Origin: Prevotellaceae bacterium MN60 | Lineage (GTDB): Bacteria > Bacteroidota > Bacteroidia > Bacteroidales > Bacteroidaceae | DNA: 64,000 nucleotides | Direction: 5' to 3' | Assembly: GCA_900199555.1 (NCBI GenBank) | Contig: FZQZ01000001.1 | Location: forward strand, 62,001-126,000 | Shown: piece by piece, positions 1 through 64,000 of the stretch | Position numbering within the stretch: position 1 is the stretch's first letter | Layout of the letters: each line of letters begins with the position of its first letter | Program-made: the position numbers and the translations under genes | Notes under the pieces: generated by a model | The model's input: only the letters and a program-made list of their open reading frames with translations | The model's database searches: none | What the model was told of the DNA's origin: nothing

Positions 1-2547
<2,547 letters not shown>

Positions 2548-2590
2548 TTAGTTGGTAGTTTTTTTAAAAATAGTTGTGTTCATGAATATT

Positions 2591-2608
2591 TGCGTACAAA
2601 TTTACGCA
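2591..2608 (-). promoter_or_regulatory. Promoter -7 box inside a palindrome before the GH2 gene
   Basis: On the minus strand TAAATTTG (2597-2604) fits the Bacteroidetes -7 consensus TAnnTTTG. It is embedded in the inverted repeat TGCGTA-N6-TACGCA (2591-2608). The ATG lies about 45 bases downstream. A repressor or activator bound to this palindrome would cover the promoter. No good TTTG -33 element was found at the usual spacing. Confidence 0.5.
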
Positions 2609-2675
2609 ATTATTCTCAAAAAAAGATGTAACCACCTTGGGATTTATGATTTATTACATCTAAACAGTTTCATTT

Positions 2676-2714
2676 ATCGTATTTCTTGAATGGTTTACAT
2701 TTCTGAAAAACGAT
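2676..2714. other. Imperfect inverted repeat between GH2 promoter and GPx scar
   Basis: ATCGTATTTC (2676-2685) and GAAAAACGAT (2705-2714) form a 10-base inverted repeat with one mismatch around a 19-base loop. It lies just past the stop of the glutathione peroxidase remnant and may be its old terminator. No clear U-tract follows. The rest of 2609-2743 shows nothing recognisable. Confidence 0.25.
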
Positions 2715-2743
2715 ATTTTAGTTATTGAGCTAGAAAACAAGAC

Positions 2744-2957
2744 TTACTTCATCTGCATATCGGCCTCAATCGTTGCAATTTGATCCCGTGACTCATAGCG
2801 TTTAATGACTTTACCGTCACGATTAACAAGGAATTTAGTAAAATTCCACTTAATGTCACCACCACCAGCCTGTTCCTTTAACCAAGTGTATAAAGGATGG
2901 GCATTTTCGCCGTTCACTTCAATCTTGTCGAACTGCGGGAAGTGTATGTCATAGCCA
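2744..2957 (-). pseudogene. Glutathione peroxidase, C-terminal fragment
   Basis: About 70 codons on the minus strand read as the C-terminal half of a glutathione peroxidase. 'HFPQFDKIEVNGENAHPLYT' and 'IKWNFTKFLVNRDGKVIKRY' are family signatures and include the conserved Trp-Asn of the active site. The stop is TAA at 2744-2746. The N-terminal half with the catalytic Cys is absent, there is no start codon, and homology ends abruptly near 2957 where another gene's tail begins on the opposite strand. It is a broken gene left by a deletion or recombination, not a functional enzyme. Confidence 0.75.
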
Positions 2958-3013
2958 CGATGAAACCACTCAATCCAGAGACGATAAAACTGATATTCAA
3001 AAAGCAGAAATAA
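2954..3013 (+). pseudogene. Remnant of the C-terminal tail of an ABM-type protein
   Basis: The + strand reads 'ATMKPLNPETIKLIFKKQK' and a stop. This nearly repeats the last residues of the intact amidohydrolase-ABM fusion at 5432-6787 ('PTMKPLDPKTMKLIFKKQR'). About 19 codons survive; everything upstream is replaced by the glutathione peroxidase fragment. It shows that a second, diverged copy of that gene or of its ABM part once lay here. Confidence 0.65.
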
Positions 3014-3014
3014 T

Positions 3015-3068
3015 ATGGACTACGTAAAACCTGGGAACTCAGACCTGCGTGCCTCACAACCTCTCTAG
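3015..3068 (+). pseudogene. Remnant of the N-terminus of an aldo/keto reductase
   Basis: Two bases after the stop of the ABM remnant an ATG opens 'MDYVKPGNSDLRASQPL' and stops at 3066-3068. 'MxYxxLGNSDLxVS' is the usual N-terminus of one aldo/keto reductase branch, different from the branch of the intact reductase at 11350-12195. The rest of the gene is gone. The tight spacing suggests it followed the ABM gene in an operon. Confidence 0.5.
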
Positions 3069-3161
3069 CATGATGGCCGTCAGCAAGCCCGTGATGAGTG
3101 AGGAACCCGTCTGGGTGGCAGCAAGCAGAAACAAATAGTCATTGACACCCTCGGACGACAT
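3054..3161 (-). CDS. Short hydrophobic ORF behind the AraC gene
   Basis: An ATG one base after the AraC stop opens 35 codons, including the hydrophobic run 'YLFLLAATQTGSSLITGLL'. It could be one membrane segment, perhaps part of a broken transporter, and it overlaps the aldo/keto reductase remnant on the other strand. I recognise no family. It may be translated by coupling to the regulator or may be chance sequence in a decayed region. Confidence 0.2.
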   Translation of the reverse strand: MSSEGVNDYLFLLAATQTGSSLITGLLTAIMLERL

Positions 3162-3162
3162 G

Positions 3163-4089
3163 TCACGATGCAATGTCTGTCTTTGAGCCAGCATCGGATT
3201 TCCCTAAGAACTCGCTGGGCGTAAGTCCCGTGATGCGCTTGAAGAGACGAGTGAAATGGTGGGGAAAATCGAATCCGAGCAGGCGGGAGGTCTCGCTGAT
3301 GTTGTGACCCTGCATCAACAGACTTTTCGCCTGATTGATTATATAATTATGTATGTAACCGATAGCTGTGCCACCTGTTGCCTTATGGACAATATCGCCA
3401 AAATAACGAGGCGAATAAGCCAGTTCGGAAGCGCACCAAGCGACGGTAGGCAAACCCTGCATCAGCTGACGGTTCTCACGAAAATAGGTTTGAAGCAAGT
3501 TGTGAAAGCGCTTCAGCAGGTCAGCCTCTCCCCTGTCCTCTTCGAAAAGCTGGCGCTGATAGATACGATTACAGTATTCCAGTATCAGGCGCAGATAAGC
3601 CAGCAGCACATTTCTCAAAGACGGGGAGTCCTCGTGTGTCTGCAACTCTTGTCGCATCTGGGTCACCAGTTGCGTGATACAGAGCCATTCGTCGGGCTCC
3701 ATGCGCAGCGAACCATCAAAGAAATACGAGAAGAACTGATAGCGGTCTATCTGGCGTTCCAGTTCAGTGCCGTGCAACAGTTCAGGCGACCACAGCAATA
3801 CCCAACCACATAACGAGATACGCTCGCCATTGTCTTCCAATCCGCCTATCTGTCCTGGTTCCACTGCAATGATTGAACCATCGCTCACCTGCAGTTTTCG
3901 CATGCCATATGAGAGATTGAGGGGGAACTGTCGCTGGATAAACAGTCCATACACGCCATAGTTGTTTAGGCTATGACGGAAGGGTGCCAGCTCGTCGTAA
4001 TGGATGATGCTAATTAATGGGTGCAACACCGGAGCATCCACATAACGAGCATAGTCGTTGGGGCTGTCTACCTTCAAAATATTCCTCAT
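3163..4089 (-). CDS. AraC-family transcriptional regulator (YqhC-like position)
   Basis: 308 aa cytoplasmic regulator. The N-terminal 190 residues are the cupin-like sensor part; the last about 100 hold the double helix-turn-helix of AraC proteins ('ISETSRLLGFDFPHHFTRLFKRITGLTPSEF'-type motif, split here for brevity as 'SRLLGFDFPHHFTRLFKR' and 'TGLTPSEF'). It is divergent from the YqhD-like dehydrogenase gene with 158 bases between. In E. coli the AraC protein YqhC activates yqhD in the same head-to-head layout, so control of the + strand cluster is the natural inference. Start is the ATG at 4089, eight bases past its -7 box, so the transcript has almost no leader. Confidence 0.88.
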   Translation of the reverse strand: MRNILKVDSPNDYARYVDAPVLHPLISIIHYDELAPFRHSLNNYGVYGLFIQRQFPLNLSYGMRKLQVSDGSIIAVEPGQIGGLEDNGERISLCGWVLLWSPELLHGTELERQIDRYQFFSYFFDGSLRMEPDEWLCITQLVTQMRQELQTHEDSPSLRNVLLAYLRLILEYCNRIYQRQLFEEDRGEADLLKRFHNLLQTYFRENRQLMQGLPTVAWCASELAYSPRYFGDIVHKATGGTAIGYIHNYIINQAKSLLMQGHNISETSRLLGFDFPHHFTRLFKRITGLTPSEFLGKSDAGSKTDIAS

Positions 4090-4097
4090 ATCGGGAA

Positions 4098-4105
4098 CAA
4101 AGATA
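4098..4105 (-). promoter_or_regulatory. Promoter -7 box for the left AraC gene
   Basis: TATCTTTG on the minus strand fits TAnnTTTG exactly. The ATG at 4089 is only eight bases beyond, leaving a leader of a few bases at most. No TTTG -33 was found at the expected distance. Confidence 0.55.
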
Positions 4106-4159
4106 CATAAAATAGTCTAATAATGGTAGAAATTTAATGGTTTTTTAGCGCTTTCTGCG

Positions 4160-4184
4160 AAATTGGTATATAATCAGCCAATTT
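4160..4184. promoter_or_regulatory. Inverted repeat, candidate operator in the AraC/ADH gap
   Basis: AAATTGG (4160-4166) and CCAATTT (4178-4184) form a perfect 7-base inverted repeat with an 11-base spacer. It lies just upstream of the dehydrogenase -7 box, about where an activator would bind, and could serve both divergent genes. Confidence 0.4.
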
Positions 4185-4212
4185 GTGTAATAGCTATATA
4201 ATATATAATGTG

Positions 4213-4220
4213 TACCTTTG
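4213..4220 (+). promoter_or_regulatory. Promoter -7 box for the left redox operon
   Basis: TACCTTTG is an exact TAnnTTTG match 27 bases before the dehydrogenase ATG. The nearest TTTG upstream is 27 bases away, too far for a normal -33 element, which fits a promoter that needs an activator. Confidence 0.6.
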
Positions 4221-4247
4221 CACCCAGAAACTTAAAACTATATAATT

Positions 4248-5414
4248 ATGTTAGGCAATTTTACATTCCACAATCCTACGAAGTTGCACTTTGGTGAGGA
4301 TTCTTTAAGCAAACTGAGTGAAGAACTGAAAAACTATGGCAAGAAGGTGATGCTCTGCTATGGTGGTGGTAGCATCAAGCGCAACGGCATCTACAACCTG
4401 GTGATGGCTGAGTTGAAAAAGGCTGGCTGCGAGGTGGTAGAGATGGCGGGTGTGATGCCAAACCCTACTATAGAAAAGGTATTAGAAGGTGCCCACACGG
4501 CTCGCAAGGAGAATGTCGATTTCATCCTTGGCGTGGGCGGTGGCTCTACCGTTGACTACTGCAAGGCCGTAGCCGGAAGTGCTTGGTACGATGGTGACCC
4601 TTGGGAGTATTACTTCAAGAACTGGCAACCGATGACGTGCCGCTGGATTCCCGTAGGATGTGTGCTGACGATGGCTGGCACAGGCTCTGAGATGGACAGT
4701 TGTTCGGTTATCTCCAGTCACACGGAAAACCGCAAGTTGTTCTATAACTTCCGTAACCCAGATTTCTCCATTCTCAACCCTCGCTTCACCTTCACCGTTC
4801 CCAAGTATCAGATGGTGGCTGGTATCTACGACATCATGAGTCATATTCTGGAGCAGTATCTCTCGGGCACAGACGACAACACCAGCGACTATATCGCCGA
4901 AGGACTGATGCGCTCACTTATCGTCAGCAGCCGCAAGGCTAACGTGAATTCTGAGGACTACGAGGCTCGCTCGAACATCATGTGGACAGCCACTTGGGCA
5001 CTCAACACACTCATCGACCGCGCTAAGGCCACCGACTGGATGGTGCACATGCTGGGTCAGGCTGTGGCTGCCTATACCGATGCCACTCACGGTCACACCC
5101 TCGCTGCCGTCAGCGGTGCCTACTACCGTCTGCTCATCAGCAAGTCGCCCGATGCCGTGCAGAAGTTCAAGCGTCTGGCCATGAACGTATGGGGCGTTTC
5201 TGCCAAGGTTAAGACCGACGAGCAGGTTGCGATGGAAGGTCTGGAGACGATGGAGCAGTGGATGCGCGAACTGGGATTGGCGATGAATATCACCGAATGT
5301 GGTGCCAAGCCAGAGCTGATTGAGGGAATGGCTGATGCCTGCCCCATCTGTCAGGGTGGCTACTACATCTTGAATCGCGACGAAGTAGTACAAGTACTGA
5401 AGGATAGTTTATAG
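4248..5414 (+). CDS. Iron-type alcohol dehydrogenase, YqhD-like
   Basis: 388 aa cytoplasmic enzyme of the group III metal-dependent alcohol dehydrogenases. 'GGGS' at 39-42 lines up with the NADP-binding loop of YqhD, and the metal ligands fall at D195, H199, H267 and H281, almost the same numbers as in E. coli YqhD. It likely reduces short or toxic aldehydes with NADPH. First gene of a + strand cluster; a second paralogue lies at 10164-11336 on the other strand. The two share the same N-terminal pattern (MLGNFxxxNPTKLxFG) and length but have diverged. Substrate cannot be read from the sequence. Confidence 0.9.
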   Translation: MLGNFTFHNPTKLHFGEDSLSKLSEELKNYGKKVMLCYGGGSIKRNGIYNLVMAELKKAGCEVVEMAGVMPNPTIEKVLEGAHTARKENVDFILGVGGGSTVDYCKAVAGSAWYDGDPWEYYFKNWQPMTCRWIPVGCVLTMAGTGSEMDSCSVISSHTENRKLFYNFRNPDFSILNPRFTFTVPKYQMVAGIYDIMSHILEQYLSGTDDNTSDYIAEGLMRSLIVSSRKANVNSEDYEARSNIMWTATWALNTLIDRAKATDWMVHMLGQAVAAYTDATHGHTLAAVSGAYYRLLISKSPDAVQKFKRLAMNVWGVSAKVKTDEQVAMEGLETMEQWMRELGLAMNITECGAKPELIEGMADACPICQGGYYILNRDEVVQVLKDSL

Positions 5415-5431
5415 TTGATAGTTTAGAGTTA

Positions 5432-6787
5432 ATGTTCAATTTTCAACGTTCAATATTATTGCTGAGTCTTATGATAGCAGCAAACGGTTTCGCTCAGGGC
5501 GTGATTGATGTGCACTCACACCTCATCACTCCTGAGTTTGTGTCGACTCTTGAAAACGAGGGACGACTGATGGACGAGGGATTTCCCTTGCCGAAGTACG
5601 ATGTGGAGAATCATCTCAGATGGATGGACGAGGCTGGTGTGGAGACATCGGTATTGACATTGGGGGCACCACAACCTTCGTCAGCGGAGATGGTGAGAAA
5701 AACCAATGAGGCTGCCGCTCGTATCAAGAAGGAGCACCCTGAACGATTCCTGTTCTGTGCTGCCCTACCCCTACCCGATGTCTCGAAAGCCATTGAGGAG
5801 GTGAAATATGCACTTGATGTATTGAAGGCTGACGGCATTAAACTGGCAACAAACGTAAACGGACAGTATCTTGGCGCACCAGAACTCGATACGCTTTTCT
5901 CGGTCTTGAACGAGCGTAAGGCAGTGGTAATCCTACATCCCCATCGCCCTGAGCCAGTGAACAAGCAGGTGATGCAGCAGACACCGCTCGCCATGCAGGA
6001 GTATCTCTCGGAAACTACCCGTGCCGTATCGAATATGATCAGTCGCAACGTGTTGGCCCGCTATAATAATATAAAGGTAATAGTGCCCCATTGCGGTGCC
6101 TATCTGCCACTTGCCATCCCTCGTATGAAATCGCTGACGCCCGTGATGCAGACCAACAAGATGGTAGGTGAGATTGACTACGAGACCAACCTCCGAACCC
6201 TCTACTACGACCTTGCAGGGGCACACTCTCCCGAGGTCATCCGCATGCTGCTCACCATCACCACACCTGACCATCTGCTCTATGGTTCCGACTATCCCTA
6301 CGTCGCTCCGCAAGTGCTCACACAGAGTCTGGCAAGAATGAAGGACTATCTCTCGAAAGATCCCGACCTGGCACCATTAAAGGACATGATTCTGTGGAAG
6401 AATGCGAAATGGCTGTTAGAACAGACAGGAGAAAAGCCATCAGCAGCCATCGCCACAGCAAACATGATTGTCCGCATTGCTGAGATTGAGGTCTATCCGC
6501 AGTATCTGGAGGAATACTTAGCCTTTGCCAACGAGGTGGATCGCCTGAGTATAGAGCGCGAGCCTGGTGTCATCTGCCTGTACCCCATGCAGAGTGCCGA
6601 AGACTCATGCCAGATTCGCATCCTCGAAATCTATGCCTCCGATGAATCCTATCAGCAGCATCTCAAGACCGACCACTTCCAGAAGTACAAGCAGGGCACA
6701 CTCCACATGGTGAAAGACCTGAAACTACCAACGATGAAGCCGCTCGACCCAAAGACAATGAAACTGATATTCAAAAAGCAGAGATAA
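5432..6787 (+). CDS. Exported amidohydrolase fused to an ABM (monooxygenase-like) domain
   Basis: 451 aa. A signal peptide covers about residues 1-22 (ANGFAQ|G). Residues 23 to about 335 are an amidohydrolase-2 domain of the ACMSD/decarboxylase type: metal motif 'IDVHSH' (D26, H28, H30), 'ILHPHRP', 'VPHCGAY' and 'GSDYPYV'. Residues about 345-440 form a ferredoxin-like ABM domain ('YLEEYLAFANEVDRLSIEREPGV' region, 'EIYASDESYQQHL'). Enzymes of the first type decarboxylate or hydrolyse cyclic carboxylates; ABM domains are often dimeric oxygenases or dehalogenase-like. I know of no described reaction for this exported fusion. A decayed copy of its tail lies at 2954-3013. Confidence 0.78.
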   Translation: MFNFQRSILLLSLMIAANGFAQGVIDVHSHLITPEFVSTLENEGRLMDEGFPLPKYDVENHLRWMDEAGVETSVLTLGAPQPSSAEMVRKTNEAAARIKKEHPERFLFCAALPLPDVSKAIEEVKYALDVLKADGIKLATNVNGQYLGAPELDTLFSVLNERKAVVILHPHRPEPVNKQVMQQTPLAMQEYLSETTRAVSNMISRNVLARYNNIKVIVPHCGAYLPLAIPRMKSLTPVMQTNKMVGEIDYETNLRTLYYDLAGAHSPEVIRMLLTITTPDHLLYGSDYPYVAPQVLTQSLARMKDYLSKDPDLAPLKDMILWKNAKWLLEQTGEKPSAAIATANMIVRIAEIEVYPQYLEEYLAFANEVDRLSIEREPGVICLYPMQSAEDSCQIRILEIYASDESYQQHLKTDHFQKYKQGTLHMVKDLKLPTMKPLDPKTMKLIFKKQR

Positions 6788-6789
6788 CG

Positions 6790-7368
6790 ATGCATAAGTA
6801 TTTATTATTTTTAGCCGCCATGCTGTTCTGCAGCTGTTCTGCAGACAACGAAGCGAAAGCAGAAACACCTACTATGAATAAAATTTATATCACTATCGAT
6901 GGACAAACGCAAAGCGCGACACTTGTGGACAATGATGCCACACGCGAGTTGGTTGCTGCACTGCAAGATGCGCCCATCACGGTCACGCTCAACGACAACA
7001 ATTTTGAGATTTGGGGGGCTTTGGGCAGATCACTGACAACGAAAAACGAGCAGATGACAGCCCAGCCCGGAGATGTCGTTCTCTATAGCGGACAATACAT
7101 ATGTATCTTCTATGGTTCTAACCCCTATAGCTATACACGTTTAGGACATATCGACGGACTGTCAGAAAGTGAACTTCGCACATTCCTGAAGGCTGGCCAA
7201 AACAACATCAGTGTTACGCTATCGCTTGCAGAGACTACAGGCATCAATACTGTTAAGAGTGACAAGTTAAAAGATAAAAGTTGCTATACTCTGCAAGGCA
7301 CATTAGCTCAGGCTGGACATAAAGGAATCATAATTCAAAACGGTAAAAAGATAATTAGAAAACAATGA
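6790..7368 (+). CDS. Lipoprotein with cyclophilin-like fold and C-terminal sorting-type tail
   Basis: 192 aa. A lipobox ends at Cys14 or Cys16 (LFCSC), so it should be anchored in the periplasm or outer membrane. The middle (about 30-145) matches the small 'cyclophilin-like fold' family often found next to flavodoxins ('IWGALGRSL', 'PGDVVLYSGQYICIFYG'). The last about 35 residues ('YTLQGTLAQAGHKGIIIQNG' then KK) resemble the beta-sandwich tails of Bacteroidetes secreted proteins. It starts two bases after the fusion gene and its stop overlaps the next start in ATGA. Function unknown. Confidence 0.6.
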   Translation: MHKYLLFLAAMLFCSCSADNEAKAETPTMNKIYITIDGQTQSATLVDNDATRELVAALQDAPITVTLNDNNFEIWGALGRSLTTKNEQMTAQPGDVVLYSGQYICIFYGSNPYSYTRLGHIDGLSESELRTFLKAGQNNISVTLSLAETTGINTVKSDKLKDKSCYTLQGTLAQAGHKGIIIQNGKKIIRKQ

Positions 7369-7901
7369 AAAAAGTTATAGTTATTTCCACAAGTCTGCGT
7401 CACGGCTCAAACAGCGACATGTTAGCAGACAAGTTCGTTGAAGGAGCAAAGGCTGCCGGAAACAAAGTAGAGAAGATTTCTCTTGTAGGTAAGAATATAC
7501 AGTTTTGCAAAGGCTGCTTCGGTTGCCAAAAGCTGGGCCGCTGTGTCATCAACGACGATGTGAACGACATCATGGCAAAGGTACTGGAGGCCGATGTAGT
7601 ATGTTGGGCTACACCTATTTACTATTATGAGATGAGCGGTCAGATGAAGACCCTCATAGACCGCATGAACGGTATGTACGAACAGGATTATCAGTTCCGC
7701 GATGTCTATATGCTGTCAACGGCAGCAGAAGACGAGGACGATACTTCGACGAGAGCAGAAGCAGGCCTGAAAGGATGGGTGGATTGCTATCCTAAGTCAC
7801 GCATGGCTGGCACACTATTCTGTGGAGGCGTGAACGAAGCTCGTGAGATAATGGGTAATCCCAAACTCCAAGAGGCATTTGAATTAGGAGAAAAGGTATA
7901 A
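7365..7901 (+). CDS. NAD(P)H-dependent FMN reductase / iron-sulfur flavoprotein-like
   Basis: 178 aa flavodoxin-fold protein. The phosphate loop of FMN is 'STSLRHGSNSDML' near residue 8. Four cysteines at 48, 51, 54 and 60 (C-x2-C-x2-C-x5-C) resemble the compact cluster motif of iron-sulfur flavoproteins, so a 4Fe-4S cluster is possible; 'TPIYYYEMSGQMKTLIDRM' is the family's second flavin loop. It probably moves electrons from NAD(P)H to a quinone, nitro compound or partner enzyme. Translation is coupled to the upstream gene (ATGA overlap). Confidence 0.78.
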   Translation: MKKVIVISTSLRHGSNSDMLADKFVEGAKAAGNKVEKISLVGKNIQFCKGCFGCQKLGRCVINDDVNDIMAKVLEADVVCWATPIYYYEMSGQMKTLIDRMNGMYEQDYQFRDVYMLSTAAEDEDDTSTRAEAGLKGWVDCYPKSRMAGTLFCGGVNEAREIMGNPKLQEAFELGEKV

Positions 7902-7919
7902 CATAGAAAGTAGAGAAAA

Positions 7920-9044
7920 ATGAAAAGGTCTTTTTTTGCCACGATACTGATATGCAGTATCCTCGTAGCATGTAACAACAAACAAACTACTAATAACGAT
8001 ATGGAACAGAAGTTAGAATTGACGCAGGAGTGGGACAAAGTGTTCCCGCTGAGCGAGAAGGTGAACCACAAGAAGGTGACGTTTAAAACACAGTATGGAC
8101 TGACGCTGGCGGCAGACCTTTATACGCCGAAGGATAGCAAAGGTAAGATGGCAGCCATCGCCGTCTCTGGGCCTTTCGGCGCCGTGAAGGAGCAGTGCAG
8201 TGGACTCTATGCCATGAAGATGGCAGAGCGTGGTTTCGTAGCACTCGCTTTCGACCCTTCCTATACAGGTGAGAGCAGCGGTGAACCGCGTCGTACAGCT
8301 TCGCCCGACATCAATACCGAGGACTTTATGGCTGCTGTCGATTTCCTGTCGAAACAAGACAATGTGGATGCCGAACGGATTGGCATCATCGGCATTTGCG
8401 GTTGGGGTGGCATCGCACTGAATGCTGCCGCTACCGATACTCGCATCAAGGCTACCGTAGCCTCTACGATGTATGATATGACTCGTGTCAGTGGCAACGA
8501 CTATAACGATGCTTTCGACAACGAGCAGTGGCGTCATAGGAACCGCGAAAACCTTTCAAAGCAACGCCTCACCGACCCCAACGCGATGGCTGGAGGTGTG
8601 CTGGACACCGTTCCCCCACAAGCGCCTAACTTCGTGCACGACTACTACGACTATTACAAGACCCCACGCGGCTACCACAAGCGTTCCGGCAATTCCAACG
8701 ACGGCTGGCGCGTCATCGGAACACAGGCCTATGCCAACAGCCGTTTCCTCTACTACATCAACGAGATCCGCTCTGCTGTTCTCGTGATGCATGGTGCTGA
8801 TGCCCATTCACGCTACTTTGGCGAGGCTGCTTATCATTATATGGTTGACGGAAAGGCTGAAGGTTACAAGTTTGTGGGTGAGCCGAATCCCAACCCCGAG
8901 AACAAAGAGTTGCTCATCATCCCCGACGCCTCTCACTGCGACCTCTACGATGGCGGCTACGAGGAAAAGTCAGGTCAGGGTCTACCCAAGAACATGATTC
9001 CGTGGAATAAGCTGGCAGAGTTTTTCACCAAGAATTTGAAGTAA
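7920..9044 (+). CDS. Alpha/beta hydrolase lipoprotein with Cys nucleophile
   Basis: 374 aa. The lipobox 'ILVACNN' gives a lipid-linked Cys18. The hydrolase fold follows from about residue 50. The nucleophile elbow reads 'GICGWGG' with Cys160 where esterases have Ser, as in dienelactone hydrolases. The acid is probably the Asp in 'VMHGADAHS' and the base the His in 'PDASHCDLYD'. It is the last gene of the left cluster and converges on the CMD-cupin gene with 23 bases between. Likely acts on lactones or activated esters outside the cytoplasm; substrate unknown. Confidence 0.8.
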   Translation: MKRSFFATILICSILVACNNKQTTNNDMEQKLELTQEWDKVFPLSEKVNHKKVTFKTQYGLTLAADLYTPKDSKGKMAAIAVSGPFGAVKEQCSGLYAMKMAERGFVALAFDPSYTGESSGEPRRTASPDINTEDFMAAVDFLSKQDNVDAERIGIIGICGWGGIALNAAATDTRIKATVASTMYDMTRVSGNDYNDAFDNEQWRHRNRENLSKQRLTDPNAMAGGVLDTVPPQAPNFVHDYYDYYKTPRGYHKRSGNSNDGWRVIGTQAYANSRFLYYINEIRSAVLVMHGADAHSRYFGEAAYHYMVDGKAEGYKFVGEPNPNPENKELLIIPDASHCDLYDGGYEEKSGQGLPKNMIPWNKLAEFFTKNLK

Positions 9045-9067
9045 TATGAGAAGATTTTTTTGCTATA

Positions 9068-10162
9068 TTAATCATGATGATGACGATATGAAGATGCATT
9101 ATAGGTAGCATCATCTACAGGCTCGCACCACTCGTTACCGGCTCCTTCCTGAACATCCTTATGATAGGTCAGGTGTTGGAACCAAGAGTCTTTCTGTGCT
9201 CCATGCCAATGTTTGACTTCTGCGGGTACGGCGATGACAGTGCCGGGAGTCATCTCAACGGGAGCCTTGCCCCATTCCTGATACCAGCCGCGCCCAGCAA
9301 CGCAGATGAGCACTTGTACCTGCTTGTGGTGAATATGCCAGTTATTGCGGCAGCAAGGCTCGAAGGTGACGTTCATCACACCACCACCGACATCTGCCAG
9401 ATAGCTCTGACCAATGAAATACTTTCCGTAAGGATTAGGCTCGCCCTTGGGCCACTTGGTGTTCAGGGTGTAACCTTCGTTGCAGAGCCAAGTGCAGAGC
9501 TCATCGACCTGTTGCTTTAAGTTGCCCATATTCACGGCGCCCTGCTTGTGGGCAGCCAGTTGTGGAGCAACACCATCGAGACCGCTCAGGGCTGCTACGG
9601 TTACTATCTCGCGATCTGCAGCAGAGAGCTGGTCGCCAGCGAAGATGTCACCAAAGAGGTGTGACTTCAAATAGTAGTCGTCCTGCGGACAGAACTCATA
9701 GTTAAAGGGCTTTCCTGAGAGTTGTGTCTGGTTCTTCACGCCCAGTTCGTAAGCCTTCTTAGCATCATCCCACTCTGCAGGACGCTTCCAAGGCTTGCCT
9801 TCTTGCCATTCCGGCTGCTTGTTGGCTTTGCCTTCGTCCGTCACGACTCGACCATCTTCGAGCAAGCTCGGATGGCTCTCGCTGCTCCGTCCGTTCTCCA
9901 ACACCTTGCTCAGCACGCCAAGTGCATTCAGCGAACGTGGAAAGCCGGTATAGGCATAGAGTTGCGAGAAGGCCTCCTTCAGTTCGTTGATGGTTACGCC
10001 CTTGTTGAGAGCCATACGCACGGTAGGCTCCAAACGATTCATATCACCCTGTGCCATGAGGCAGGCACATGCTGCCAATCCCTTTTGACGCTCTGTCAAC
10101 GTCTGTGCATCTGCTGTTGCCATCATCAATAATGCTACAAATAAATAGACGATTCGTTTCAT
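9068..10162 (-). CDS. Exported double carboxymuconolactone decarboxylase (CMD)-cupin fusion
   Basis: 364 aa. Signal peptide 1-19 (TADA|Q). A first CMD-like domain (about 25-115, 'LNKGVTINELKEAFSQLYAYTGFPR') is followed by a linker and a second (about 150-235, 'LSAADREIVTVAALSGL'), then a cupin (about 255-345) with a metal set 'HIHHKQVQVL' and 'VKHWHGA'. CMD proteins are decarboxylases or peroxidase-like antioxidants; here the classical CxxC pair is not evident. The start lies two bases after the dehydrogenase stop, so the two are co-translated. An oxidative or aldehyde stress role is inferred from neighbours. Confidence 0.78.
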   Translation of the reverse strand: MKRIVYLFVALLMMATADAQTLTERQKGLAACACLMAQGDMNRLEPTVRMALNKGVTINELKEAFSQLYAYTGFPRSLNALGVLSKVLENGRSSESHPSLLEDGRVVTDEGKANKQPEWQEGKPWKRPAEWDDAKKAYELGVKNQTQLSGKPFNYEFCPQDDYYLKSHLFGDIFAGDQLSAADREIVTVAALSGLDGVAPQLAAHKQGAVNMGNLKQQVDELCTWLCNEGYTLNTKWPKGEPNPYGKYFIGQSYLADVGGGVMNVTFEPCCRNNWHIHHKQVQVLICVAGRGWYQEWGKAPVEMTPGTVIAVPAEVKHWHGAQKDSWFQHLTYHKDVQEGAGNEWCEPVDDATYNASSYRHHHD

Positions 10163-10163
10163 A

Positions 10164-11336
10164 TTACATGCTCTCCTTAAGAATCTCTGTCACGTCTGAC
10201 TTCGTCAGATTCAGATAACCGGCGGGATAGCAGATGGTGCCCTTGGTGATGCCGGGAATCATATCTTCAGTGGCACCCAGTTGAGTGATGGTCAAGGGCA
10301 GACCTATCTCTTGCATCCAGGCTTTCAGGGCCTGCAGACCAGCTTCGGCTATCTGTTCGTCGGTCATTCCGTTGCTCTGGATATTCCACACGTTCTTGGC
10401 GAAGCGCACAAACTTAGACAGACCGTTCTGCATGGCGCAGCGATAGTAGGCCATTGAGACAGATGCCAGCGCATAGCCGTGTGGGGCATGTGTCCAAGCA
10501 CCCACGCTGTGACCAATCATGTGAACCATCCAGTCCTGCTGCTTGCCCAGCCCGATAAGGGTGTTCAGTGCCCATGTGGCTGTCCACATGATGTTCGAGC
10601 GTGCCTCGTAGTCCTGAGGATCTTTTACAGCGATGCGGCTGCTGTGGATGACAGAACGCATCAGTCCTTCAGAGAGGTAGTCGCTGGTGTTGTCATCGAA
10701 GTCCGAGAAGTACTGCTCCATGATGTGGTTCATGATGTCGTAGATACCCGCCTTCATCTGGTTCTCGGGTACGGTCATCGTGAACTTCGGATTGAGGATA
10801 GAGAACTTAGGCATCAGACGACTGTCGAACACATGCCCCACCTTGAAAGTATGCTCTGCATCTGTAATCACAGTGCCGGCGTTCATCTCAGAGCCTGTGC
10901 CAGCCATCGTCAGGATACAGCCCACAGGCAGCAGTCTCTGGTCCTTAGCGGGATTTTCCTGCTTCAGCCAGAACTTGTCCCAGTAGTCGCCTTCATAATA
11001 GACAGATGCAGCCACGGCCTTCGAGTAGTCGCAAACGCTACCGCCGCCAAGAGCAAGGATCAAGTCTACCTCGTTCTCGCGGGCAATCTTGACGCCCTCA
11101 TGCAGTTTCTCTAAGGTGGGATTGGTCATCACGCCAGGGTTCTCAACGATGGTCTTGCCTGCCTCTTTGAGGATAGCCACCACCTGGTCGTAGATGCCGT
11201 TACGCTTTACACTGCCACTGCCGTAGTTGAGCAGCACCACTGGGCCGTAGCCCTTCAGTTCGTCCTTGAGGAAGTTCAAAGACTCATCACCAAAATACAG
11301 TTTGGTTGGGTTGTAATAAGAAAAGTTTCCTAACAT
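10164..11336 (-). CDS. Iron-type alcohol dehydrogenase, YqhD-like, second copy
   Basis: 390 aa paralogue of the dehydrogenase at 4248-5414. Metal ligands are at D200, H204, H272 and H286 ('AGIYDIMNHIMEQY', 'DWMVHMIGH', 'HAPHGYAL'). The nucleotide loop reads 'NYGSGSVKRNG' where the first copy has 'YGGGSIKRNG', which may alter cofactor preference. It lies in a minus-strand operon with a flavodoxin and an aldo/keto reductase upstream and the CMD-cupin gene downstream. It likely reduces aldehydes; two copies may split substrates or inducers. Confidence 0.9.
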   Translation of the reverse strand: MLGNFSYYNPTKLYFGDESLNFLKDELKGYGPVVLLNYGSGSVKRNGIYDQVVAILKEAGKTIVENPGVMTNPTLEKLHEGVKIARENEVDLILALGGGSVCDYSKAVAASVYYEGDYWDKFWLKQENPAKDQRLLPVGCILTMAGTGSEMNAGTVITDAEHTFKVGHVFDSRLMPKFSILNPKFTMTVPENQMKAGIYDIMNHIMEQYFSDFDDNTSDYLSEGLMRSVIHSSRIAVKDPQDYEARSNIMWTATWALNTLIGLGKQQDWMVHMIGHSVGAWTHAPHGYALASVSMAYYRCAMQNGLSKFVRFAKNVWNIQSNGMTDEQIAEAGLQALKAWMQEIGLPLTITQLGATEDMIPGITKGTICYPAGYLNLTKSDVTEILKESM

Positions 11337-11349
11337 AGTTGTTTTTTTA

Positions 11350-12195
11350 TTATCCGTAATTCTTAATTAAGTATTTCACGAACTGTGGGTCGCCGAAATC
11401 TCTGGTACCAGCGTCATGCTGGTTCATCTTGGCAATCTGAGCCATATCATCGTCACTCAGCGAGAAGTCAAAGATGTCGATATTCTGCGCCATGCGCTCC
11501 TTGTGGCTCGACTTTGGAATAGCCACGATGCCACGCTGGGTGAGCCAACGGAGAGCGACCTGAGCGGCAGTCTTATTATACTTGGCACCGATAGTAGTCA
11601 GCAGTTCGTTCTTCACGATGCCGTCAGTACCTTGTCCACCAAGTGGATACCAAGCCATCATCTTGGTGCCAAACTCGCCAAGAATCGGCTCAATTCCAGT
11701 CTGCTGAGAAAGCGTGTTGCACTCCAGCTGGTTCACCATCGGCTTCAAGTCTACGTAGTGTGCGAAGTCGAAGAAACGGCCTGCCTGGAAGTTGCTCACA
11801 CCGATGGCACGAACCTTGCCTGCACGATAGGCTTTCTCCATCGCCCGCCATGTGCCGAACACGTCGCCGTAAGCCTGATGGATGAGCAACAGGTCGATAT
11901 AGTCTGTCTGCAACTTGCGCAGACTCTCATCGATGCTCTTGGCAGCCTTTTCCTCGCCATTGTTCGATATCCACACCTTCGTCACGAGGAACAAGTCCTC
12001 GCGCTTCAGTCCACTCTTGCGCCAGGCATTGCCTACACCTTCCTCATTCTGGTAGGCCTGTGCCGTATCAATCAGGCGATAGCCTACACTCAAAGCATCG
12101 CTCACACAACGCTCACACTCGTCAGGGCTTACCAGAAACACGCCGTAGCCCAATGTCGGCATCTTAACACCGTTTGATAGTTTAATATACTCCAT
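11350..12195 (-). CDS. Aldo/keto reductase (DkgA-like)
   Basis: 281 aa cytoplasmic TIM-barrel reductase. The catalytic tetrad is visible as D43, Y48, K73 and H106 ('LIDTAQAYQNEEGVG', 'LVTKVW', 'LLLIHQ'), and the NADPH site as 'AIPKSSHKERMAQN'. It belongs to the branch of 2,5-diketo-D-gluconate reductases, which also reduce methylglyoxal and similar aldehydes. In E. coli dkgA follows yqhD under YqhC; here a YqhD-like gene follows 13 bases downstream. The ATG at 12195 is 11 bases after the flavodoxin stop. Confidence 0.9.
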   Translation of the reverse strand: MEYIKLSNGVKMPTLGYGVFLVSPDECERCVSDALSVGYRLIDTAQAYQNEEGVGNAWRKSGLKREDLFLVTKVWISNNGEEKAAKSIDESLRKLQTDYIDLLLIHQAYGDVFGTWRAMEKAYRAGKVRAIGVSNFQAGRFFDFAHYVDLKPMVNQLECNTLSQQTGIEPILGEFGTKMMAWYPLGGQGTDGIVKNELLTTIGAKYNKTAAQVALRWLTQRGIVAIPKSSHKERMAQNIDIFDFSLSDDDMAQIAKMNQHDAGTRDFGDPQFVKYLIKNYG

Positions 12196-12206
12196 AATCT
12201 TCGTTA

Positions 12207-12812
12207 TTAATATCCTAAACTATTAAGCCACTTCTCGACCTTTTTCTTTTCTGTGCGCACCTCGTGACCGTAGATGCTGAAGCCCTTGGTGACATTTGCC
12301 CCAGGGAATGCTTCCTTCACATCCTCCACACAGTTGGCCAATCCAGAACCTTCATGAGTGGTGAAAGGAATGACGGTCTTACCCTTCAGGTCGTTAGCAT
12401 GCTTCTTGAAGAAGGTGAACATCACTTGCGGATAGGTGCCCCACCATACAGGTCCACCAATGAACACCGTATCGTACTTTGACAAATCAATGTCGCCCTC
12501 ATACTCGGGCAGCTCGCCGTTCCTTGCTTCTTCATGCGCCAGTTTGATGAGTGGGTTGTAGGCCATGCCGTCATACTTGTGGGTAACGATTTCAAACTGC
12601 TCTGCACCGGTCAATTCCGTGATGTAGTCGGCCACAATCTTCGTGTTGCCCACCTCAATGTTTCCTACTGCATAGTTATCTCCCGCATGTGAGAAGAACA
12701 CTACTAATGCCTTTCCGTCCTTTGCCATAACTTTCTCCTGTTTTGCGCCGCCGCTGCATGCTGTCGAGATGAGCAATGCCAATGCGGCTGTGATAATACT
12801 CTTGATATTCAT
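12207..12812 (-). CDS. Flavodoxin-domain lipoprotein
   Basis: 201 aa. A lipobox 'LLISTACSGG' gives Cys19, unusual for a flavodoxin because it places the flavin protein outside the cytoplasm. The FMN phosphate loop is 'FFSHAGDNYAVG' near residue 40, with 'GGPVWWGTYPQVM' and 'TTHEGSGLANCV' as the other flavin loops. First gene of the right-hand operon (flavodoxin, reductase, dehydrogenase, CMD-cupin), divergent from an AraC gene. Its upstream box TAACTTTA (12838-12845) misses the -7 consensus by one base, suggesting a weak promoter that needs activation. Confidence 0.85.
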   Translation of the reverse strand: MNIKSIITAALALLISTACSGGAKQEKVMAKDGKALVVFFSHAGDNYAVGNIEVGNTKIVADYITELTGAEQFEIVTHKYDGMAYNPLIKLAHEEARNGELPEYEGDIDLSKYDTVFIGGPVWWGTYPQVMFTFFKKHANDLKGKTVIPFTTHEGSGLANCVEDVKEAFPGANVTKGFSIYGHEVRTEKKKVEKWLNSLGY

Positions 12813-12869
12813 TTTAAATATACTTTTGAATTTGGGTGTAAAGTTACGACGATTTCCTGATACTTTTAT

Positions 12870-12895
12870 TTCACAAATTACTTCACAATTTTCAC
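12870..12895. promoter_or_regulatory. Direct repeats TTCACAA between flavodoxin and AraC genes
   Basis: TTCACAA occurs at 12870-12876 and 12882-12888, and TTCAC again at 12891. AraC-type proteins often bind direct half-sites, and these lie upstream of the weak flavodoxin promoter. Could be chance in an AT-rich gap. Confidence 0.3.
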
Positions 12896-12934
12896 TTTTT
12901 GCCTAAATCATTCTTTTATATATAAAAAAATGTG

Positions 12935-12958
12935 TAATTTTGCGCAGTAAAACTGCGC
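12935..12958 (+). promoter_or_regulatory. Promoter -7 box and hairpin for the right AraC gene
   Basis: TAATTTTG (12935-12942) fits the -7 consensus. It runs into an inverted repeat GCGCAG-TAAAA-CTGCGC (12942-12958) over the likely transcription start, which could be an operator or a 5' RNA hairpin. About 65-75 bases of leader remain before the chosen ATG at 13023. Confidence 0.5.
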
Positions 12959-13022
12959 GAACTTGCTCATGCTCGGCAAAAAGCAAGCTTTCTGCACTCG
13001 CTTAATCGCAATTTTGTCAGTC

Positions 13023-13838
13023 ATGAAGGCAGATTTTCAATATTCCACAGACTTTTATGGGATGAATTCCCGTGAGTTGAGCCACACCTGCATGCATCTG
13101 CTTTGCTTGGCAGGTGAGGCAAGTTTTGTGTTCAACGAGCATTGCTATCACATTGTCAGAAACGACCTTATAGTGTTACCGATGCCTGATCGTATCAGCA
13201 ACTTAGCGGCACATGCAGACTTGCAGGTAGAATGGTTTGCTGCTGATTACAAGTTCCTGCAGAACCTGCTGCCGTCGAACAACTACAGCATCGGTGGCAG
13301 TATCTCGCTGAACCAAGACCCCGTTATCAAACTGACAAATGAACAAGCACGACATCTGCTTGATGACTTCCATCGTCTTCGTGACCGCAAGGACGACAGC
13401 CATTTGCAGTTCTATCGCGAACTGATGGGCAGTCTCTGCCTGACGATGATGTACGACATCTTCGAGGCCCATGCCCAACGTGATGCAACAGACACCCATA
13501 CCGACCGCACAGCCTACATCGTGAAACAACTGATGGCTCTGCTTGCTACTGGCATCAGCCGAACGGAGCGTGATGTGAGCTACTATGCCGAACGGCTGAA
13601 CGTATCGCCCAAATATCTTTCTGCCACCATCAAACGTGTGACAGGACACAGTGTCACCTCATACATCGACCGACACACCGTACCTATATTGAAAGACTAT
13701 CTGAATGATGAACGCCTGTCCCTCACCCAAATAGCCGACCTGATGAACTTCACATCGCTCTCTTACTTCAGCCGTTACTGCACCAAGCATCTTGGCCAGT
13801 CCCCCAGCGAATACCGACAGAGTCTTCAACCGAAATAA
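13023..13838 (+). CDS. AraC-family transcriptional regulator
   Basis: 271 aa from the ATG at 13023; the frame stays open 20 codons further upstream, but those residues do not look like the family's N-terminus. A cupin-like sensor part (about 1-150) precedes the DNA-binding domain at about 170-268 ('YYAERLNVSPKYLSATIKR', 'IADLMNFTSLSYFSRY', 'LGQSPSEYR'). It stands head-to-head with the flavodoxin-reductase-dehydrogenase operon and mirrors the regulator at 3163-4089, though the two sequences are only distantly alike. Control of the right-hand operon is inferred from position. Confidence 0.85.
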   Translation: MKADFQYSTDFYGMNSRELSHTCMHLLCLAGEASFVFNEHCYHIVRNDLIVLPMPDRISNLAAHADLQVEWFAADYKFLQNLLPSNNYSIGGSISLNQDPVIKLTNEQARHLLDDFHRLRDRKDDSHLQFYRELMGSLCLTMMYDIFEAHAQRDATDTHTDRTAYIVKQLMALLATGISRTERDVSYYAERLNVSPKYLSATIKRVTGHSVTSYIDRHTVPILKDYLNDERLSLTQIADLMNFTSLSYFSRYCTKHLGQSPSEYRQSLQPK

Positions 13839-13954
13839 AGTAAAATCTAATTTGTTGACAGTTCATATAGCACATCTGTTATCGTATTATCTTTTGATAC
13901 AACTGTATTTGCCTCTTGTCAAGATTGGATTACCTGTTCAACATTAAAAAAAGA

Positions 13955-13976
13955 GACCTGCCCATACGGACAGGTC
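13955..13976 (-). terminator. Rho-independent terminator of ppdK
   Basis: GACCTGTCC-GTAT-GGGCAGGTC on the minus strand forms a 9-base stem with one mismatch, followed by a run of Ts. The rest of 13839-14001 shows nothing else recognisable. Confidence 0.85.
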
Positions 13977-14001
13977 CCTTCCCATTATGTTAGAGTGATA
14001 A

Positions 14002-16722
14002 TTACTCCTCAACAGCAGCCTGGGCGGCAGCCAGACGTGCGATGGGCACACGGAAAGGAGAGCAGCTAGCGTAGTTCATGCCAATCTTAGCGCAGAACTT
14101 AACTGAGCTGGGCTCACCACCATGCTCACCACAGATACCGCAACGGAGCTCAGGACGAACCTCACGACCCTCCTTAACGGCGAACTTGATGAGACGGCCT
14201 ACACCCTTCTGGTCGAGTACCTGGAATGGGTCAACCTTCAGAATCTTCTTGTCGAGGTATACAGGCAGGAATGAAGCGATATCATCACGGCTGTAACCGA
14301 AAGTCATCTGAGTAAGGTCGTTAGTACCGAATGAGAAGTACTGAGCCTCTGAAGCAATCAGGTCGGCAGTCAGGGCAGCACGAGGAATCTCAATCATAGT
14401 ACCAATCTCGAACTCAACCTCGATACCATACTCTGCGAATACTTCCTTAGCAGCGTACTGGATAACTTCCTTCTGCTGCTTGAGCTCGTGTACAGTACCA
14501 ATCAGAGGAACCATAATCTCTGGCATTGGAGTCTTACCCTCCTTCTTCAACTCGCAAGCTGCAGAAAGGATAGCCTTGGTCTGCATAGCGGTGATTTCGG
14601 GGAAGGTGATACCCAGACGACAACCACGGTGACCGAGCATGGGGTTATTCTCAGCGAGTGAGTCAACACGGCGCTGGATTTCCTCCAAGCTTACGCCCAT
14701 CTCCTTGGCCATAGTCTGCTGACCTGCCAAATCGTGGGGAACGAACTCGTGCAAGGGGGGATCCAACAGACGGATGTTAACGGGCAGACCGTCCATAGCC
14801 TCGAGGATACCCTTGAAGTCAGCCTTCTGGTAAGGCAGCAGCTTAGCAAGAGCCTTCTCACGACCAGCAACGCTGTCGGCAAGAATCATCTCACGCATAG
14901 CAACAATCTTCTGGTCCTCGAAGAACATGTGCTCGGTACGTGTCAGACCGATACCCTTAGCACCGAAAGCGCGAGCTACCTGTGCATCGTGTGGAGTATC
15001 AGCATTGGTACGAACCTGCAGCTTGGTGTACTTGTCGCAGAGGTCCATCAGCTCCTTGAAGTCGCCACTCAGCTCAGCAGCCTTGGTGGGAACCTCGCCA
15101 GCGTAAACCTGACCAGTGGTACCATTCAGAGAGATGTAGTCACCCTCCTTATATACTACGCCGTCGATTTCAACGGTCTTGTCCTTATAGCTTACATTCA
15201 GTGCGCCTACACCTGATACGCAGCACTTACCCATACCACGAGCAACAACAGCAGCGTGAGAGGTCATACCACCACGAGCAGTCAGAATACCCTCAGCAGC
15301 AGCCATACCAGCGAGGTCCTCAGGAGAGGTCTCGATACGTACGAGCACTACCTTGTGGCCATTCTCGTGCCATGCCTTAGCGTCGTCTGCGTGGAATACA
15401 ATCTGACCGCAAGCAGCACCAGGAGATGCGGGCAGACCCTGAGCGATAACCTTGGCAGCAGCCAAAGCCTTCTTGTCGAATACAGGGTGCAGCAGCTCGT
15501 CGAGCTTCTGAGGCTCGCAACGCTGGATAGCAGTCTTCTCGTCAATCTTACCCTCGTGGAGCAGGTCGATAGCAATCTTTACCATGGCAGCACCTGTGCG
15601 CTTACCATTACGAGTCTGCAGGAACCACAGCTTACCTTCCTGTACGGTGAACTCCATATCCTGCATGTCGCGGTAATGCTCCTCGAGCTTATTCTGGATG
15701 CCGTCGAGCTCCTTGTAAATCTCAGGCATAGCCTCTTCCATTGAAGGATACTTGGCAACGCGCTCTTCCTCAGAGATACCAGCGCGCTCAGCCCAACGCT
15801 GAGAACCAATCTTTGTAATCTGCTGTGGTGTGCGGATACCAGCAACAACGTCCTCACCCTGTGCGTTAACCAGGTACTCACCGTTGAAGAGGTTCTCACC
15901 ATTAGCAGCATCACGGCTGAAGCATACACCTGTAGCAGAGGTATCACCCATGTTACCGAATACCATAGCCATAACTGATACGGCAGTACCCCACTCGTCG
16001 GGAATTCCTTCCATCTTACGATACAGGATAGCACGCTCGTTCATCCAAGAACGGAACACAGCGCAGATAGCGCCCCAGAGCTGCTCGATAGGATCGTTGG
16101 GGAAGTCCTTACCAGTGCGCTCCTTGATGGCAGTCTTGAAGAGCTTAACCAGCTTCTTCAGGTCGTCAACAGAGAGGTCCTTATCCAGAACAACACCGCT
16201 CTCCTTCTTTACCTTCTCGATAATCTCCTCGAATGGATCGATATCAGTCTTGTTGACGGGCTTCATCTCAAGCACAACGTCACCATACATCTGTACGAAA
16301 CGGCGATATGAGTCGTAAACGAAGTGAGGATTGTTGGTCTTCTTAGCCATACCCTCAGCTACCTCGTCGTTCAGACCAAGGTTCAGGATGGTGTCCATCA
16401 TACCAGGCATAGAAGCACGGGCACCAGAACGAACAGAAACCAACAGAGGATTCTGAGCATCGCCGAATTTGCAATTCATCAAATCCTCGATATGCTTCAC
16501 AGCTGCCATCACATCATCATTCAGCAGTTCCATAATCTTCTGCTGACCTACCTGATAGTACTCGTTACAGCAATCAGTGGTGATGGTGAAACCTGGAGGA
16601 ACGGGCACACCGATGTGGTTCATCTCAGCAAGGTTTGCACCCTTGCCACCAAGTTCCTCGCGCATTTTTGCATTGCCTTCGGCCTTACCATTGCCGAAGA
16701 GGTAAACTCTTTTTTGGCTCAT
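14002..16722 (-). CDS. ppdK: Pyruvate, phosphate dikinase
   Basis: 906 aa, full length for the family. It interconverts pyruvate, ATP and phosphate with PEP, AMP and pyrophosphate, linking glycolysis and gluconeogenesis in anaerobes. The N-terminal ATP-grasp part starts with 'LGGKGANLAEM'. The phosphohistidine is H489 in 'GGMTSHAAVVARGMG', followed by the C-terminal PEP-binding barrel with 'CGICGEHGG' (C864 the likely general acid). Single gene with its own promoter and terminator, divergent from rlmD. Confidence 0.97.
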   Translation of the reverse strand: MSQKRVYLFGNGKAEGNAKMREELGGKGANLAEMNHIGVPVPPGFTITTDCCNEYYQVGQQKIMELLNDDVMAAVKHIEDLMNCKFGDAQNPLLVSVRSGARASMPGMMDTILNLGLNDEVAEGMAKKTNNPHFVYDSYRRFVQMYGDVVLEMKPVNKTDIDPFEEIIEKVKKESGVVLDKDLSVDDLKKLVKLFKTAIKERTGKDFPNDPIEQLWGAICAVFRSWMNERAILYRKMEGIPDEWGTAVSVMAMVFGNMGDTSATGVCFSRDAANGENLFNGEYLVNAQGEDVVAGIRTPQQITKIGSQRWAERAGISEEERVAKYPSMEEAMPEIYKELDGIQNKLEEHYRDMQDMEFTVQEGKLWFLQTRNGKRTGAAMVKIAIDLLHEGKIDEKTAIQRCEPQKLDELLHPVFDKKALAAAKVIAQGLPASPGAACGQIVFHADDAKAWHENGHKVVLVRIETSPEDLAGMAAAEGILTARGGMTSHAAVVARGMGKCCVSGVGALNVSYKDKTVEIDGVVYKEGDYISLNGTTGQVYAGEVPTKAAELSGDFKELMDLCDKYTKLQVRTNADTPHDAQVARAFGAKGIGLTRTEHMFFEDQKIVAMREMILADSVAGREKALAKLLPYQKADFKGILEAMDGLPVNIRLLDPPLHEFVPHDLAGQQTMAKEMGVSLEEIQRRVDSLAENNPMLGHRGCRLGITFPEITAMQTKAILSAACELKKEGKTPMPEIMVPLIGTVHELKQQKEVIQYAAKEVFAEYGIEVEFEIGTMIEIPRAALTADLIASEAQYFSFGTNDLTQMTFGYSRDDIASFLPVYLDKKILKVDPFQVLDQKGVGRLIKFAVKEGREVRPELRCGICGEHGGEPSSVKFCAKIGMNYASCSPFRVPIARLAAAQAAVEE

Positions 16723-16773
16723 AAAATTATGTTATTATATAAGTAATAAATATTGTGTTTTTATTCTAACCTG

Positions 16774-16805
16774 CAAAGATAAGGAAAAAATTCCATACCT
16801 GCAAA
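16774..16805 (-). promoter_or_regulatory. ppdK promoter
   Basis: TTTG (16802-16805), 20 bases, then TATCTTTG (16774-16781) on the minus strand: a full Bacteroidetes promoter. The ATG follows about 50 bases later. Confidence 0.75.
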
Positions 16806-16873
16806 TAATTAGATTATTTTTGCAGAGATTTCGTACGAAAGACGCTGAAATACATGCCAAAATGGGCTTATTA

Positions 16874-16905
16874 TTTGGAGCGAGGCAAAAAAATTCGTAC
16901 CTTTG
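16874..16905 (+). promoter_or_regulatory. rlmD promoter
   Basis: TTTG (16874-16877), 20 bases, then TACCTTTG (16898-16905), 35 bases before the rlmD ATG. Back to back with the ppdK promoter. Confidence 0.75.
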
Positions 16906-16940
16906 CACCCAATAAAAACAGAAAAGAAAGAAAAACATAA

Positions 16941-18404
16941 ATGGCTCGAAAGAAGAAACCCCTACCTATTTTGGAGGATATTACGATTACCGACTATGCT
17001 GCAGAAGGTAAATCGCTGGCAAGAGTGAACGACATGGTGGTATTTGTGCCTTGGGCAGTACCCGGTGACGTTTGCGACCTACAGGTACGTCGCAAGAAAC
17101 ACTCTTTCATGGAGGCCGAAGTTATTCGGTATAAGGAATATAGTAAGGTACGCACGCAACCCTTCTGCCAGCATTTTGGCGTATGTGGTGGTTGCAAGTG
17201 GCAACAGCTGCCTTACGAGGAACAGTTGCGCATGAAGCAGCAGCAGATATACGACCAACTGACACGCATCGGCAAGGTAGAACTGCCTGAGTTCCGCCCC
17301 ATTCTTGGTTCGGTAAAGACACAGGAGTATCGCAATAAGCTCGACTTTGGTTGTGCCAACAAGCGCTACCTGACCAAAGAGCAGATTCAGACATTGCCCA
17401 ACGAAGAGAGCCAGAGTCTGAAAGATGTACCTGCGATAGGTTTTCACATCACGGGGGCATTCGACAAGATACTGCCCATTGAGAAGTGTTGGTTGATGGA
17501 CGACCTGCAGAATCAGATTCGTAATGAGATTCGCGACTATGCAATCAATAATGGTCTATCATTCTTCGACTTGCGTCAACAGGTAGGACTGCTTCGCGAT
17601 GTTATCGTACGCAATTCGAACACGGGCGAGTGGATGGTAATTATCCAGTTCCACTATGATAGAAGTAGTGAGGAGACTGCAGCTAAGAGTCAGGAAGAGG
17701 CTCTGGAACTGTTGCAGCACGTGGCAGACCATTTTCCACAAATCACATCCCTACTCTATCTCGACAACCAGAAGTGTAACGACACGATTGGCGACCAAGA
17801 AATTCTGGTATTCAAGGGCAACGACCATATCTTTGAACAGATGGAAGACCTAAAGTTTAAGGTTGGTCCCAAGTCATTCTATCAGACTAATACCGAACAG
17901 GCATATCATCTATATAGTGTAGCACGCGACTTTGCATTTGGTGATTCTACACAGGACGAAGCGCCACTGGTTTACGACCTCTACACCGGAACAGGAACGA
18001 TTGCCAACTTTGTGGCTAAGAAAGCACGCAAGGTGATAGGTATTGAATATGTACCCGAGGCTATTGAGGATGCAAAGATTAACTCGCAAATCAACGGCAT
18101 TGACAATACCTTGTTCTATGCAGGTGATATGAAAGATATTCTAACCGATGACTTTATTGCCGAGCATGGTCGCCCCGATGTAATCATCACCGACCCTCCT
18201 CGTGCTGGCATGCATCCTGATGTGGTGAAAACCATCTTGAATGCAGCCCCCAAGCGCATTGTCTATGTATCGTGCAACCCTGCTACTCAGGCTCGCGACC
18301 TACAACTGCTAGACGAGCAATATAAGGTATGCGCCGTACAGCCCGTAGATATGTTCCCTCATACACCACATGTAGAGAATGTAGTGCTTCTGGAAATCAG
18401 ATAA
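16941..18404 (+). CDS. rlmD: 23S rRNA (uracil-5-)-methyltransferase, RlmD/RumA family
   Basis: 487 aa. An N-terminal TRAM domain (about 10-65) precedes the iron-sulfur cysteines C76, C82 and C85 ('CQHFGVCGGCKW') with a fourth Cys near 177. The SAM-binding motif is 'YDLYTGTGTIANFVAK', then 'DPPRAGMHPDVV' and the catalytic C445 in 'VSCNPATQARDL'. It methylates a uridine of 23S rRNA (U1939 in E. coli). Bacteroidetes carry several paralogues, so the exact site is inferred; RlmC or TrmA-like specificity cannot be excluded. Confidence 0.88.
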   Translation: MARKKKPLPILEDITITDYAAEGKSLARVNDMVVFVPWAVPGDVCDLQVRRKKHSFMEAEVIRYKEYSKVRTQPFCQHFGVCGGCKWQQLPYEEQLRMKQQQIYDQLTRIGKVELPEFRPILGSVKTQEYRNKLDFGCANKRYLTKEQIQTLPNEESQSLKDVPAIGFHITGAFDKILPIEKCWLMDDLQNQIRNEIRDYAINNGLSFFDLRQQVGLLRDVIVRNSNTGEWMVIIQFHYDRSSEETAAKSQEEALELLQHVADHFPQITSLLYLDNQKCNDTIGDQEILVFKGNDHIFEQMEDLKFKVGPKSFYQTNTEQAYHLYSVARDFAFGDSTQDEAPLVYDLYTGTGTIANFVAKKARKVIGIEYVPEAIEDAKINSQINGIDNTLFYAGDMKDILTDDFIAEHGRPDVIITDPPRAGMHPDVVKTILNAAPKRIVYVSCNPATQARDLQLLDEQYKVCAVQPVDMFPHTPHVENVVLLEIR

Positions 18405-18434
18405 TAAATAACTAAACATATAAATAGAACAACT

Positions 18435-19535
18435 ATGAAAAAACTTATGACTCTGGCCTTGATGGCTATTGCATTGACTGCCAATGCACAAGAGAAAAAG
18501 ACTGTTGAGGTGCCTCAGTGGGTAAGCAACATGAAAGTGAGTGGATACGGTATGTTGCAGTATCAAGCACAGGATCAGGAGGGTGCAGAGACTAACACCT
18601 TCAACCTGCGTCTGCTGCGCTTTATGGTTGACGGAAAGATTGGCGACTTCGACTGGCGTGCTCAGATTCAGGGTACAAATGTAAAGGGTCCCGGTGAGCC
18701 TACCGTACAGCTCGTTGACCTCTACGCAGAATGGGTAAAATACAAAGAGTTCCGTGTAAAGGCTGGTCAGTTTAAGCGTGCCTTCACATTCGAGAACCCA
18801 ACAAACCCCATCACACAGGGTTGGTATTCTTACGCTAACGTCATCAATGCCCTTTCTGGCTTTGGCGATCGTACTGGTGAGAAGTCTTCAGGTGGTCGTG
18901 ATATCGGTATTCAGATTCAGGGTGACCTCTTCCCCAATGCCAATGGTCGTCGCCTGTTGCACTATCAGGTAGGTGTTTACAATGGTGAGGGTATCAACAG
19001 CAAGGATGCCGACAACAAGAAGGATATTATCGGTGGTTTGTGGGTAATGCCTATCGACGGTCTGCGCATCGGTGCCTTCGGATGGACTGGTACTAAGGGT
19101 GCTATGGCAACAACCTACTCTTTTTACAATCCCGAAACAGAGAGCATCGAGAAGGTATCTACTACCATTAAGAGCGCTCGCAAGAATCGTTATGCGCTGA
19201 GTGCAGAATACGACAAGAACGAATATACCTTCCGTGCGGAGTATCTCCACAACCAGGGTTATGGTTCAAACCTCGACCTAGGCGACAAGGCTGATGGTTG
19301 GTATGCTTTCGGTATCGTTCCTGTTATCAAGTCTAAGCTGCACGCAAAGGCTCGTTACCAGTGCTATCGTAGCAATAAGGAGTGGAACAAGGCCAAGACC
19401 ATGTATGAGATTGGTGCTAACTACTACTTCAGCAAGAAGCTACAGCTGAACTTCGAGTATGCTCGCGTAAACGATCGCAGTCTGGCTAAGCACAATTATA
19501 ACTTTGCCGACTTAGAACTCGACTTTAGATTCTAA
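18435..19535 (+). CDS. Outer-membrane porin, OprP/OprO family
   Basis: 366 aa. Signal peptide 1-18 (LTANA|Q). The rest is rich in alternating aromatic/polar beta strands, with 'VDLYAEWVKYKEFRVKAGQF' and 'GRDIGIQIQGDLF' typical of phosphate-selective porin-like barrels, and ends in Phe (LDFRF) as expected for outer-membrane assembly. It probably forms a channel for anions or small solutes. It follows rlmD by 30 bases with no own promoter seen, and its stop overlaps the flippase stop by 11 bases. Confidence 0.8.
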   Translation: MKKLMTLALMAIALTANAQEKKTVEVPQWVSNMKVSGYGMLQYQAQDQEGAETNTFNLRLLRFMVDGKIGDFDWRAQIQGTNVKGPGEPTVQLVDLYAEWVKYKEFRVKAGQFKRAFTFENPTNPITQGWYSYANVINALSGFGDRTGEKSSGGRDIGIQIQGDLFPNANGRRLLHYQVGVYNGEGINSKDADNKKDIIGGLWVMPIDGLRIGAFGWTGTKGAMATTYSFYNPETESIEKVSTTIKSARKNRYALSAEYDKNEYTFRAEYLHNQGYGSNLDLGDKADGWYAFGIVPVIKSKLHAKARYQCYRSNKEWNKAKTMYEIGANYYFSKKLQLNFEYARVNDRSLAKHNYNFADLELDFRF

Positions 19536-21003
19536 TACGCTGTTTCAAGCGTTCCCATAGGTGCGTCTTCTGGCGCAACACAGAGATAGAGTAAGCCGTG
19601 CTGACAATGGTCAGTGCGGCTTCTATCGTCCAATAGAGCCTGCCTTCAAATAATAGCGATACGGCATAAGCCGTAAAACCAATAGCCATCTGGACACCAG
19701 TATAGCGAGCAATGGCCCACGTAGAGCGATAGTCGTAATACCTATAGGCATACACCATCGTCAACATACACTCAACAACATGTGCCACTACGATAGCGAT
19801 ACCCGTACCAAAGATACCCCACCACTGGTAGCCCAGCATAATCGCAACTATCAGTACCACAAAATAGGACGACTCCAAGAACAGGAAAGCCAGTGAACGG
19901 TGACGAGCTAGCGTGATATAAGCCACAGGCATCGTCAACACCTTAAAATACATAGCCAACACAGCCACTTGAGCCATCGGTACTACAGGTAAGAACTCTG
20001 ATTTGAAGAGCATGGGTATCAGGATAGGTAGGAATGTGAGAAGCCCTACCAACATTGGTGCCAGCATCAATAGCGAAACCTCCGTCTGTTTGTTTACCGT
20101 CTCGTTGGTAGCCTGTATGTCATGCGCCACAGCAGAGAGTCTAGGGAAATAGTCGGTCTCCATAGCCGAGAACACCATACCTGCATAGGTAATGGTAATC
20201 ATAAAACCAGCACTATAAAGTCCGACATCATCCAGATTACCTTCTACATTCAGATAAGAGCGTATCAGCATCTCCGTGGCACTACCTATCGCTGCAGCCA
20301 ACACGTAAGCCAGGCCTAGACGTATCATATCGGCACCATCGCGAAGCATGCTACGATTGAAGTCCAGTCGCAATGGATAACAGCGATACGAATAGGCTAT
20401 CGTAAGTAGCATATTCGTGGCAGCTATCAACACGATGGCAGGAACCACACCTGAATGATAGAAGAAGTAATACAAAGGTATGGAGACTACTACGGATATC
20501 AACACATTATATATCTGTATCTTTGCCAAAGCACCTAAGCGACGCGTAGCCTTCAACACCACCACCTCGCCACCAGCAATAGCCGACGTCGCCACAGCAA
20601 TAGCCAACATCGCATAGTGGTAAGTGTGATTACCCCATGTAAACGATAAACCATTTATCAACGGGCTGATGGCCACACAGAACAAAAAGCCTAAGGCGGC
20701 AGCTATCAGACTCCACAGGCGAGTAACTTGGATATAGTACAAAAGTTTTTGAGTTTCCTGCTGTTCGTGGAACTCTGACAAGCGAGGAACTGCACCAAAC
20801 GAGATACCAAAATTAGTACACTGGGATGCAAAATTCTGCATAGATGTCAACAGGGAGTTTAGTCCGAGACCACCAGCGCCCAGCAATCGAGCCATAGCCC
20901 AATTACGCACAAGGCCTATCAAGATGATAAATCCCTGTACGCCACCAAACAAACTGGTGTATTTTAGTACGTGGCTATAGCCATTATCGGTGCGTTCTTC
21001 CAT
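19525..21003 (-). CDS. Polysaccharide flippase, MATE/PST-like (Wzx)
   Basis: 492 aa with about 12-14 membrane helices, of the oligosaccharide flippase superfamily. It should move lipid-linked glycan units across the inner membrane. I chose the ATG at 21003 ('MEERTDNGYSHVLKYTSLFG'); a longer frame to 21054 would start upstream of the promoter. It is divergent from a three-gene glycosyltransferase operon, so the four genes likely build and export one glycan. Confidence 0.85.
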   Translation of the reverse strand: MEERTDNGYSHVLKYTSLFGGVQGFIILIGLVRNWAMARLLGAGGLGLNSLLTSMQNFASQCTNFGISFGAVPRLSEFHEQQETQKLLYYIQVTRLWSLIAAALGFLFCVAISPLINGLSFTWGNHTYHYAMLAIAVATSAIAGGEVVVLKATRRLGALAKIQIYNVLISVVVSIPLYYFFYHSGVVPAIVLIAATNMLLTIAYSYRCYPLRLDFNRSMLRDGADMIRLGLAYVLAAAIGSATEMLIRSYLNVEGNLDDVGLYSAGFMITITYAGMVFSAMETDYFPRLSAVAHDIQATNETVNKQTEVSLLMLAPMLVGLLTFLPILIPMLFKSEFLPVVPMAQVAVLAMYFKVLTMPVAYITLARHRSLAFLFLESSYFVVLIVAIMLGYQWWGIFGTGIAIVVAHVVECMLTMVYAYRYYDYRSTWAIARYTGVQMAIGFTAYAVSLLFEGRLYWTIEAALTIVSTAYSISVLRQKTHLWERLKQRIRI

Positions 21004-21023
21004 ATATTTCAATATACGAAACG

Positions 21024-21055
21024 CAAAATTACACATTTTATTACGAATTACCAAA
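21024..21055 (-). promoter_or_regulatory. Flippase promoter
   Basis: TTTG (21052-21055), 20 bases, TAATTTTG (21024-21031) on the minus strand, 20 bases before the ATG at 21003. It interlocks with the opposing glycosyltransferase promoter. Confidence 0.65.
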
Positions 21056-21063
21056 TTATTTTG

Positions 21064-21071
21064 TACCTTTG
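21064..21071 (+). promoter_or_regulatory. Promoter -7 box of the glycosyltransferase operon
   Basis: TACCTTTG ends four bases before the ATG at 21076, so transcription should start at or next to the start codon, giving a leaderless message. Confidence 0.6.
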
Positions 21072-21075
21072 CATC

Positions 21076-21951
21076 ATGTTATTATCCGTTATCATACCCG
21101 TTTATCGCGTTGAGAGTACGCTTCACCGCTGTGTAGAAAGTGTGCTCAGCCAACATGTCAGCGAGATGGAAATCATCTTGGTAGATGACGGTTCGCCCGA
21201 TTCTTGTCCACAACTTTGTGACGAATGGGCACAGCGTGACCAGCGCATACGCGTGATTCACAAAACGAATGGCGGACTGAGCGATGCGCGTAATGCAGGT
21301 ATCAATATAGCCACTGGCGAATACATCACCTTTGTTGATAGTGACGACTATCTAGCTCCTGATACCTATGCGCCACTATTAGAGAGGATGGGCGACAATG
21401 ACATCTTAGAATATGCTATTGATGAGCGACTTACGCTTAACGACAATACCTACGAAGATATCAACGAATACTGGTTGAGAGAGAAAGCATATACGCATAC
21501 CTATGCTTGCAATAAGATATTCAAGCATAGTCTTTTTGAAGAGGTACGTTTCCCCAAGGGCAGAGTGTTTGAAGATGTCTATACCCTGCCCCAACTGCTT
21601 GCCAGAACAAAGAAGATTGCAACTACGCATCTAGGCAGCTATCATTATTGTTGGAATCCAGAAGGTATTACGAGTACTGCCGATGGGTATGCTCTCAAGC
21701 AATTACTGGAAGCTCATCTCGCAGGAAAAATGCCCATCGACGATAGCTATTATATGTATCTCGTCAACATACAAATTGATGTTTGGGAGCGCTTAGGTGG
21801 AGCTATCATACTACCTCAGAGAGCGATTAAAACCAGTGGACTTCCAACCTCTAAAAAACTAAAAGCATTTATCACCAACACACTCGGTATCAAAATATTA
21901 TGCAGAATTATCAAATCCATACATCTAGTCAAGAAACCCAGCCGATTGTAA
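21076..21951 (+). CDS. Family 2 glycosyltransferase
   Basis: 291 aa. GT-A fold from the first residues: 'LLSVIIPVYRVESTL', 'VDDGSPDSC', 'GGLSDARNAGI' and the metal-binding 'FVDSDDYL'. It transfers a sugar from an activated donor to a lipid-linked glycan. The frame is open upstream to 20971, but the GT2 N-terminus and the promoter both place the start at 21076. It overlaps the next gene by 52 bases. Confidence 0.87.
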   Translation: MLLSVIIPVYRVESTLHRCVESVLSQHVSEMEIILVDDGSPDSCPQLCDEWAQRDQRIRVIHKTNGGLSDARNAGINIATGEYITFVDSDDYLAPDTYAPLLERMGDNDILEYAIDERLTLNDNTYEDINEYWLREKAYTHTYACNKIFKHSLFEEVRFPKGRVFEDVYTLPQLLARTKKIATTHLGSYHYCWNPEGITSTADGYALKQLLEAHLAGKMPIDDSYYMYLVNIQIDVWERLGGAIILPQRAIKTSGLPTSKKLKAFITNTLGIKILCRIIKSIHLVKKPSRL

Positions 21952-22901
21952 GTTTTATCATCACCTATTACAATCTGCCTATACAGATGCTGTGCGAGTG
22001 TATCGACAGCATTCTGGCACTATCGCTACGTTCTTTTGAGCGCGAAATCATCGTTATTGATGATGGTTCAGAGGTGAGTCCGATGAACGAACTGATTGGT
22101 TATGGAGACGACATCATCTACGTACGTCAGAAGAATGGTGGCGTGAGCGTAGCCCGCAATACCGGTCTGCAGATGGCCAAGGGAAAATATATCCAACTGA
22201 TTGATGGCGACGACACGTTGATACAAGCTCCCTACGAGCATTGTCTCGACATCGTGAGATATAGCAAGGATGCCGATGTGATACTTTTCGACTTTACGCA
22301 TAATCCTAAAGAAAAGGCTACCTCATTTGATGCACCCAAACGTTGTGGTGGAAGCGAGTTTATGCGCAACAATAATATGCGAGGAGCAGCATGCTGTTGT
22401 CTCTTCCGAAATGCCGTAAGGAGTCAGTTAGAGTTTACACCAGGCATCTGCTATGGTGAGGACGAAGAATTTACTCCTCAATTACTATTAAGAGCAGAGG
22501 TAGTATATGATACCAATGTTAAAGCCTACTACTACCGTGAGCGCGAGACATCGGCTGTACACCAGAAGGATTATGCCAGCAAGCAGAAACGACTGAACGA
22601 TGCCATCAGTGTGATTCGTCATCTCAGTATGTTGGGCGACCGTATGCCTAGCAACGACCGTTTAGCCATGCAACGTCGTGTGGCTCAGCTGACGATGGAT
22701 TACATCTACAACATTATTACGCTGACTCGTTCTCGCCAAGAACTAGAGACGCGTATTAAAGAACTGCATGCTGAAGGTTTCTTTCCACTACCCGATCGTG
22801 ACTACTCGCAGAAATATAAATGGTTCAGAAGAATGACTAATAGTTCATTCGGTAGAAATATCCTCTTGTGTACCCTTCCTTATTTGAAACGCGAACGATG
22901 A
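21900..22901 (+). CDS. Family 2 glycosyltransferase
   Basis: 333 aa. GT-A motifs 'PIVSFIITYYNLPIQML', 'VIDDGSE', 'GGVSVARNTGLQMAKG' and 'LIDGDDTLI'. Second of three overlapping glycosyltransferase genes; the long overlap with the first and the ATGA overlap with the third imply translational coupling. Its donor and acceptor sugars cannot be inferred. Confidence 0.87.
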   Translation: MQNYQIHTSSQETQPIVSFIITYYNLPIQMLCECIDSILALSLRSFEREIIVIDDGSEVSPMNELIGYGDDIIYVRQKNGGVSVARNTGLQMAKGKYIQLIDGDDTLIQAPYEHCLDIVRYSKDADVILFDFTHNPKEKATSFDAPKRCGGSEFMRNNNMRGAACCCLFRNAVRSQLEFTPGICYGEDEEFTPQLLLRAEVVYDTNVKAYYYRERETSAVHQKDYASKQKRLNDAISVIRHLSMLGDRMPSNDRLAMQRRVAQLTMDYIYNIITLTRSRQELETRIKELHAEGFFPLPDRDYSQKYKWFRRMTNSSFGRNILLCTLPYLKRER

Positions 22902-23986
22902 AAATCCTACTTTTAGGCGAATATAGCAACGTACATAACCTGTTGGCACAAGGACTCCGTTCCTTAGGTCATGAGGTGTGTGTCATCTCAAATGGTGACT
23001 TCTGGAAGAACTATCCACGCGATATCGATGTGGCGAGAACACCCGATAAATGGGGAGGTATACAACTGATGTTTAAGCTATGGACACTGCTTCCCAGAAT
23101 GCGAGGCTATGATGTGGTACAGCTTATCAACCCTGTCTTTTTCGAGCTGAGGGCCGAACGTCTGTTCTTCTTTTATCGCTATCTGCGCAAGCATAACAAA
23201 CGTGTGTTTATGGGGGCTTTCGGTATGGATTATTATTGGGTGCATGAGTGTATCAACCAGAAGCCACTACGCTATAGCGACTTTAATATTGGTGAGAAAC
23301 TGCGCACAAACGATGATGCTTTAAAAGAACAACGCGACTGGTTGGGAACAGCAAAGGAGCGACTGAACAAGTTGATTGCAAACGACTGCGATGGTATCAT
23401 CACGGGACTCTACGAATATGACGTATGTTATAGACCTCATTTTCCAGAGAAGACACGATTCATCCCCTATCCAGCCATCGCACACCCATTAACGATTGCG
23501 CCTCATCCATTACCTATTAAGATGTTCATCGGTATAAGCAAGAAGCGCAGTGTTTACAAAGGTACGGACATCATGCTGAAAGCAGCAGAAGCGATTGCCA
23601 AAAAATATCCCAATGAAGTACAAATGAAAATTGCCTATGGTGTACCCTTTGCCGAATATCAGCAGATGATAAATAGTAGTGATGTGCTGCTCGACCAGCT
23701 ATACAGCTATACACCCGCGATGAATGCTTTGCTAGCTATGTCGAAAGGTATTGTGGTTGTTGGTGGTGGAGAACCCGAGAACTATGACATCTTAGATGAG
23801 CATGAGTTGCACCCTATTATTAATGTAGAACCAACCTATGAGAGTGTATATCAGGCATTAGAAAATCTCGTATTACATCCCGAGCGCATACCCGAGCTCC
23901 AACGACAAAGCATTGAATATATCAAGCGCCACCACGACTATATGAAGGTGGCCAAGCAATACGAGCAGTTCTATTTAGATAGATAA
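22898..23986 (+). CDS. GT4/GT-B-like glycosyltransferase
   Basis: 362 aa from the ATG at 22898, which overlaps the previous stop (ATGA). It begins 'MKILLLGEYSNVHNLLAQGL', the usual N-terminal Rossmann strand of GT-B enzymes. The C-terminal domain has 'AMSKGIVVVGGGEPENYDIL', which resembles the donor-binding Glu loop of GT4 members. Last gene of the operon, followed by a strong terminator. The middle is divergent, so the exact family is uncertain. Confidence 0.72.
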   Translation: MKILLLGEYSNVHNLLAQGLRSLGHEVCVISNGDFWKNYPRDIDVARTPDKWGGIQLMFKLWTLLPRMRGYDVVQLINPVFFELRAERLFFFYRYLRKHNKRVFMGAFGMDYYWVHECINQKPLRYSDFNIGEKLRTNDDALKEQRDWLGTAKERLNKLIANDCDGIITGLYEYDVCYRPHFPEKTRFIPYPAIAHPLTIAPHPLPIKMFIGISKKRSVYKGTDIMLKAAEAIAKKYPNEVQMKIAYGVPFAEYQQMINSSDVLLDQLYSYTPAMNALLAMSKGIVVVGGGEPENYDILDEHELHPIINVEPTYESVYQALENLVLHPERIPELQRQSIEYIKRHHDYMKVAKQYEQFYLDR

Positions 23987-24004
23987 GAATAAAAACAAAA
24001 AGAA

Positions 24005-24041
24005 ATAGGGACGGATAAAAAATCCATCCCTATTATTTTTC
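24005..24041. terminator. Bidirectional terminator between glycosyltransferase operon and rpsP
   Basis: ATAGGGACGGAT-AAAAA-ATCCATCCCTAT forms a 12-base stem with one mismatch, with T-rich sequence on both sides, so it can stop both converging transcripts. Confidence 0.8.
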
Positions 24042-24055
24042 TACCTCTTCGAAGA

Positions 24056-24619
24056 TTATGCTTCAGCAGGAGCCTCAGCAGCAGCCTCCTCAGCGGGAGC
24101 CTCAGCAGCAGCAGCTTCAGCAGCCTTTGCAGCCTCTTCCTCAGCCTTAGCGGCCTCGGCAGCAGCCTTCTTCTCAGCTACCTTCTTTGCAATCTCTTCG
24201 TTCAGCTTCTTTTCCTGAGCCAGTTCCTTAGCAGCAGCGTCCTTCTTAGCCTTAGCCTCAGCCTCAGCAATCTTGTTCAGACCATTCTGCTTGTCTGCCT
24301 TCCAGGCATCGAACTTCTTCTGTGCAGTAGCCTCATCGAATGCGCCCTTCTTAACGCCACCCTTCAGGTGCTTCATCAAGTAAACGCCCTCACGGCTGAG
24401 GATGTTGCGAACGGTGTCTGTAGGCTGTGCACCAGTCTCGACCCAGTAAAGTGCACGCTCGAAATTCAAATCTACTGTGGCAGGATTGGTGTTTGGGTTG
24501 TAGGTACCAATCTTCTCAGTAAACTTACCATCACGTGGTGCTCTTGCGTCAGCGATAACGATACGATAGAAAGCATAGCTCTTGCGACCGCCGCGCTGCA
24601 ATCTGATTTTTGTTGCCAT
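24056..24619 (-). CDS. rpsP: 30S ribosomal protein S16 with long Ala/Glu tail
   Basis: 187 aa. The first about 85 residues are a standard S16 ('[20 protein letters not shown]', 'GTYNPNTNP', '[12 protein letters not shown]'), a small-subunit protein needed for 30S assembly. The rest is a lysine/alanine-rich helical stretch ending in a run of A, E and P ('[16 protein letters not shown]'). Such extensions are common in Bacteroidetes; their job is unclear. Own promoter with a leader of about 60 bases. Confidence 0.95.
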
Positions 24620-24685
24620 AATTTTTAAAACTTAAATTTGATTATTAAAATTGAATTTCATGCTCTTAACTCGTAAAAGCGGGTG

Positions 24686-24717
24686 CAAAGGTACAAAGAT
24701 TTTGCCGTTCTGCCAAA
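24686..24717 (-). promoter_or_regulatory. rpsP promoter
   Basis: TTTG (24714-24717), 20 bases, TACCTTTG (24686-24693) on the minus strand. Confidence 0.75.
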
Positions 24718-24761
24718 TTTTTCTTTGAAAAACTTATTCATTTACAATGAAATGCGATAAA

Positions 24762-25214
24762 TCACCTCGAAATCAGCTTACAGATTTCTTCCAGATACTG
24801 GCGATCTATATTGTCAAAGGTGGCGAGTTCTTTACTGTCAATATCGAGTACAGCCCGTACGCTACCATCTTGAGAGAACACAGGGACAACGATTTCAGAA
24901 CGAGAGAGGCTGCTACATGCAATATGTCCGGGAAACTGTTCTACATCGGGAACAACGATAGATTCTTGTTGCTTCCATGCTGTACCACAAACGCCTCGTC
25001 CATAGCCAATATGCATACATGCCACAGGACCTTGGAAGGGACCTAGCACCAGTTCTCCCTCTTTCACTCTATAGAAACCGGTCCAAAAGAATCCCATCTC
25101 TTCATGAATGGCAGCACTTACATTCGACATCACTGCTATCGCATCTGTTTCGCCCTCTATCAATGCACTAATCTGCTTAGTCAGCAAACGATATTTCTCT
25201 TCCTTATTGTTCAT
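24762..25214 (-). CDS. msrC: Free methionine-(R)-sulfoxide reductase, GAF-domain type
   Basis: 150 aa from the ATG at 25214; a TTG eight codons upstream overlaps the promoter and is rejected. The protein is one GAF domain. Cysteines C66, C76 and C100 ('GPVACMHIGYGRGVCGTAW', 'HIACSSLSRSEIVVP') have the same spacing as the three catalytic cysteines of E. coli YebR/fRMsr. It reduces free methionine-R-sulfoxide, an oxidative stress repair role. Divergent from the NhaC gene. Confidence 0.9.
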   Translation of the reverse strand: MNNKEEKYRLLTKQISALIEGETDAIAVMSNVSAAIHEEMGFFWTGFYRVKEGELVLGPFQGPVACMHIGYGRGVCGTAWKQQESIVVPDVEQFPGHIACSSLSRSEIVVPVFSQDGSVRAVLDIDSKELATFDNIDRQYLEEICKLISR

Positions 25215-25235
25215 ACTATTTCTTTTAAAATGATG

Positions 25236-25267
25236 CAAATTTACGAAGAAGTATGCAAAACTCCAAA
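25236..25267 (-). promoter_or_regulatory. msrC promoter
   Basis: TTTG (25264-25267), 20 bases, TAAATTTG (25236-25243) on the minus strand. Confidence 0.7.
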
Positions 25268-25272
25268 TTTAT

Positions 25273-25303
25273 TTTGCAAATTACATTCTTCTTTGTATCT
25301 TTG
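25273..25303 (+). promoter_or_regulatory. nhaC promoter
   Basis: TTTG (25273-25276), 19 bases, TATCTTTG (25296-25303). The ATG at 25312 is eight bases past the box, so the leader is nearly absent. Confidence 0.75.
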
Positions 25304-25311
25304 CATGCTGT

Positions 25312-26586
25312 ATGAGGAAAGGACTGTTAGCATTATCACCTCTTATGGTGTTTATCCTATTGTATCTGGTTACGAGTATCATTGCCCGCGACTTCTACAA
25401 AGTGCCCATCACCGTAGCTTTTATGGCAGCATCAATGTATGCAGTAGTGATGAGTGGTGGTATTCCGCTGCGTCAGCGCATAGACATCTATAGTCGTGGT
25501 GCTGCCAAAGGACAGATGATGCTAATGATATGGATATTTATCCTTGCAGGAGCCTTTGCCCATACAGCTAAAGTCATGGGAGCCATTGATGCTACAGTCA
25601 ATATGGCACTAACCTTCCTGCCTGCTAATATGCTGTTGGCAGGATTATTTTTAGCAGCATGCTTTATATCGGTGAGCGTGGGCACCAGCGTAGGTACTAT
25701 CGTAGCGCTGACTCCTATTGCTGCAGGTGTGGCAGAGCAGACGGGCACCAGTATACCACTGATGACAGCTGTCGTTGTGGGCGGCTCGTTCTTTGGCGAC
25801 AACCTCTCGTTTATCTCTGATACAACTATCATCGCCACCTCCACACAGGGTTGTAAACTGAGCGATAAGTTTCGCGTCAATTCGTTTATCGTGGTGCCTG
25901 CCGCAATCGTTATCTTGATTGTATATCTCTTTATGGGTGCCAACATTTCGGCACCTCAACAGATACCCGAAGTGGCCTATCTAAAGGTATTACCTTATCT
26001 ACTTGTACTTATCACAGCTATTCTCGGCATGAACGTGATGGCCGTACTCTCATTGGGCATCATTCTTACAGGCTGTATAGGTATTGCCGATGGTAGCTTT
26101 GATGTCTTCGGATGGATGGGAGCTATGGGCGAAGGTATTACCGGTATGGGCGAACTCATTATCATTACGATGATGGCAGGTGGACTACTGGAGATTATCA
26201 AGCATAATGGTGGTATTGACTTTATCATCGACCGACTTACTCGCCACGTATCGACCAAGCGTGGAGCAGAGATGGCTGTGGCTGCATTGGTATCGGTGGT
26301 AGACTTTTGTACTGCCAACAATACCGTTGCCATTATCACCGTTGGTGGTATTGCCAAGCGTATAGCCGACCGTTTTGGTGTAGACAATCGCAAGTGTGCC
26401 TCCATCCTCGACACCTTCTCCTGTACCGTTCAGGGCTTGATACCTTATGGGGCACAAATGTTGATGGCTGCAGGATTGGCTCAGCTGAATCCTATCAGCA
26501 TACTACCCTATCTTTATTACCCCTTCGCCATCGGCATAGCAGCCTTGCTGTCGATATGGCTGAGATACCCAAAACGATATAGTTAA
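25312..26586 (+). CDS. Na+/H+ antiporter, NhaC family
   Basis: 424 aa, about 11 membrane helices in the inner membrane. 'SVSVGTSVGTIVALTPIAAG' and 'GGSFFGDNLSFISDTTIIAT' are NhaC-family signatures with the charged residues of the ion site. It probably exchanges Na+ for H+; relatives exchange malate/lactate or basic amino acids for ions, so the cargo is inferred. A small gene of unknown function follows after 16 bases. Confidence 0.83.
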   Translation: MRKGLLALSPLMVFILLYLVTSIIARDFYKVPITVAFMAASMYAVVMSGGIPLRQRIDIYSRGAAKGQMMLMIWIFILAGAFAHTAKVMGAIDATVNMALTFLPANMLLAGLFLAACFISVSVGTSVGTIVALTPIAAGVAEQTGTSIPLMTAVVVGGSFFGDNLSFISDTTIIATSTQGCKLSDKFRVNSFIVVPAAIVILIVYLFMGANISAPQQIPEVAYLKVLPYLLVLITAILGMNVMAVLSLGIILTGCIGIADGSFDVFGWMGAMGEGITGMGELIIITMMAGGLLEIIKHNGGIDFIIDRLTRHVSTKRGAEMAVAALVSVVDFCTANNTVAIITVGGIAKRIADRFGVDNRKCASILDTFSCTVQGLIPYGAQMLMAAGLAQLNPISILPYLYYPFAIGIAALLSIWLRYPKRYS

Positions 26587-26602
26587 CTATCAGTAAGGAC
26601 AA

Positions 26603-27409
26603 ATGGACATCGTACAACGCAACTTTCTTCGCCTGCTCCGCAGTGGAGCGTTTGGTTCAGCATCAAGACCAGTTGAGCATATCGAACCCATGTCGCAGTG
26701 GAAGTGGAATAAGTTGTATCAAATATCACAGATTCATGGTGTCACCCCATGGATAAGAGACGGCATCCGTCGTAGTCAGGATGATTTTTTCCTAGACATT
26801 CGTCCCTCACTTCGCCAGCACTTTGAGGAGGACTATACGGAGATGAGTGAGCCACAGACTAAGCAGGAGCTGACCAACCCGATGCTTAATCACAAACTAC
26901 AGCAGTTGGCTGAAGAATCTGGCACTGAAGACCCCACCTTCAATCTCCTAACGCGCCTGATTACTATTGCCCGTAATATCCTAACACAAGGCATCAGTCT
27001 ACGCCAACTTATCATGCTGGGTGTCTATCTGCGTACTACGCGCGATGTGATAGAGTATGAGGTGCTGAAGACATGGATTCATCAACTGAATATGGACCGT
27101 ATAGTGCGATTGGAAGGAGCCTTGCTGATAGAATTATTCCATTTCAGTGAACGAGAGATACGTTTCACCAATGCTACGGTCAACAAGTCTATTCAGCGCA
27201 CCATCAGCGACATATTCCAACTCACCGAGAAGAAAGCTGCCGACTGGTATTTCACGCAAGGAAAGAGTATCTTTGTGCGCACCAACGATTCCGGTGCAAT
27301 GATGTGGCACGTGAAGCAGTCAGCCAAATACATGAGCTATTATCCTGCTGAGGCTGTTACTAACTTCATCAAGAACTTTGCCCACTCATTATCCCACATT
27401 GAGGAATAG
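26603..27409 (+). CDS. Conserved-looking hypothetical protein
   Basis: 268 aa, soluble, charged and mostly helical, with no signal peptide, membrane segment or recognisable active site. It starts 'MDIVQRNFLRLLRSGAFGSA', has an acidic/Gln-rich stretch near 70-110 and a helical core with 'LIMLGVYLRTTRDVIEYEVL'. The N-terminal pattern faintly recalls uncharacterised nucleotidyltransferase-like proteins, but their catalytic GSxxD motif is not seen. It is probably co-transcribed with the NhaC gene and converges on the GH25 gene. Confidence 0.6.
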   Translation: MDIVQRNFLRLLRSGAFGSASRPVEHIEPMSQWKWNKLYQISQIHGVTPWIRDGIRRSQDDFFLDIRPSLRQHFEEDYTEMSEPQTKQELTNPMLNHKLQQLAEESGTEDPTFNLLTRLITIARNILTQGISLRQLIMLGVYLRTTRDVIEYEVLKTWIHQLNMDRIVRLEGALLIELFHFSEREIRFTNATVNKSIQRTISDIFQLTEKKAADWYFTQGKSIFVRTNDSGAMMWHVKQSAKYMSYYPAEAVTNFIKNFAHSLSHIEE

Positions 27410-27418
27410 TCAAAAGAT

Positions 27419-28120
27419 TTATCGGTGTCTGAAGCGAATCTCGCGCAAGGTATGATTGCCCATAAAGCGACTCTTATCCACATAGCCACTAATGCCATTG
27501 ATGCTGCCCTTACCCGTATATTGCCACATGGTAATCTCACGATCGTCAGCCACTACAGGCTCATCGTCGGTGTACATGGCTATCATGATTTTATAATCGT
27601 CAATCTTTCCCTGCAGATGCTTATTATAGAAGTTACGTCCTGTATATATCAGTGGCTTCTGCTGATAGGCCTCTTCTACTAAGTCGAGGAAATAGAAGAG
27701 TGAGTCGCAGAACACATCGGTAGATAGTCCACCAGTACTCTCCACATCAATCATTGGTATCAAGTCCTGCTCTTCAGGGATACACTGTGAAACAAAATTC
27801 TGTAATTGTTTTTGCTGGTCGGTCTTGGGGCGATAAAAATGATAACTGCCCACCTTGAGCCCATGTCGACGAGCCATCCAGATGTTACGCTCAAAGGTAG
27901 CATCAATACGATCGCCACCCTCGGTAGCTTTCAGATAAACATACGACATGTGAGTATTATCGCCAATCGTCTCCCAGAACACCTCACCCTGATAGTGACT
28001 TAGGTCGATGCCATGAATATGCGAACAGGTATCTTCGCACTGCACATAGTAGTCCTGAGCGTAGAGCGAGAGGGGTAATAAGGCTAGAAAGAGAAATATA
28101 TTTCGAGTGATATGATTCAT
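27419..28120 (-). CDS. GH25 lysozyme-like hydrolase, exported
   Basis: 233 aa from the ATG at 28120. Signal peptide about 1-21 (SLYA|Q). The GH25 barrel shows 'HGIDLSHYQG' (D39), 'YLKATEGGD' (E67) and the catalytic 'MIDVES' (D125, E127), with 'MWQYTGKG' near the end. It should cleave the MurNAc-GlcNAc bond of peptidoglycan in the periplasm or act on other bacteria outside. Divergent from the C11 peptidase lipoprotein gene. Confidence 0.9.
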   Translation of the reverse strand: MNHITRNIFLFLALLPLSLYAQDYYVQCEDTCSHIHGIDLSHYQGEVFWETIGDNTHMSYVYLKATEGGDRIDATFERNIWMARRHGLKVGSYHFYRPKTDQQKQLQNFVSQCIPEEQDLIPMIDVESTGGLSTDVFCDSLFYFLDLVEEAYQQKPLIYTGRNFYNKHLQGKIDDYKIMIAMYTDDEPVVADDREITMWQYTGKGSINGISGYVDKSRFMGNHTLREIRFRHR

Positions 28121-28139
28121 TATTTCCAAAAATTTCCTG

Positions 28140-28147
28140 CAAAGATA
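28140..28147 (-). promoter_or_regulatory. Promoter -7 box of the GH25 gene
   Basis: TATCTTTG on the minus strand, 19 bases before the ATG. No -33 match seen. Confidence 0.5.
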
Positions 28148-28191
28148 ACAAATAAATACGAATTATGAGTTATGTATTATGAATAATTTAG

Positions 28192-28199
28192 TATATTTG
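28192..28199 (+). promoter_or_regulatory. Promoter -7 box of the C11 peptidase gene
   Basis: TATATTTG, 18 bases before the ATG at 28218. It also argues against the longer frame starting at 28179, which would begin upstream of transcription. Confidence 0.5.
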
Positions 28200-28217
28200 C
28201 AGCATAAAATTACTGTT

Positions 28218-29471
28218 ATGAAGCATTTTTTGATACTATTTGGACTCTTTTTATTGGTGACATCGTGCAGTAAGGATGAACCTACACAGGAACCAGAAGT
28301 CCCTGCCCGACGCACCGTTATCGTATATATGGCAGGCGACAACAACCTGTCTAGCTATCTGCAGAGTGACCTCAACGAGATGATTAACGGTCGCAAACAG
28401 GTGGGCCGCGACGAGAGTCTGTTAGTATTTGTAGACAGAAGTAGTGCCACTGCCAAACCATTCATCGCAAAAGTGACAGGAAAAGACAAGCAGCCTCTTG
28501 ACACCTTATATAAATATCCTACAGAGTTCTATAGTTCTGACCCTGAACATTTTGCAGAGGTATTGAGTCGTTGTATGCAACTCTCTCCTGCCACCGAGGA
28601 TTATGGATTGGTACTCTGGGGACACGCTAGTGGATGGATTATAGAGACAGACTCTATTGATAAACGCTACTATATTCCCCGCAGGGCTTATGGCGTGGAC
28701 AATGGCATGTGGCTCAATATTCCTTCTATGCGCAAGGCACTGCAATCGCTGAATATGAAGTGGAAATTTATCTTTAGCGACTGCTGTAATATGCAGAATA
28801 TTGAGACCGCCTACGAGTTAAAAGATTGTACTGAATACCTGATAGCAGCCCCATCCGAGATTACTGGTTCTGGCGCACCATACAACACGGTAGTCCCAGC
28901 CCTCTTCATCCACAACGACGAGCAAATGTATCAAACTATATGCGACAATTACTACACACAGATAGATATCAAGGGAGGTCATCTGCCCATCTCGGTCATT
29001 AAGACCGACAAGTTGAACGATTTAGCCACTGCCACCAAGGCGGTATTACCTGCTGTAGTAGAAAATCTGCCACATGACGACTTCGGATATGGGCATATCT
29101 ATTATTTCTGCTTAGTTAATGGTAATTCGTGGGGATATAAATATGAAGACCAATACAAAACGCTCTATGATATGAACGACATTATCCGTTGGGCTACTGC
29201 CAACGACAATGCAGCATATACCGCATGGAAAGATGCTTTCGACCAGACGGTTATCTACAAACGTATGAGTACCTTTTGGCACGCCAACTATCTGCAATAT
29301 GATTTCGACAACAAGTATTTCTACGACTTCACTGTTACAGAAGAAGCTTTTGGTGGTGTCAGTATGTTCTTCCCATTAGAGAAATATAACAATGGTACAA
29401 CCCACTATAATGAGGATATCAAGAAGATGGGATGGTACTATGCTGTGGGGTGGTCAGAGTTGGAATGGTAA
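28218..29471 (+). CDS. Clostripain-like C11 cysteine peptidase, lipoprotein
   Basis: 417 aa. The lipobox 'LLVTSCSKDE' gives Cys17, so it is membrane-anchored in the periplasm or on the surface. 'TVIVYMAGDNNLSSYLQ' is the family start, H136 in 'LWGHASGW' is the catalytic His and Cys190 in 'FSDCCNM' the catalytic Cys. Relatives cleave after Arg or Lys. No separate propeptide cleavage site was recognised. It converges on gldE. Confidence 0.88.
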   Translation: MKHFLILFGLFLLVTSCSKDEPTQEPEVPARRTVIVYMAGDNNLSSYLQSDLNEMINGRKQVGRDESLLVFVDRSSATAKPFIAKVTGKDKQPLDTLYKYPTEFYSSDPEHFAEVLSRCMQLSPATEDYGLVLWGHASGWIIETDSIDKRYYIPRRAYGVDNGMWLNIPSMRKALQSLNMKWKFIFSDCCNMQNIETAYELKDCTEYLIAAPSEITGSGAPYNTVVPALFIHNDEQMYQTICDNYYTQIDIKGGHLPISVIKTDKLNDLATATKAVLPAVVENLPHDDFGYGHIYYFCLVNGNSWGYKYEDQYKTLYDMNDIIRWATANDNAAYTAWKDAFDQTVIYKRMSTFWHANYLQYDFDNKYFYDFTVTEEAFGGVSMFFPLEKYNNGTTHYNEDIKKMGWYYAVGWSELEW

Positions 29472-29476
29472 ACTAC

Positions 29477-29500
29477 GTTCGAGGTTGTTCACGCTCGAAC
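29477..29500. terminator. Possible hairpin between C11 peptidase gene and gldE
   Basis: GTTCGAG and CTCGAAC (29477-29483, 29494-29500) form a perfect 7-base stem with a 10-base loop between two converging genes. No strong U-tract follows, so termination is only suggested. Confidence 0.35.
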
Positions 29501-29514
29501 ATAGCAACAAATTG

Positions 29515-30828
29515 TTATTTCACACGCTTAATCACAACCTTGACCTTTGAGATGCGGCGCTCATCCATTTCCTGAATTTCAAAACTGAAATTCTGATACT
29601 CTATCTTCTCATGCAGTTTGGGGAAGTCGCCCTTGATTTCCAACAACAAACCGGCAAGTGAGTCGGCATCACCTTCAACCTCTTCAAAGGTTTCATCGTC
29701 TATCTTTAGAATCTTATAGAAGTCTGACAACAAGGTCTTTCCCTCAAAGACATAGGTATTGCTATTGATGCGAGTATAGCTCTTCTCGTCTTCATCGTAC
29801 TCATCGTTGATCTCACCCACAATCTCTTCCAGCACGTCTTCCAGCGTTACGATACCGCTAGTACCACCAAACTCATCTACTACGATGGCGATGTGCACCT
29901 TGTTCTCTTGGAACTCACGCAACAGGTCGTCAATCTTCTTGGTCTCAGGCACAAAATATGGTGGACGAATCAGTGACTGCCAGCGGAAGGCGGGCCCCTT
30001 CGATAGATGTGGCAGCAAGTCTTTAATATACAGGATGCCGCGAATATTATCGCTATTATCCTGATATACGGGAATACGCGAATAGTTGTTCTCAACGATA
30101 CACTGCAGCACTTCCTGATAGGTTGACTTAAAGTCGAGATCTACCACATCTTGGCGCGAAGTCATAATCTCTTTTGCCGTCTCGTCGCCAAAGCGGACGA
30201 TACCTTCCAATATGCGCTGCTCGTCTTTCAAATCCTCCTTGTCCGTCAGTTCTAATGCCTGCTCCAAGTCATCAACGCTCAGCGCATGACTCTCTTTCAG
30301 CATCACCTTATCAGCCAGTTTTCCAGAAGTCATCACAACACTGGCAAAGGGATAGAAGACCTTGCGACAAAACAAAATGCCATTCACCGCCTTACGACAG
30401 AAGCTCAGCGGACGCTGACCTGCATACACCTTTGGCATAATCTCACCAAAGAGCAGCAAGAGGAATGTCAGCAATACAGTAATCATCAGGAATTCCACCC
30501 ACCACGCATTGCCAAAGTCAATGGTGTGGCTGAAGAAATAGGTAAACAGCATGATGATGGTAACATTCACCAGATTGTTAGCTATCAAGATGGTAGCCAA
30601 CGTACGCTCCAAGTCGTCACGCAACTGTTTAATCTTAGCATCTTCCACATTCTTTTCTTCGTCCAACTCATTCAAATCGGTGGGCGACAAAGAGAAGAAA
30701 GCAATCTCTGAACCAGAAGCAAAACCCGAGATAAATAATAGCAAACATGCTAGAGAGCCCGCAATAATGGCTCCTACAGAGGGTGACATGAGCGTCACTT
30801 CGTTCAGAATATCTTGAAAATAGTCCAT
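29515..30828 (-). CDS. gldE: Gliding-motility-associated GldE-like CBS/CorC membrane protein
   Basis: 437 aa. Residues about 1-190 are a DUF21 membrane domain with three or four helices ('FISGFASGSEIAFFSLSPTD'). A CBS pair (about 215-335) follows, with 'RIPVYQDNSDNIRGILYIKD' and 'EFGGTSGIVTLEDVLEEIVG', and a C-terminal CorC/HlyC domain. In gliding Bacteroidetes GldE supports the lipoprotein GldD; in non-gliders it is a general CorC-type, probably metal-related protein. It lies five bases after ssb, an arrangement common in the phylum. Confidence 0.87.
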   Translation of the reverse strand: MDYFQDILNEVTLMSPSVGAIIAGSLACLLLFISGFASGSEIAFFSLSPTDLNELDEEKNVEDAKIKQLRDDLERTLATILIANNLVNVTIIMLFTYFFSHTIDFGNAWWVEFLMITVLLTFLLLLFGEIMPKVYAGQRPLSFCRKAVNGILFCRKVFYPFASVVMTSGKLADKVMLKESHALSVDDLEQALELTDKEDLKDEQRILEGIVRFGDETAKEIMTSRQDVVDLDFKSTYQEVLQCIVENNYSRIPVYQDNSDNIRGILYIKDLLPHLSKGPAFRWQSLIRPPYFVPETKKIDDLLREFQENKVHIAIVVDEFGGTSGIVTLEDVLEEIVGEINDEYDEDEKSYTRINSNTYVFEGKTLLSDFYKILKIDDETFEEVEGDADSLAGLLLEIKGDFPKLHEKIEYQNFSFEIQEMDERRISKVKVVIKRVK

Positions 30829-30833
30829 GAGGG

Positions 30834-31211
30834 TTATTCGTTGGTCGTCGCCGCAGGCTGTTCCTGAGGCTGTTGCGATACGGGCTTAGGAGTCAACAGC
30901 TCCATATTGTCCGCCCATATCTCTGTGGCAGTGCGGCGCTGCCCTTGTTTATCGTCGTAAACGGTATAGCGAATACGACCTTCAATATATAGTTTATCGC
31001 CTTTATGCACATACTTCTCTACTACTTCAGCTAATTTACGCCAAAGCAGCACGGTATGCCAATCAGTACGGTCGGGCACCTGTGTACCATTCTGCAACGT
31101 ATAGCCACGCTCCGTTGTTGCCAAGCGTACACGAGCAACAGCAACGCCAGCTTCCACATAGCGTACCTCAGGCTCTAAGCCAACATTACCAATCAACATT
31201 ACCTTATTCAT
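30834..31211 (-). CDS. ssb: Single-stranded DNA-binding protein
   Basis: 125 aa OB-fold protein: 'MNKVMLIGNVGLEPEVRY', 'TDWHTVLLWRKLAEV', 'GDKLYIEGRIRY'. It coats single-stranded DNA in replication and repair. The tail is short, Gln/Pro-rich and ends 'PAATTNE', without the acidic DDxxF tip that recruits partners in many SSBs, so it may be a secondary SSB. In an operon between an unknown gene and gldE. Confidence 0.92.
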   Translation of the reverse strand: MNKVMLIGNVGLEPEVRYVEAGVAVARVRLATTERGYTLQNGTQVPDRTDWHTVLLWRKLAEVVEKYVHKGDKLYIEGRIRYTVYDDKQGQRRTATEIWADNMELLTPKPVSQQPQEQPAATTNE

Positions 31212-31237
31212 AAAGTCTTAAACTTCAAATTTCAAAC

Positions 31238-31777
31238 TTACTTGCACAATCCCAGATACTGGAATTTGAAGTTCTTACCCTTTGCAGAGGGGAACTGGCT
31301 ACGGCTATCTACACGCTGAGACAGATGATCTACGATGCGGTCGTAGCACTCCTGACCAGAAGAAGCCTTTACGCGAGCTACAAAGTGAGTGTCGCGATAC
31401 TGGAACTTACCCGTACCAGGCACCAACTGAACACGCTTAAAATCAATGGAACCCTCATACCATCCGAAGCGCTCCTCGTTCAGCTTCATTACGGCAGAAG
31501 AAACAGGCTTAGCACCCTGAGCACCGCCAGCGTGTACGGCCTTCTTATCCTTGAAGTCTTGCATATTGGCAGCCTCGGTCTTAATAATAATAAAGTACAC
31601 GCGAGGACGAATCTTATAACGCTTAGGATAAAAAACATCACTGGCTGCATAGTCGCGGATATCTTTCTCCAGCATAGGGTTCATACCAATATCATCAATG
31701 TTGGCCAAAAATGCGATGGCATCATCCACATTCGTAACCAAAATTTCACTATCAAAGTAACGTAAATATAAATTCAT
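31238..31777 (-). CDS. Conserved hypothetical protein upstream of ssb
   Basis: 179 aa, soluble, basic, no signal peptide. It starts 'MNLYLRYFDSEILVTNVDDA' and has a small alpha/beta part, then a basic region with 'RFGWYEGSIDFKRVQLVPGT'. I do not recognise the family. It precedes ssb and gldE by short gaps and follows a tRNA cluster on the same strand; no clear promoter lies just before it, so it may be read from the tRNA promoter. Confidence 0.65.
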   Translation of the reverse strand: MNLYLRYFDSEILVTNVDDAIAFLANIDDIGMNPMLEKDIRDYAASDVFYPKRYKIRPRVYFIIIKTEAANMQDFKDKKAVHAGGAQGAKPVSSAVMKLNEERFGWYEGSIDFKRVQLVPGTGKFQYRDTHFVARVKASSGQECYDRIVDHLSQRVDSRSQFPSAKGKNFKFQYLGLCK

Positions 31778-31816
31778 TCTAGAATGAGTTTGTTTTTCAA
31801 ATCAAGATCTTAGAAG

Positions 31817-31889
31817 AGCGGAAAACGGGACTCGGACCCGCGACCCCAACCTTGGCAAGGTTGTGCTCTACCAACTGAGCTATTTCCGC
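31817..31889 (-). tRNA. tRNA-Gly(GCC) with altered T-loop
   Basis: Cloverleaf on the minus strand with acceptor GCGGAAA/TTTCCGC, anticodon loop TTGCCAA and discriminator T, no encoded CCA. The T-loop reads TCCGAGT rather than the usual TTCGAGT found in the second copy at 32165-32237, changing the near-invariant position 55 from T to C. Confidence 0.9.
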
Positions 31890-31913
31890 ATAATGTGATA
31901 ATTTAAAAACTGA

Positions 31914-32000
31914 TGGTGAAGAGGAGGAGACTCGAACTCCCACGTCGCAATTGACACTACCCCCTCAAAGTAGCGCGTCTACCAATTCCGCCACCTCTCC
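31914..32000 (-). tRNA. tRNA-Leu(GAG)
   Basis: Class II tRNA with long variable arm, acceptor GGAGAGG/CCTCTTC, anticodon loop TTGAGGG, and an encoded CCA at 31914-31916. Confidence 0.93.
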
Positions 32001-32030
32001 ATCATGTTTAAACTTGTGAAGAAAAAAGAG

Positions 32031-32112
32031 TGCCCAGAACAGGACTCGAACCTGCACGCCTCGCGGCACACGCACCTGAAACGTGCGCGTCTACCAATTC
32101 CGCCACCTGGGC
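32031..32112 (-). tRNA. tRNA-Leu(CAG)
   Basis: Class II tRNA, acceptor GCCCAGG/TCTGGGC, anticodon stem CACGT/GCGTG with loop TTCAGGT, T-arm GGTTCGAGTCC; no encoded CCA. Confidence 0.93.
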
Positions 32113-32164
32113 ATTTTTACTATTACAAGCCTACTTGTAATACTCTTTTTTGTTCAACATGTTG

Positions 32165-32237
32165 AGCGGAAAACGGGACTCGAACCCGCGACCCCAACCT
32201 TGGCAAGGTTGTGCTCTACCAACTGAGCTATTTCCGC
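32165..32237 (-). tRNA. tRNA-Gly(GCC)
   Basis: Same sequence as the tRNA-Gly at 31817-31889 except for a canonical TTCGAGT T-loop. First of four tRNAs read leftwards from one promoter. Confidence 0.95.
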
Positions 32238-32280
32238 ATTTCAAATCCTCTTGGAGGAGCATCTCTCTCGATTGCGGATG

Positions 32281-32311
32281 CAAAGGTACTGCTTTTTTCT
32301 GAAACACCAAA
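32281..32311 (-). promoter_or_regulatory. Promoter of the tRNA cluster
   Basis: TTTG (32308-32311), 19 bases, TACCTTTG (32281-32288) on the minus strand, about 45 bases before the first tRNA. Confidence 0.75.
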
Positions 32312-32400
32312 ACTTTTCGCGTATTTTTTTAGAAAAAACTTCAAATTCTTTCCATTTCTTGTCGCCCAACATGCATACACCTTATTATATATATGCCTTC

Positions 32401-33249
32401 TTAGCGCGAAATACGCTCTAAAACGAATTTCTCACCTAGTCGGAATCCCTCCTCATAGAGTCGTTCCAACTTCTCTACATCCTGACAAATTCTCCCTACC
32501 TCCAACGGCTTTTCTGGACGAATCACGATAATTTCGCCCCAATCTTCCATGCGTTCTATCAAATCAAGCTGCTGGTTATACACTTCCGTTCTTCGACTCA
32601 AAGCCACTCGCAAGCGCGGATATTCATGATAAACAAAGCGGGGCATCTTGAAGTCCATCTCCGAAGAGCGATAGCCACGGTTGCGCGTCAGCACCACCAC
32701 ATTCTCCGTATGTCCTGTTTCTATCGAACGCACGATGGGGATGCTATCCACAATGCCACCATCCAGCATGGGTATGCCGTCCACCTCCGTAATCTGTGCC
32801 ACGAAAGGTAGTGAAGAACTGGCTTTCACTATCTGTGTCAGTCGCTGGTGGTTGCGCTTCTCTGATAGATACATAGCGCGACCCGTCTTACAATTAGTTG
32901 TAACAGCCTCAAATACAGCAGGATTCTTCTCGTAGGTTTTGTAGTCGAAGGGCACAAACTCTTCGGGGAAACGCTGGTAGAGAATCTTTGGATCAAAGAT
33001 ACTACCATTCTGCACCAGACTACGCAACGAAATGTAATCATACTTCTGCAACATGTCGATATTCGACCATCGTGCCCTGCGCATCTGTTTGCTCATATAC
33101 GACAAACCATTGCAGGCACCAGCCGACACAGCCACTACGTAAGGGAAATACACCTCATGCTTCATCAAGGCATCGAGCACGCCCGAAGTGAACACTCCAC
33201 GCATGCCACCACCCTCCAATACCAATCCTGTTTGTTGAGTAATCTTCAT
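32401..33249 (-). CDS. Patatin-like phospholipase
   Basis: 282 aa cytoplasmic-type patatin. The oxyanion loop 'LVLEGGGMRGVF' (residues 9-20), nucleophile S42 in 'VAVSAGACNG' (AxSxG rather than GxSxG) and D163 in 'MLDGGIVDS' give the Ser-Asp dyad. Relatives hydrolyse acyl chains from lipids; the true substrate is unknown. The ATG lies eight bases beyond its -7 box. Confidence 0.87.
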   Translation of the reverse strand: MKITQQTGLVLEGGGMRGVFTSGVLDALMKHEVYFPYVVAVSAGACNGLSYMSKQMRRARWSNIDMLQKYDYISLRSLVQNGSIFDPKILYQRFPEEFVPFDYKTYEKNPAVFEAVTTNCKTGRAMYLSEKRNHQRLTQIVKASSSLPFVAQITEVDGIPMLDGGIVDSIPIVRSIETGHTENVVVLTRNRGYRSSEMDFKMPRFVYHEYPRLRVALSRRTEVYNQQLDLIERMEDWGEIIVIRPEKPLEVGRICQDVEKLERLYEEGFRLGEKFVLERISR

Positions 33250-33257
33250 ATCGCATG

Positions 33258-33265
33258 CAAAATTA
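33258..33265 (-). promoter_or_regulatory. Promoter -7 box of the patatin gene
   Basis: TAATTTTG on the minus strand; ATG eight bases later, so little or no leader. Confidence 0.5.
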
Positions 33266-33309
33266 GTTAAAATCCGTGTAATCTGTACATTCTATGCACT
33301 TTTTTTTAT

Positions 33310-33317
33310 TACCTTTG
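33310..33317 (+). promoter_or_regulatory. Promoter -7 box of the aminopeptidase P gene
   Basis: TACCTTTG, 28 bases before the ATG at 33346; no -33 match at the normal distance. Confidence 0.55.
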
Positions 33318-33345
33318 CAAGCAAAAACAAAAATTAGGTAACAAA

Positions 33346-34752
33346 ATGTTTAATCAAGAGACATATATTCGGCGACGTGCCGAACTAAAGAAGCTGGTTG
33401 GCGAAGGCATCATCGTGCTCTTTGGCAACAACGAGGCTCCTTACAACTATCCCGCCAACTGCTATGCGCCGATGCGTCAGGATTCCTCGTTTCTCTACTA
33501 TTTTGGTCAGCATCGCGATGGCTTAGTAGGAGTCATTGATATAGATAAGGACGAAGAATGGCTGTTGGGCGACGACATCGATGTAGAAGACATCGTATGG
33601 ATGGGCTTCACTCCCTCCGTAGCCGACCTCGCTGCAGAGGTAGGCGTCAAGAAGACAGCCCCCATGTCTGCGCTCAGTAGTGTTTGTTGCTGTGACACAG
33701 CAACAAAAAGGGCCATTCACTTTCTCCCTCCCTATCGCCACGACACAAAGATTCAGATTATGGACTTGCTGGGCATCCATCCTTCCAAGCAGAAGGAGGC
33801 CGCCTCGCTGAAGCTTATCCAGGCTGTTGTCAAGATGCGTTCTACAAAAGAGGCTCAGGAGATTGCCGCTATCGACCTTGCTTGTAATGTAGGTTATGCC
33901 ATGCATACCACTGCCCAGCAACTTATCAGATCCGGTGTAACCGAGCGCTTTGTGGGTGGACAGGTGGATGGTATCGCTCGCTCTTTGGCTCAGGGCACCA
34001 GCTTTGCCACAATCTTCTCGCAGCATGGCGAAATTATGCACGGCAACCCCTCTGATGCCAGATTGGAAGATGGACGTTTGGCACTTTGTGATGCAGGTTG
34101 CGAGCTCGACGACTATTGTTCCGACCACACCCGCACGATGCCTGTCAATGGTAAGTTCACCCAGCGCCAACTGGAGATATACTCCATCGTAGAGGCCTGC
34201 CACGACTATGTATTAGAGGTCGCCAAGCCTGGCGTAAAATATATGGATGTTCACTTTGCCGTTTGTCGCATGATGACTGAGCGCCTCAAGGAACTCGGTC
34301 TGATGAAGGGTGATGTTGACGAGGCAGTTCGTGCTGGCGCGCATGCCATGTTCCTGCCTCACGGTCTTGGCCACATGATGGGTATGGACGTCCACGACAT
34401 GGAAGGTCTCGGTCAGATCTACGTAGGTTTCGACGAAGAGACGCGTCCCAACCTCGAACAGTTTGGCACCAATTGCCTGCGCATGGGTCGCAAGTTGGAA
34501 GAAGGCTTTGTCGTTACCGACGAGCCAGGCATCTACTTCATCCCTGCTCTCATCGACGAGTGGCGTGCCAGTGGTCACTGCAAGGACTTTATCTGCTACG
34601 ACAAGCTCGAGACCTACAAGGATTTTGGTGGCATCCGCATCGAAGACGATGTGCTCATCACCAAGGACGGTTGCCGCTTCCTTGGCGACAAGCGCATCCC
34701 CTATCACCCCAAGGAGCTCGAAGAGTTTATGGCACTGTCTCCAGTATCCTGA
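33346..34752 (+). CDS. pepP: Xaa-Pro aminopeptidase (aminopeptidase P, M24B)
   Basis: 468 aa. The N-terminal creatinase-like domain ('RRAELKKLVGEGIIVLFGNN') is followed by a pita-bread M24 domain. The five metal ligands are visible: two Asp in 'LCDAGCELDDYCSDHTRT', the His in 'PHGLGHMMGMDVHD', and Glu in 'TDEPGIYF' and 'GIRIEDDVLI'. It removes N-terminal residues before proline from peptides in the cytoplasm, with two metal ions. Confidence 0.94.
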   Translation: MFNQETYIRRRAELKKLVGEGIIVLFGNNEAPYNYPANCYAPMRQDSSFLYYFGQHRDGLVGVIDIDKDEEWLLGDDIDVEDIVWMGFTPSVADLAAEVGVKKTAPMSALSSVCCCDTATKRAIHFLPPYRHDTKIQIMDLLGIHPSKQKEAASLKLIQAVVKMRSTKEAQEIAAIDLACNVGYAMHTTAQQLIRSGVTERFVGGQVDGIARSLAQGTSFATIFSQHGEIMHGNPSDARLEDGRLALCDAGCELDDYCSDHTRTMPVNGKFTQRQLEIYSIVEACHDYVLEVAKPGVKYMDVHFAVCRMMTERLKELGLMKGDVDEAVRAGAHAMFLPHGLGHMMGMDVHDMEGLGQIYVGFDEETRPNLEQFGTNCLRMGRKLEEGFVVTDEPGIYFIPALIDEWRASGHCKDFICYDKLETYKDFGGIRIEDDVLITKDGCRFLGDKRIPYHPKELEEFMALSPVS

Positions 34753-34801
34753 CTCCACAAAAATGAGTAAAACAAAACTTTAAAATAAAAACAAAGATTG
34801 T

Positions 34802-36004
34802 ATGAAGAAAATTTTCACACTCGCACTGCTGGCTGCTGTAGCCCTCGGTGCACAGGCAGAAGAGAAGAAAGACTCTGCTGCTAGCAACAAACCGGTATTC
34901 ACTACCATCAAAGAGAACCCCATCACTTCTATCAAAGACCAGAACCGTTCTGGTACGTGCTGGGACTACTCTACCCTCTCTTTCTTTGAGGCAGAGATTC
35001 TGAAAGCCACTGGTAAGACCTACGACCTCGACGAGTCGTTCGTAGCCAACAAGACCTATATGGAGCGTGCCATTCAGGTAGTTCGTTATCATGGCGACTG
35101 CCAGTTTGCACAGGGCGGTTCAGCTGAAGACGTGCTCGCCACCCTCAAGACCCATGGTATCGTACCACAGGGTATCATGCCTTTCCCCGGCTCACTGTAT
35201 GGCGACTCACTCAACAACTTCAACGAGTTCTTCTCACTCCTTGAGCCATACGTTGCTGCTATCGCCAAGAGCGACGCCAAGAAGATTTCTAATCAGTGGA
35301 AGGCTGGTCTTCAGGGTATCCTCGACGCCTACCTCGGCAAGTGCCCTGAGGAGTTCACCTACGAGGGCAAGAAGTACACTCCAAAGAGCTTCATGAAGAG
35401 TCTTGGCATCAACCTTGACGACTATGTTAGCATCACCAGCTACACCCACCATCCCTTCTACACGACCTTTGCTGTAGAGGTACAGGACAACTGGCGTTTC
35501 CCACAGTCATACAACCTGCCAATGGACGAGATGATGCGCGTTATCGACAACGCTATCGACAAGGGTTACACCGTTGCTTGGGGTGGCGACGTTTCTGAAG
35601 ACGGTTTCACCCGCAAGGGCTTGGCTTACGCCATCGATGGTAAGGCAGCTCAGAGTTTACGTGGAAGCGATATGGCTAAGTGGCTCAAGCTGAGCACTAC
35701 CAAGAAGCGCGACATCATCGACTCTCTTGGTTGCAATGTTCCCGAGATTGTTCCTACCCAGCAGATGCGTCAGGAGCGTTTCGACAACTGGGAACTCACC
35801 GATGACCACGGCATGCTGATCTACGGTGTTGCCAAGGATCAGAACGGCAAGGAGTATTACATGGTAAAGAACTCTTGGGGTGAGAGTGGCGACTACAAAG
35901 GCATTTGGTACATGACCAAGGCCTTCATCGCTGCCAACACCATGGACTTTCTCATCAACAAGAACGCTATCCCCAAGGATATCCGCAAGAAGCTCGGACT
36001 CTAA
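34802..36004 (+). CDS. Exported C1-family cysteine peptidase (bleomycin hydrolase-like)
   Basis: 400 aa. Signal peptide 1-19 (GAQA|E). C53 in 'RSGTCWDYSTLSFFE', H336 in 'DDHGMLIYG' and N357 in 'MVKNSWGESGDY' form the papain triad, and the layout matches C1B aminopeptidases. Unlike the cytoplasmic bleomycin hydrolases it is exported, as in other Bacteroidales, where it likely trims peptides for uptake. Follows pepP by 49 bases, so the two peptidases may share transcripts; a terminator follows. Confidence 0.9.
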   Translation: MKKIFTLALLAAVALGAQAEEKKDSAASNKPVFTTIKENPITSIKDQNRSGTCWDYSTLSFFEAEILKATGKTYDLDESFVANKTYMERAIQVVRYHGDCQFAQGGSAEDVLATLKTHGIVPQGIMPFPGSLYGDSLNNFNEFFSLLEPYVAAIAKSDAKKISNQWKAGLQGILDAYLGKCPEEFTYEGKKYTPKSFMKSLGINLDDYVSITSYTHHPFYTTFAVEVQDNWRFPQSYNLPMDEMMRVIDNAIDKGYTVAWGGDVSEDGFTRKGLAYAIDGKAAQSLRGSDMAKWLKLSTTKKRDIIDSLGCNVPEIVPTQQMRQERFDNWELTDDHGMLIYGVAKDQNGKEYYMVKNSWGESGDYKGIWYMTKAFIAANTMDFLINKNAIPKDIRKKLGL

Positions 36005-36029
36005 CCCTGTCCTCTTGCAACAAAACCAA

Positions 36030-36063
36030 ATGATGCGCCCCGATTGGAGCGCATCATTTTTTT
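36030..36063 (+). terminator. Rho-independent terminator of the C1 peptidase gene
   Basis: ATGATGCGC (36030-36038) pairs with GCGCATCAT (36049-36057), followed by seven Ts. Confidence 0.9.
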
Positions 36064-36090
36064 ATCATACGTGGCATATTCATTCCAAAT

Positions 36091-36398
36091 AGTTTGACGA
36101 CACTTTACGGATAGTTTGACGACATTATTCGAGGAGTTTGACGACACTTTACGGATAGTTTGACGGCATAATTCATGGAGAATTTACGCATAATTCTCGG
36201 AGTATTTACGCACAATTCTCTAACTAGCTACATTCAGCTCTGAATACAGCTATTTCGAGGTGCAATACAATAACTATTGAGGGGCGAAAGTAACTGATTG
36301 GGCGCTGAGTGTAGCTAGTTACGAGCTGAGTCAGGCTAATTCAGAGCAGGGGCAATCTGATACGATACGAGGACAGACTGATTCGATTGCCGAGACAG
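36091..36398. repeat. Degenerate tandem array, 14 units on a 22-base period
   Basis: Six units start exactly every 22 bases (36091, 36113, 36135, 36157, 36179, 36201). Units 1 and 3 are identical, 2 matches 1 at 16/22 and 5 matches 6 at 18/22. Each has an 11-base half AGTTTGACGAC-like and a second half ACTTTACGGAT-like or ATAATTCTCGG-like, and the halves resemble each other (ANTTTNACG). From 36223 eight further, weaker units share a gCTAxTTxCGAG core with CTA/CTG spaced 22, 24, 20, 21, 21, 21, 21 bases. Unit length is not a multiple of three, no long ORF covers it, and there are no spacers as in CRISPR. Confidence 0.7.
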
Positions 36399-36408
36399 AA
36401 AAAACACT

Positions 36409-36451
36409 ATTCACGCGTATTGCTCTATGAGATAATACGATACGCGTGAAT
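36409..36451. repeat. 12-base perfect inverted repeat with 19-base loop
   Basis: ATTCACGCGTAT (36409-36420) and ATACGCGTGAAT (36440-36451) pair perfectly. It directly follows the 22-base array. No U-tract, so it is more likely a protein site or an RNA hairpin than a terminator. Confidence 0.7.
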
Positions 36452-36545
36452 GTGAAGACTATTTTCAAGCAAAAACTTTCTGTAAGGCATTTCTTTATAT
36501 GATACGTACTAATAACTGATGACAACTATAGCTATCATTTGCCAA

Positions 36546-36562
36546 TAACAATGGCATTGTTA
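36546..36562. repeat. 17-base palindrome near the DUF3943 stop
   Basis: TAACAATG-G-CATTGTTA is a perfect palindrome 16 bases beyond the end of the DUF3943 gene. It could stop minus-strand transcripts weakly or bind a dimeric protein. Between 36452 and 36545 only a short ATAGCTAT palindrome was seen. Confidence 0.6.
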
Positions 36563-36578
36563 ACATCGTCAAGAATAC

Positions 36579-38921
36579 CTACAGCCTACAGGTGATGCCG
36601 ACCTTGGTTTCGAAGGTGTTGGCATGGACGGTGGGATAATACTTGTAGAAGGTGCGACGCGAATAGTAGGTGCCAGAGAGGGTGAAAGACCACTGGCGGG
36701 CTAAGTGCACCTCCATCACGGGATTGACTACGAGAAGGGCGGCATTACTACGGTCGCCTTGGACATTCAAGTAGTGTAAATCCTTGGTGCCATCGGCATA
36801 GCCTTGCAGGTCTTTGTCCTCATATCCCTTCCACGTGTATATACGGAAATACTTGGCATTGAGCACGAAACGACCGAAACGACCGAAGTCGAGCTGTGTC
36901 TTTGACTTGATGCTGAAGCCACTACCCATATTGTAGTCGCGCTCAATGACATTGAAGTAGTCGCTCTTGGTACCACCCAGCAGGATGCCACTAAGGAAGA
37001 TGCGCTGCTCTAAGCGTGAGAGGGCGCCCATCTGTGGCAGTGAGAGGATGAAGCCAGGACCGAAAGCTGCTGCCTCGCTGATGCGATAAGGGGTAAGCTC
37101 GGAACCGTGTTCAATGGGTTTAGCATCGTAGTAGTTGAAGTGCTGATAGATACCAAACTCGCCCGACATGTCTTTCTTGTCAAGTATGGGGGTGCTCCAC
37201 AGGCGACCAACAATATTAAGGGTGTTGACAAAGGGCTGACCACCACCAAAGGCGGAATTCATCTCTACATCAAAGAAGTCGTAGGGCGTGGTGTGGCGCT
37301 CGCCATCAACAGAGGTTCCATAGGTAAGCGTCATATTGACGAAGGGTGCATGGATGCCTCGGAAGAGGGCGCCATCGTCAGCAAGGTAGCGCCAACCGAC
37401 AGTGAACGACATGTCGATGGGCAGCTGGTTGTAGTCATGGTAGCGATAGTGGTCATGGCTTACGCTCCACGCATCACCACTAAGAATACGATGCAAGCCT
37501 TGGATAGGATTAACGATGGCAGCAGCAGCCTCGCGCAAAAAGCGATGGAAGCCACGGGTGCGGTCGTCGAGCACAGCAAGGCTGAGGCGATGGGCCATCT
37601 CACCAATAGCCATACCACCCATAGAGGTGGCTAAGACATCGTTGATGGCTGGTGGCTCAGTCTCGCCCAGAAATTCCCACATGAGCGAACCGCCAAGGGC
37701 ATAGGGCGCTGACTCCCAGAAGCTAAGGCCATTGCTACGGGCGGCATTGAAATAGAGGTTGCCGTGATAGGGATGGGCAAACATGTTGGTGATGAAGAAG
37801 TCGTTATCCCACACCATGCCATCGGTAAAGTTGTGACGGAGTGAGCGCAGAGTGGTTTGAGCGAAGTCGGAGCGGAGGGCATAGCGATCGAAGAGTTGTA
37901 CGCCCAGATTGATACCAGTAACCTCGGCAGCAGCTTGCCAATAGCGTTTTCTTACGGGTTGCGCCATGGTAGAGTCGGCAAAGATGAGCTGGGAGCGCTT
38001 ATTCTCCCATGCTCGACGCCAGGAGTCGTGCTGATGGCGTGGTTGACGATAGGTAAGTCCTAGCTCAAACAGTGGACGATTGCGGTAGGTCTCGTTGTGG
38101 TCATAATAGCGTGTCAGTCCCCAGCCCACTGAGGCAAAGGCTCCGTACTTCTGACTAAACTGGTAGTCGGCATTCAGGCGGGCCTGCAACGAATAGAGGC
38201 GCTCGGGCTTCTGGGTATTATCCTTGGAGAAGGTCTCCACATGATAGTAACCGATGTCACCACTCACACTCCAACGGGGCGAGAGTTGCCAATACTGTCC
38301 TAAACGATAAAACAGGGCGCCCGAGAACTTGGAATCGAGACCCATAAAGTGGGTTCCCACGCCGATGATATTGTAGGTGGAACGATTGCGATAGCGCACG
38401 GCAAGATTGGTCTTTGTGGACGAACCTCCATACGCCATCACATCAATATCGGTCATGGGGTTGATATTGACGAGGCCTATCTTATGACCAATGCTGTCAT
38501 AGGAGAGATTGATGAGTCCTATCTGCCAACCACGAGGGCGCTTGCGGGCTACATTAAAGGCGCCCACCTGCACACCATTGAGGGAGTCGGTATAGTTGAA
38601 GGCGCCCCACTGCCAGCCAGACATCATGCCTGACGAGACATTCAGGATGCCCGACAACTGCAAGCCGCGAGCCATGCCAGTGGTGATATTGCTGACACCA
38701 CTGAGCTGAAGACCATTGAAGAGATGGGCTGACGTGTTGGAAACACCAGAGAGCTGGAGGCCACGCCCACCATCGGTAGTGACCGAAGAGATAATGCCTA
38801 GCTGGATGCTCTTCACAGAATCCTGCGTACTAACAACACCTACAGGAAAATGCTGTGCACACATAGGGCTAGTCATGGCTGCCATCATAGCAGCAAGGGC
38901 CATCGTCCGAATCTTATTCAT
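36579..38921 (-). CDS. DUF3943 outer-membrane protein with LA_2272-type surface repeats
   Basis: 780 aa. Signal peptide 1-22 (SPMCA|Q). Residues about 50-170 hold six or more repeats of the pattern G-L-Q-L-S-G-V-S-N ('GLQLSGVSN' three times, then 'GWQWGAFN', 'GVQVGAFN', 'GWQIGLIN'), as in LA_2272 family surface-repeat proteins. A DUF3943 region follows at about 390-470 ('HPYHGNLYFNAARSNGLSFW', 'GETEPPAINDVLATSMGG'), and beta strands run to the C-terminus. Likely an outer-membrane barrel of unknown role. No own promoter was recognised; it lies 64 bases after the DUF5715 gene. Confidence 0.82.
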   Translation of the reverse strand: MNKIRTMALAAMMAAMTSPMCAQHFPVGVVSTQDSVKSIQLGIISSVTTDGGRGLQLSGVSNTSAHLFNGLQLSGVSNITTGMARGLQLSGILNVSSGMMSGWQWGAFNYTDSLNGVQVGAFNVARKRPRGWQIGLINLSYDSIGHKIGLVNINPMTDIDVMAYGGSSTKTNLAVRYRNRSTYNIIGVGTHFMGLDSKFSGALFYRLGQYWQLSPRWSVSGDIGYYHVETFSKDNTQKPERLYSLQARLNADYQFSQKYGAFASVGWGLTRYYDHNETYRNRPLFELGLTYRQPRHQHDSWRRAWENKRSQLIFADSTMAQPVRKRYWQAAAEVTGINLGVQLFDRYALRSDFAQTTLRSLRHNFTDGMVWDNDFFITNMFAHPYHGNLYFNAARSNGLSFWESAPYALGGSLMWEFLGETEPPAINDVLATSMGGMAIGEMAHRLSLAVLDDRTRGFHRFLREAAAAIVNPIQGLHRILSGDAWSVSHDHYRYHDYNQLPIDMSFTVGWRYLADDGALFRGIHAPFVNMTLTYGTSVDGERHTTPYDFFDVEMNSAFGGGQPFVNTLNIVGRLWSTPILDKKDMSGEFGIYQHFNYYDAKPIEHGSELTPYRISEAAAFGPGFILSLPQMGALSRLEQRIFLSGILLGGTKSDYFNVIERDYNMGSGFSIKSKTQLDFGRFGRFVLNAKYFRIYTWKGYEDKDLQGYADGTKDLHYLNVQGDRSNAALLVVNPVMEVHLARQWSFTLSGTYYSRRTFYKYYPTVHANTFETKVGITCRL

Positions 38922-38985
38922 AAAGTCTTGGTTTTAGCTAGCTATTGGTAGTATTGCGATTGACATCGGAGGGGAAAAGCGAAGC

Positions 38986-39732
38986 TTACCGCACCGTCAT
39001 GTGGAAGCAGCCTTGCTTGACCTCGTACTTGATGTAGCAGCGCTGAGACTCACGCATATCGCGCAACACCTCGGAGAGAACCCACTTGAGGGTATCGTTG
39101 CGAACAGCCTGAGCTACAGGGTGATAACGATTGTAGCAGATATCAAAGGTGGTGCCATAGAGATGGCAGGAATTGTCGGTGGCATTACCATTATGACGCT
39201 GCAACTTCTTGACATCATCCATGGTGCGCAATACACTGGTGACAATGAGCTGATTCATGGGTACACCTTTCGCATAGAGGCTGTCGTAGAAGGCCTGACC
39301 AATGTCTTGCAACAGGACGGCAGCACGGGGCACCAGATAAGGGATGGAGCTGCGCAGCTTGTCGACATGGTAGTAAGGGCTCTCGCCAACATATACCAAC
39401 TCTTTTTTGCGAGCCTCAGCGTCTTCACGATTTTGTACGGGTGTGACGCCCCACTGATTGGCAGCCACAATCTGCACACTCTGGCTATCGGGGAAGGCGA
39501 CCTTGTAGTTGGGTACGGAGAGGATGCGGTGCTTGGTGGAATGGTCAACAGATACCTGAGGAGCAACCATCTCCGCTTCGGCTATCGACTCACTACCCTC
39601 GCCTATCGCAAAGAGGCGCTTGACGCCTGCTAATAGGAGTACGACAACGGCAAAGCCAAGAATATACTGGCTCTTTGTGGGTTTCTTAAACTGGAAATTT
39701 CTAAGTGTTTGTTTGAGCGTATTTATCATCAT
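38986..39732 (-). CDS. DUF5715 protein, M15 peptidase-like
   Basis: 248 aa from the ATG at 39732, two bases after the TPR gene stop. One membrane anchor at about residues 20-40 ('YILGFAVVVLLLAGV'), then a periplasmic domain. 'TSVLRTMDDVKKLQRHNGNA', 'CHLYGTTFDICY' and 'GCFHMTV' carry the His, Asp and His expected for the zinc site of VanY/M15-type carboxypeptidases. A role in peptidoglycan trimming is inferred; the family is otherwise uncharacterised. Confidence 0.75.
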   Translation of the reverse strand: MMINTLKQTLRNFQFKKPTKSQYILGFAVVVLLLAGVKRLFAIGEGSESIAEAEMVAPQVSVDHSTKHRILSVPNYKVAFPDSQSVQIVAANQWGVTPVQNREDAEARKKELVYVGESPYYHVDKLRSSIPYLVPRAAVLLQDIGQAFYDSLYAKGVPMNQLIVTSVLRTMDDVKKLQRHNGNATDNSCHLYGTTFDICYNRYHPVAQAVRNDTLKWVLSEVLRDMRESQRCYIKYEVKQGCFHMTVR

Positions 39733-39734
39733 GC

Positions 39735-40427
39735 TTATTTTTTCAATCGACGATACCAAGCATTCAGGAGTCCTCTTGGTATACCACGGCGAACAGCTGC
39801 ATCTAAAGAGCGACGGGCTTCATCCTGACGACGGAGCGACAACAGGAGGTCGACCTGTGAGGCTACATAGTCGGCCTCAGTGGGTTGGCGGTCGATGGCT
39901 TGCTGCCAATCGTAGAGGGCTGCTTCGTATTGGTTGAGCTCTCTCTCCAAGCCAGCACGTGAGGCATAGTAGATGGCAGAGTCAGGACACAGCTCGATGA
40001 GCTGGTTCAACTGGTCTAACGCATCTTTCTTCTTGCCCATCACCTGCAACACATAGGCCAGCGAGAAGCGAGCCTCGTGGTGGCGAGGGAATATCTGCAA
40101 TAGTTCTTCGTAGTCGCGTCGAGCCACATCGTAGTGGCGCAGATGAGTGGAGGCATAGGCCCTATAGAACAGGGCAGCGGGATTCTGGGCTTCGTGCTGC
40201 AGGATGAGACCATACTCATCTACAGCATACTGCCACTGCTGTAACTCGAGGTTGACAGCAGCCTTGCGAAGATGCAAGTCAGTATTCCATGCCGACTGGG
40301 CTATCTCCTTATTCAGCACGCGGAGCGAGTCGCGCCACTGCTGAGGGGTTTGGGCCTGCAGAGAAAGTTGCTGTAAGACAGCAACAAGCAGCAGGGCTAT
40401 GATTTTTCTATATAGTTTATAATCCAT
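39735..40427 (-). CDS. Exported TPR protein
   Basis: 230 aa. Signal peptide about 1-25 (LSLQA|Q), then about five tetratricopeptide repeats (residues 50-215; '[20 protein letters not shown]', '[19 protein letters not shown]', '[19 protein letters not shown]'). Such proteins scaffold other proteins in the periplasm. Its start overlaps the end of leuB by 31 bases, so it is translationally coupled to a biosynthetic gene with which it has no obvious link. Confidence 0.83.
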
Positions 40428-41458
40428 TCACCAACTTCTTTCGTGCCGTACTTAGCACCACCCTCCACCTGTATCTCTGGTGTGCGGACATGGGCGTCCA
40501 AGGAGGCATTGACGGCTTCACGTATGAGCGAACCCTCTTTGTTGAGTCCGAAGTGTTCTAACAACATGGCTGCAGAGAGTATCTGTGCCAACGGATTGGC
40601 AAGGTTCTGCCCCTTAGCCTGTGGCCATGAGCCATGAACTGGTTCGAATAGTGGGGTGTGCTCACCCAAACTGGAAGATGGCTGCAAGCCCATAGAGCCC
40701 GTGATACAGCTGGTCTCGTCGGTCAGGATGTCGCCAAAAGTATTCTCGGTGACAATGACGTCGAAGAAGGTGGGCTCGGTGAGTACGCGCATCGAAGCAT
40801 TATCGATGAACATATAGTCGGTCAGTACATCGGGATACTGAGGCTCCATCTCCTTGGCAATCTGACGCCACAGGCGAGAGCTGGCTAAGACGTTGGCCTT
40901 GTCAACCACGGTGAGGTGCTTCTTGCGCTTTTGTGCCGTCTCGAAGGCTACCTTCAGGATGCGTTCAATCTCAGGACGCGTATAGATGTCGGTATCGTAG
41001 GCCTTGTCATTGTCTTGATACTTCTCACCAAAATACATACCGCCCGTAAGCTCGCGGATAACCACGAAGTCGGCACCACGTAGCAGTTCATCCTTCAAGG
41101 GAGACTTATGCAGCAGGCACTCGAAAGTGGCTACAGGACGGACATTGGCAAAGAGGCCCAACTTCTTGCGCATGGCAAGCAAGCCCTGTTCTGGGCGGAC
41201 CTTAGCCGTAGGATTGTTGTCGTATTTCAGGTCGCCAACAGCTGCAAAGAGCACGGCATCGGCCTTCATACAGATATCGTGGGTGGCATCGGGATAAGGA
41301 TCGCCCACGGCATCAATAGCCGTAGCACCTACCAGTGCCTCCTCGTATTCAAACTCGTGTCCGAACTTGTGGGCAATAGCGTCCATAACGGCTACACCCT
41401 GCTTCATAATCTCCGGTCCGATACCATCGCCCGGAAGAACGGCAATTTTCAGTTTCAT
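40397..41458 (-). CDS. leuB: 3-isopropylmalate dehydrogenase
   Basis: 353 aa, full length. It oxidises and decarboxylates 3-isopropylmalate with NAD+ to 2-oxoisocaproate, the third step of leucine synthesis. '[18 protein letters not shown]' at the N-terminus, '[15 protein letters not shown]', '[17 protein letters not shown]' and '[14 protein letters not shown]' are family signatures for substrate, metal and NAD binding. It has its own promoter, apart from leuA-leuC-leuD-cimA upstream. Confidence 0.97.
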
Positions 41459-41507
41459 ACTATCTTCTCCAGTTTTCGTTTTCGTTGTTTCTGTTGTTTT
41501 GTCTCTG

Positions 41508-41538
41508 CAAAGTTAGTGTAAACCGAGCGAAATACAAA
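41508..41538 (-). promoter_or_regulatory. Internal promoter of leuB
   Basis: TTTG (41535-41538), 19 bases, TAACTTTG (41508-41515) on the minus strand, about 50 bases before the leuB ATG. Confidence 0.65.
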
Positions 41539-41566
41539 ACAATACTCTATTAAATAACATTTATTA

Positions 41567-43099
41567 TCAAGACAGGTCGTCTTCTACGATATTGAGCATC
41601 TTGAAGGTGGCCTTGATGGCTGCTTCGGTCTGGTCGGCATCGAGGGCACGGGTGCGAAGGATGCCATCCTTATAATGCCACGAGATGACGGTCTGTACCA
41701 AGGCATCGGTACGACCACCAGGCGGAATGGTAACCTGATAGTTGGCAAGTATAGGGAAGGTGCGATTGAGGTGCTTGCGATAGATATAGCGCAGCGCCTT
41801 TACAAAGGCATCGTACTGACCATCGCCAGTGGCACCAGCCTCATACTGCTGACCATTGATTTCTACCTTGATATTGGCACCAGGCTTCAAACCGTAGGCG
41901 GTAGAGACGACATAGCTCACGAGCTTGACCTTGTCGGCACGTCCATCGTGCTTCAAGACATCACTGACGATATAGGGAAGGTCTTCTTGCGTTACAATCT
42001 CCTTCTTATCGCCCAACTCGGTGATGCGCTGGGTGACACGTTTGGTCTGCTCTGGAGTGAGCTCTAATCCCAATTCCTCCAGATTCTTAGCGATGTTGGC
42101 CTTGCCACTATTCTTGCCAAGTGCATATTCACGCTTACGACCAAAGCGCTCGGGCATCAGCTCGTTGTAGTAGAGCTTATCCTTGGTGTCGCCATCGGCA
42201 TGGACACCAGCCACCTGCGTGAAGACATTCTCACCAACGATAGGCTGATTAGGAGCCACGGAAATGCCACTAAAGCTCTCGACCATTCGTGAGATATCGT
42301 TCAACTGGCTCTCGTTGATATTGGTCTTGGCGTGGAACTGGTCCTTCAGGATAGCTTGCACGGAAGCCAGCGGTGCATTACCACAACGCTCGCCCAATCC
42401 GTTAACGGTGACATGCAGTCCCTTGGCACCACTCAGCACAGCAGCCAGAGAGTTGGACACTGCCAAGTCGTAATCGTTGTGTGCATGATAGTCGAAATGC
42501 ACATCGGGATAACGCTTCATCATCTTGCGGAAGTATTCCACTACCTGCAAGGGATTCATGACACCGAGGGTATCGGGCAGCATGACACGCTTGATGGCGC
42601 TGAGCGTCAGGGAATCCATCAACTGATAGACATAGTCTGGCGAGTCTTTCATGCCATTAGACCAATCTTCCAGATAGAGATTAACCTGCAGTCCCTTCTC
42701 TATCGCATAGTTTAGCTCTGACTGTATGTCGGCAATATGCTGCTCAGGCGTCTTATGCAGCTGGTGGGTGCAATGTTTGAGGGAGCCTTTGGCAAGAAGG
42801 TTGATAACCTTACCACCACAATTGGCAATCCAGTCGATAGACTGTCCGCCATCAACAAAGCCTAACACCTCGACACTATCCAAACGATTAATCTGCTGAG
42901 CATAGCGGCATATCATCGTGACAGCGTCTTTCTCACCATCGCTCACGCGAGCTGATGCCACCTCGATACGATCGACATTGACATCGCGCAGCAGCTTTCT
43001 CGCCATCACCAGCTTCTCGTGTGGCAGGAAGGATACACCACTGGTCTGTTCACCATCGCGCAGCGTACAATCTAATATTTCGACAAATTGTTGACTCAT
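41567..43099 (-). CDS. 2-isopropylmalate synthase homologue, citramalate synthase candidate
   Basis: 510 aa. HMGL-like barrel with 'EILDCTLRDGEQTSGVSF' and metal motif 'HAHNDYDLAVSN', and a C-terminal LeuA-type allosteric domain (about 385-505). A second, true LeuA lies upstream at 45089-46585. In Bacteroidales this homologue sits in the leu operon and is thought to make citramalate from pyruvate and acetyl-CoA, an entry to isoleucine without threonine. That reaction is inferred; a regulatory or alternative 2-isopropylmalate synthase remains possible. Confidence 0.78.
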   Translation of the reverse strand: MSQQFVEILDCTLRDGEQTSGVSFLPHEKLVMARKLLRDVNVDRIEVASARVSDGEKDAVTMICRYAQQINRLDSVEVLGFVDGGQSIDWIANCGGKVINLLAKGSLKHCTHQLHKTPEQHIADIQSELNYAIEKGLQVNLYLEDWSNGMKDSPDYVYQLMDSLTLSAIKRVMLPDTLGVMNPLQVVEYFRKMMKRYPDVHFDYHAHNDYDLAVSNSLAAVLSGAKGLHVTVNGLGERCGNAPLASVQAILKDQFHAKTNINESQLNDISRMVESFSGISVAPNQPIVGENVFTQVAGVHADGDTKDKLYYNELMPERFGRKREYALGKNSGKANIAKNLEELGLELTPEQTKRVTQRITELGDKKEIVTQEDLPYIVSDVLKHDGRADKVKLVSYVVSTAYGLKPGANIKVEINGQQYEAGATGDGQYDAFVKALRYIYRKHLNRTFPILANYQVTIPPGGRTDALVQTVISWHYKDGILRTRALDADQTEAAIKATFKMLNIVEDDLS

Positions 43100-43103
43100 C
43101 TTA

Positions 43104-43697
43104 TTATTGTCGTTGTTCCCAATCTACAATTTTATCCTTATTGGCAACAAGAAAGTCGATATCGTCAAGACCATTCATCAGGCAATGCTTCTTAAAGCCA
43201 TTGATTTCAAAGGTCTCACTCTTTCCCGTAGCCTTATTGGTAACGGTCTGACGAGGCAAATCAACCTCTACCTCCATCTTCGGATTAGCCTTGATACTAT
43301 CAAAGAGTTCGGCAAGGAACTGCTCGCTAACCACTACAGGCAATACGAAATTGTTGAGCTCGTTATTCTTGTGGATATCAGCAAAGAACGAACTGATAAC
43401 AACACGGAAGCCATAGCCGGCAATAGCCCATGCGGCATGCTCACGACTGGAACCATTGCCAAAGTTCTTGCCAGCAACAAGGATGCATCCGCCATAGGTA
43501 GGATTATTCAGAACGAAATCCTTATTCACACTGCCATCGGCATTATAACGCCAATCGCGGAAAAGGTTGTCGCCAAAGAACTTCTCCTCGCGGGTGGTAG
43601 CCTTGAGGAAACGAGCGGGAATGATCTGGTCGGTATCCACATTCTCCAAAGGAAGGGGAACACAGGTGGATGTTATAACGTTGAATTTCTGTTTCAT
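43104..43697 (-). CDS. leuD: 3-isopropylmalate dehydratase small subunit
   Basis: 197 aa swivel subunit that joins LeuC to isomerise 2- to 3-isopropylmalate (and citramalate to methylmalate). '[18 protein letters not shown]', '[17 protein letters not shown]' and '[15 protein letters not shown]' are family signatures. Overlaps the leuC stop by four bases and precedes the synthase homologue by four bases. Confidence 0.96.
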
Positions 43698-45088
43698 AAT
43701 AGTGTGCGTGGATCAGTGATTACTCCAGTGACTGCTGCAGCAGCTGCTACAAGGGGAGAACAAAGGATGGTACGACTGCCTGGTCCCTGACGTCCCTCAA
43801 AATTACGGTTAGAGGTGGATACGGCATACTTGCCTGCAGGAATCTTATCATCGTTCATAGCCAGACAAGCAGAACAGCCAGGCTGACGAATCTCGAAGCC
43901 AGCAGCCTCTAACACCTTGTCAAGACCTTCTTCGCGTATCTGACGGTCAACAGCCCATGAGCCTGGCACAAGCCATGCAATGACATGGTCTGCCTTCTTA
44001 CGTCCCTTAGCGATAGCAGCAAAAGCTCGGAAGTCTTCAATACGTCCGTTGGTACATGCACCCAAGAATACGTAATCAATCTTCTTGCCCAGCAGCTTCT
44101 CGCCAGCCTTAAAGCCCATATAGTTGAGCGCCTTCTCAAAGCCTTGTTCGGGCGACTTGGCATCTTGTGCATTGGCAGGGATAGCCTCGGTGATGCCGAT
44201 ACCCATACCGGGATTGGTACCATAGGTGATACGAGGTTCTATATCCTTGGCATCAAATACCAGCTCCTTATCAAAGACAGCATCGTCGCCACTCTTCAGC
44301 GTCTTCCAATAGGCTACGGCTCTCTCCCACTCTTCGCCCTTGGGAGCATACTCTTTACCCTTGACATACTCGAAGGTAGTCTCGTCAGGAGCTACGAAGC
44401 CACCACGAGCGCCCATCTCGATAGAGAGGTTACAGAGTGTGAGTCGACCTTCCATAGACAGGTTTTTCACCACATCACCAGCATATTCTACGAAATAGCC
44501 CGTAGCACCAGAGGTGGTTAGCTGACTCATGAGATAGAGCGCCACATCCTTGGCAGTAACGCCCTTCTGCAGGGTACCATTGATGCTGATGCGCATAGAC
44601 TTAGGCTTCTGTTGGAGAATACACTGTGAAGCCATCACCATCTCCACCTCGGAAGTGCCAATGCCAAAGGCTACAGCCCCCATAGCACCATGGGTAGAGG
44701 TGTGAGAGTCGCCACAGACAATGGTCATACCAGGCAAAGAGAGTCCCTTCTCAGGACCCACCACATGGATGATGCCATTAGAAGGGTCCATCATACCGAA
44801 ATGGGTAAGTCCGAACTCCTTGGCATTCTGTGCCAATGTGGTTACCTGCTTAGCAGACACTGGGTCTTCGATAGGCTTATCCTGATTGTGGGTCGGCGTA
44901 TTGTGGTCTGGCATACAATAGATATGGTCAGGGCGGAAGCACTTTAATCCGCGAGCTCGCATACCATCGAAAGCCTGTGGCGATGTCACCTCGTGACAAT
45001 ACAACCTATCTATATATAATTGTGTTGGTCCGTCTTCTACCTTCTGGACGACATGCTTATCCCAAATCTTATCAAATAGTGTATTCAT
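43694..45088 (-). CDS. leuC: 3-isopropylmalate dehydratase large subunit
   Basis: 464 aa aconitase-family subunit carrying the 4Fe-4S cluster. '[20 protein letters not shown]', '[16 protein letters not shown]' (Cys ligand) and '[13 protein letters not shown]' (two Cys ligands) are visible. Works with LeuD. The start follows the leuA stop directly. Confidence 0.97.
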
Positions 45089-46585
45089 TTATTTCTTAAA
45101 TTTATTGATACAGTCTATATATGCTTCTACAGAGGCAGTCACAATATCTGTGTTGGCACCAAAACCATAATACATAGAACCATCATATTCTACCTGCATA
45201 TGTACCTTGCCGACATCATCAGAGCCCTTAGAAATGGCCTGAATGGTGAACTCCTTCAGCGTCATCTGCTTCATGATAATCTTCTTCAAAGCCTTAATGG
45301 CTGCATCCACAGGACCATTACCACTGGCAGCAGCCTCGAACTTCTGACCAGAGATATCAAGACCGATAGAAGCCACACTCTTGACACCCTTACCAGTGGT
45401 AACCTGCAAGAATTCGAGCTTAACAGCATGAGCCTCAGCAGTATCAGCACCAGCAAGCATGAGTACATCGGCATCATTGACCTCCTTCTTCTGGTCGGCC
45501 AACTGCAGGAATTTCTCATATACCTTGTCGAGCTTCTCTTCAGACAGGTCTACTCCGTTTACACTGAGACGATACTTCAAAGCAGCACGACCAGAACGGG
45601 CGGTGAGTACGATGCTGTTATCATCGATACCTACATCTTTAGGATCGATAATCTCGTAGGTCTGCACATTCTTGAGCACACCATCCTGATGGATACCAGA
45701 AGAATGGGCAAAGGCGTTACGTCCGACAATAGCCTTGTTGGGCTGTACAGGCATATTCATAAGGCTGGACACCATTCTTGATGTGGGATATATCTTGGTG
45801 GTATTGATATTCGTCTCGATGCCTAATCCCTTATGACACTTCAGAATCATGGCAATCTCCTCGAGCGACGTATTACCTGCTCGCTCACCAATTCCATTGA
45901 TAGTAACCTCAACCTGACGGGCACCACCCATCACGCCATTAAAGGTGTTGGCTGTAGCCATACCCAAATCGTTATGACAGTGGGTAGAGATGATGGCATT
46001 ATCAATACCATCGACATGCTCCTTCAGATACTTAATCTTCTCGAAATATTCCTGAGGCAGACAATAGCCTGTGGTATCGGGGATATTAACAACAGTAGCA
46101 CCAGCCTTGATAACTGCTTCTACCACACGAGCAAGATACTCATTCTCCGTACGACCAGCATCCTCGCAATAGAACTCAACATCCTCAACATACTTCTTGG
46201 CATACTTTGTAGCAGCTACAGCTCGCTCGATAATCTCTTCACGAGTGGAGTTGAACTTATACTTGATATGCGAATCACTAGTACCAATACCTGTATGGAT
46301 ACGCTTGCGCTTGGCATATTGCAAAGCCTCGGCAGCAACATCAATATCTTTCTGCACGGCACGAGTTAGCGCACAGATTGTGGGCCACGTAACGGCTTTA
46401 GAAATCTCAATAACGGAATTGAAGTCACCTGGTGAACTGACAGGGAATCCTGCCTCAATCACATCCACACCCAACTGCTCCAAGGCCTTAGCCACCTGAA
46501 TCTTTTCTACTGTATTCAACTGACATCCTGGAACCTGTTCGCCATCTCGCAGTGTCGTGTCAAAAATAAACAATCTGTCGCTCAT
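45089..46585 (-). CDS. leuA: 2-isopropylmalate synthase
   Basis: 498 aa. Joins acetyl-CoA and 2-oxoisovalerate, the committed step to leucine. '[18 protein letters not shown]' and '[18 protein letters not shown]' give the catalytic Arg/Asp and metal His sites; '[14 protein letters not shown]' follows, and a leucine-sensing regulatory domain occupies about 370-495. First gene of the operon, after a leader peptide and attenuator. Confidence 0.96.
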
Positions 46586-46641
46586 CTTAATTTAAAATTT
46601 GACGTTACTATTTATGTTTCTTTTCTCTCTAAAACGAAATA

Positions 46642-46671
46642 AGCCTTTCACACTCGGAAGTGAGAAAGGCT
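46642..46671 (-). terminator. leu operon attenuator terminator
   Basis: AGCCTTTC-T-CAC / GTG-T-GAAAGGCT with loop TTCCGA on the minus strand, followed by TATTTCGTTTT. It lies between the leader peptide and leuA, about 55 bases before the leuA ATG. Confidence 0.8.
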
Positions 46672-46723
46672 CGTATTATTTATCTATACCTATTATTATA
46701 TAATACATACCCTATCACTTCCG
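46655..46723 (-). promoter_or_regulatory. leu operon antiterminator pairing
   Basis: CGGAAGTGA inside the leader peptide frame (46715-46723, minus strand) is a perfect 9-base complement of TCACTTCCG in the 5' arm and loop of the terminator (46655-46663). The two pairings exclude each other, as expected of an attenuator. Confidence 0.65.
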
Positions 46724-46791
46724 GCCACGTTACGCAGTCGAATAATAATAATGCTGTTTAATAGGTTGAGATTCATCATACTCTTTTCCAT
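46696..46791 (-). CDS. leuL: leu operon leader peptide
   Basis: 31 codons, ATG at 46791 and TAA at 46696-46698. Twelve residues are branched-chain amino acids, with the core 'LNLLNSIIIIRLRNV' (Leu 8, 10, 11, 19; Ile 14-17, 30, 31; Val 22, 28). It begins ten bases past the -7 box and is followed by the attenuator. Scarce charged tRNA-Leu or tRNA-Ile would stall the ribosome here, leaving CGGAAGTGA free to open the terminator. The symbol follows the enterobacterial leuL by analogy, not homology. Confidence 0.8.
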   Translation of the reverse strand: MEKSMMNLNLLNSIIIIRLRNVAGSDRVCII

Positions 46792-46801
46792 TTATTGACT
46801 G

Positions 46802-46833
46802 CAAAGATAAACATTTTTAGCCTAACTCACAAA
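46802..46833 (-). promoter_or_regulatory. leu operon promoter
   Basis: TTTG (46830-46833), 20 bases, TATCTTTG (46802-46809) on the minus strand, immediately before the leader peptide. Confidence 0.78.
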
Positions 46834-46835
46834 CA

Positions 46836-46869
46836 AATCGCAACTTTTTTGCCTAAAAAAGTTACGATT
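46836..46869 (-). terminator. Hairpin terminator behind the DUF4301 gene
   Basis: AATCG-N-AACTTTTTT pairs with AAAAAAGTT-N-CGATT around a 4-base loop. It closes the capsule/DUF4301 transcription unit just upstream of the leu promoter. Confidence 0.6.
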
Positions 46870-46893
46870 CGCTTGTTTTTGCATAGTTATTCA

Positions 46894-48393
46894 TTACTGA
46901 TGCTGTTCGCGCAGCAAGTCATTAACAGTCTTAACAGGATTGAAAGTAGACAATGGAACCTCTACAAAAATGGTATTCCAGTCACTCATAGCACCATTCC
47001 ATAGACCAGGCAATTCAAGAGCCTGCAGTTCCTTACCATTTTTCGACTTCTGAGAAATAAAGCCCGTTGTTTTATCAACAAACTTGGGAAGGTCGAACGG
47101 ATTGCCTTGATAGTCTTTCACTGCACAAACCAAATCTACTGGATTAAAGTGGGTGCCCTTGGTAAACATATCCATATACTCCGTATTCGACTTGTCTATC
47201 TGAGAACTCTCAAGAATCTGAAGCGAGACGGTGCCATCTTGATTATAGGTGAGGAATGGACCACCACCTGGTTCACCAACATTCTTCACGACACCACATA
47301 CACGCATCGGTCTGTTGAGCTTATTACGCAGATAGTTGGCATCAACCGTATTATCCTTAGGATCTACACAGAGTGAATCCTTGACAAAGCGAGCAATCTC
47401 CTGCAATTGTGTATCTGTTGCGCCTTCGTCCAAGATACGCATATATTCAAATGCCTTCTTTTGTAAGCTAATCAAGAGTCCGGCAATAATCTGCTTCCAT
47501 GCTACAGTGTCAGCCTTTAAACGGTCAGGAACAACATTATCGATATTCTTGACGAAGATGATATCTGCATCTATCTCATTCAGATTCTCAATCAAAGCAC
47601 CATGTCCACCTGGACGGAACAACAGACTGCCATCACTATTGCGGAATGGTGTACCATCGGGATTAGCAGCTACTGTATCGGTGCTTGGCTTCTGCTCAGA
47701 GAAAGTAATGTCATAACGAATGCCATACTTCTGAGAATAGAAGTTAGCCTTCTCAGCTACTTTCTGCTTGAAGAGTTCCATGTGCTCATGAGAGACTGTA
47801 AAGTGGACAAAAGCCTCACCATTAGAAGCAGCATACATAGCACCCTCAACCAAATGCTCCTCCATAGGAGTACGAGGACCCTCGGGGTAATTATGGAAGA
47901 GAAGCAGTCCTTTAGGTAGCTGACCATAGTTGAGTCCTTCGGCTTTCAGCATATTGGCAGCGATAGCCTTATAGTTACCTTCTGCCATCAATGTCTTGAT
48001 GTCCTTACCGTTATTCTTTTGGCAGGCTACATCTAACTCATTGTAGAAAGCAAATTTGCGGATATGGTCAAAGAACTTATTCTCAAAAGGAGTTGTTGGC
48101 ATGTCGTAATCTGCATCTACAAAGGCAAACATATCCTTGAACATACGACTGGCAGCACCAGAAGCGGGGACAAACTTGACTACGCGTTTGCCTTGTGCCT
48201 TGTATTGTTGCCATGCAGCAACATAATTCTTACTCTCTATAGGAGTAGGAACGATAATGCCTTTTCCTATAGCTGCTGCAGCCTCCAACTTCAAAAAGGG
48301 GAAACCAGTCTTAAACTGCCCCAACTGTGTGTCAATCTGTTGTTCAGAAATACCTTTCTGAGCAATCTGTTTTAGGTCGTGTTGTGTTAGCAT
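46894..48393 (-). CDS. DUF4301 protein, nucleotidyltransferase-like
   Basis: 499 aa, cytoplasmic. 'VVKFVPASGAASRMFKDMFA' near residue 72 resembles the GxGxR nucleotide loop of sugar-nucleotide pyrophosphorylases, and 'FRPGGHGALIENLNEIDADI' near 267 fits their second sugar/nucleotide site. No activity is known to me for this Bacteroidetes family. It follows the capD-like gene by 21 bases, so a role in making an activated sugar for the capsule is a reasonable guess. Confidence 0.75.
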   Translation of the reverse strand: MLTQHDLKQIAQKGISEQQIDTQLGQFKTGFPFLKLEAAAAIGKGIIVPTPIESKNYVAAWQQYKAQGKRVVKFVPASGAASRMFKDMFAFVDADYDMPTTPFENKFFDHIRKFAFYNELDVACQKNNGKDIKTLMAEGNYKAIAANMLKAEGLNYGQLPKGLLLFHNYPEGPRTPMEEHLVEGAMYAASNGEAFVHFTVSHEHMELFKQKVAEKANFYSQKYGIRYDITFSEQKPSTDTVAANPDGTPFRNSDGSLLFRPGGHGALIENLNEIDADIIFVKNIDNVVPDRLKADTVAWKQIIAGLLISLQKKAFEYMRILDEGATDTQLQEIARFVKDSLCVDPKDNTVDANYLRNKLNRPMRVCGVVKNVGEPGGGPFLTYNQDGTVSLQILESSQIDKSNTEYMDMFTKGTHFNPVDLVCAVKDYQGNPFDLPKFVDKTTGFISQKSKNGKELQALELPGLWNGAMSDWNTIFVEVPLSTFNPVKTVNDLLREQHQ

Positions 48394-48414
48394 ATTATTA
48401 TATAAGTTATTAAG

Positions 48415-50331
48415 TTATTGATCGAGTACCTCATAAACCGAGTTATTCGATTTATATTCAGGTACGATATCTTTCATCTTCTTAACCGTTGCCATATTGT
48501 CGTAGTGCGTTGAGATTTCAATCAACTCGGCAATGTCTTTTTCTACCTCGGCATAGTCGTAGTTACGAACCTCAGCAATACGAATCTTTTCATGGAACGT
48601 AGGCTTGGTACCTTCCAAGTCGTTGAGCATCTCTTCATAGAGTTTCTCACCTGGACGCAAACCTGTATACTTAATCTCTACATTATGAGCGCCACTAAGT
48701 CTAATCATACGCTTTGCAAGGTCGGCGATTCTCACTGGTTTACCCATATCAAAGACAAAGATTTCGCCACCATTACCCTTTGTTCCTGCTTCCAAGACAA
48801 GTTTACATGCCTCTGGAATCAACATAAAGTAACGAACGATACGTTCATCAGTTACCGTAACAGGACCACCGTTCTTTATCTGTTCTTTAAACAATGGAAT
48901 AACCGAACCATTAGAACCTAACACATTACCAAAACGTGTGGTAACAAACTGGGTAGTGCTAGTTTTACCTAAAGCTTGAACATAGATTTCACAGATACGC
49001 TTTGAGCAGCCCATCACATTGGTAGGATTCACAGCCTTGTCAGTAGAAACCATCACAAACTTCTTAACGCCATATTTGACACTGAGGTCTGCAATAATCT
49101 TCGTACCATAGACATTATTCTGTACTGCCTCCGAAGGATTCTCTTCCATCATTGGAACGTGCTTATAAGCAGCAGCATGGAATACATAATCAGGACGGAA
49201 CTCGCTAAAGATATGCTCCATACGATCCTTCTTACAGATAGAAGTAACTATCGTCTCTGTTGGGATGCCAGCAAAATCTTTTGCCATCATCAACTGAAGA
49301 TCGTGCTCAGGAGTTTCTGCTTGGTCAATTAGCATCAAGGCTCCAGGCTTATATACAGCAATCTGACGAACAAGTTCTGAACCGATAGAACCAGCAGAAC
49401 CTGTAATCAAGATACGCTTATCACTCAGCAATTCACCCACAGACTTCATATCAACACGAATTTCATCACGAGGCAGCAAATCTTCTACACTAACCTCCTT
49501 CATTTGGTAATTGTTCAAATGTCCGTCCTCTAGTTTTCCATTCTTTACGTTAACCTCCTTAGCTGTTTGTGACATGAAGATTTTAACACCTGTATTTAGA
49601 ATCTCATCCTGCAATTGCTGGGCATTACGGAATTCTTTAATACGCTGTGGAGCTACCAAAATAGCTTCAATACGATATCTTTTAATAATTTGAGCAATAT
49701 CATCTGTTGCATTGAACACTCTCAATCCCATAATTCTACTATGGTTTGAGTTGGGTTCTGCAGCAATAAAACCTTTCACATTAAAACGTGCAGGACTTTG
49801 TGTACGAATACCCTTTGCTAAAGCTGCCCCCGTCTCCATAGCACCATAGATAAGTACACGAATAGCTCTAGAATCAAGAGTAGTTACCTCATAGAGAGTC
49901 TTTACCAGTACACGCAAACCCCACATAAAGAGTGTGGCAATGATGTACATCAGTATGATATGACGGAAAGGCAAATGATAAAACTCTCTACCTGGGTAAT
50001 AAAGAACCAAATAGTGCATTAAGTAGGCAATACATAACGATACCGCATTGGCATAGAACACTCGTGTTAAATCAACAAACGACGAGTAACGCACAATGCC
50101 CGAATATGTATGAAACATCTTCGCTCCAAAAAAGGTCGGGATAGCATACATAAACAACGTTTTCAGCAACATCAACTGGTCTAAGCCATCCATTCTTCGG
50201 AAGATGAATAGCCAATATGTTAGCACACCAGCTAACATCATAATACAAAAATCCAACACAAGAATAGCCCAATAAGGTAAGGCATTCTTGCTAAAATACC
50301 AGGTTAACAGCTTATCAAAAGGTTTTATCAT
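48415..50331 (-). CDS. Membrane-bound nucleotide-sugar 4,6-dehydratase (CapD/WbpM/PglF-like)
   Basis: 638 aa. Four membrane helices fill about residues 12-130, then a first Rossmann-like CoA-binding domain and the dehydratase domain from about 305 ('ILITGSAGSIGSELVRQI'). 'VSTDKAVNPTNVMGCSKRI' carries the MxxxK that replaces the usual YxxxK in this family, and 'TRFGNVLGSNGSVIPLF' follows. It converts UDP-GlcNAc to a 4-keto-6-deoxy sugar, the first step to sugars such as bacillosamine or QuiNAc. Follows wza- and wzz-like genes. Confidence 0.9.
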   Translation of the reverse strand: MIKPFDKLLTWYFSKNALPYWAILVLDFCIMMLAGVLTYWLFIFRRMDGLDQLMLLKTLFMYAIPTFFGAKMFHTYSGIVRYSSFVDLTRVFYANAVSLCIAYLMHYLVLYYPGREFYHLPFRHIILMYIIATLFMWGLRVLVKTLYEVTTLDSRAIRVLIYGAMETGAALAKGIRTQSPARFNVKGFIAAEPNSNHSRIMGLRVFNATDDIAQIIKRYRIEAILVAPQRIKEFRNAQQLQDEILNTGVKIFMSQTAKEVNVKNGKLEDGHLNNYQMKEVSVEDLLPRDEIRVDMKSVGELLSDKRILITGSAGSIGSELVRQIAVYKPGALMLIDQAETPEHDLQLMMAKDFAGIPTETIVTSICKKDRMEHIFSEFRPDYVFHAAAYKHVPMMEENPSEAVQNNVYGTKIIADLSVKYGVKKFVMVSTDKAVNPTNVMGCSKRICEIYVQALGKTSTTQFVTTRFGNVLGSNGSVIPLFKEQIKNGGPVTVTDERIVRYFMLIPEACKLVLEAGTKGNGGEIFVFDMGKPVRIADLAKRMIRLSGAHNVEIKYTGLRPGEKLYEEMLNDLEGTKPTFHEKIRIAEVRNYDYAEVEKDIAELIEISTHYDNMATVKKMKDIVPEYKSNNSVYEVLDQ

Positions 50332-50415
50332 AGTTTTAAATTCATCTGTCTATATTATTCGTCTTTAGAAACGAACAAAAAATCAATCATTCTTTATTAT
50401 TACTGCCACACATAC

Positions 50416-51504
50416 TTATGAAATACCGAGAAGTGGTTTGATATCATCCTCTTTATATAAAGCGAATGCTGTAGTTCCCAAGAAAGCAAGGAACATGAAA
50501 ATCAAGCACATCTTTGCACGAGCTGGTCCAGCCTTTCTGACAGGAACAGTAGCAGGTTCCAATTCTGTGAACGCAGGCGTATCTTTCTGCACATCAAGCT
50601 CTGCTTGCTGTAACTGGGCAGAAGCCTGCATATACACTTGTGACTGTATCTGTAACTCTTGGTTCAACTTATTTTGCTCACTACGCAAGCTTTCAAAGAA
50701 CACACGTTGGTTAGCATCCGAGAAAGAGGCATAGCGACGACGAGCCTGCTCATAGCGAACCTTGGCTTCGGCATATGCTTTTTTAGAAAACTCCAAATCA
50801 TTGCGTGCCTTCTTTGTACGATACTCAGTGATAAAATCCTGCAAACGCTGTTGAACAGAATCTGCCATGGTTGCTGCAATCAAAGGATCTTGATCCACTA
50901 CATCAATGGTAATCACCATCGTCTTCTTATCGACATCACAAATGATACGTTTCTTCATTGAATTAACGATAGCGGTCTGCTTCTTTGTCAAGCGGAATGG
51001 ATCAACAGATTTAGTTTCTTTTTTCTTTTCCTTAGTAAACAAACCAAAGAAAGCTTTAGTTGTTGCTCCAATAGCCTCTGACCACCAAGTTGATTTCTGC
51101 TCATTAGCCAGATAATCATAATAGGTCATCATAGTGTCGTCTTTATCACGATGAATCTTTATGGGAAACAACGTGGTATGGAAAGCAACACTATTCATCA
51201 AATCAGGATAGAGGGTTGGGAACAGAGCCTCCGTACTATTAGCCATTGCACCACTGATATTCAATCCAAAGGTACTAGCTAAACTAGAGAGAGAGCTACG
51301 ACTACGTGTACTATTCAACTCAGGGCTGAGCTTTACAGTACATTTATAATAGTTGGGAAGACTCATAGTATAAACGACAGCTATTACTGCAGTAACAGCG
51401 AAGACCTTTAAGTACAACTTCTTGTACTTCTTCAAATCCTTGAAGATCTTAACAAAGTCTATAGAAGACTCTTCCTGAGGTATATTATTTTCTTCTGATA
51501 TCAT
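50416..51504 (-). CDS. Polysaccharide chain-length protein, Wzz family
   Basis: 362 aa. Membrane helices at about 33-50 ('LKVFAVTAVIAVVYTM') and 337-353 ('MCLIFMFLAFLGTTAFAL') frame a periplasmic part with a long coiled coil (about 220-310). 'MSLPNYYKCTVKLSPE' is the typical post-helix motif. It sets polymer length and couples to the export channel. No kinase domain is attached. Confidence 0.88.
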   Translation of the reverse strand: MISEENNIPQEESSIDFVKIFKDLKKYKKLYLKVFAVTAVIAVVYTMSLPNYYKCTVKLSPELNSTRSRSSLSSLASTFGLNISGAMANSTEALFPTLYPDLMNSVAFHTTLFPIKIHRDKDDTMMTYYDYLANEQKSTWWSEAIGATTKAFFGLFTKEKKKETKSVDPFRLTKKQTAIVNSMKKRIICDVDKKTMVITIDVVDQDPLIAATMADSVQQRLQDFITEYRTKKARNDLEFSKKAYAEAKVRYEQARRRYASFSDANQRVFFESLRSEQNKLNQELQIQSQVYMQASAQLQQAELDVQKDTPAFTELEPATVPVRKAGPARAKMCLIFMFLAFLGTTAFALYKEDDIKPLLGIS

Positions 51505-51527
51505 AATCGAATACTATTTATTTCGGA

Positions 51528-54020
51528 TTACTTCAACAAGTTAGCAATTGAGGCAATCATAGTAGCAAGTGATGCCATGCTAGTACCTATGCCAAGCCAT
51601 TGATTGAGGTTGTTACCTTCCTTCTTAACCTTACTTGGAACGATAATCTCACAACCTGGTTCAATCTTTCCTTTCTTAGCCATTGACATCGTTCCATTTT
51701 GATAAACGATATAAGCACTGCGCTTCTTTGCGCGATCACCGAAGCCACCAGCCTGTTCGATATAATACTTATAGCCCTTACCTTCTTCATAGGCTACAGT
51801 ATTGGGGGTATATACGTCACCACTGATACGAACAGTATGATTGAAGCGTGGAATAGTCAACTCATCACCATCCATCAACTCGATATCCTTGGTTGAACCA
51901 GGATTTGCCAAAGCTTCGTCAAGGTGGATACCTACAGGATAATTAATACGGACAGCCAACTTACTCAAAGAAATAGAGTCTTCTGAGTCTGAAGTCTGAC
52001 GAGCCATACGAATAATTGAACGAATACGAGCGCGCTCATCCTCATTCATCTTACGCATCAATCGGGCACCACGGATATCGGCACCTTCAACAGCACCACC
52101 AGCAGCTTTCACAAGATCCGTTAAACGCATATTCTTACGCTCCATTGTATATGAGCCACGGAACATAATCTCACCATCAACAGTAACGGTGATAGGATTC
52201 TGATAAGTAGGACTACGACGAATCTGTACAATATCAAATGGTTCCAGAATGAAGTTCTTATCGTTGCCCAAATTGAAATTCTCATCAATGGTAAACGTAA
52301 ATGTCTTCTTCAACTCCATGCCTGCACTTGTTGCATGGGGATCATGGTACATACGAGAAACGTCAACCTTAGCTGTTGATGCAGCATAGGTAAGTCCACC
52401 TGCCTGAAGAATAAAGTCTTCAATCGTTATACTATCTGCATATTCATATTCTCCAGGGAATACTACCTCACCTAAGATAGTGATAGAGCGACGATTCTGA
52501 TGCTCGGGGATTGTCGGTATGAAGAGTACGTCCTCATTCTGAAGTGGTACGTCTGGCTCCGTACCATTCATGATACCCTCAAGATTAATAGAGAGGACCT
52601 CCTGAGTACGATTAGGCTTCAGTCGACGCAATACAGCGCGATTTGTCATAGCCTCAGAAGTCATACCCTCAGCACGTTCCAACAGGCTCTTTACACTGAA
52701 GACTTTTTCTCCAAGATGGTACATACCAGGACGAGAAACCGCACCATTTATCTGCACCATATTCTCATACAAATCGAAATTAGCTTCTACACTAACTTCA
52801 TCACCATCATTGAGTCTGAATGATGAGAAATCGAATTCATCAACATTGAACACATTCTTCATCGCTTCAGTATTGCGCAATACACGAATCGTCTGCTTAT
52901 AAGCATCACTAGAGAATCCACCTGCATATCTCAACAAGGTTTCAAGACTCTCTCCATCACGTAATTCATACGACATTGGACGTTTAATATGTCCTGAGAT
53001 ATTTACCAGGTTGTCATATGTACCAACCTGAATCACGTCATTATCTTCTAGACGAACATTACCTGCCAAACGACCATTGAGAATAAACTCATATACATCA
53101 ACAACGGTCACTAACCTACCCTGACGATAGAGTTTAATGTTACGGAGCGTTCCAAGGTCATTAATACCGCCTGCCATATACAATGCATGATAGACCGTTG
53201 ACAATGAGCTAAGTGTATAGGTACCAGGAACGCGGACTTCACCAAGTACATTAATCTGAATAGAACGAGTTTGTCCGAGGGTGGTTTTAATCTGAGAAGA
53301 TGAGAAGTATCTACCCAAACGGCTGCTAATACGAGAACGAGCTGCACCAATAGTAAGACCGCTTACTGCAATTGGACCAAATTCGGGGATTGTTATATCA
53401 CCATCAGGGCTAATTGTCAGTTTCATACTCTCTTGAGAACCACCATAGATATCAACAACCAACACATCACCAGGACCTAGAACATAATTCTGAGGAGTGG
53501 CAATATTCATATTTGGTGCAAAAGTCAAACGAGGATTATTAAAAATGTTATGTCCAAAGACTTGTCTATTTACGCGATCACCTCCTTTGGCCTTAGCATC
53601 TGGATCATCATCTTGATCATCAATTACGAGTTCATCATCTAACAATTCATCTGCATCAACAAGTTGCATCGTGGGATTATCAACAGCTTCAGAATTACTT
53701 CTCGAACGATCAAGAGCTTGTCTAAGACCATTATCAACGGCATTACTCATACCTGCTTTATTGATTTGGTTAGCATACTGACCGCGCAAACGCTGCAACT
53801 GTTGTGGGGTAGCGCCTTGACGAAGTAATGAGGTAGCAATCTGTGCTTCTGAAGCTCCAGAACGCTTTTGGCTAAGAGCACTACGCACTGCCTGACCATC
53901 ACTAACACCTCCGCTGCTGCTTGAACTAGTACTACCTGTTGCACCACCACCAGCATTTTGAGCGTTAGTTACCATTATGCAACAAACGATTGAGAATAAG
54001 ATTAGATAAATTCGTTTCAT
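51528..54020 (-). CDS. Polysaccharide export outer-membrane protein with SLBB repeats (Wza-like)
   Basis: 830 aa from the ATG at 54020; a longer frame to 54056 would add 12 residues before the signal peptide 'MKRIYLILFSIVCCIMVTNA'. A low-complexity G/S/D-rich region runs to about 150. Then come the polysaccharide export domain ('NYVLGPGDVLVVDIYG', about 175-250) and about six SLBB domains ('INVLGEVRVPGTYTLSS', 'VNISGHIKRPMSYEL', 'ILGEVVFPGEYEY'), with a C-terminal hydrophobic helix. Wza proteins have two SLBB copies; this long form is usual in Bacteroidetes. It forms the export pore for capsule or exopolysaccharide. Confidence 0.88.
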   Translation of the reverse strand: MKRIYLILFSIVCCIMVTNAQNAGGGATGSTSSSSSGGVSDGQAVRSALSQKRSGASEAQIATSLLRQGATPQQLQRLRGQYANQINKAGMSNAVDNGLRQALDRSRSNSEAVDNPTMQLVDADELLDDELVIDDQDDDPDAKAKGGDRVNRQVFGHNIFNNPRLTFAPNMNIATPQNYVLGPGDVLVVDIYGGSQESMKLTISPDGDITIPEFGPIAVSGLTIGAARSRISSRLGRYFSSSQIKTTLGQTRSIQINVLGEVRVPGTYTLSSLSTVYHALYMAGGINDLGTLRNIKLYRQGRLVTVVDVYEFILNGRLAGNVRLEDNDVIQVGTYDNLVNISGHIKRPMSYELRDGESLETLLRYAGGFSSDAYKQTIRVLRNTEAMKNVFNVDEFDFSSFRLNDGDEVSVEANFDLYENMVQINGAVSRPGMYHLGEKVFSVKSLLERAEGMTSEAMTNRAVLRRLKPNRTQEVLSINLEGIMNGTEPDVPLQNEDVLFIPTIPEHQNRRSITILGEVVFPGEYEYADSITIEDFILQAGGLTYAASTAKVDVSRMYHDPHATSAGMELKKTFTFTIDENFNLGNDKNFILEPFDIVQIRRSPTYQNPITVTVDGEIMFRGSYTMERKNMRLTDLVKAAGGAVEGADIRGARLMRKMNEDERARIRSIIRMARQTSDSEDSISLSKLAVRINYPVGIHLDEALANPGSTKDIELMDGDELTIPRFNHTVRISGDVYTPNTVAYEEGKGYKYYIEQAGGFGDRAKKRSAYIVYQNGTMSMAKKGKIEPGCEIIVPSKVKKEGNNLNQWLGIGTSMASLATMIASIANLLK

Positions 54021-54106
54021 ATACAATTTAGTTTTTCTCTTACATACACACCCCATTCAAAGTAAGATATAATCTCACATTTAAAGAATTAGGCTTTTAC
54101 AGTCTG

Positions 54107-54114
54107 CAAAGGTA
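54107..54114 (-). promoter_or_regulatory. Promoter -7 box of the capsule cluster
   Basis: TACCTTTG on the minus strand, about 85 bases before the wza-like ATG. No -33 match. Confidence 0.55.
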
Positions 54115-54192
54115 CGCATAAAACTTGAATCTTGCAGAAAAAACAAGAATAAAGTTGACGCAAGAAAATGGAATTAGGATATTTTAACAATA

Positions 54193-54238
54193 AAAGCGAT
54201 TACACCTTAGACATAATAATATAAGGTATAATCGCTTT
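54193..54238 (-). terminator. Hairpin behind the DUF3127 gene
   Basis: AAAGCGATTA-N-ACCTTA pairs with TAAGGT-N-TAATCGCTTT (17 positions, one mismatch) around a 12-base loop; T-rich sequence follows on the minus strand. Confidence 0.7.
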
Positions 54239-54256
54239 AGCTATCAGAATCTAATC

Positions 54257-54664
54257 TTAGAAGGGCAGATCGTCGGCACTATCCTCCCCTGCAGGTTCCT
54301 GAGTTGGAGGGAATGGAGATGTTGCATCCTGAGGAGCAGCAGCCTGCTGAGCATAAGGAGCGGCACCCTGAGTTGGAGCGGCCATAGGCGCAGCGCCACG
54401 TACTACATTGTATGCACGAACATCATTAAACCAACGACCATTAAACTCATGTGCATCTATATCGAACTGAACTGTCAGATCTTCACCCATCTGAATATTG
54501 AACTGCTTGATACGGTCCTCACCAAACACACGGAACACACATTTGCGAGGGAACTGTCCAGGAACCTCAATAACATAATCCTGTGACATCCATGAGTTAC
54601 CAGTGCGCTGAGAAACACCACTACTTGCCGGTAATACGGCAATAATCTTACCTGTTAAATCCAT
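54257..54664 (-). CDS. DUF3127 OB-fold protein with SSB-like tail
   Basis: 135 aa. Residues 1-90 match the DUF3127 family ('MDLTGKIIAVLPASSGVSQR', 'QFPRKCVFRVFGEDRI'), an OB-like domain. A flexible Ala/Pro/Gln linker ends in 'EDSADDLPF', very like the acidic DDxPF tip with which SSB recruits repair proteins. It is probably a DNA-binding accessory protein. Divergent from dnaN. The upstream box TAATTTCG misses the consensus by one base. Confidence 0.8.
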   Translation of the reverse strand: MDLTGKIIAVLPASSGVSQRTGNSWMSQDYVIEVPGQFPRKCVFRVFGEDRIKQFNIQMGEDLTVQFDIDAHEFNGRWFNDVRAYNVVRGAAPMAAPTQGAAPYAQQAAAPQDATSPFPPTQEPAGEDSADDLPF

Positions 54665-54754
54665 AACTTAATAAATATTTTTAATGCTTTTTTTCGTTTC
54701 AGATTGCGAAATTACGGAAAATAATTTTAAAAACATCATTTTTCCCAAAATATT

Positions 54755-54786
54755 TTTGCATTTGAGCAACTTATTTTGTATTTTTG
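54755..54786 (+). promoter_or_regulatory. dnaN promoter
   Basis: TTTG (54755-54758), 20 bases, TATTTTTG (54779-54786), about 44 bases before the ATG. Confidence 0.65.
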
Positions 54787-54830
54787 TGGTCAATTTAGCA
54801 TATAAAGATAAAACTTAAATAAAAATACAC

Positions 54831-55955
54831 ATGAGATTTACAGTTTCCAGCACTGCGCTTAGCAGCAAACTTACCGCTCTATCTAGAGTAATTAACAGTA
54901 AGAACTCTCTGCCTATCTTAGCAGACTTTTTATTCGACGTACAGGACAATGTACTTTATCTGACTGCTTCAGATAGCGAGAATGTGATGAAGACACAAGT
55001 CGAGCTAACCGAATCTGATGGTAACAGTCGCTTTGCCATTGGTAATCACGACCTATTGGAAGCTGTCAAGGGTTTCTCTGAGCAGCCCATCACCTTCGAT
55101 ATTGATTTTACCGCAAATCTTGCAAAAATCACCTATCAGAATGGATTATTCTCACTGCCAGTAGAGAATGCTGACGAGTTCCCACAAGCTCAGAGCATTA
55201 GCGACGGAGCCAACGAGATTGTTATCCCCAATGCTCTATTAGCAGAGAATATCAATCGTTCACTGTTTGCAACAGCTCAGGATGAGTTACGTCCTGTAAT
55301 GAACGGTATCTACTTTGATTTAACAGCAGAGTGCCTGGCTGTTGTTGCTAGCGATGGTCACAAGTTGGTACGCAACAAGATTCTGTCAATCCGTAGTGAG
55401 CAGCCTGCAGCGTTCATTCTGCCCAAAAAGCCAGCTTCACTTCTGAAGAACCTGTTGGGTAAAGATGGCGGTGATGTTACTATTCGTTTCGATGAGCGTA
55501 ACGCACAAATCAACTATGGTGATGGAGAAATCACTTGTCGTTTGATTGAAGGACGTTATCCCAACTACAATTCTGTTATTCCACAGAATAATCCTAACCA
55601 ATTGACTGTTGACCGCATGACACTGTTAGCAGCACTGCGTCGCGTACAGCCATTTGCCAACGATTCTAGCAACCTCATCCGTTTCCACGTTGAAGGTGGC
55701 ACACTGCAGTTGGACGCTGAGGATTACGACTTCTCTAAGACTGCTACAGAGCGTATGGCATGTGATTATAATGGACAACCCATGAGCATTGGTTTCAAAG
55801 GTGCTTCATTCATAGAGATTCTTAGCAATTTCGATTGTCAGGATGTCATCATTCAGTTGGCAGATCCTAGCCGTGCTGGTTTGGTATTACCTTCTGAGCA
55901 GCCAGAGAATCAAGATGTGCTGATGCTGATGATGCCAATGCTGATTAACGACTAA
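54831..55955 (+). CDS. dnaN: DNA polymerase III sliding clamp (beta)
   Basis: 374 aa in three clamp domains. 'MRFTVSSTALSSKLTALSRV', 'DELRPVMNGIYFDLTAECLA' and the C-terminal 'ENQDVLMLMMPMLIND' are beta-clamp features. The ring tethers the replicative polymerase to DNA. It is not next to dnaA here; it heads an operon with a DnaQ-like exonuclease and coaBC. Confidence 0.97.
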   Translation: MRFTVSSTALSSKLTALSRVINSKNSLPILADFLFDVQDNVLYLTASDSENVMKTQVELTESDGNSRFAIGNHDLLEAVKGFSEQPITFDIDFTANLAKITYQNGLFSLPVENADEFPQAQSISDGANEIVIPNALLAENINRSLFATAQDELRPVMNGIYFDLTAECLAVVASDGHKLVRNKILSIRSEQPAAFILPKKPASLLKNLLGKDGGDVTIRFDERNAQINYGDGEITCRLIEGRYPNYNSVIPQNNPNQLTVDRMTLLAALRRVQPFANDSSNLIRFHVEGGTLQLDAEDYDFSKTATERMACDYNGQPMSIGFKGASFIEILSNFDCQDVIIQLADPSRAGLVLPSEQPENQDVLMLMMPMLIND

Positions 55956-55970
55956 TCGATATTGACATTG

Positions 55971-56798
55971 ATGAAACTGAATCTACAGAAACCACTCGTG
56001 ATTTTTGACTTGGAGACGACGGGACTTGACTTAGTCAAGGACCGTGTCATCCAGTTATCATATATTAAGGTCTATCCTGATGGTCACGAAGAAAGAGGTG
56101 ACGAAATCATCAACCCCGAGAAGCCTATTCCTGATGAAGTAGTACAGCTTACGGGTATATCCAATGATGACGTAAAGGGTAAGCCAACTTTTAAGCAGTT
56201 GGCAACCAATCTCAGTCAGGTATTTACCGGTTCTGACATTGCAGGTTTTAACTCCAACCACTTTGACGTGCCTATGTTGGCAGAAGAATTCCTCAGAGCA
56301 GGTATCGACTTCGATTTCTCTAAATGTCGTTTGATTGATGTACAGACTATCTTCCACAAGATGGAACGTCGCAATCTTGCAGCAGCCTATAAGTTCTACT
56401 GCGGTCATAAAATGGAGGATGATTTTGAAGCCCACCGTGCAGACCAAGATACCGAAGCCACCTATCGTGTACTATTAGGTCAGTTAGACTATTATACCGA
56501 AGAACATCAGCGTGAGTTGGGTGAAGATCCAACAGGCCGAGTATTGTCTAACGACATGCAGGTTCTTGCTGATTTCTCTAAGGTGAACGATAATGTTGAC
56601 TTTGCAGGTCGAATCATATGGGCTGACGTGAAAGGACAGCGCACAGAAGTATTCAACTTCGGTAAGCACAAGGGTGTTCCCGTAGCCGATGTGTTACGTT
56701 TCGACCCAGGATACTATAGTTGGATTTTGGGTGGTGATTTCACCTACAACACCAAACAAGTGCTTACTCGTATCCGTTTAAGAGAGGCTAACAAATAA
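55971..56798 (+). CDS. DnaQ-like 3'-5' exonuclease (DEDDh)
   Basis: 275 aa from the ATG at 55971, 15 bases after dnaN; an upstream TTG adds three residues and is less likely. 'VIFDLETTGLD' gives D13 and E15, 'GFNSNHFDVPML' the second Asp and 'HRADQDTEATYRVL' the His/Asp, so the DEDDh set is complete. The last about 80 residues form a small extra domain ('VFNFGKHKGVPVADVLRFDP') also seen in other Bacteroidetes exonucleases. Likely proofreading epsilon subunit, given the clamp neighbour. Confidence 0.88.
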   Translation: MKLNLQKPLVIFDLETTGLDLVKDRVIQLSYIKVYPDGHEERGDEIINPEKPIPDEVVQLTGISNDDVKGKPTFKQLATNLSQVFTGSDIAGFNSNHFDVPMLAEEFLRAGIDFDFSKCRLIDVQTIFHKMERRNLAAAYKFYCGHKMEDDFEAHRADQDTEATYRVLLGQLDYYTEEHQRELGEDPTGRVLSNDMQVLADFSKVNDNVDFAGRIIWADVKGQRTEVFNFGKHKGVPVADVLRFDPGYYSWILGGDFTYNTKQVLTRIRLREANK

Positions 56799-58003
56799 TG
56801 CTAAAGGGAAAGAAAATTGTATTAGGCATCACGGGATCTATTGCTGCCTATAAATCCTGTCTCATCATCCGCGAACTCATTAAGGCGGGTGCTGAGGTGC
56901 AAGTAGTTATAACACCTGCAGGAAAGGAATTTATTACTCCCATCACTTTGTCGGCTCTCACCCACAAGCCCGTTATCAGCGAGTTTTTCTCTCAGCGTGA
57001 TGGTACATGGAACTCTCATGTTGACCTTGGCTTATGGGCTGATGCGATGCTTATTGCTCCATGTACTGCTGCAACATTAGGAAAAATGGCTAATGGCGTT
57101 GCTGATAACATGCTGATTACGACATATTTATCCATGAAGGCACCTGTATTCATAGCACCTGCAATGGATTTAGATATGTATCAGCATCCAACAACCCAAG
57201 AGAACCTTCGAAAGCTTCAATCATTCGGAAATCAGATAATAGAGCCACAAAGCGGTTTCCTTGCTTCTGGACTTGAAGGAAAGGGACGCATGGAAGAGCC
57301 TGATATGATTGTTGCATACTTAGATAAGAAGCTTGATAGCAACGCAAGTTTGAAGGGGAAAAAGATTCTCATCACCGCTGGTCCAACCTATGAGAAGATA
57401 GACCCCGTACGCTTCATTGGCAACTACTCAAGTGGAAAGATGGGATTTGCACTTGCAGAAGAGTGTGCATGTCGTGGCGCTGAAGTCACACTCATCGCAG
57501 GCCCTGTCAGCACACAGCTATACCCTAGCCTCTCTACTTGCATCAAGCGTATTGATGTAGAGAGTTGCGAGGAGATGTATCAGGCTGCAACGAAGGCATA
57601 TCCTGAGTGCAATGCGGCTATTCTCTGTGCTGCTGTAGCAGACTTCAAACCCGAGCAAGCAGCTAGTCAGAAGATAAAGCGCGAGAAAGACGATCTCGTA
57701 ATCCGTCTGAAACCAACTCACGATATTGCTGCTGCATTAGGGGCTATTAAGCAGCCACACCAACTATTGGTAGGTTTTGCTTTAGAGACCAATGATGAGA
57801 TTGCTAATGCACAGAAAAAGTTGCAGAAAAAGAATCTCGATTTCATCGTGCTCAACTCACTAAGAAACGAAGGAACATGCTTTCAATCTGACGAGAACCA
57901 AATCAGCATTATCTCGAAAGAAGGCCAGCGTGACTACGACAAGAAGAGTAAGCAAGCTGTTGCCATAGACATTATCGACGAGTTGGCACAGCATCTCAAC
58001 TAA
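56798..58003 (+). CDS. coaBC: Bifunctional phosphopantothenoylcysteine synthase/decarboxylase
   Basis: 401 aa, coenzyme A synthesis. Residues 1 to about 180 are the flavin-dependent decarboxylase ('LGITGSIAAYKSC', 'HVDLGLWADAMLIAPCTAAT', 'PAMDLDMYQHP'); about 185-401 are the synthase ('ITAGPTYEKIDPVRFIGNYS', 'AAVADFKPEQ'). The start overlaps the exonuclease stop (TAATG). A terminator follows. Confidence 0.95.
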   Translation: MLKGKKIVLGITGSIAAYKSCLIIRELIKAGAEVQVVITPAGKEFITPITLSALTHKPVISEFFSQRDGTWNSHVDLGLWADAMLIAPCTAATLGKMANGVADNMLITTYLSMKAPVFIAPAMDLDMYQHPTTQENLRKLQSFGNQIIEPQSGFLASGLEGKGRMEEPDMIVAYLDKKLDSNASLKGKKILITAGPTYEKIDPVRFIGNYSSGKMGFALAEECACRGAEVTLIAGPVSTQLYPSLSTCIKRIDVESCEEMYQAATKAYPECNAAILCAAVADFKPEQAASQKIKREKDDLVIRLKPTHDIAAALGAIKQPHQLLVGFALETNDEIANAQKKLQKKNLDFIVLNSLRNEGTCFQSDENQISIISKEGQRDYDKKSKQAVAIDIIDELAQHLN

Positions 58004-58056
58004 AGAACGAGAAGGCCGCTAGCACAGTTATCTACAAATTAATTTAAACATAAAAA

Positions 58057-58090
58057 AAATAGCTGCAGTTTCAAAACTACAGCTATTTTT
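58057..58090. terminator. Bidirectional terminator between coaBC and the mutase gene
   Basis: AAATAGCTG-N-AGTTT and AAACT-N-CAGCTATTT form a stem flanked by A-run and T-run, so it can serve both converging genes. Confidence 0.85.
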
Positions 58091-58111
58091 ATTATCTAAT
58101 TTCTAATCTGA

Positions 58112-59860
58112 TTAGTCAAGCTTCAGAGTCTTCTTCAAAGCAGCAATCTTAACCTCTGCATTCTGTGTGCAGCGCTCATAGTCTTCAGCTCCCTTGAAAG
58201 AAGCATCTTTCACCTCTGTATAGAACTTAATCTTAGGCTCTGTTCCGGAAGGACGTACAGATACCTTTGTTCCATCGTCGCAGAACCACTGCAATACGTT
58301 AGAGGTGTCAGGCATCTCAAGCTTGCTAACATTTCCGTTAGCATCACGAGCCTCCAGCTTCTGGAAGTCCTTAGAGAGAATGATGCGTGAACCACCCAGA
58401 TCCTTAGGAGGATTGTTGCGGAAGTCAGTCATCATCTGCTTAATCTCGTCAGCACCAGTCTTACCAGGACGTACTACGTTGATAGTTACCTCGCGAGAGA
58501 AACCATACTCCTTATAGATATTCATCAACAGGTCGTAGAGTGTCATACCGTTATCACGAGCCCATGCTGCGATTTCGCAGATTAAACAGATAGCAGCGGG
58601 AGAATCCTTATCTCTTACCTTGTCGTATGGCAGGAATCCAAATGACTCTTCACCACCACCGATATACTTCTTCTTGCCTTCGTTGACACGAATCTCGTTG
58701 GCAATCCACTTGAAGCCAGTATAGCAGTCTATCAACTCTACCCCATTCTTCTTGGCAATCTCTGAGATAACCTCTGTTGTTACGATGGTCTTTACCAAGA
58801 ACTCGTTACCCTTCAGCTGGCCGAGTTTTTTCTTGTTGGCAATGATATACCATGAGAACATCATACAGGTCTGGTTACCATTCAGAATCTCCCATTCGCC
58901 CTTTGAGTTACGGCATACGATAGCTAAACGGTCGGCATCAGGGTCAGATGCGATTACGAGGTCAGCATTGAGCTTAGTACCCAGTTTTATACCCAATGTC
59001 ATAGCTTCAGCATTCTCTGGGTTCGGGCTTACTACCGTTGGGAAGTTACCATCGATAACCATCTGTTCTGGAACAACATGAATATTCTGGAAGCCCCATG
59101 AGCGCAGAGCCATAGGAATGATTACGCGTCCTGCACCGTGCATAGGTGAATAAACGATGTTGAGGTCTTTCTGACGCATGATAACGTCCTGGTCTACCAT
59201 AGCTTCTTTTACAGCCTGGATGTAGTCCCAGTCTTCCTCACCACCAATGGGGATAATCAGATCCTTGTTTGCCTGCCACTTCACATCGCTAATCTTCACC
59301 TTGTTTACCTCGTCAATGATACCTTTGTCGTGTGGAGCCAAGACCTGTGCACCATCATCCCAGTATGCCTTATAGCCATTATATTCACGTGGGTTGTGTG
59401 ATGCTGTTACATTAACACCAGCCTGACACTTCAGATGACGAATAGCGAATGAAATTTCAGGAGTAGGACGCAGGCTCTCGAAGAGATAAACCTTGATACC
59501 ATTGGCTGAGAAGATATCAGCTACGGTCTCAGCAAACATACGTCCGTTGTTGCGGCAGTCATGTCCCACTACCACAGCACTCTGCTTACCGGGGAATGCC
59601 TTGTTAATATAATTAGCAAAGCCCTGAGTAGCCATACCTACGATATACTTATTCATGCGGTTGGTGCCAGCACCCATGATGCCACGCAGTCCACCCGTAC
59701 CAAATTCCAAGTCACGATAGAATGCGTCAATCAGGTCTGTCTTGTCAGCATTATCCAACATAGCCTGAACATCCTTGCGTGTCTCCTCGTCAAATGCAGG
59801 AGACAACCATTCTTTTGCGCGTGCCTCGCACTGAGCAATGAGTTGAGCGTTATTTTCCAT
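58112..59860 (-). CDS. Phospho-sugar mutase (phosphoglucomutase/phosphomannomutase)
   Basis: 582 aa alpha-D-phosphohexomutase. The phosphoserine is S154 in 'GVNVTASHNPREYNGYKAYW'; the Mg loop is 'ASDPDADRLAI' near 312, the sugar loop 'GGGEESFGFLPYD' and the phosphate loop 'RPSGTEPKIKFYTEV'. Length and motifs fit the PGM2-like branch, which interconverts glucose-1- and glucose-6-phosphate; phosphopentomutase activity is possible. Confidence 0.93.
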   Translation of the reverse strand: MENNAQLIAQCEARAKEWLSPAFDEETRKDVQAMLDNADKTDLIDAFYRDLEFGTGGLRGIMGAGTNRMNKYIVGMATQGFANYINKAFPGKQSAVVVGHDCRNNGRMFAETVADIFSANGIKVYLFESLRPTPEISFAIRHLKCQAGVNVTASHNPREYNGYKAYWDDGAQVLAPHDKGIIDEVNKVKISDVKWQANKDLIIPIGGEEDWDYIQAVKEAMVDQDVIMRQKDLNIVYSPMHGAGRVIIPMALRSWGFQNIHVVPEQMVIDGNFPTVVSPNPENAEAMTLGIKLGTKLNADLVIASDPDADRLAIVCRNSKGEWEILNGNQTCMMFSWYIIANKKKLGQLKGNEFLVKTIVTTEVISEIAKKNGVELIDCYTGFKWIANEIRVNEGKKKYIGGGEESFGFLPYDKVRDKDSPAAICLICEIAAWARDNGMTLYDLLMNIYKEYGFSREVTINVVRPGKTGADEIKQMMTDFRNNPPKDLGGSRIILSKDFQKLEARDANGNVSKLEMPDTSNVLQWFCDDGTKVSVRPSGTEPKIKFYTEVKDASFKGAEDYERCTQNAEVKIAALKKTLKLD

Positions 59861-59898
59861 AATTACTTAATTTTAAAGATTAGCAATTTTATAATACG

Positions 59899-59933
59899 CA
59901 AAGATACTGATTTCGCAAGACAAATCAGTATCT
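59899..59933 (-). promoter_or_regulatory. Mutase promoter overlapped by a perfect 12-base inverted repeat
   Basis: TATCTTTG (59899-59906, minus strand) is the -7 box. AGATACTGATTT (59902-59913) and AAATCAGTATCT (59922-59933) form a perfect 12-base inverted repeat with an 8-base loop that shares five bases with the box. It may end the upstream TPR transcript, or act as an operator. Confidence 0.6.
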
Positions 59934-59975
59934 CTAGCAGTATTTTTTACTTTTTTTAATGATTTAAGAAACCTA

Positions 59976-61190
59976 TTACTTTGCTTTACGCATCAGTCGG
60001 TCTATCTCCTCAAACTGTTTCCCTTTATTTAGATGGAGATAAATGCGATATAATGCCGGTCCCCAACGCTGACTATCCGCAGGAGCTAACTCACGATATT
60101 TCTCCATGTACGGACAAGCATCAGTGTATAATTTGGTTAATTTCAAACGATTCTTACGTGGTTCATTTAATTGTTCTATAGCCAATGCCTGATTCAGATA
60201 ACATGTAGAGATATTGAAATATGGTTCTGGCTGTTGGTCATTAGTAGCCAACAACTGTTTGCTTACTTCAATACACTCGTCATAACGATTCAGATTCAGC
60301 AATGCGATTGACTTAGCCAAGAGAACTAATGTAGAATCTGCATTTGATTTCAACCCTGCCTCTGCCAACTCTAGCACAATATCATTACGGCCCTGTGCCT
60401 TATAATAGTCGGCTAGTCTCGGGAAGAAGTATGGATAATCAGGATATTGTTCAAATCCTTTGCGTAGCGTTGCTTGATAGGCATCTTCGTTATTCTGCAA
60501 CAAGTATGCTTCGCAAACATATTGCAATGTGTATTTTTCCTTTTCCTTGTCACGCATGGCCAACTCACGAAACCTCAATGTTCGTGCCGCATCATGCAAT
60601 TTAAAGCCACACAGTGTAGCCCAATAGGCAGCCTGCGAAATCAGTGAATCATTGGTAGCATACTGATAGCCCGAAAAGAGCGGTTGCTTATACGTATTGA
60701 TATAGCGGTCAAAATAGTTGAAGGCTTTCTCGTAGTCATTCATCCTCACCATATATGTACCCCCATAATACAGATTAGGACGCAACTGATTAAGCCATGC
60801 AGCATGGGTATTACGATATAAAGGTTTTATACGTCCTTTACTATCAGGACGCATATCCAGAGAATCAAGAGCAGTAGCTATATCATACATCTTTAGCGTA
60901 AGATTAAAGAATGCCGCAGTGTCGTAGTTTTGTTTCAAATACAACTTTTCGTTTGCTGCATTAAATTGTCCACGCACAGCATCTAGCCACGTCAGATATA
61001 CTTTTGTATTCTCACGGTTAGCAGGATTAGCCGAATCAGCCAATAGGTCAACCATTAGCTTTTCTGCCTTTTCTAAATCTTTGCCACTCTTGATATAAGA
61101 CCGTGCCTGAGAGAGCTCTTTCTTCTGAGCCCACAGGCACGGTGTTATCATAGTTAAGAGAAGCAGTATTAATATCTTTTGCTTCTTCAT
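59976..61190 (-). CDS. Exported TPR protein
   Basis: 404 aa. Signal peptide 1-21 (CLWA|Q). Several tetratricopeptide-like helical pairs, clearest at about 150-185 ('YMVRMNDYEKAFNYFDRYIN') and 225-320. It follows a second TPR gene by 22 bases and shares its general plan (early 'sub-unit count' helices, 'PNLYYGGTYMVRMNDYEKAF' versus the paralogue's 'RNHLVNIGQDEATKGNKKNA'), suggesting an old duplication. Function unknown; probably periplasmic scaffold. Confidence 0.78.
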   Translation of the reverse strand: MKKQKILILLLLTMITPCLWAQKKELSQARSYIKSGKDLEKAEKLMVDLLADSANPANRENTKVYLTWLDAVRGQFNAANEKLYLKQNYDTAAFFNLTLKMYDIATALDSLDMRPDSKGRIKPLYRNTHAAWLNQLRPNLYYGGTYMVRMNDYEKAFNYFDRYINTYKQPLFSGYQYATNDSLISQAAYWATLCGFKLHDAARTLRFRELAMRDKEKEKYTLQYVCEAYLLQNNEDAYQATLRKGFEQYPDYPYFFPRLADYYKAQGRNDIVLELAEAGLKSNADSTLVLLAKSIALLNLNRYDECIEVSKQLLATNDQQPEPYFNISTCYLNQALAIEQLNEPRKNRLKLTKLYTDACPYMEKYRELAPADSQRWGPALYRIYLHLNKGKQFEEIDRLMRKAK

Positions 61191-61212
61191 CTATACAATT
61201 AATGTTCTTTTT

Positions 61213-62433
61213 TTAGCGATCAGCCTCTGCAGCTTTTGTGCGAGCATCATCCTCACCATAGAGTCCGTAGTAAGCCTGATAGCGGTTGTAGCCCCAGTTA
61301 GCCATCTGCTTGTCGGGGTCAAGCTCCTTAGCCTTGTCAAAGGCATCGATAGCCTGCTTGTAATACTCCTTGCTCTTAGCATTATCTTCTGTAGTAGACG
61401 CCAAAGAGCTGTAGCAAATACCGAGATACGTGAAGATGACTGCGTTATCTGGTTTAGCAGCAGCAGCCTTTGTCAGCCACTCGGCACCCTTCACAGCATC
61501 GTTATCAGCCATAGCCTGCAGGCCCTTATTGGCAAGAGCAGCAAAGCTATTAGGATACTTAGCCAAGTGATTATCGAGCAGAGCGTTCTGAGCAGCCCTA
61601 TCCTTCATTCCGTCATACATGCCATTAAGGGCATCAAGTACAGCATCGTTCTCTGGCTCAGCCTCATACATAGCCTTCAGGTCGTTGATAGCCTTCAGAG
61701 AGTCAGCGTGGCTCTTCAGGTTGTGACGTACTGCAAATATTTCGAGATTAACGGCATTCTCTTTCTCGCGAGGATCCTTCTTGGCAATAGCCAAGAAACG
61801 ACGTACGGCCTCCATATCGCCTTCGTCGTATGCATAGCGACCAGAAAAGAATGCTACCTGACCTACAAATTCACTCTCAGCGGTGTGGTCCTGAGCAGCA
61901 AAGAAAGGATCTGCACTTGAGAGTGCAAAGGCGCCCCAATACTTCAAGGCATTTTTCTTATTACCTTTGGTTGCTTCGTCCTGACCGATGTTCACGAGGT
62001 GGTTACGTACAGCCCATACACGTTGTGCGTTTTTCTCGCTGAACTTAGGAGCTACCTTACCCTTTGCATTGGGCTGCTGGTCGTACTTGTCGCACTCTAC
62101 AGCATTCTCAATAGCTTCGCAGATTGCGTCTGCCATACCCAGAGTGTCGTAAGGAACAATCTCATTAGCAGCACGTCCCATCTGAACACCCAATTGGTTT
62201 TCAGCAATAATAGAGGTCTGCTTTACGACCTTGTTCATGGCGAGGTCTACCAGATGATTGTAGGCCTTAGCCTTCTCGGCATTGTCTGTCATCTGACCGA
62301 TGTTCTGCTTGAGCAGTTCAGCGGCTTCGGCATAGTTTTTAGACTTCAAGACTGCCTTGAGGGCGTCGCTGTCACCGGCAAAGGTCATGGAACTTGCCAT
62401 GAGCATCATTGCCATCATCATGATTTTTTTCAT
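61213..62433 (-). CDS. Exported TPR protein
   Basis: 406 aa. Signal peptide 1-19 (MTFA|G), rich in Met. TPR units occur at about 25-60, 240-275, 295-330 and 335-380 ('NAVIFTYLGICYSSLASTTE', 'YYKQAIDAFDKAKELDPDKQ'). It lies 50 bases after gyrA on the same strand with no promoter of its own seen, so the two TPR genes may be read from the gyrA transcript. Confidence 0.8.
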   Translation of the reverse strand: MKKIMMMAMMLMASSMTFAGDSDALKAVLKSKNYAEAAELLKQNIGQMTDNAEKAKAYNHLVDLAMNKVVKQTSIIAENQLGVQMGRAANEIVPYDTLGMADAICEAIENAVECDKYDQQPNAKGKVAPKFSEKNAQRVWAVRNHLVNIGQDEATKGNKKNALKYWGAFALSSADPFFAAQDHTAESEFVGQVAFFSGRYAYDEGDMEAVRRFLAIAKKDPREKENAVNLEIFAVRHNLKSHADSLKAINDLKAMYEAEPENDAVLDALNGMYDGMKDRAAQNALLDNHLAKYPNSFAALANKGLQAMADNDAVKGAEWLTKAAAAKPDNAVIFTYLGICYSSLASTTEDNAKSKEYYKQAIDAFDKAKELDPDKQMANWGYNRYQAYYGLYGEDDARTKAAEADR

Positions 62434-62483
62434 AAGCCTGAATTGTTTTTCAATTTTTGTAATTATTGAGCTAGTTGTTATGG

Positions 62484-64000
62484 TTATTCTACCACTTCGC
62501 CTGCAGGAGCAGCGTCTACCGCACCCTCTTCTACAGGTGTCTCCTCGATGTCCTCATCCTGACTAGACATCACCTTACATACGCTGGCAATGCTATCGTT
62601 CTTCTTGGTGAGGTTGATGAGGCGTACACCCTGAGTAGCACGACCCATGACACGTACGTCGGCTACCTTGAGGCGGATCAGGATACCACTCTTGTTGATA
62701 ATCATCAGGTCGTTCTCATCGGTCACAACCTTGATGGCTACCAGTCGACCAGTCTTCTCGGTTACAGAGAGTGTCTTCACACCCTTAGCGCCACGAGCGG
62801 TCTTACGATAATCTTCTACCTCAGAGCGCTTACCGTAGCCATTTTCTGATACTACCATGATGGTCTCAGTCTGTGGGTCGTTGACACATACCATGCCTAC
62901 CACCTCATCGTCGCCACCATCAAGGCGCATACCGATAACACCAGTAGATACACGTCCCATGGTGCGTACATCATTCTCATCGAAGCGTACGGCACGACCG
63001 TTACGGTTGGCCAGCAGCAGCTCGTTGTGACCATTGGTCAGACGAACGCCTACTACCTCGTCGCCCTCGTTGATATTGATGGCGCGTACACCAGCGGCAC
63101 GTACGTTCTTATATTGGTCGAGACAAGTTTTCTTGATGATACCCTTCTTGGTTGCGAATACTACGAAGTGTGACTTCAAGAACTCGTCATCGTTGAAGTT
63201 CTTAATGCGCAGTACTGCATTGATAGCATCGTCGGGCTCGATATTCAGCATATTCTGGATAGCGCGACCCTTTGAAGTCTTGTCGCCCTCAGGTATCTCG
63301 TAACACTTCTGCCAGTAGCAGCGTCCCTTCTGAGTGAAGAAGAGCAGTGTGTTGTGCATTGTGGCAGGATAAATATACTCGGTAAAGTCGTTGTCGCGAT
63401 GACGGGCAGCCTTTGCACCGACACCACCACGTCCCTGCTCATGGAACTCATCCAGCTTGGTACGCTTGATATAGCCCATGTGAGAGATTGTGATAACAAC
63501 GGGATCGTCGGGATAGAAGTCTTCGGCATTGAACTCGTGGTCAAAGGGGATAATCTCTGTACGACGCTCGTCGCCATACTTCTCCTTCACCTCCTGCAGT
63601 TCGTCCTTCATCACCTGCTTACAACGCTCAGGATTGTTAAGGATTTCCTCCAAGTCAGCAATCAACTTCATCAAGTCATCATACTCCTGATGCAGCTGAT
63701 CAACACGCAGACCTGTCAACTGGCTGAGGCGCATATCAACGATAGCCTTTGATTGCAGCTCGTCGAGTTCGAAGCGCTGCTCCAAGTTACGCTGAGCGTC
63801 AGAAGGAGTCTTACTGTTGCGGATGATGCGAACTACCTCGTCGATATTGTTTACGGCGATGATCAAGCCCTCCAGGATGTGAGCACGCTCCTGAGCCTTA
63901 CGCAGGTCATACTGAGTACGACGGATGGTTACGTCGTGACGATGCTCAACGAAGTACTTGACACACTCTTTGAGGTTCAGCAGACGGGGACGTCCCTTTA
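62484..64000 (-). CDS. gyrA: DNA gyrase subunit A (N-terminal third beyond window)
   Basis: The C-terminal about 505 residues are present and the frame continues through the right edge; the active-site Tyr lies outside. Visible are the coiled coil and C-gate ('RRTQYDLRKAQERAHILEGL', 'LDELQSKAIVDMRLSQLTGL') and the six-bladed C-terminal pinwheel ('GRAIQNML', 'NGRAVRFDENDVRTMGR', 'GYGKRSEVEDYRKTARGAKG'). The GyrA-box region reads 'EQGRGGVGAKA' against the canonical QRRGGKG. An acidic tail follows ('DEDIEETPVEEGAVDAAPAG'). It introduces negative supercoils with GyrB. Confidence 0.95.
   Translation of the reverse strand, partial: KGRPRLLNLKECVKYFVEHRHDVTIRRTQYDLRKAQERAHILEGLIIAVNNIDEVVRIIRNSKTPSDAQRNLEQRFELDELQSKAIVDMRLSQLTGLRVDQLHQEYDDLMKLIADLEEILNNPERCKQVMKDELQEVKEKYGDERRTEIIPFDHEFNAEDFYPDDPVVITISHMGYIKRTKLDEFHEQGRGGVGAKAARHRDNDFTEYIYPATMHNTLLFFTQKGRCYWQKCYEIPEGDKTSKGRAIQNMLNIEPDDAINAVLRIKNFNDDEFLKSHFVVFATKKGIIKKTCLDQYKNVRAAGVRAININEGDEVVGVRLTNGHNELLLANRNGRAVRFDENDVRTMGRVSTGVIGMRLDGGDDEVVGMVCVNDPQTETIMVVSENGYGKRSEVEDYRKTARGAKGVKTLSVTEKTGRLVAIKVVTDENDLMIINKSGILIRLKVADVRVMGRATQGVRLINLTKKNDSIASVCKVMSSQDEDIEETPVEEGAVDAAPAGEVVE

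Follow-up and report, generated by a model that had tools for sequence, protein, structure and literature searches.

A 22-base tandem array on a dispersed mosaic element of Prevotellaceae bacterium MN60, and noncoding arrays of the same period with other words in its genus

The six-unit array at positions 36091 to 36222 of the window (the whole stretch of 64,000 nucleotides of the Prevotellaceae bacterium MN60 genome analyzed here) is the 22-base array module of a composite, noncoding mosaic element that is dispersed through the genome and of which positions 36066 to 36475 are a shortened copy. In a sample of 40 species, arrays with a period of exactly 22 bases, mostly built from other words, were the commonest noncoding tandem arrays of the genus. 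The genus meant here is the database-assigned one, which we infer to be Prevotella. We put at roughly 0.5 the probability that such arrays are phased protein-binding sites, two helical turns apart, carried on non-autonomous mosaic elements.

The array in the window and the element around it

On the + strand, module G consists of six contiguous 22-base units with starts at 36091, 36113, 36135, 36157, 36179, and 36201, four of type 1 followed by two of type 2. This agrees with the initial annotation of this DNA, which had reported six starts spaced by 22 bases and the identity of units 1 and 3. Over 36091-36222, identity at lag 22 amounts to 0.70, the maximum of the window at that stretch size (mean, 0.246; SD, 0.045), and none of 2,000 first-order shuffles reached this signal, so that the refuting outcome named at the outset, an equally strong signal in shuffled sequence, did not occur. 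Tandem Repeats Finder detected the array independently. No ORF of at least 100 amino acids overlaps it, and its units abut directly without CRISPR-like spacers, which supports the earlier view that it is neither coding nor a CRISPR. Identity at lag 11 is elevated as well (0.471; P = 0.017 for the first consensus unit of the module and 0.129 for the second).

The array had originally been described as comprising 14 units, with eight weaker ones carrying the 22-base spacing onward. Only the first six stand. Across 36223-36398 the best of the lags tested (8 to 49) is 21, with an identity of 0.471, and the value at lag 22 (0.318) was matched or exceeded by 130 of 2,000 shuffles. The lack of a 22-base continuation is explained by the folding of this part, which is a separate hairpin module: positions 36223-36350 fold better than shuffles, with z scores of -4.3 as RNA and -2.6 as DNA. 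The window copy and its left border are made up as follows.

36028..36059, + strand: terminator-like hairpin 3' of the peptidase C1 gene (stem listed by the scan, scored on the - strand)
36066..36085, + strand: probable remnant of one module B unit (CATACGTGGCATATTC), left edge of the element (by eye, against B copies)
36091..36222, + strand: module G, the six-unit array (lag test, Tandem Repeats Finder, census)
36223..36319, + strand: module H, one long imperfect hairpin of 97 nt (folding, dispersed copies)
36320..36398, + strand: tail of module H with a loose period near 21 (lag test, dispersed copies)
36399..36475, - strand: module A, terminal hairpin (folding, dispersed copies)

The window copy thus holds a trace of B, seen by eye and lying beyond the reach of the BLAST module annotation, followed by G, H, and A. 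Its only A hairpin (36399-36475) gave z scores of -4.1 to -5.1, depending on strand and parameters; at other loci, inverted copies of A close the element on both sides. The hairpin at 36028..36059 lies outside the element and is directly followed, by eye, by a T run on the + strand, and the scan for such hairpins returned one where 0.5 was expected. According to Pfam, the left neighbor is a peptidase C1 gene and the right neighbor a DUF3943 gene, of which the 3' end faces the element. The initial annotation had placed the array between a terminator and the end of an outer-membrane gene, and this location holds as regards a terminator-like hairpin on the left and a gene 3' end, that of DUF3943, on the right. 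Elsewhere in the window, positions 24061-24169 carry a GC-rich tandem repeat with periods of 12, 15, 21, and 27, all multiples of three, which probably represents a repetitive protein segment.

Dispersed copies and their turnover in MN60 and HUN156

The MN60 genome, a draft of 24 contigs, was compared with that of its sister, Prevotellaceae bacterium HUN156. Allowing up to 3 mismatches, the unit AGTTTGACGACACTTTACGG occurs 21 times in MN60 and its reversed pattern 0 times. A two-unit pattern of 34 bases yielded 61 matches in MN60 and 26 in HUN156, with reversed controls at 0 and no match in the other 198 of the 200 genus genomes searched. Likewise, all eight stretches from an exact-pattern search of a sequence collection came from HUN156, records very near MN60 possibly being left out there. 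For the block to the right of the array, 48 matches were found in MN60 and 22 in HUN156; the final 76 bases of this block often reappear in inverted form at a distance of several hundred bases. A further dispersed repeat, which consists of tandem GAACATTGAAGATT with units of 7/14 bases, was noticed at L124:3425-3485; besides the main match it occurs 39 times in MN60 and 48 times in HUN156, in both orientations.

Module A, the end hairpin, measures 76 bases. Outward-facing pairs of A ends were found at 17 of 20 loci, most of which had been chosen for paired hits, and the 17 elements between such ends, set by hand, span 636 to 1055 bp. The interior comprises four array modules (B, D, G, and H), the words of which differ as judged by eye, together with a small GC hairpin (F), an inverted-repeat module (E), and an AT-rich module (C). 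By eye, the favored order is A-B/C-D-E-F-G-H-A, with single modules absent or inverted at, for instance, L110, L111, L114, and L115. Over the MN60 and HUN156 copies, the best lag is 22 for D and G and 21 for B and H (22 copies in the case of H). The element shares with miniature inverted-repeat transposable elements (MITEs) its noncoding nature, its dispersal, and its inverted ends; an ORF call (104 to 196 amino acids) overlaps only 3 of 45 arrays.

In hairpin A, 3 of 18 pairs changed on both sides, the shuffle mean being 3.4. One pair is split into 18 AU and 18 UA, and the covariation score lay above all 500 shuffles, while RNAalifold indicated no covariation in this hairpin. Relatives of module E in three other genomes (L133, L134, and L135, from G094, G035, and G151) keep their inverted arms with a different arm sequence, namely CATCTAACC with GGTTAGATG, forms around TGTTACATG, and CACCTAACC with GGTTAGGTG; by eye, these differences look like compensatory change.

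A search of the MN60 genome for a Y1 transposase gave one match (29 bits; cutoff, 23) in an open frame of 328 amino acids. Since the 3,252-base locus around this gene contains no modules, the only similarity being a 12-base match to E (E value, 0.40), a Y1/RAYT mobilizer adjoining the modules is rejected. The 328-residue frame, with its Y1-type match and a long C-terminal part, is present in both genomes (L180 and L184), and a frame with a C-terminal part that appears similar by eye lies in L173, beside the HUN156 site equivalent to element L106.

Array grammar was read from a strict census of the fetched loci, which gave 45 arrays (30 from MN60, a lower bound for that genome, and 15 from HUN156). 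The motif is GTTTGACGRCA for type 1 units and ATTTACGCA for type 2 units. Both types occur in 29 arrays, type 1 coming first in every one of them, and 16 arrays contain type 1 only. Because of this constancy, the decay from left to right that had been read into the window array is better described as a fixed order of two unit types. A looser motif recovered 162 units in 51 arrays and broke the order in 1 of 29 mixed arrays. After anchor correction, 106 of 114 unit steps in the strict census equal 22 (81 printed as 22 and 25, from type 1 to type 2, printed as 23); two others measure 44 and 66, and the remaining six, of 63 to 85, contain other sequence. The arrays counted have 2 to 6 units. Columns 19 to 22 of the unit are the most variable, and T5, T16, C11, A12, and C18 are near invariant, although conservation in columns 1 to 12 is partly due to the search motif. 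At L108:1591-1660, and also in L157, the array ends like a terminator, with an inverted unit and a T run after two 22-base units.

As for gene setting, 18 of 45 arrays lie between tandem genes, 13 between convergent, and 11 between divergent genes, with 3 undetermined; in the tandem settings, 9 arrays run with the genes and 9 against them, so that there is no bias. These counts bear on the idea of a transcribed composite RNA, the hairpins of which end or protect transcripts while the array is a mere linker. Modules H and A do fold far better than shuffles, and the array of L108 has the terminator-like end just described. The array itself, however, folds no better than shuffles (+ strand; z, -0.2 as DNA and -0.6 as RNA), and a hairpin formed by the array is rejected on this ground; by module annotation, the array stands without any other module at L024, L027, and L149. 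Together with the absence of any bias toward gene ends or orientation, and of any Rfam match that reaches the gathering score for the window stretch, L104, L117, and L115, this makes an RNA element of this kind improbable. The best Rfam matches (E values, 0.19 and 0.28) lie far below the gathering score, and a known RNA family is rejected.

Comparison of equivalent sites in the two species revealed several outcomes. The full element L108 corresponds in HUN156 (L157) to a short outer-end scar only, within flanks that are 96 to 97% identical, which implies that the element was lost there or was never complete; in this pair, the sole one examined base by base, there is a scar and no clean target-site duplication. 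L115 is matched by a lone, diverged A hairpin (L172), and in the pairs L104/L150 and L009/L165 the two species have different mosaics in the corresponding gap. The pairs L117/L122 and L120/L123 are old shared copies. Among six orthologous loci, four have arrays on both sides, with equal unit numbers in three of these four. At the other two loci, the HUN156 side (L174 and L175) has no array of at least two units by the motif applied, only weaker matches.

L120 has three units and L123 four, within surroundings that are 96% identical, and L122 carries a variant common to two adjacent units that L117 lacks; the mosaic change between neighboring units proposed in the initial annotation thus receives some support. 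Pooled over the four orthologous array pairs, 17 substitutions fall in 287 columns versus 129 in 3,846 columns outside, and the arrays are no more conserved than their surroundings. Here the main rival of the binding-site reading comes into play. It holds that the arrays are selfish or neutral minisatellites with no host function, whose 22-base step is set by the copying machinery, either through slippage against a bound protein or through repeated copying of a short template. Whole-unit change amid nearly identical surroundings, divergence of the arrays at least as fast as that of their surroundings, and the lack of a preferred gene context all speak for this explanation; the single order held by the unit types speaks against it. 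We regard it as possible but doubtful.

HUN156 has no array at the site of the window copy, and the gene order differs. Its peptidase gene is closely followed by an opposite-strand gene (a hydrolase, by eye), the stretch after the peptidase gene matches MN60 about 77 kb away on the same contig, and the DUF3943 gene has its best HUN156 match on another contig, at 78% identity. In G013 and G007, too, homology stops at the peptidase stop codon. Since no modules occur in the HUN156 stretches at this site (L127 and L128) or in L143, on the other side of the synteny break, there is no sign of recombination between copies at this break. Of 40 flanks of MN60 compared with HUN156, 21 were matched: eight at 95 to 100% identity, eleven at 70 to 86%, and two short ones at 91 to 94%. 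This pattern looks as if stretches had recently been exchanged between the two genomes.

A recurrent period with changing words

A search with the whole element, in which two candidates per genome were scored, found partial module matches in 15 other genomes among the 200 of the genus. At 18 loci from 13 of those genomes, a lag-22 array exceeded the cut at four: G198 has a relative of the type 2 word, G180 a different word, and G167 and G035 a mutually alike pair. Around relatives of the peptidase gene (29 loci), lag 22 exceeded the cut at none, and lags 21 and 14 did so at one locus each.

To avoid selecting loci by module similarity, we sampled 40 genus genomes (species), each with a single stretch no longer than 20 kb (696 kb in total). 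The sample is not random, as the genomes have a completeness of at least 97 and the stretches are mostly the first bases of contig 1; six are shorter than 10 kb and one more is shorter than 20 kb. Two controls were used: 316 kb from other families of the order, in 20 stretches of 12 genomes, and 200 kb of Escherichia coli K-12. Genes were masked by a simple ORF caller, and noncoding DNA was scored as an array where 42 or more of 66 positions matched at some lag between 8 and 60. By this measure, the genus sample has 32 noncoding tandem arrays, and 21 of them, in 15 stretches, have a period of exactly 22. The second half of the sample was fetched after the first had been scored, and the two halves gave 11 of 17 arrays (7 stretches) and 10 of 15 (8 stretches), respectively. 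In the other families the count was 1 of 8 arrays, and E. coli had no arrays. The difference between 21 of 32 and 1 of 8 has a one-sided Fisher P value of about 0.01, calculated by hand and with arrays of the same stretch not being independent; some same-stretch arrays among the 21 share a word, and that of L222 is nearly an 11-base repeat.

In matched first-order nulls of the noncoding DNA, arrays numbered 0.0 to 0.1 per replicate in the genus sample and 0.7 in the other families; these nulls supersede a null on whole shuffled stretches, which gave 53 chance lags. The peak is not a product of the gene mask, since 22 of 46 arrays have lag 22 when the mask is omitted. At the strictest cut (50 of 66), arrays at 22 numbered 5 of 6 in the first half, 1 of 4 in the second, and 0 of 3 in the other families, the remaining second-half arrays having periods of 21, 41, and 44. 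In a threshold-free comparison, lag 22 was the strongest of lags 5 to 70 in each half of the genus sample, with robust z scores of 2.6 and 3.7. Its score was 1.0 in the other families, in which the leading lag is 21, and -0.6 in E. coli. In single genomes, lag 22 ranked first among lags 15 to 40 in only 6 of 18 and 5 of 18 stretches. The periods of three very regular arrays, in L251 (G076; 6866-6989 and 16070) and L253 (G079; 11332), are 44, 41, and 21 bases and likewise lie close to multiples of two turns of the helix. Chance or an assembly artifact, for which the draft state of MN60 might be cited, is already refuted by the shuffles of the window array, by the presence of copies in two independent genomes where controls gave 0, and by the repetition of the genus result in a second sample against so low a null.

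Whereas the period recurs, the words mostly do not. Only 4 of 317 word pairs from different loci, with the L264 word entered twice, are alike beyond a z of 3.5; the L261 word resembles module D and the L189 word module G. One word of G122 has 303 matches in that genome and 0 in 11 others, and all 25 of its local steps, at 12 loci, equal 22 (two steps being double-counted in overlapping loci). Another word has 26 matches in G024 and 1 in G117, its reversed control having 1 in G117 and 1 in G084.

Common features within the words were sought in 25 arrays of other species, a set that includes L189, L190, L198, and L201, which were chosen for module similarity and stand outside the 21 of 32. A common dyad within the 22-base words was found in only 2 of the 25. 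A common 11-base half (lag 11, P < 0.05) also occurred in 2 of 25, one of them a relative of the window word; 11 bases as the deeper period, as put forward in the initial annotation, finds some support in the window array but not in such arrays in general. The same figures bear on the proposal of a curved segment, in which AT tracts with an 11-base period bend the DNA intrinsically. The raised lag 11 of the window array would fit it, but the words extend from 0.27 to 0.73 in GC content and share no lag-11 pattern, which makes curvature as a general cause very unlikely. A core-plus-gap layout reached P < 0.05 in 3 to 5 of the 25 arrays, with four units each, and is a weak signal; a conserved core with a variable gap is visible where many units can be read, as in the MN60/HUN156 census and in G122.

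A step of 22 or 21 bases corresponds to two turns of the DNA helix. Helical phasing, suggested at the outset for the window array, has gained support as the most striking property of these arrays, the same 22-base period recurring across the genus with different words. According to the binding-site reading, each array would be a row of sites for a putative DNA-binding protein, and a step fixed at two helical turns would place all bound copies on one face of the DNA. The recognized word may drift along with the protein, which would confine words to one or a few species while leaving the geometry unconfined. The elements would spread and turn over as non-autonomous mosaics by insertion, loss, module exchange, and inversion, and unit number would change by whole units through slippage or recombination. 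In support of this reading, steps of 22 dominate although unit columns 19 to 22 are highly variable. Counting against it are the shortness of the arrays, the period of 21 in modules B and H, the lack of extra conservation in orthologous arrays, the few arrays with a core-gap layout, the missing array at the window site of HUN156, and the low second-half count at the strictest cut. A step set by the copying machinery, on the other hand, fits poorly with words that are common to many loci of a species and not created anew at each locus, and plain slippage gives no reason for a period of 21 to 22 across different word families.

Tentatively, these arrays may form a genus family in which the two-turn step is conserved and the word is replaced from species to species. 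If this is true, the chromosomes of many species of the genus are acted on by an array-reading protein that evolves fast, or else by a copying ruler of 22 nt; a system of either type was not found described in the literature searched. Intergenic repeats of bacteria are usually classed by sequence, whereas in this case many species have the period in common but not the sequence. The genus is large, with members in the gut, the rumen, and the mouth, and this pattern provides a natural experiment for learning whether the length of bacterial minisatellite repeats is fixed by a protein sensitive to helical phase or by copying in steps of constant length. Some of the fast change in the intergenic DNA of these genomes could also be explained by the elements, and their positions could mark where strains vary.

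Comparison with known repeat systems

The literature searched for such repeats in this group consisted of papers on Porphyromonas gingivalis, papers on repetitive extragenic palindromes (REPs), and unrelated ones; 22-base arrays in this genus were not found in it, most subscription papers lying outside its coverage. CRISPR arrays differ from those described here, in which units are contiguous and no unique spacers occur. Plasmid iterons are direct repeats of about 20 to 22 bp that share the two-turn spacing and are bound by a replication protein. The present arrays, in contrast, are chromosomal, dispersed, and present in many copies, and a Pfam scan of five neighboring proteins of the window element found no replication protein.

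The nearest described element that we found is the BrickBuilt MITE of P. gingivalis (PMC4596501). In the available excerpts of that report, BrickBuilt is a dispersed and always intergenic element of 84 to 991 nt in a Bacteroidales host, with 19 copies in one strain; it occurs in close relatives only and has a contiguous 23-nt tandem repeat between inverted ends, a variable unit number, predicted long hairpins, and both filled and empty sites (PMC4596501). The same excerpts mention tandem repeats of 41, 23, and 22 nt in strain W83 (PMC4596501). The present elements likewise are dispersed and intergenic, occur in close relatives, and carry an array inside inverted ends as well as long predicted hairpins, and they too vary in unit number and in whether a given site is filled. 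They differ from the BrickBuilt of these excerpts in their period (22 versus 23), in unit number (2 to 6 in the arrays counted here versus 1 to 22.8), and in having many exchangeable and invertible modules in place of a leader-repeat-tail structure (PMC4596501). Judged by reading, the ends also look different, with the 76-base hairpin module A here and 12-nt IS5-like ends (GAGACC...) in BrickBuilt. As excerpted, gains and losses in BrickBuilt arrays involve whole 23-nt units (PMC4596501), which favors the view that the copying machinery sets the step.

The accessible parts of reports on BIMEs and REPINs describe high-copy intergenic mosaics in both orientations, with protein-binding roles, in enterobacteria and pseudomonads (PMC2817692, PMC6006769). 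The present elements are similar in being high-copy, intergenic composites of several repeated motifs in both orientations. However, BIMEs as described there are built from REP palindromes with a REP-associated transposase (PMC2817692, PMC6006769), whereas the array here is not palindromic and the sole Y1-type gene of MN60 has no adjacent modules, unlike REP palindromes next to a RAYT gene. CGTC-tagged REPs are, in the part of their description at hand, short palindromic dispersed sequences seemingly without a dedicated transposase, with Bacteroidetes among their hosts and Neisseria copies in large mosaic intergenic regions (PMC3733652); those are palindromes of 20 to 40 bp, and the present arrays are direct repeats of 22 bases. 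Given the descriptions available to us, the present elements resemble both BrickBuilt and BIMEs, but because their period and modular make-up differ and their ends look different, we do not file them as members of either.
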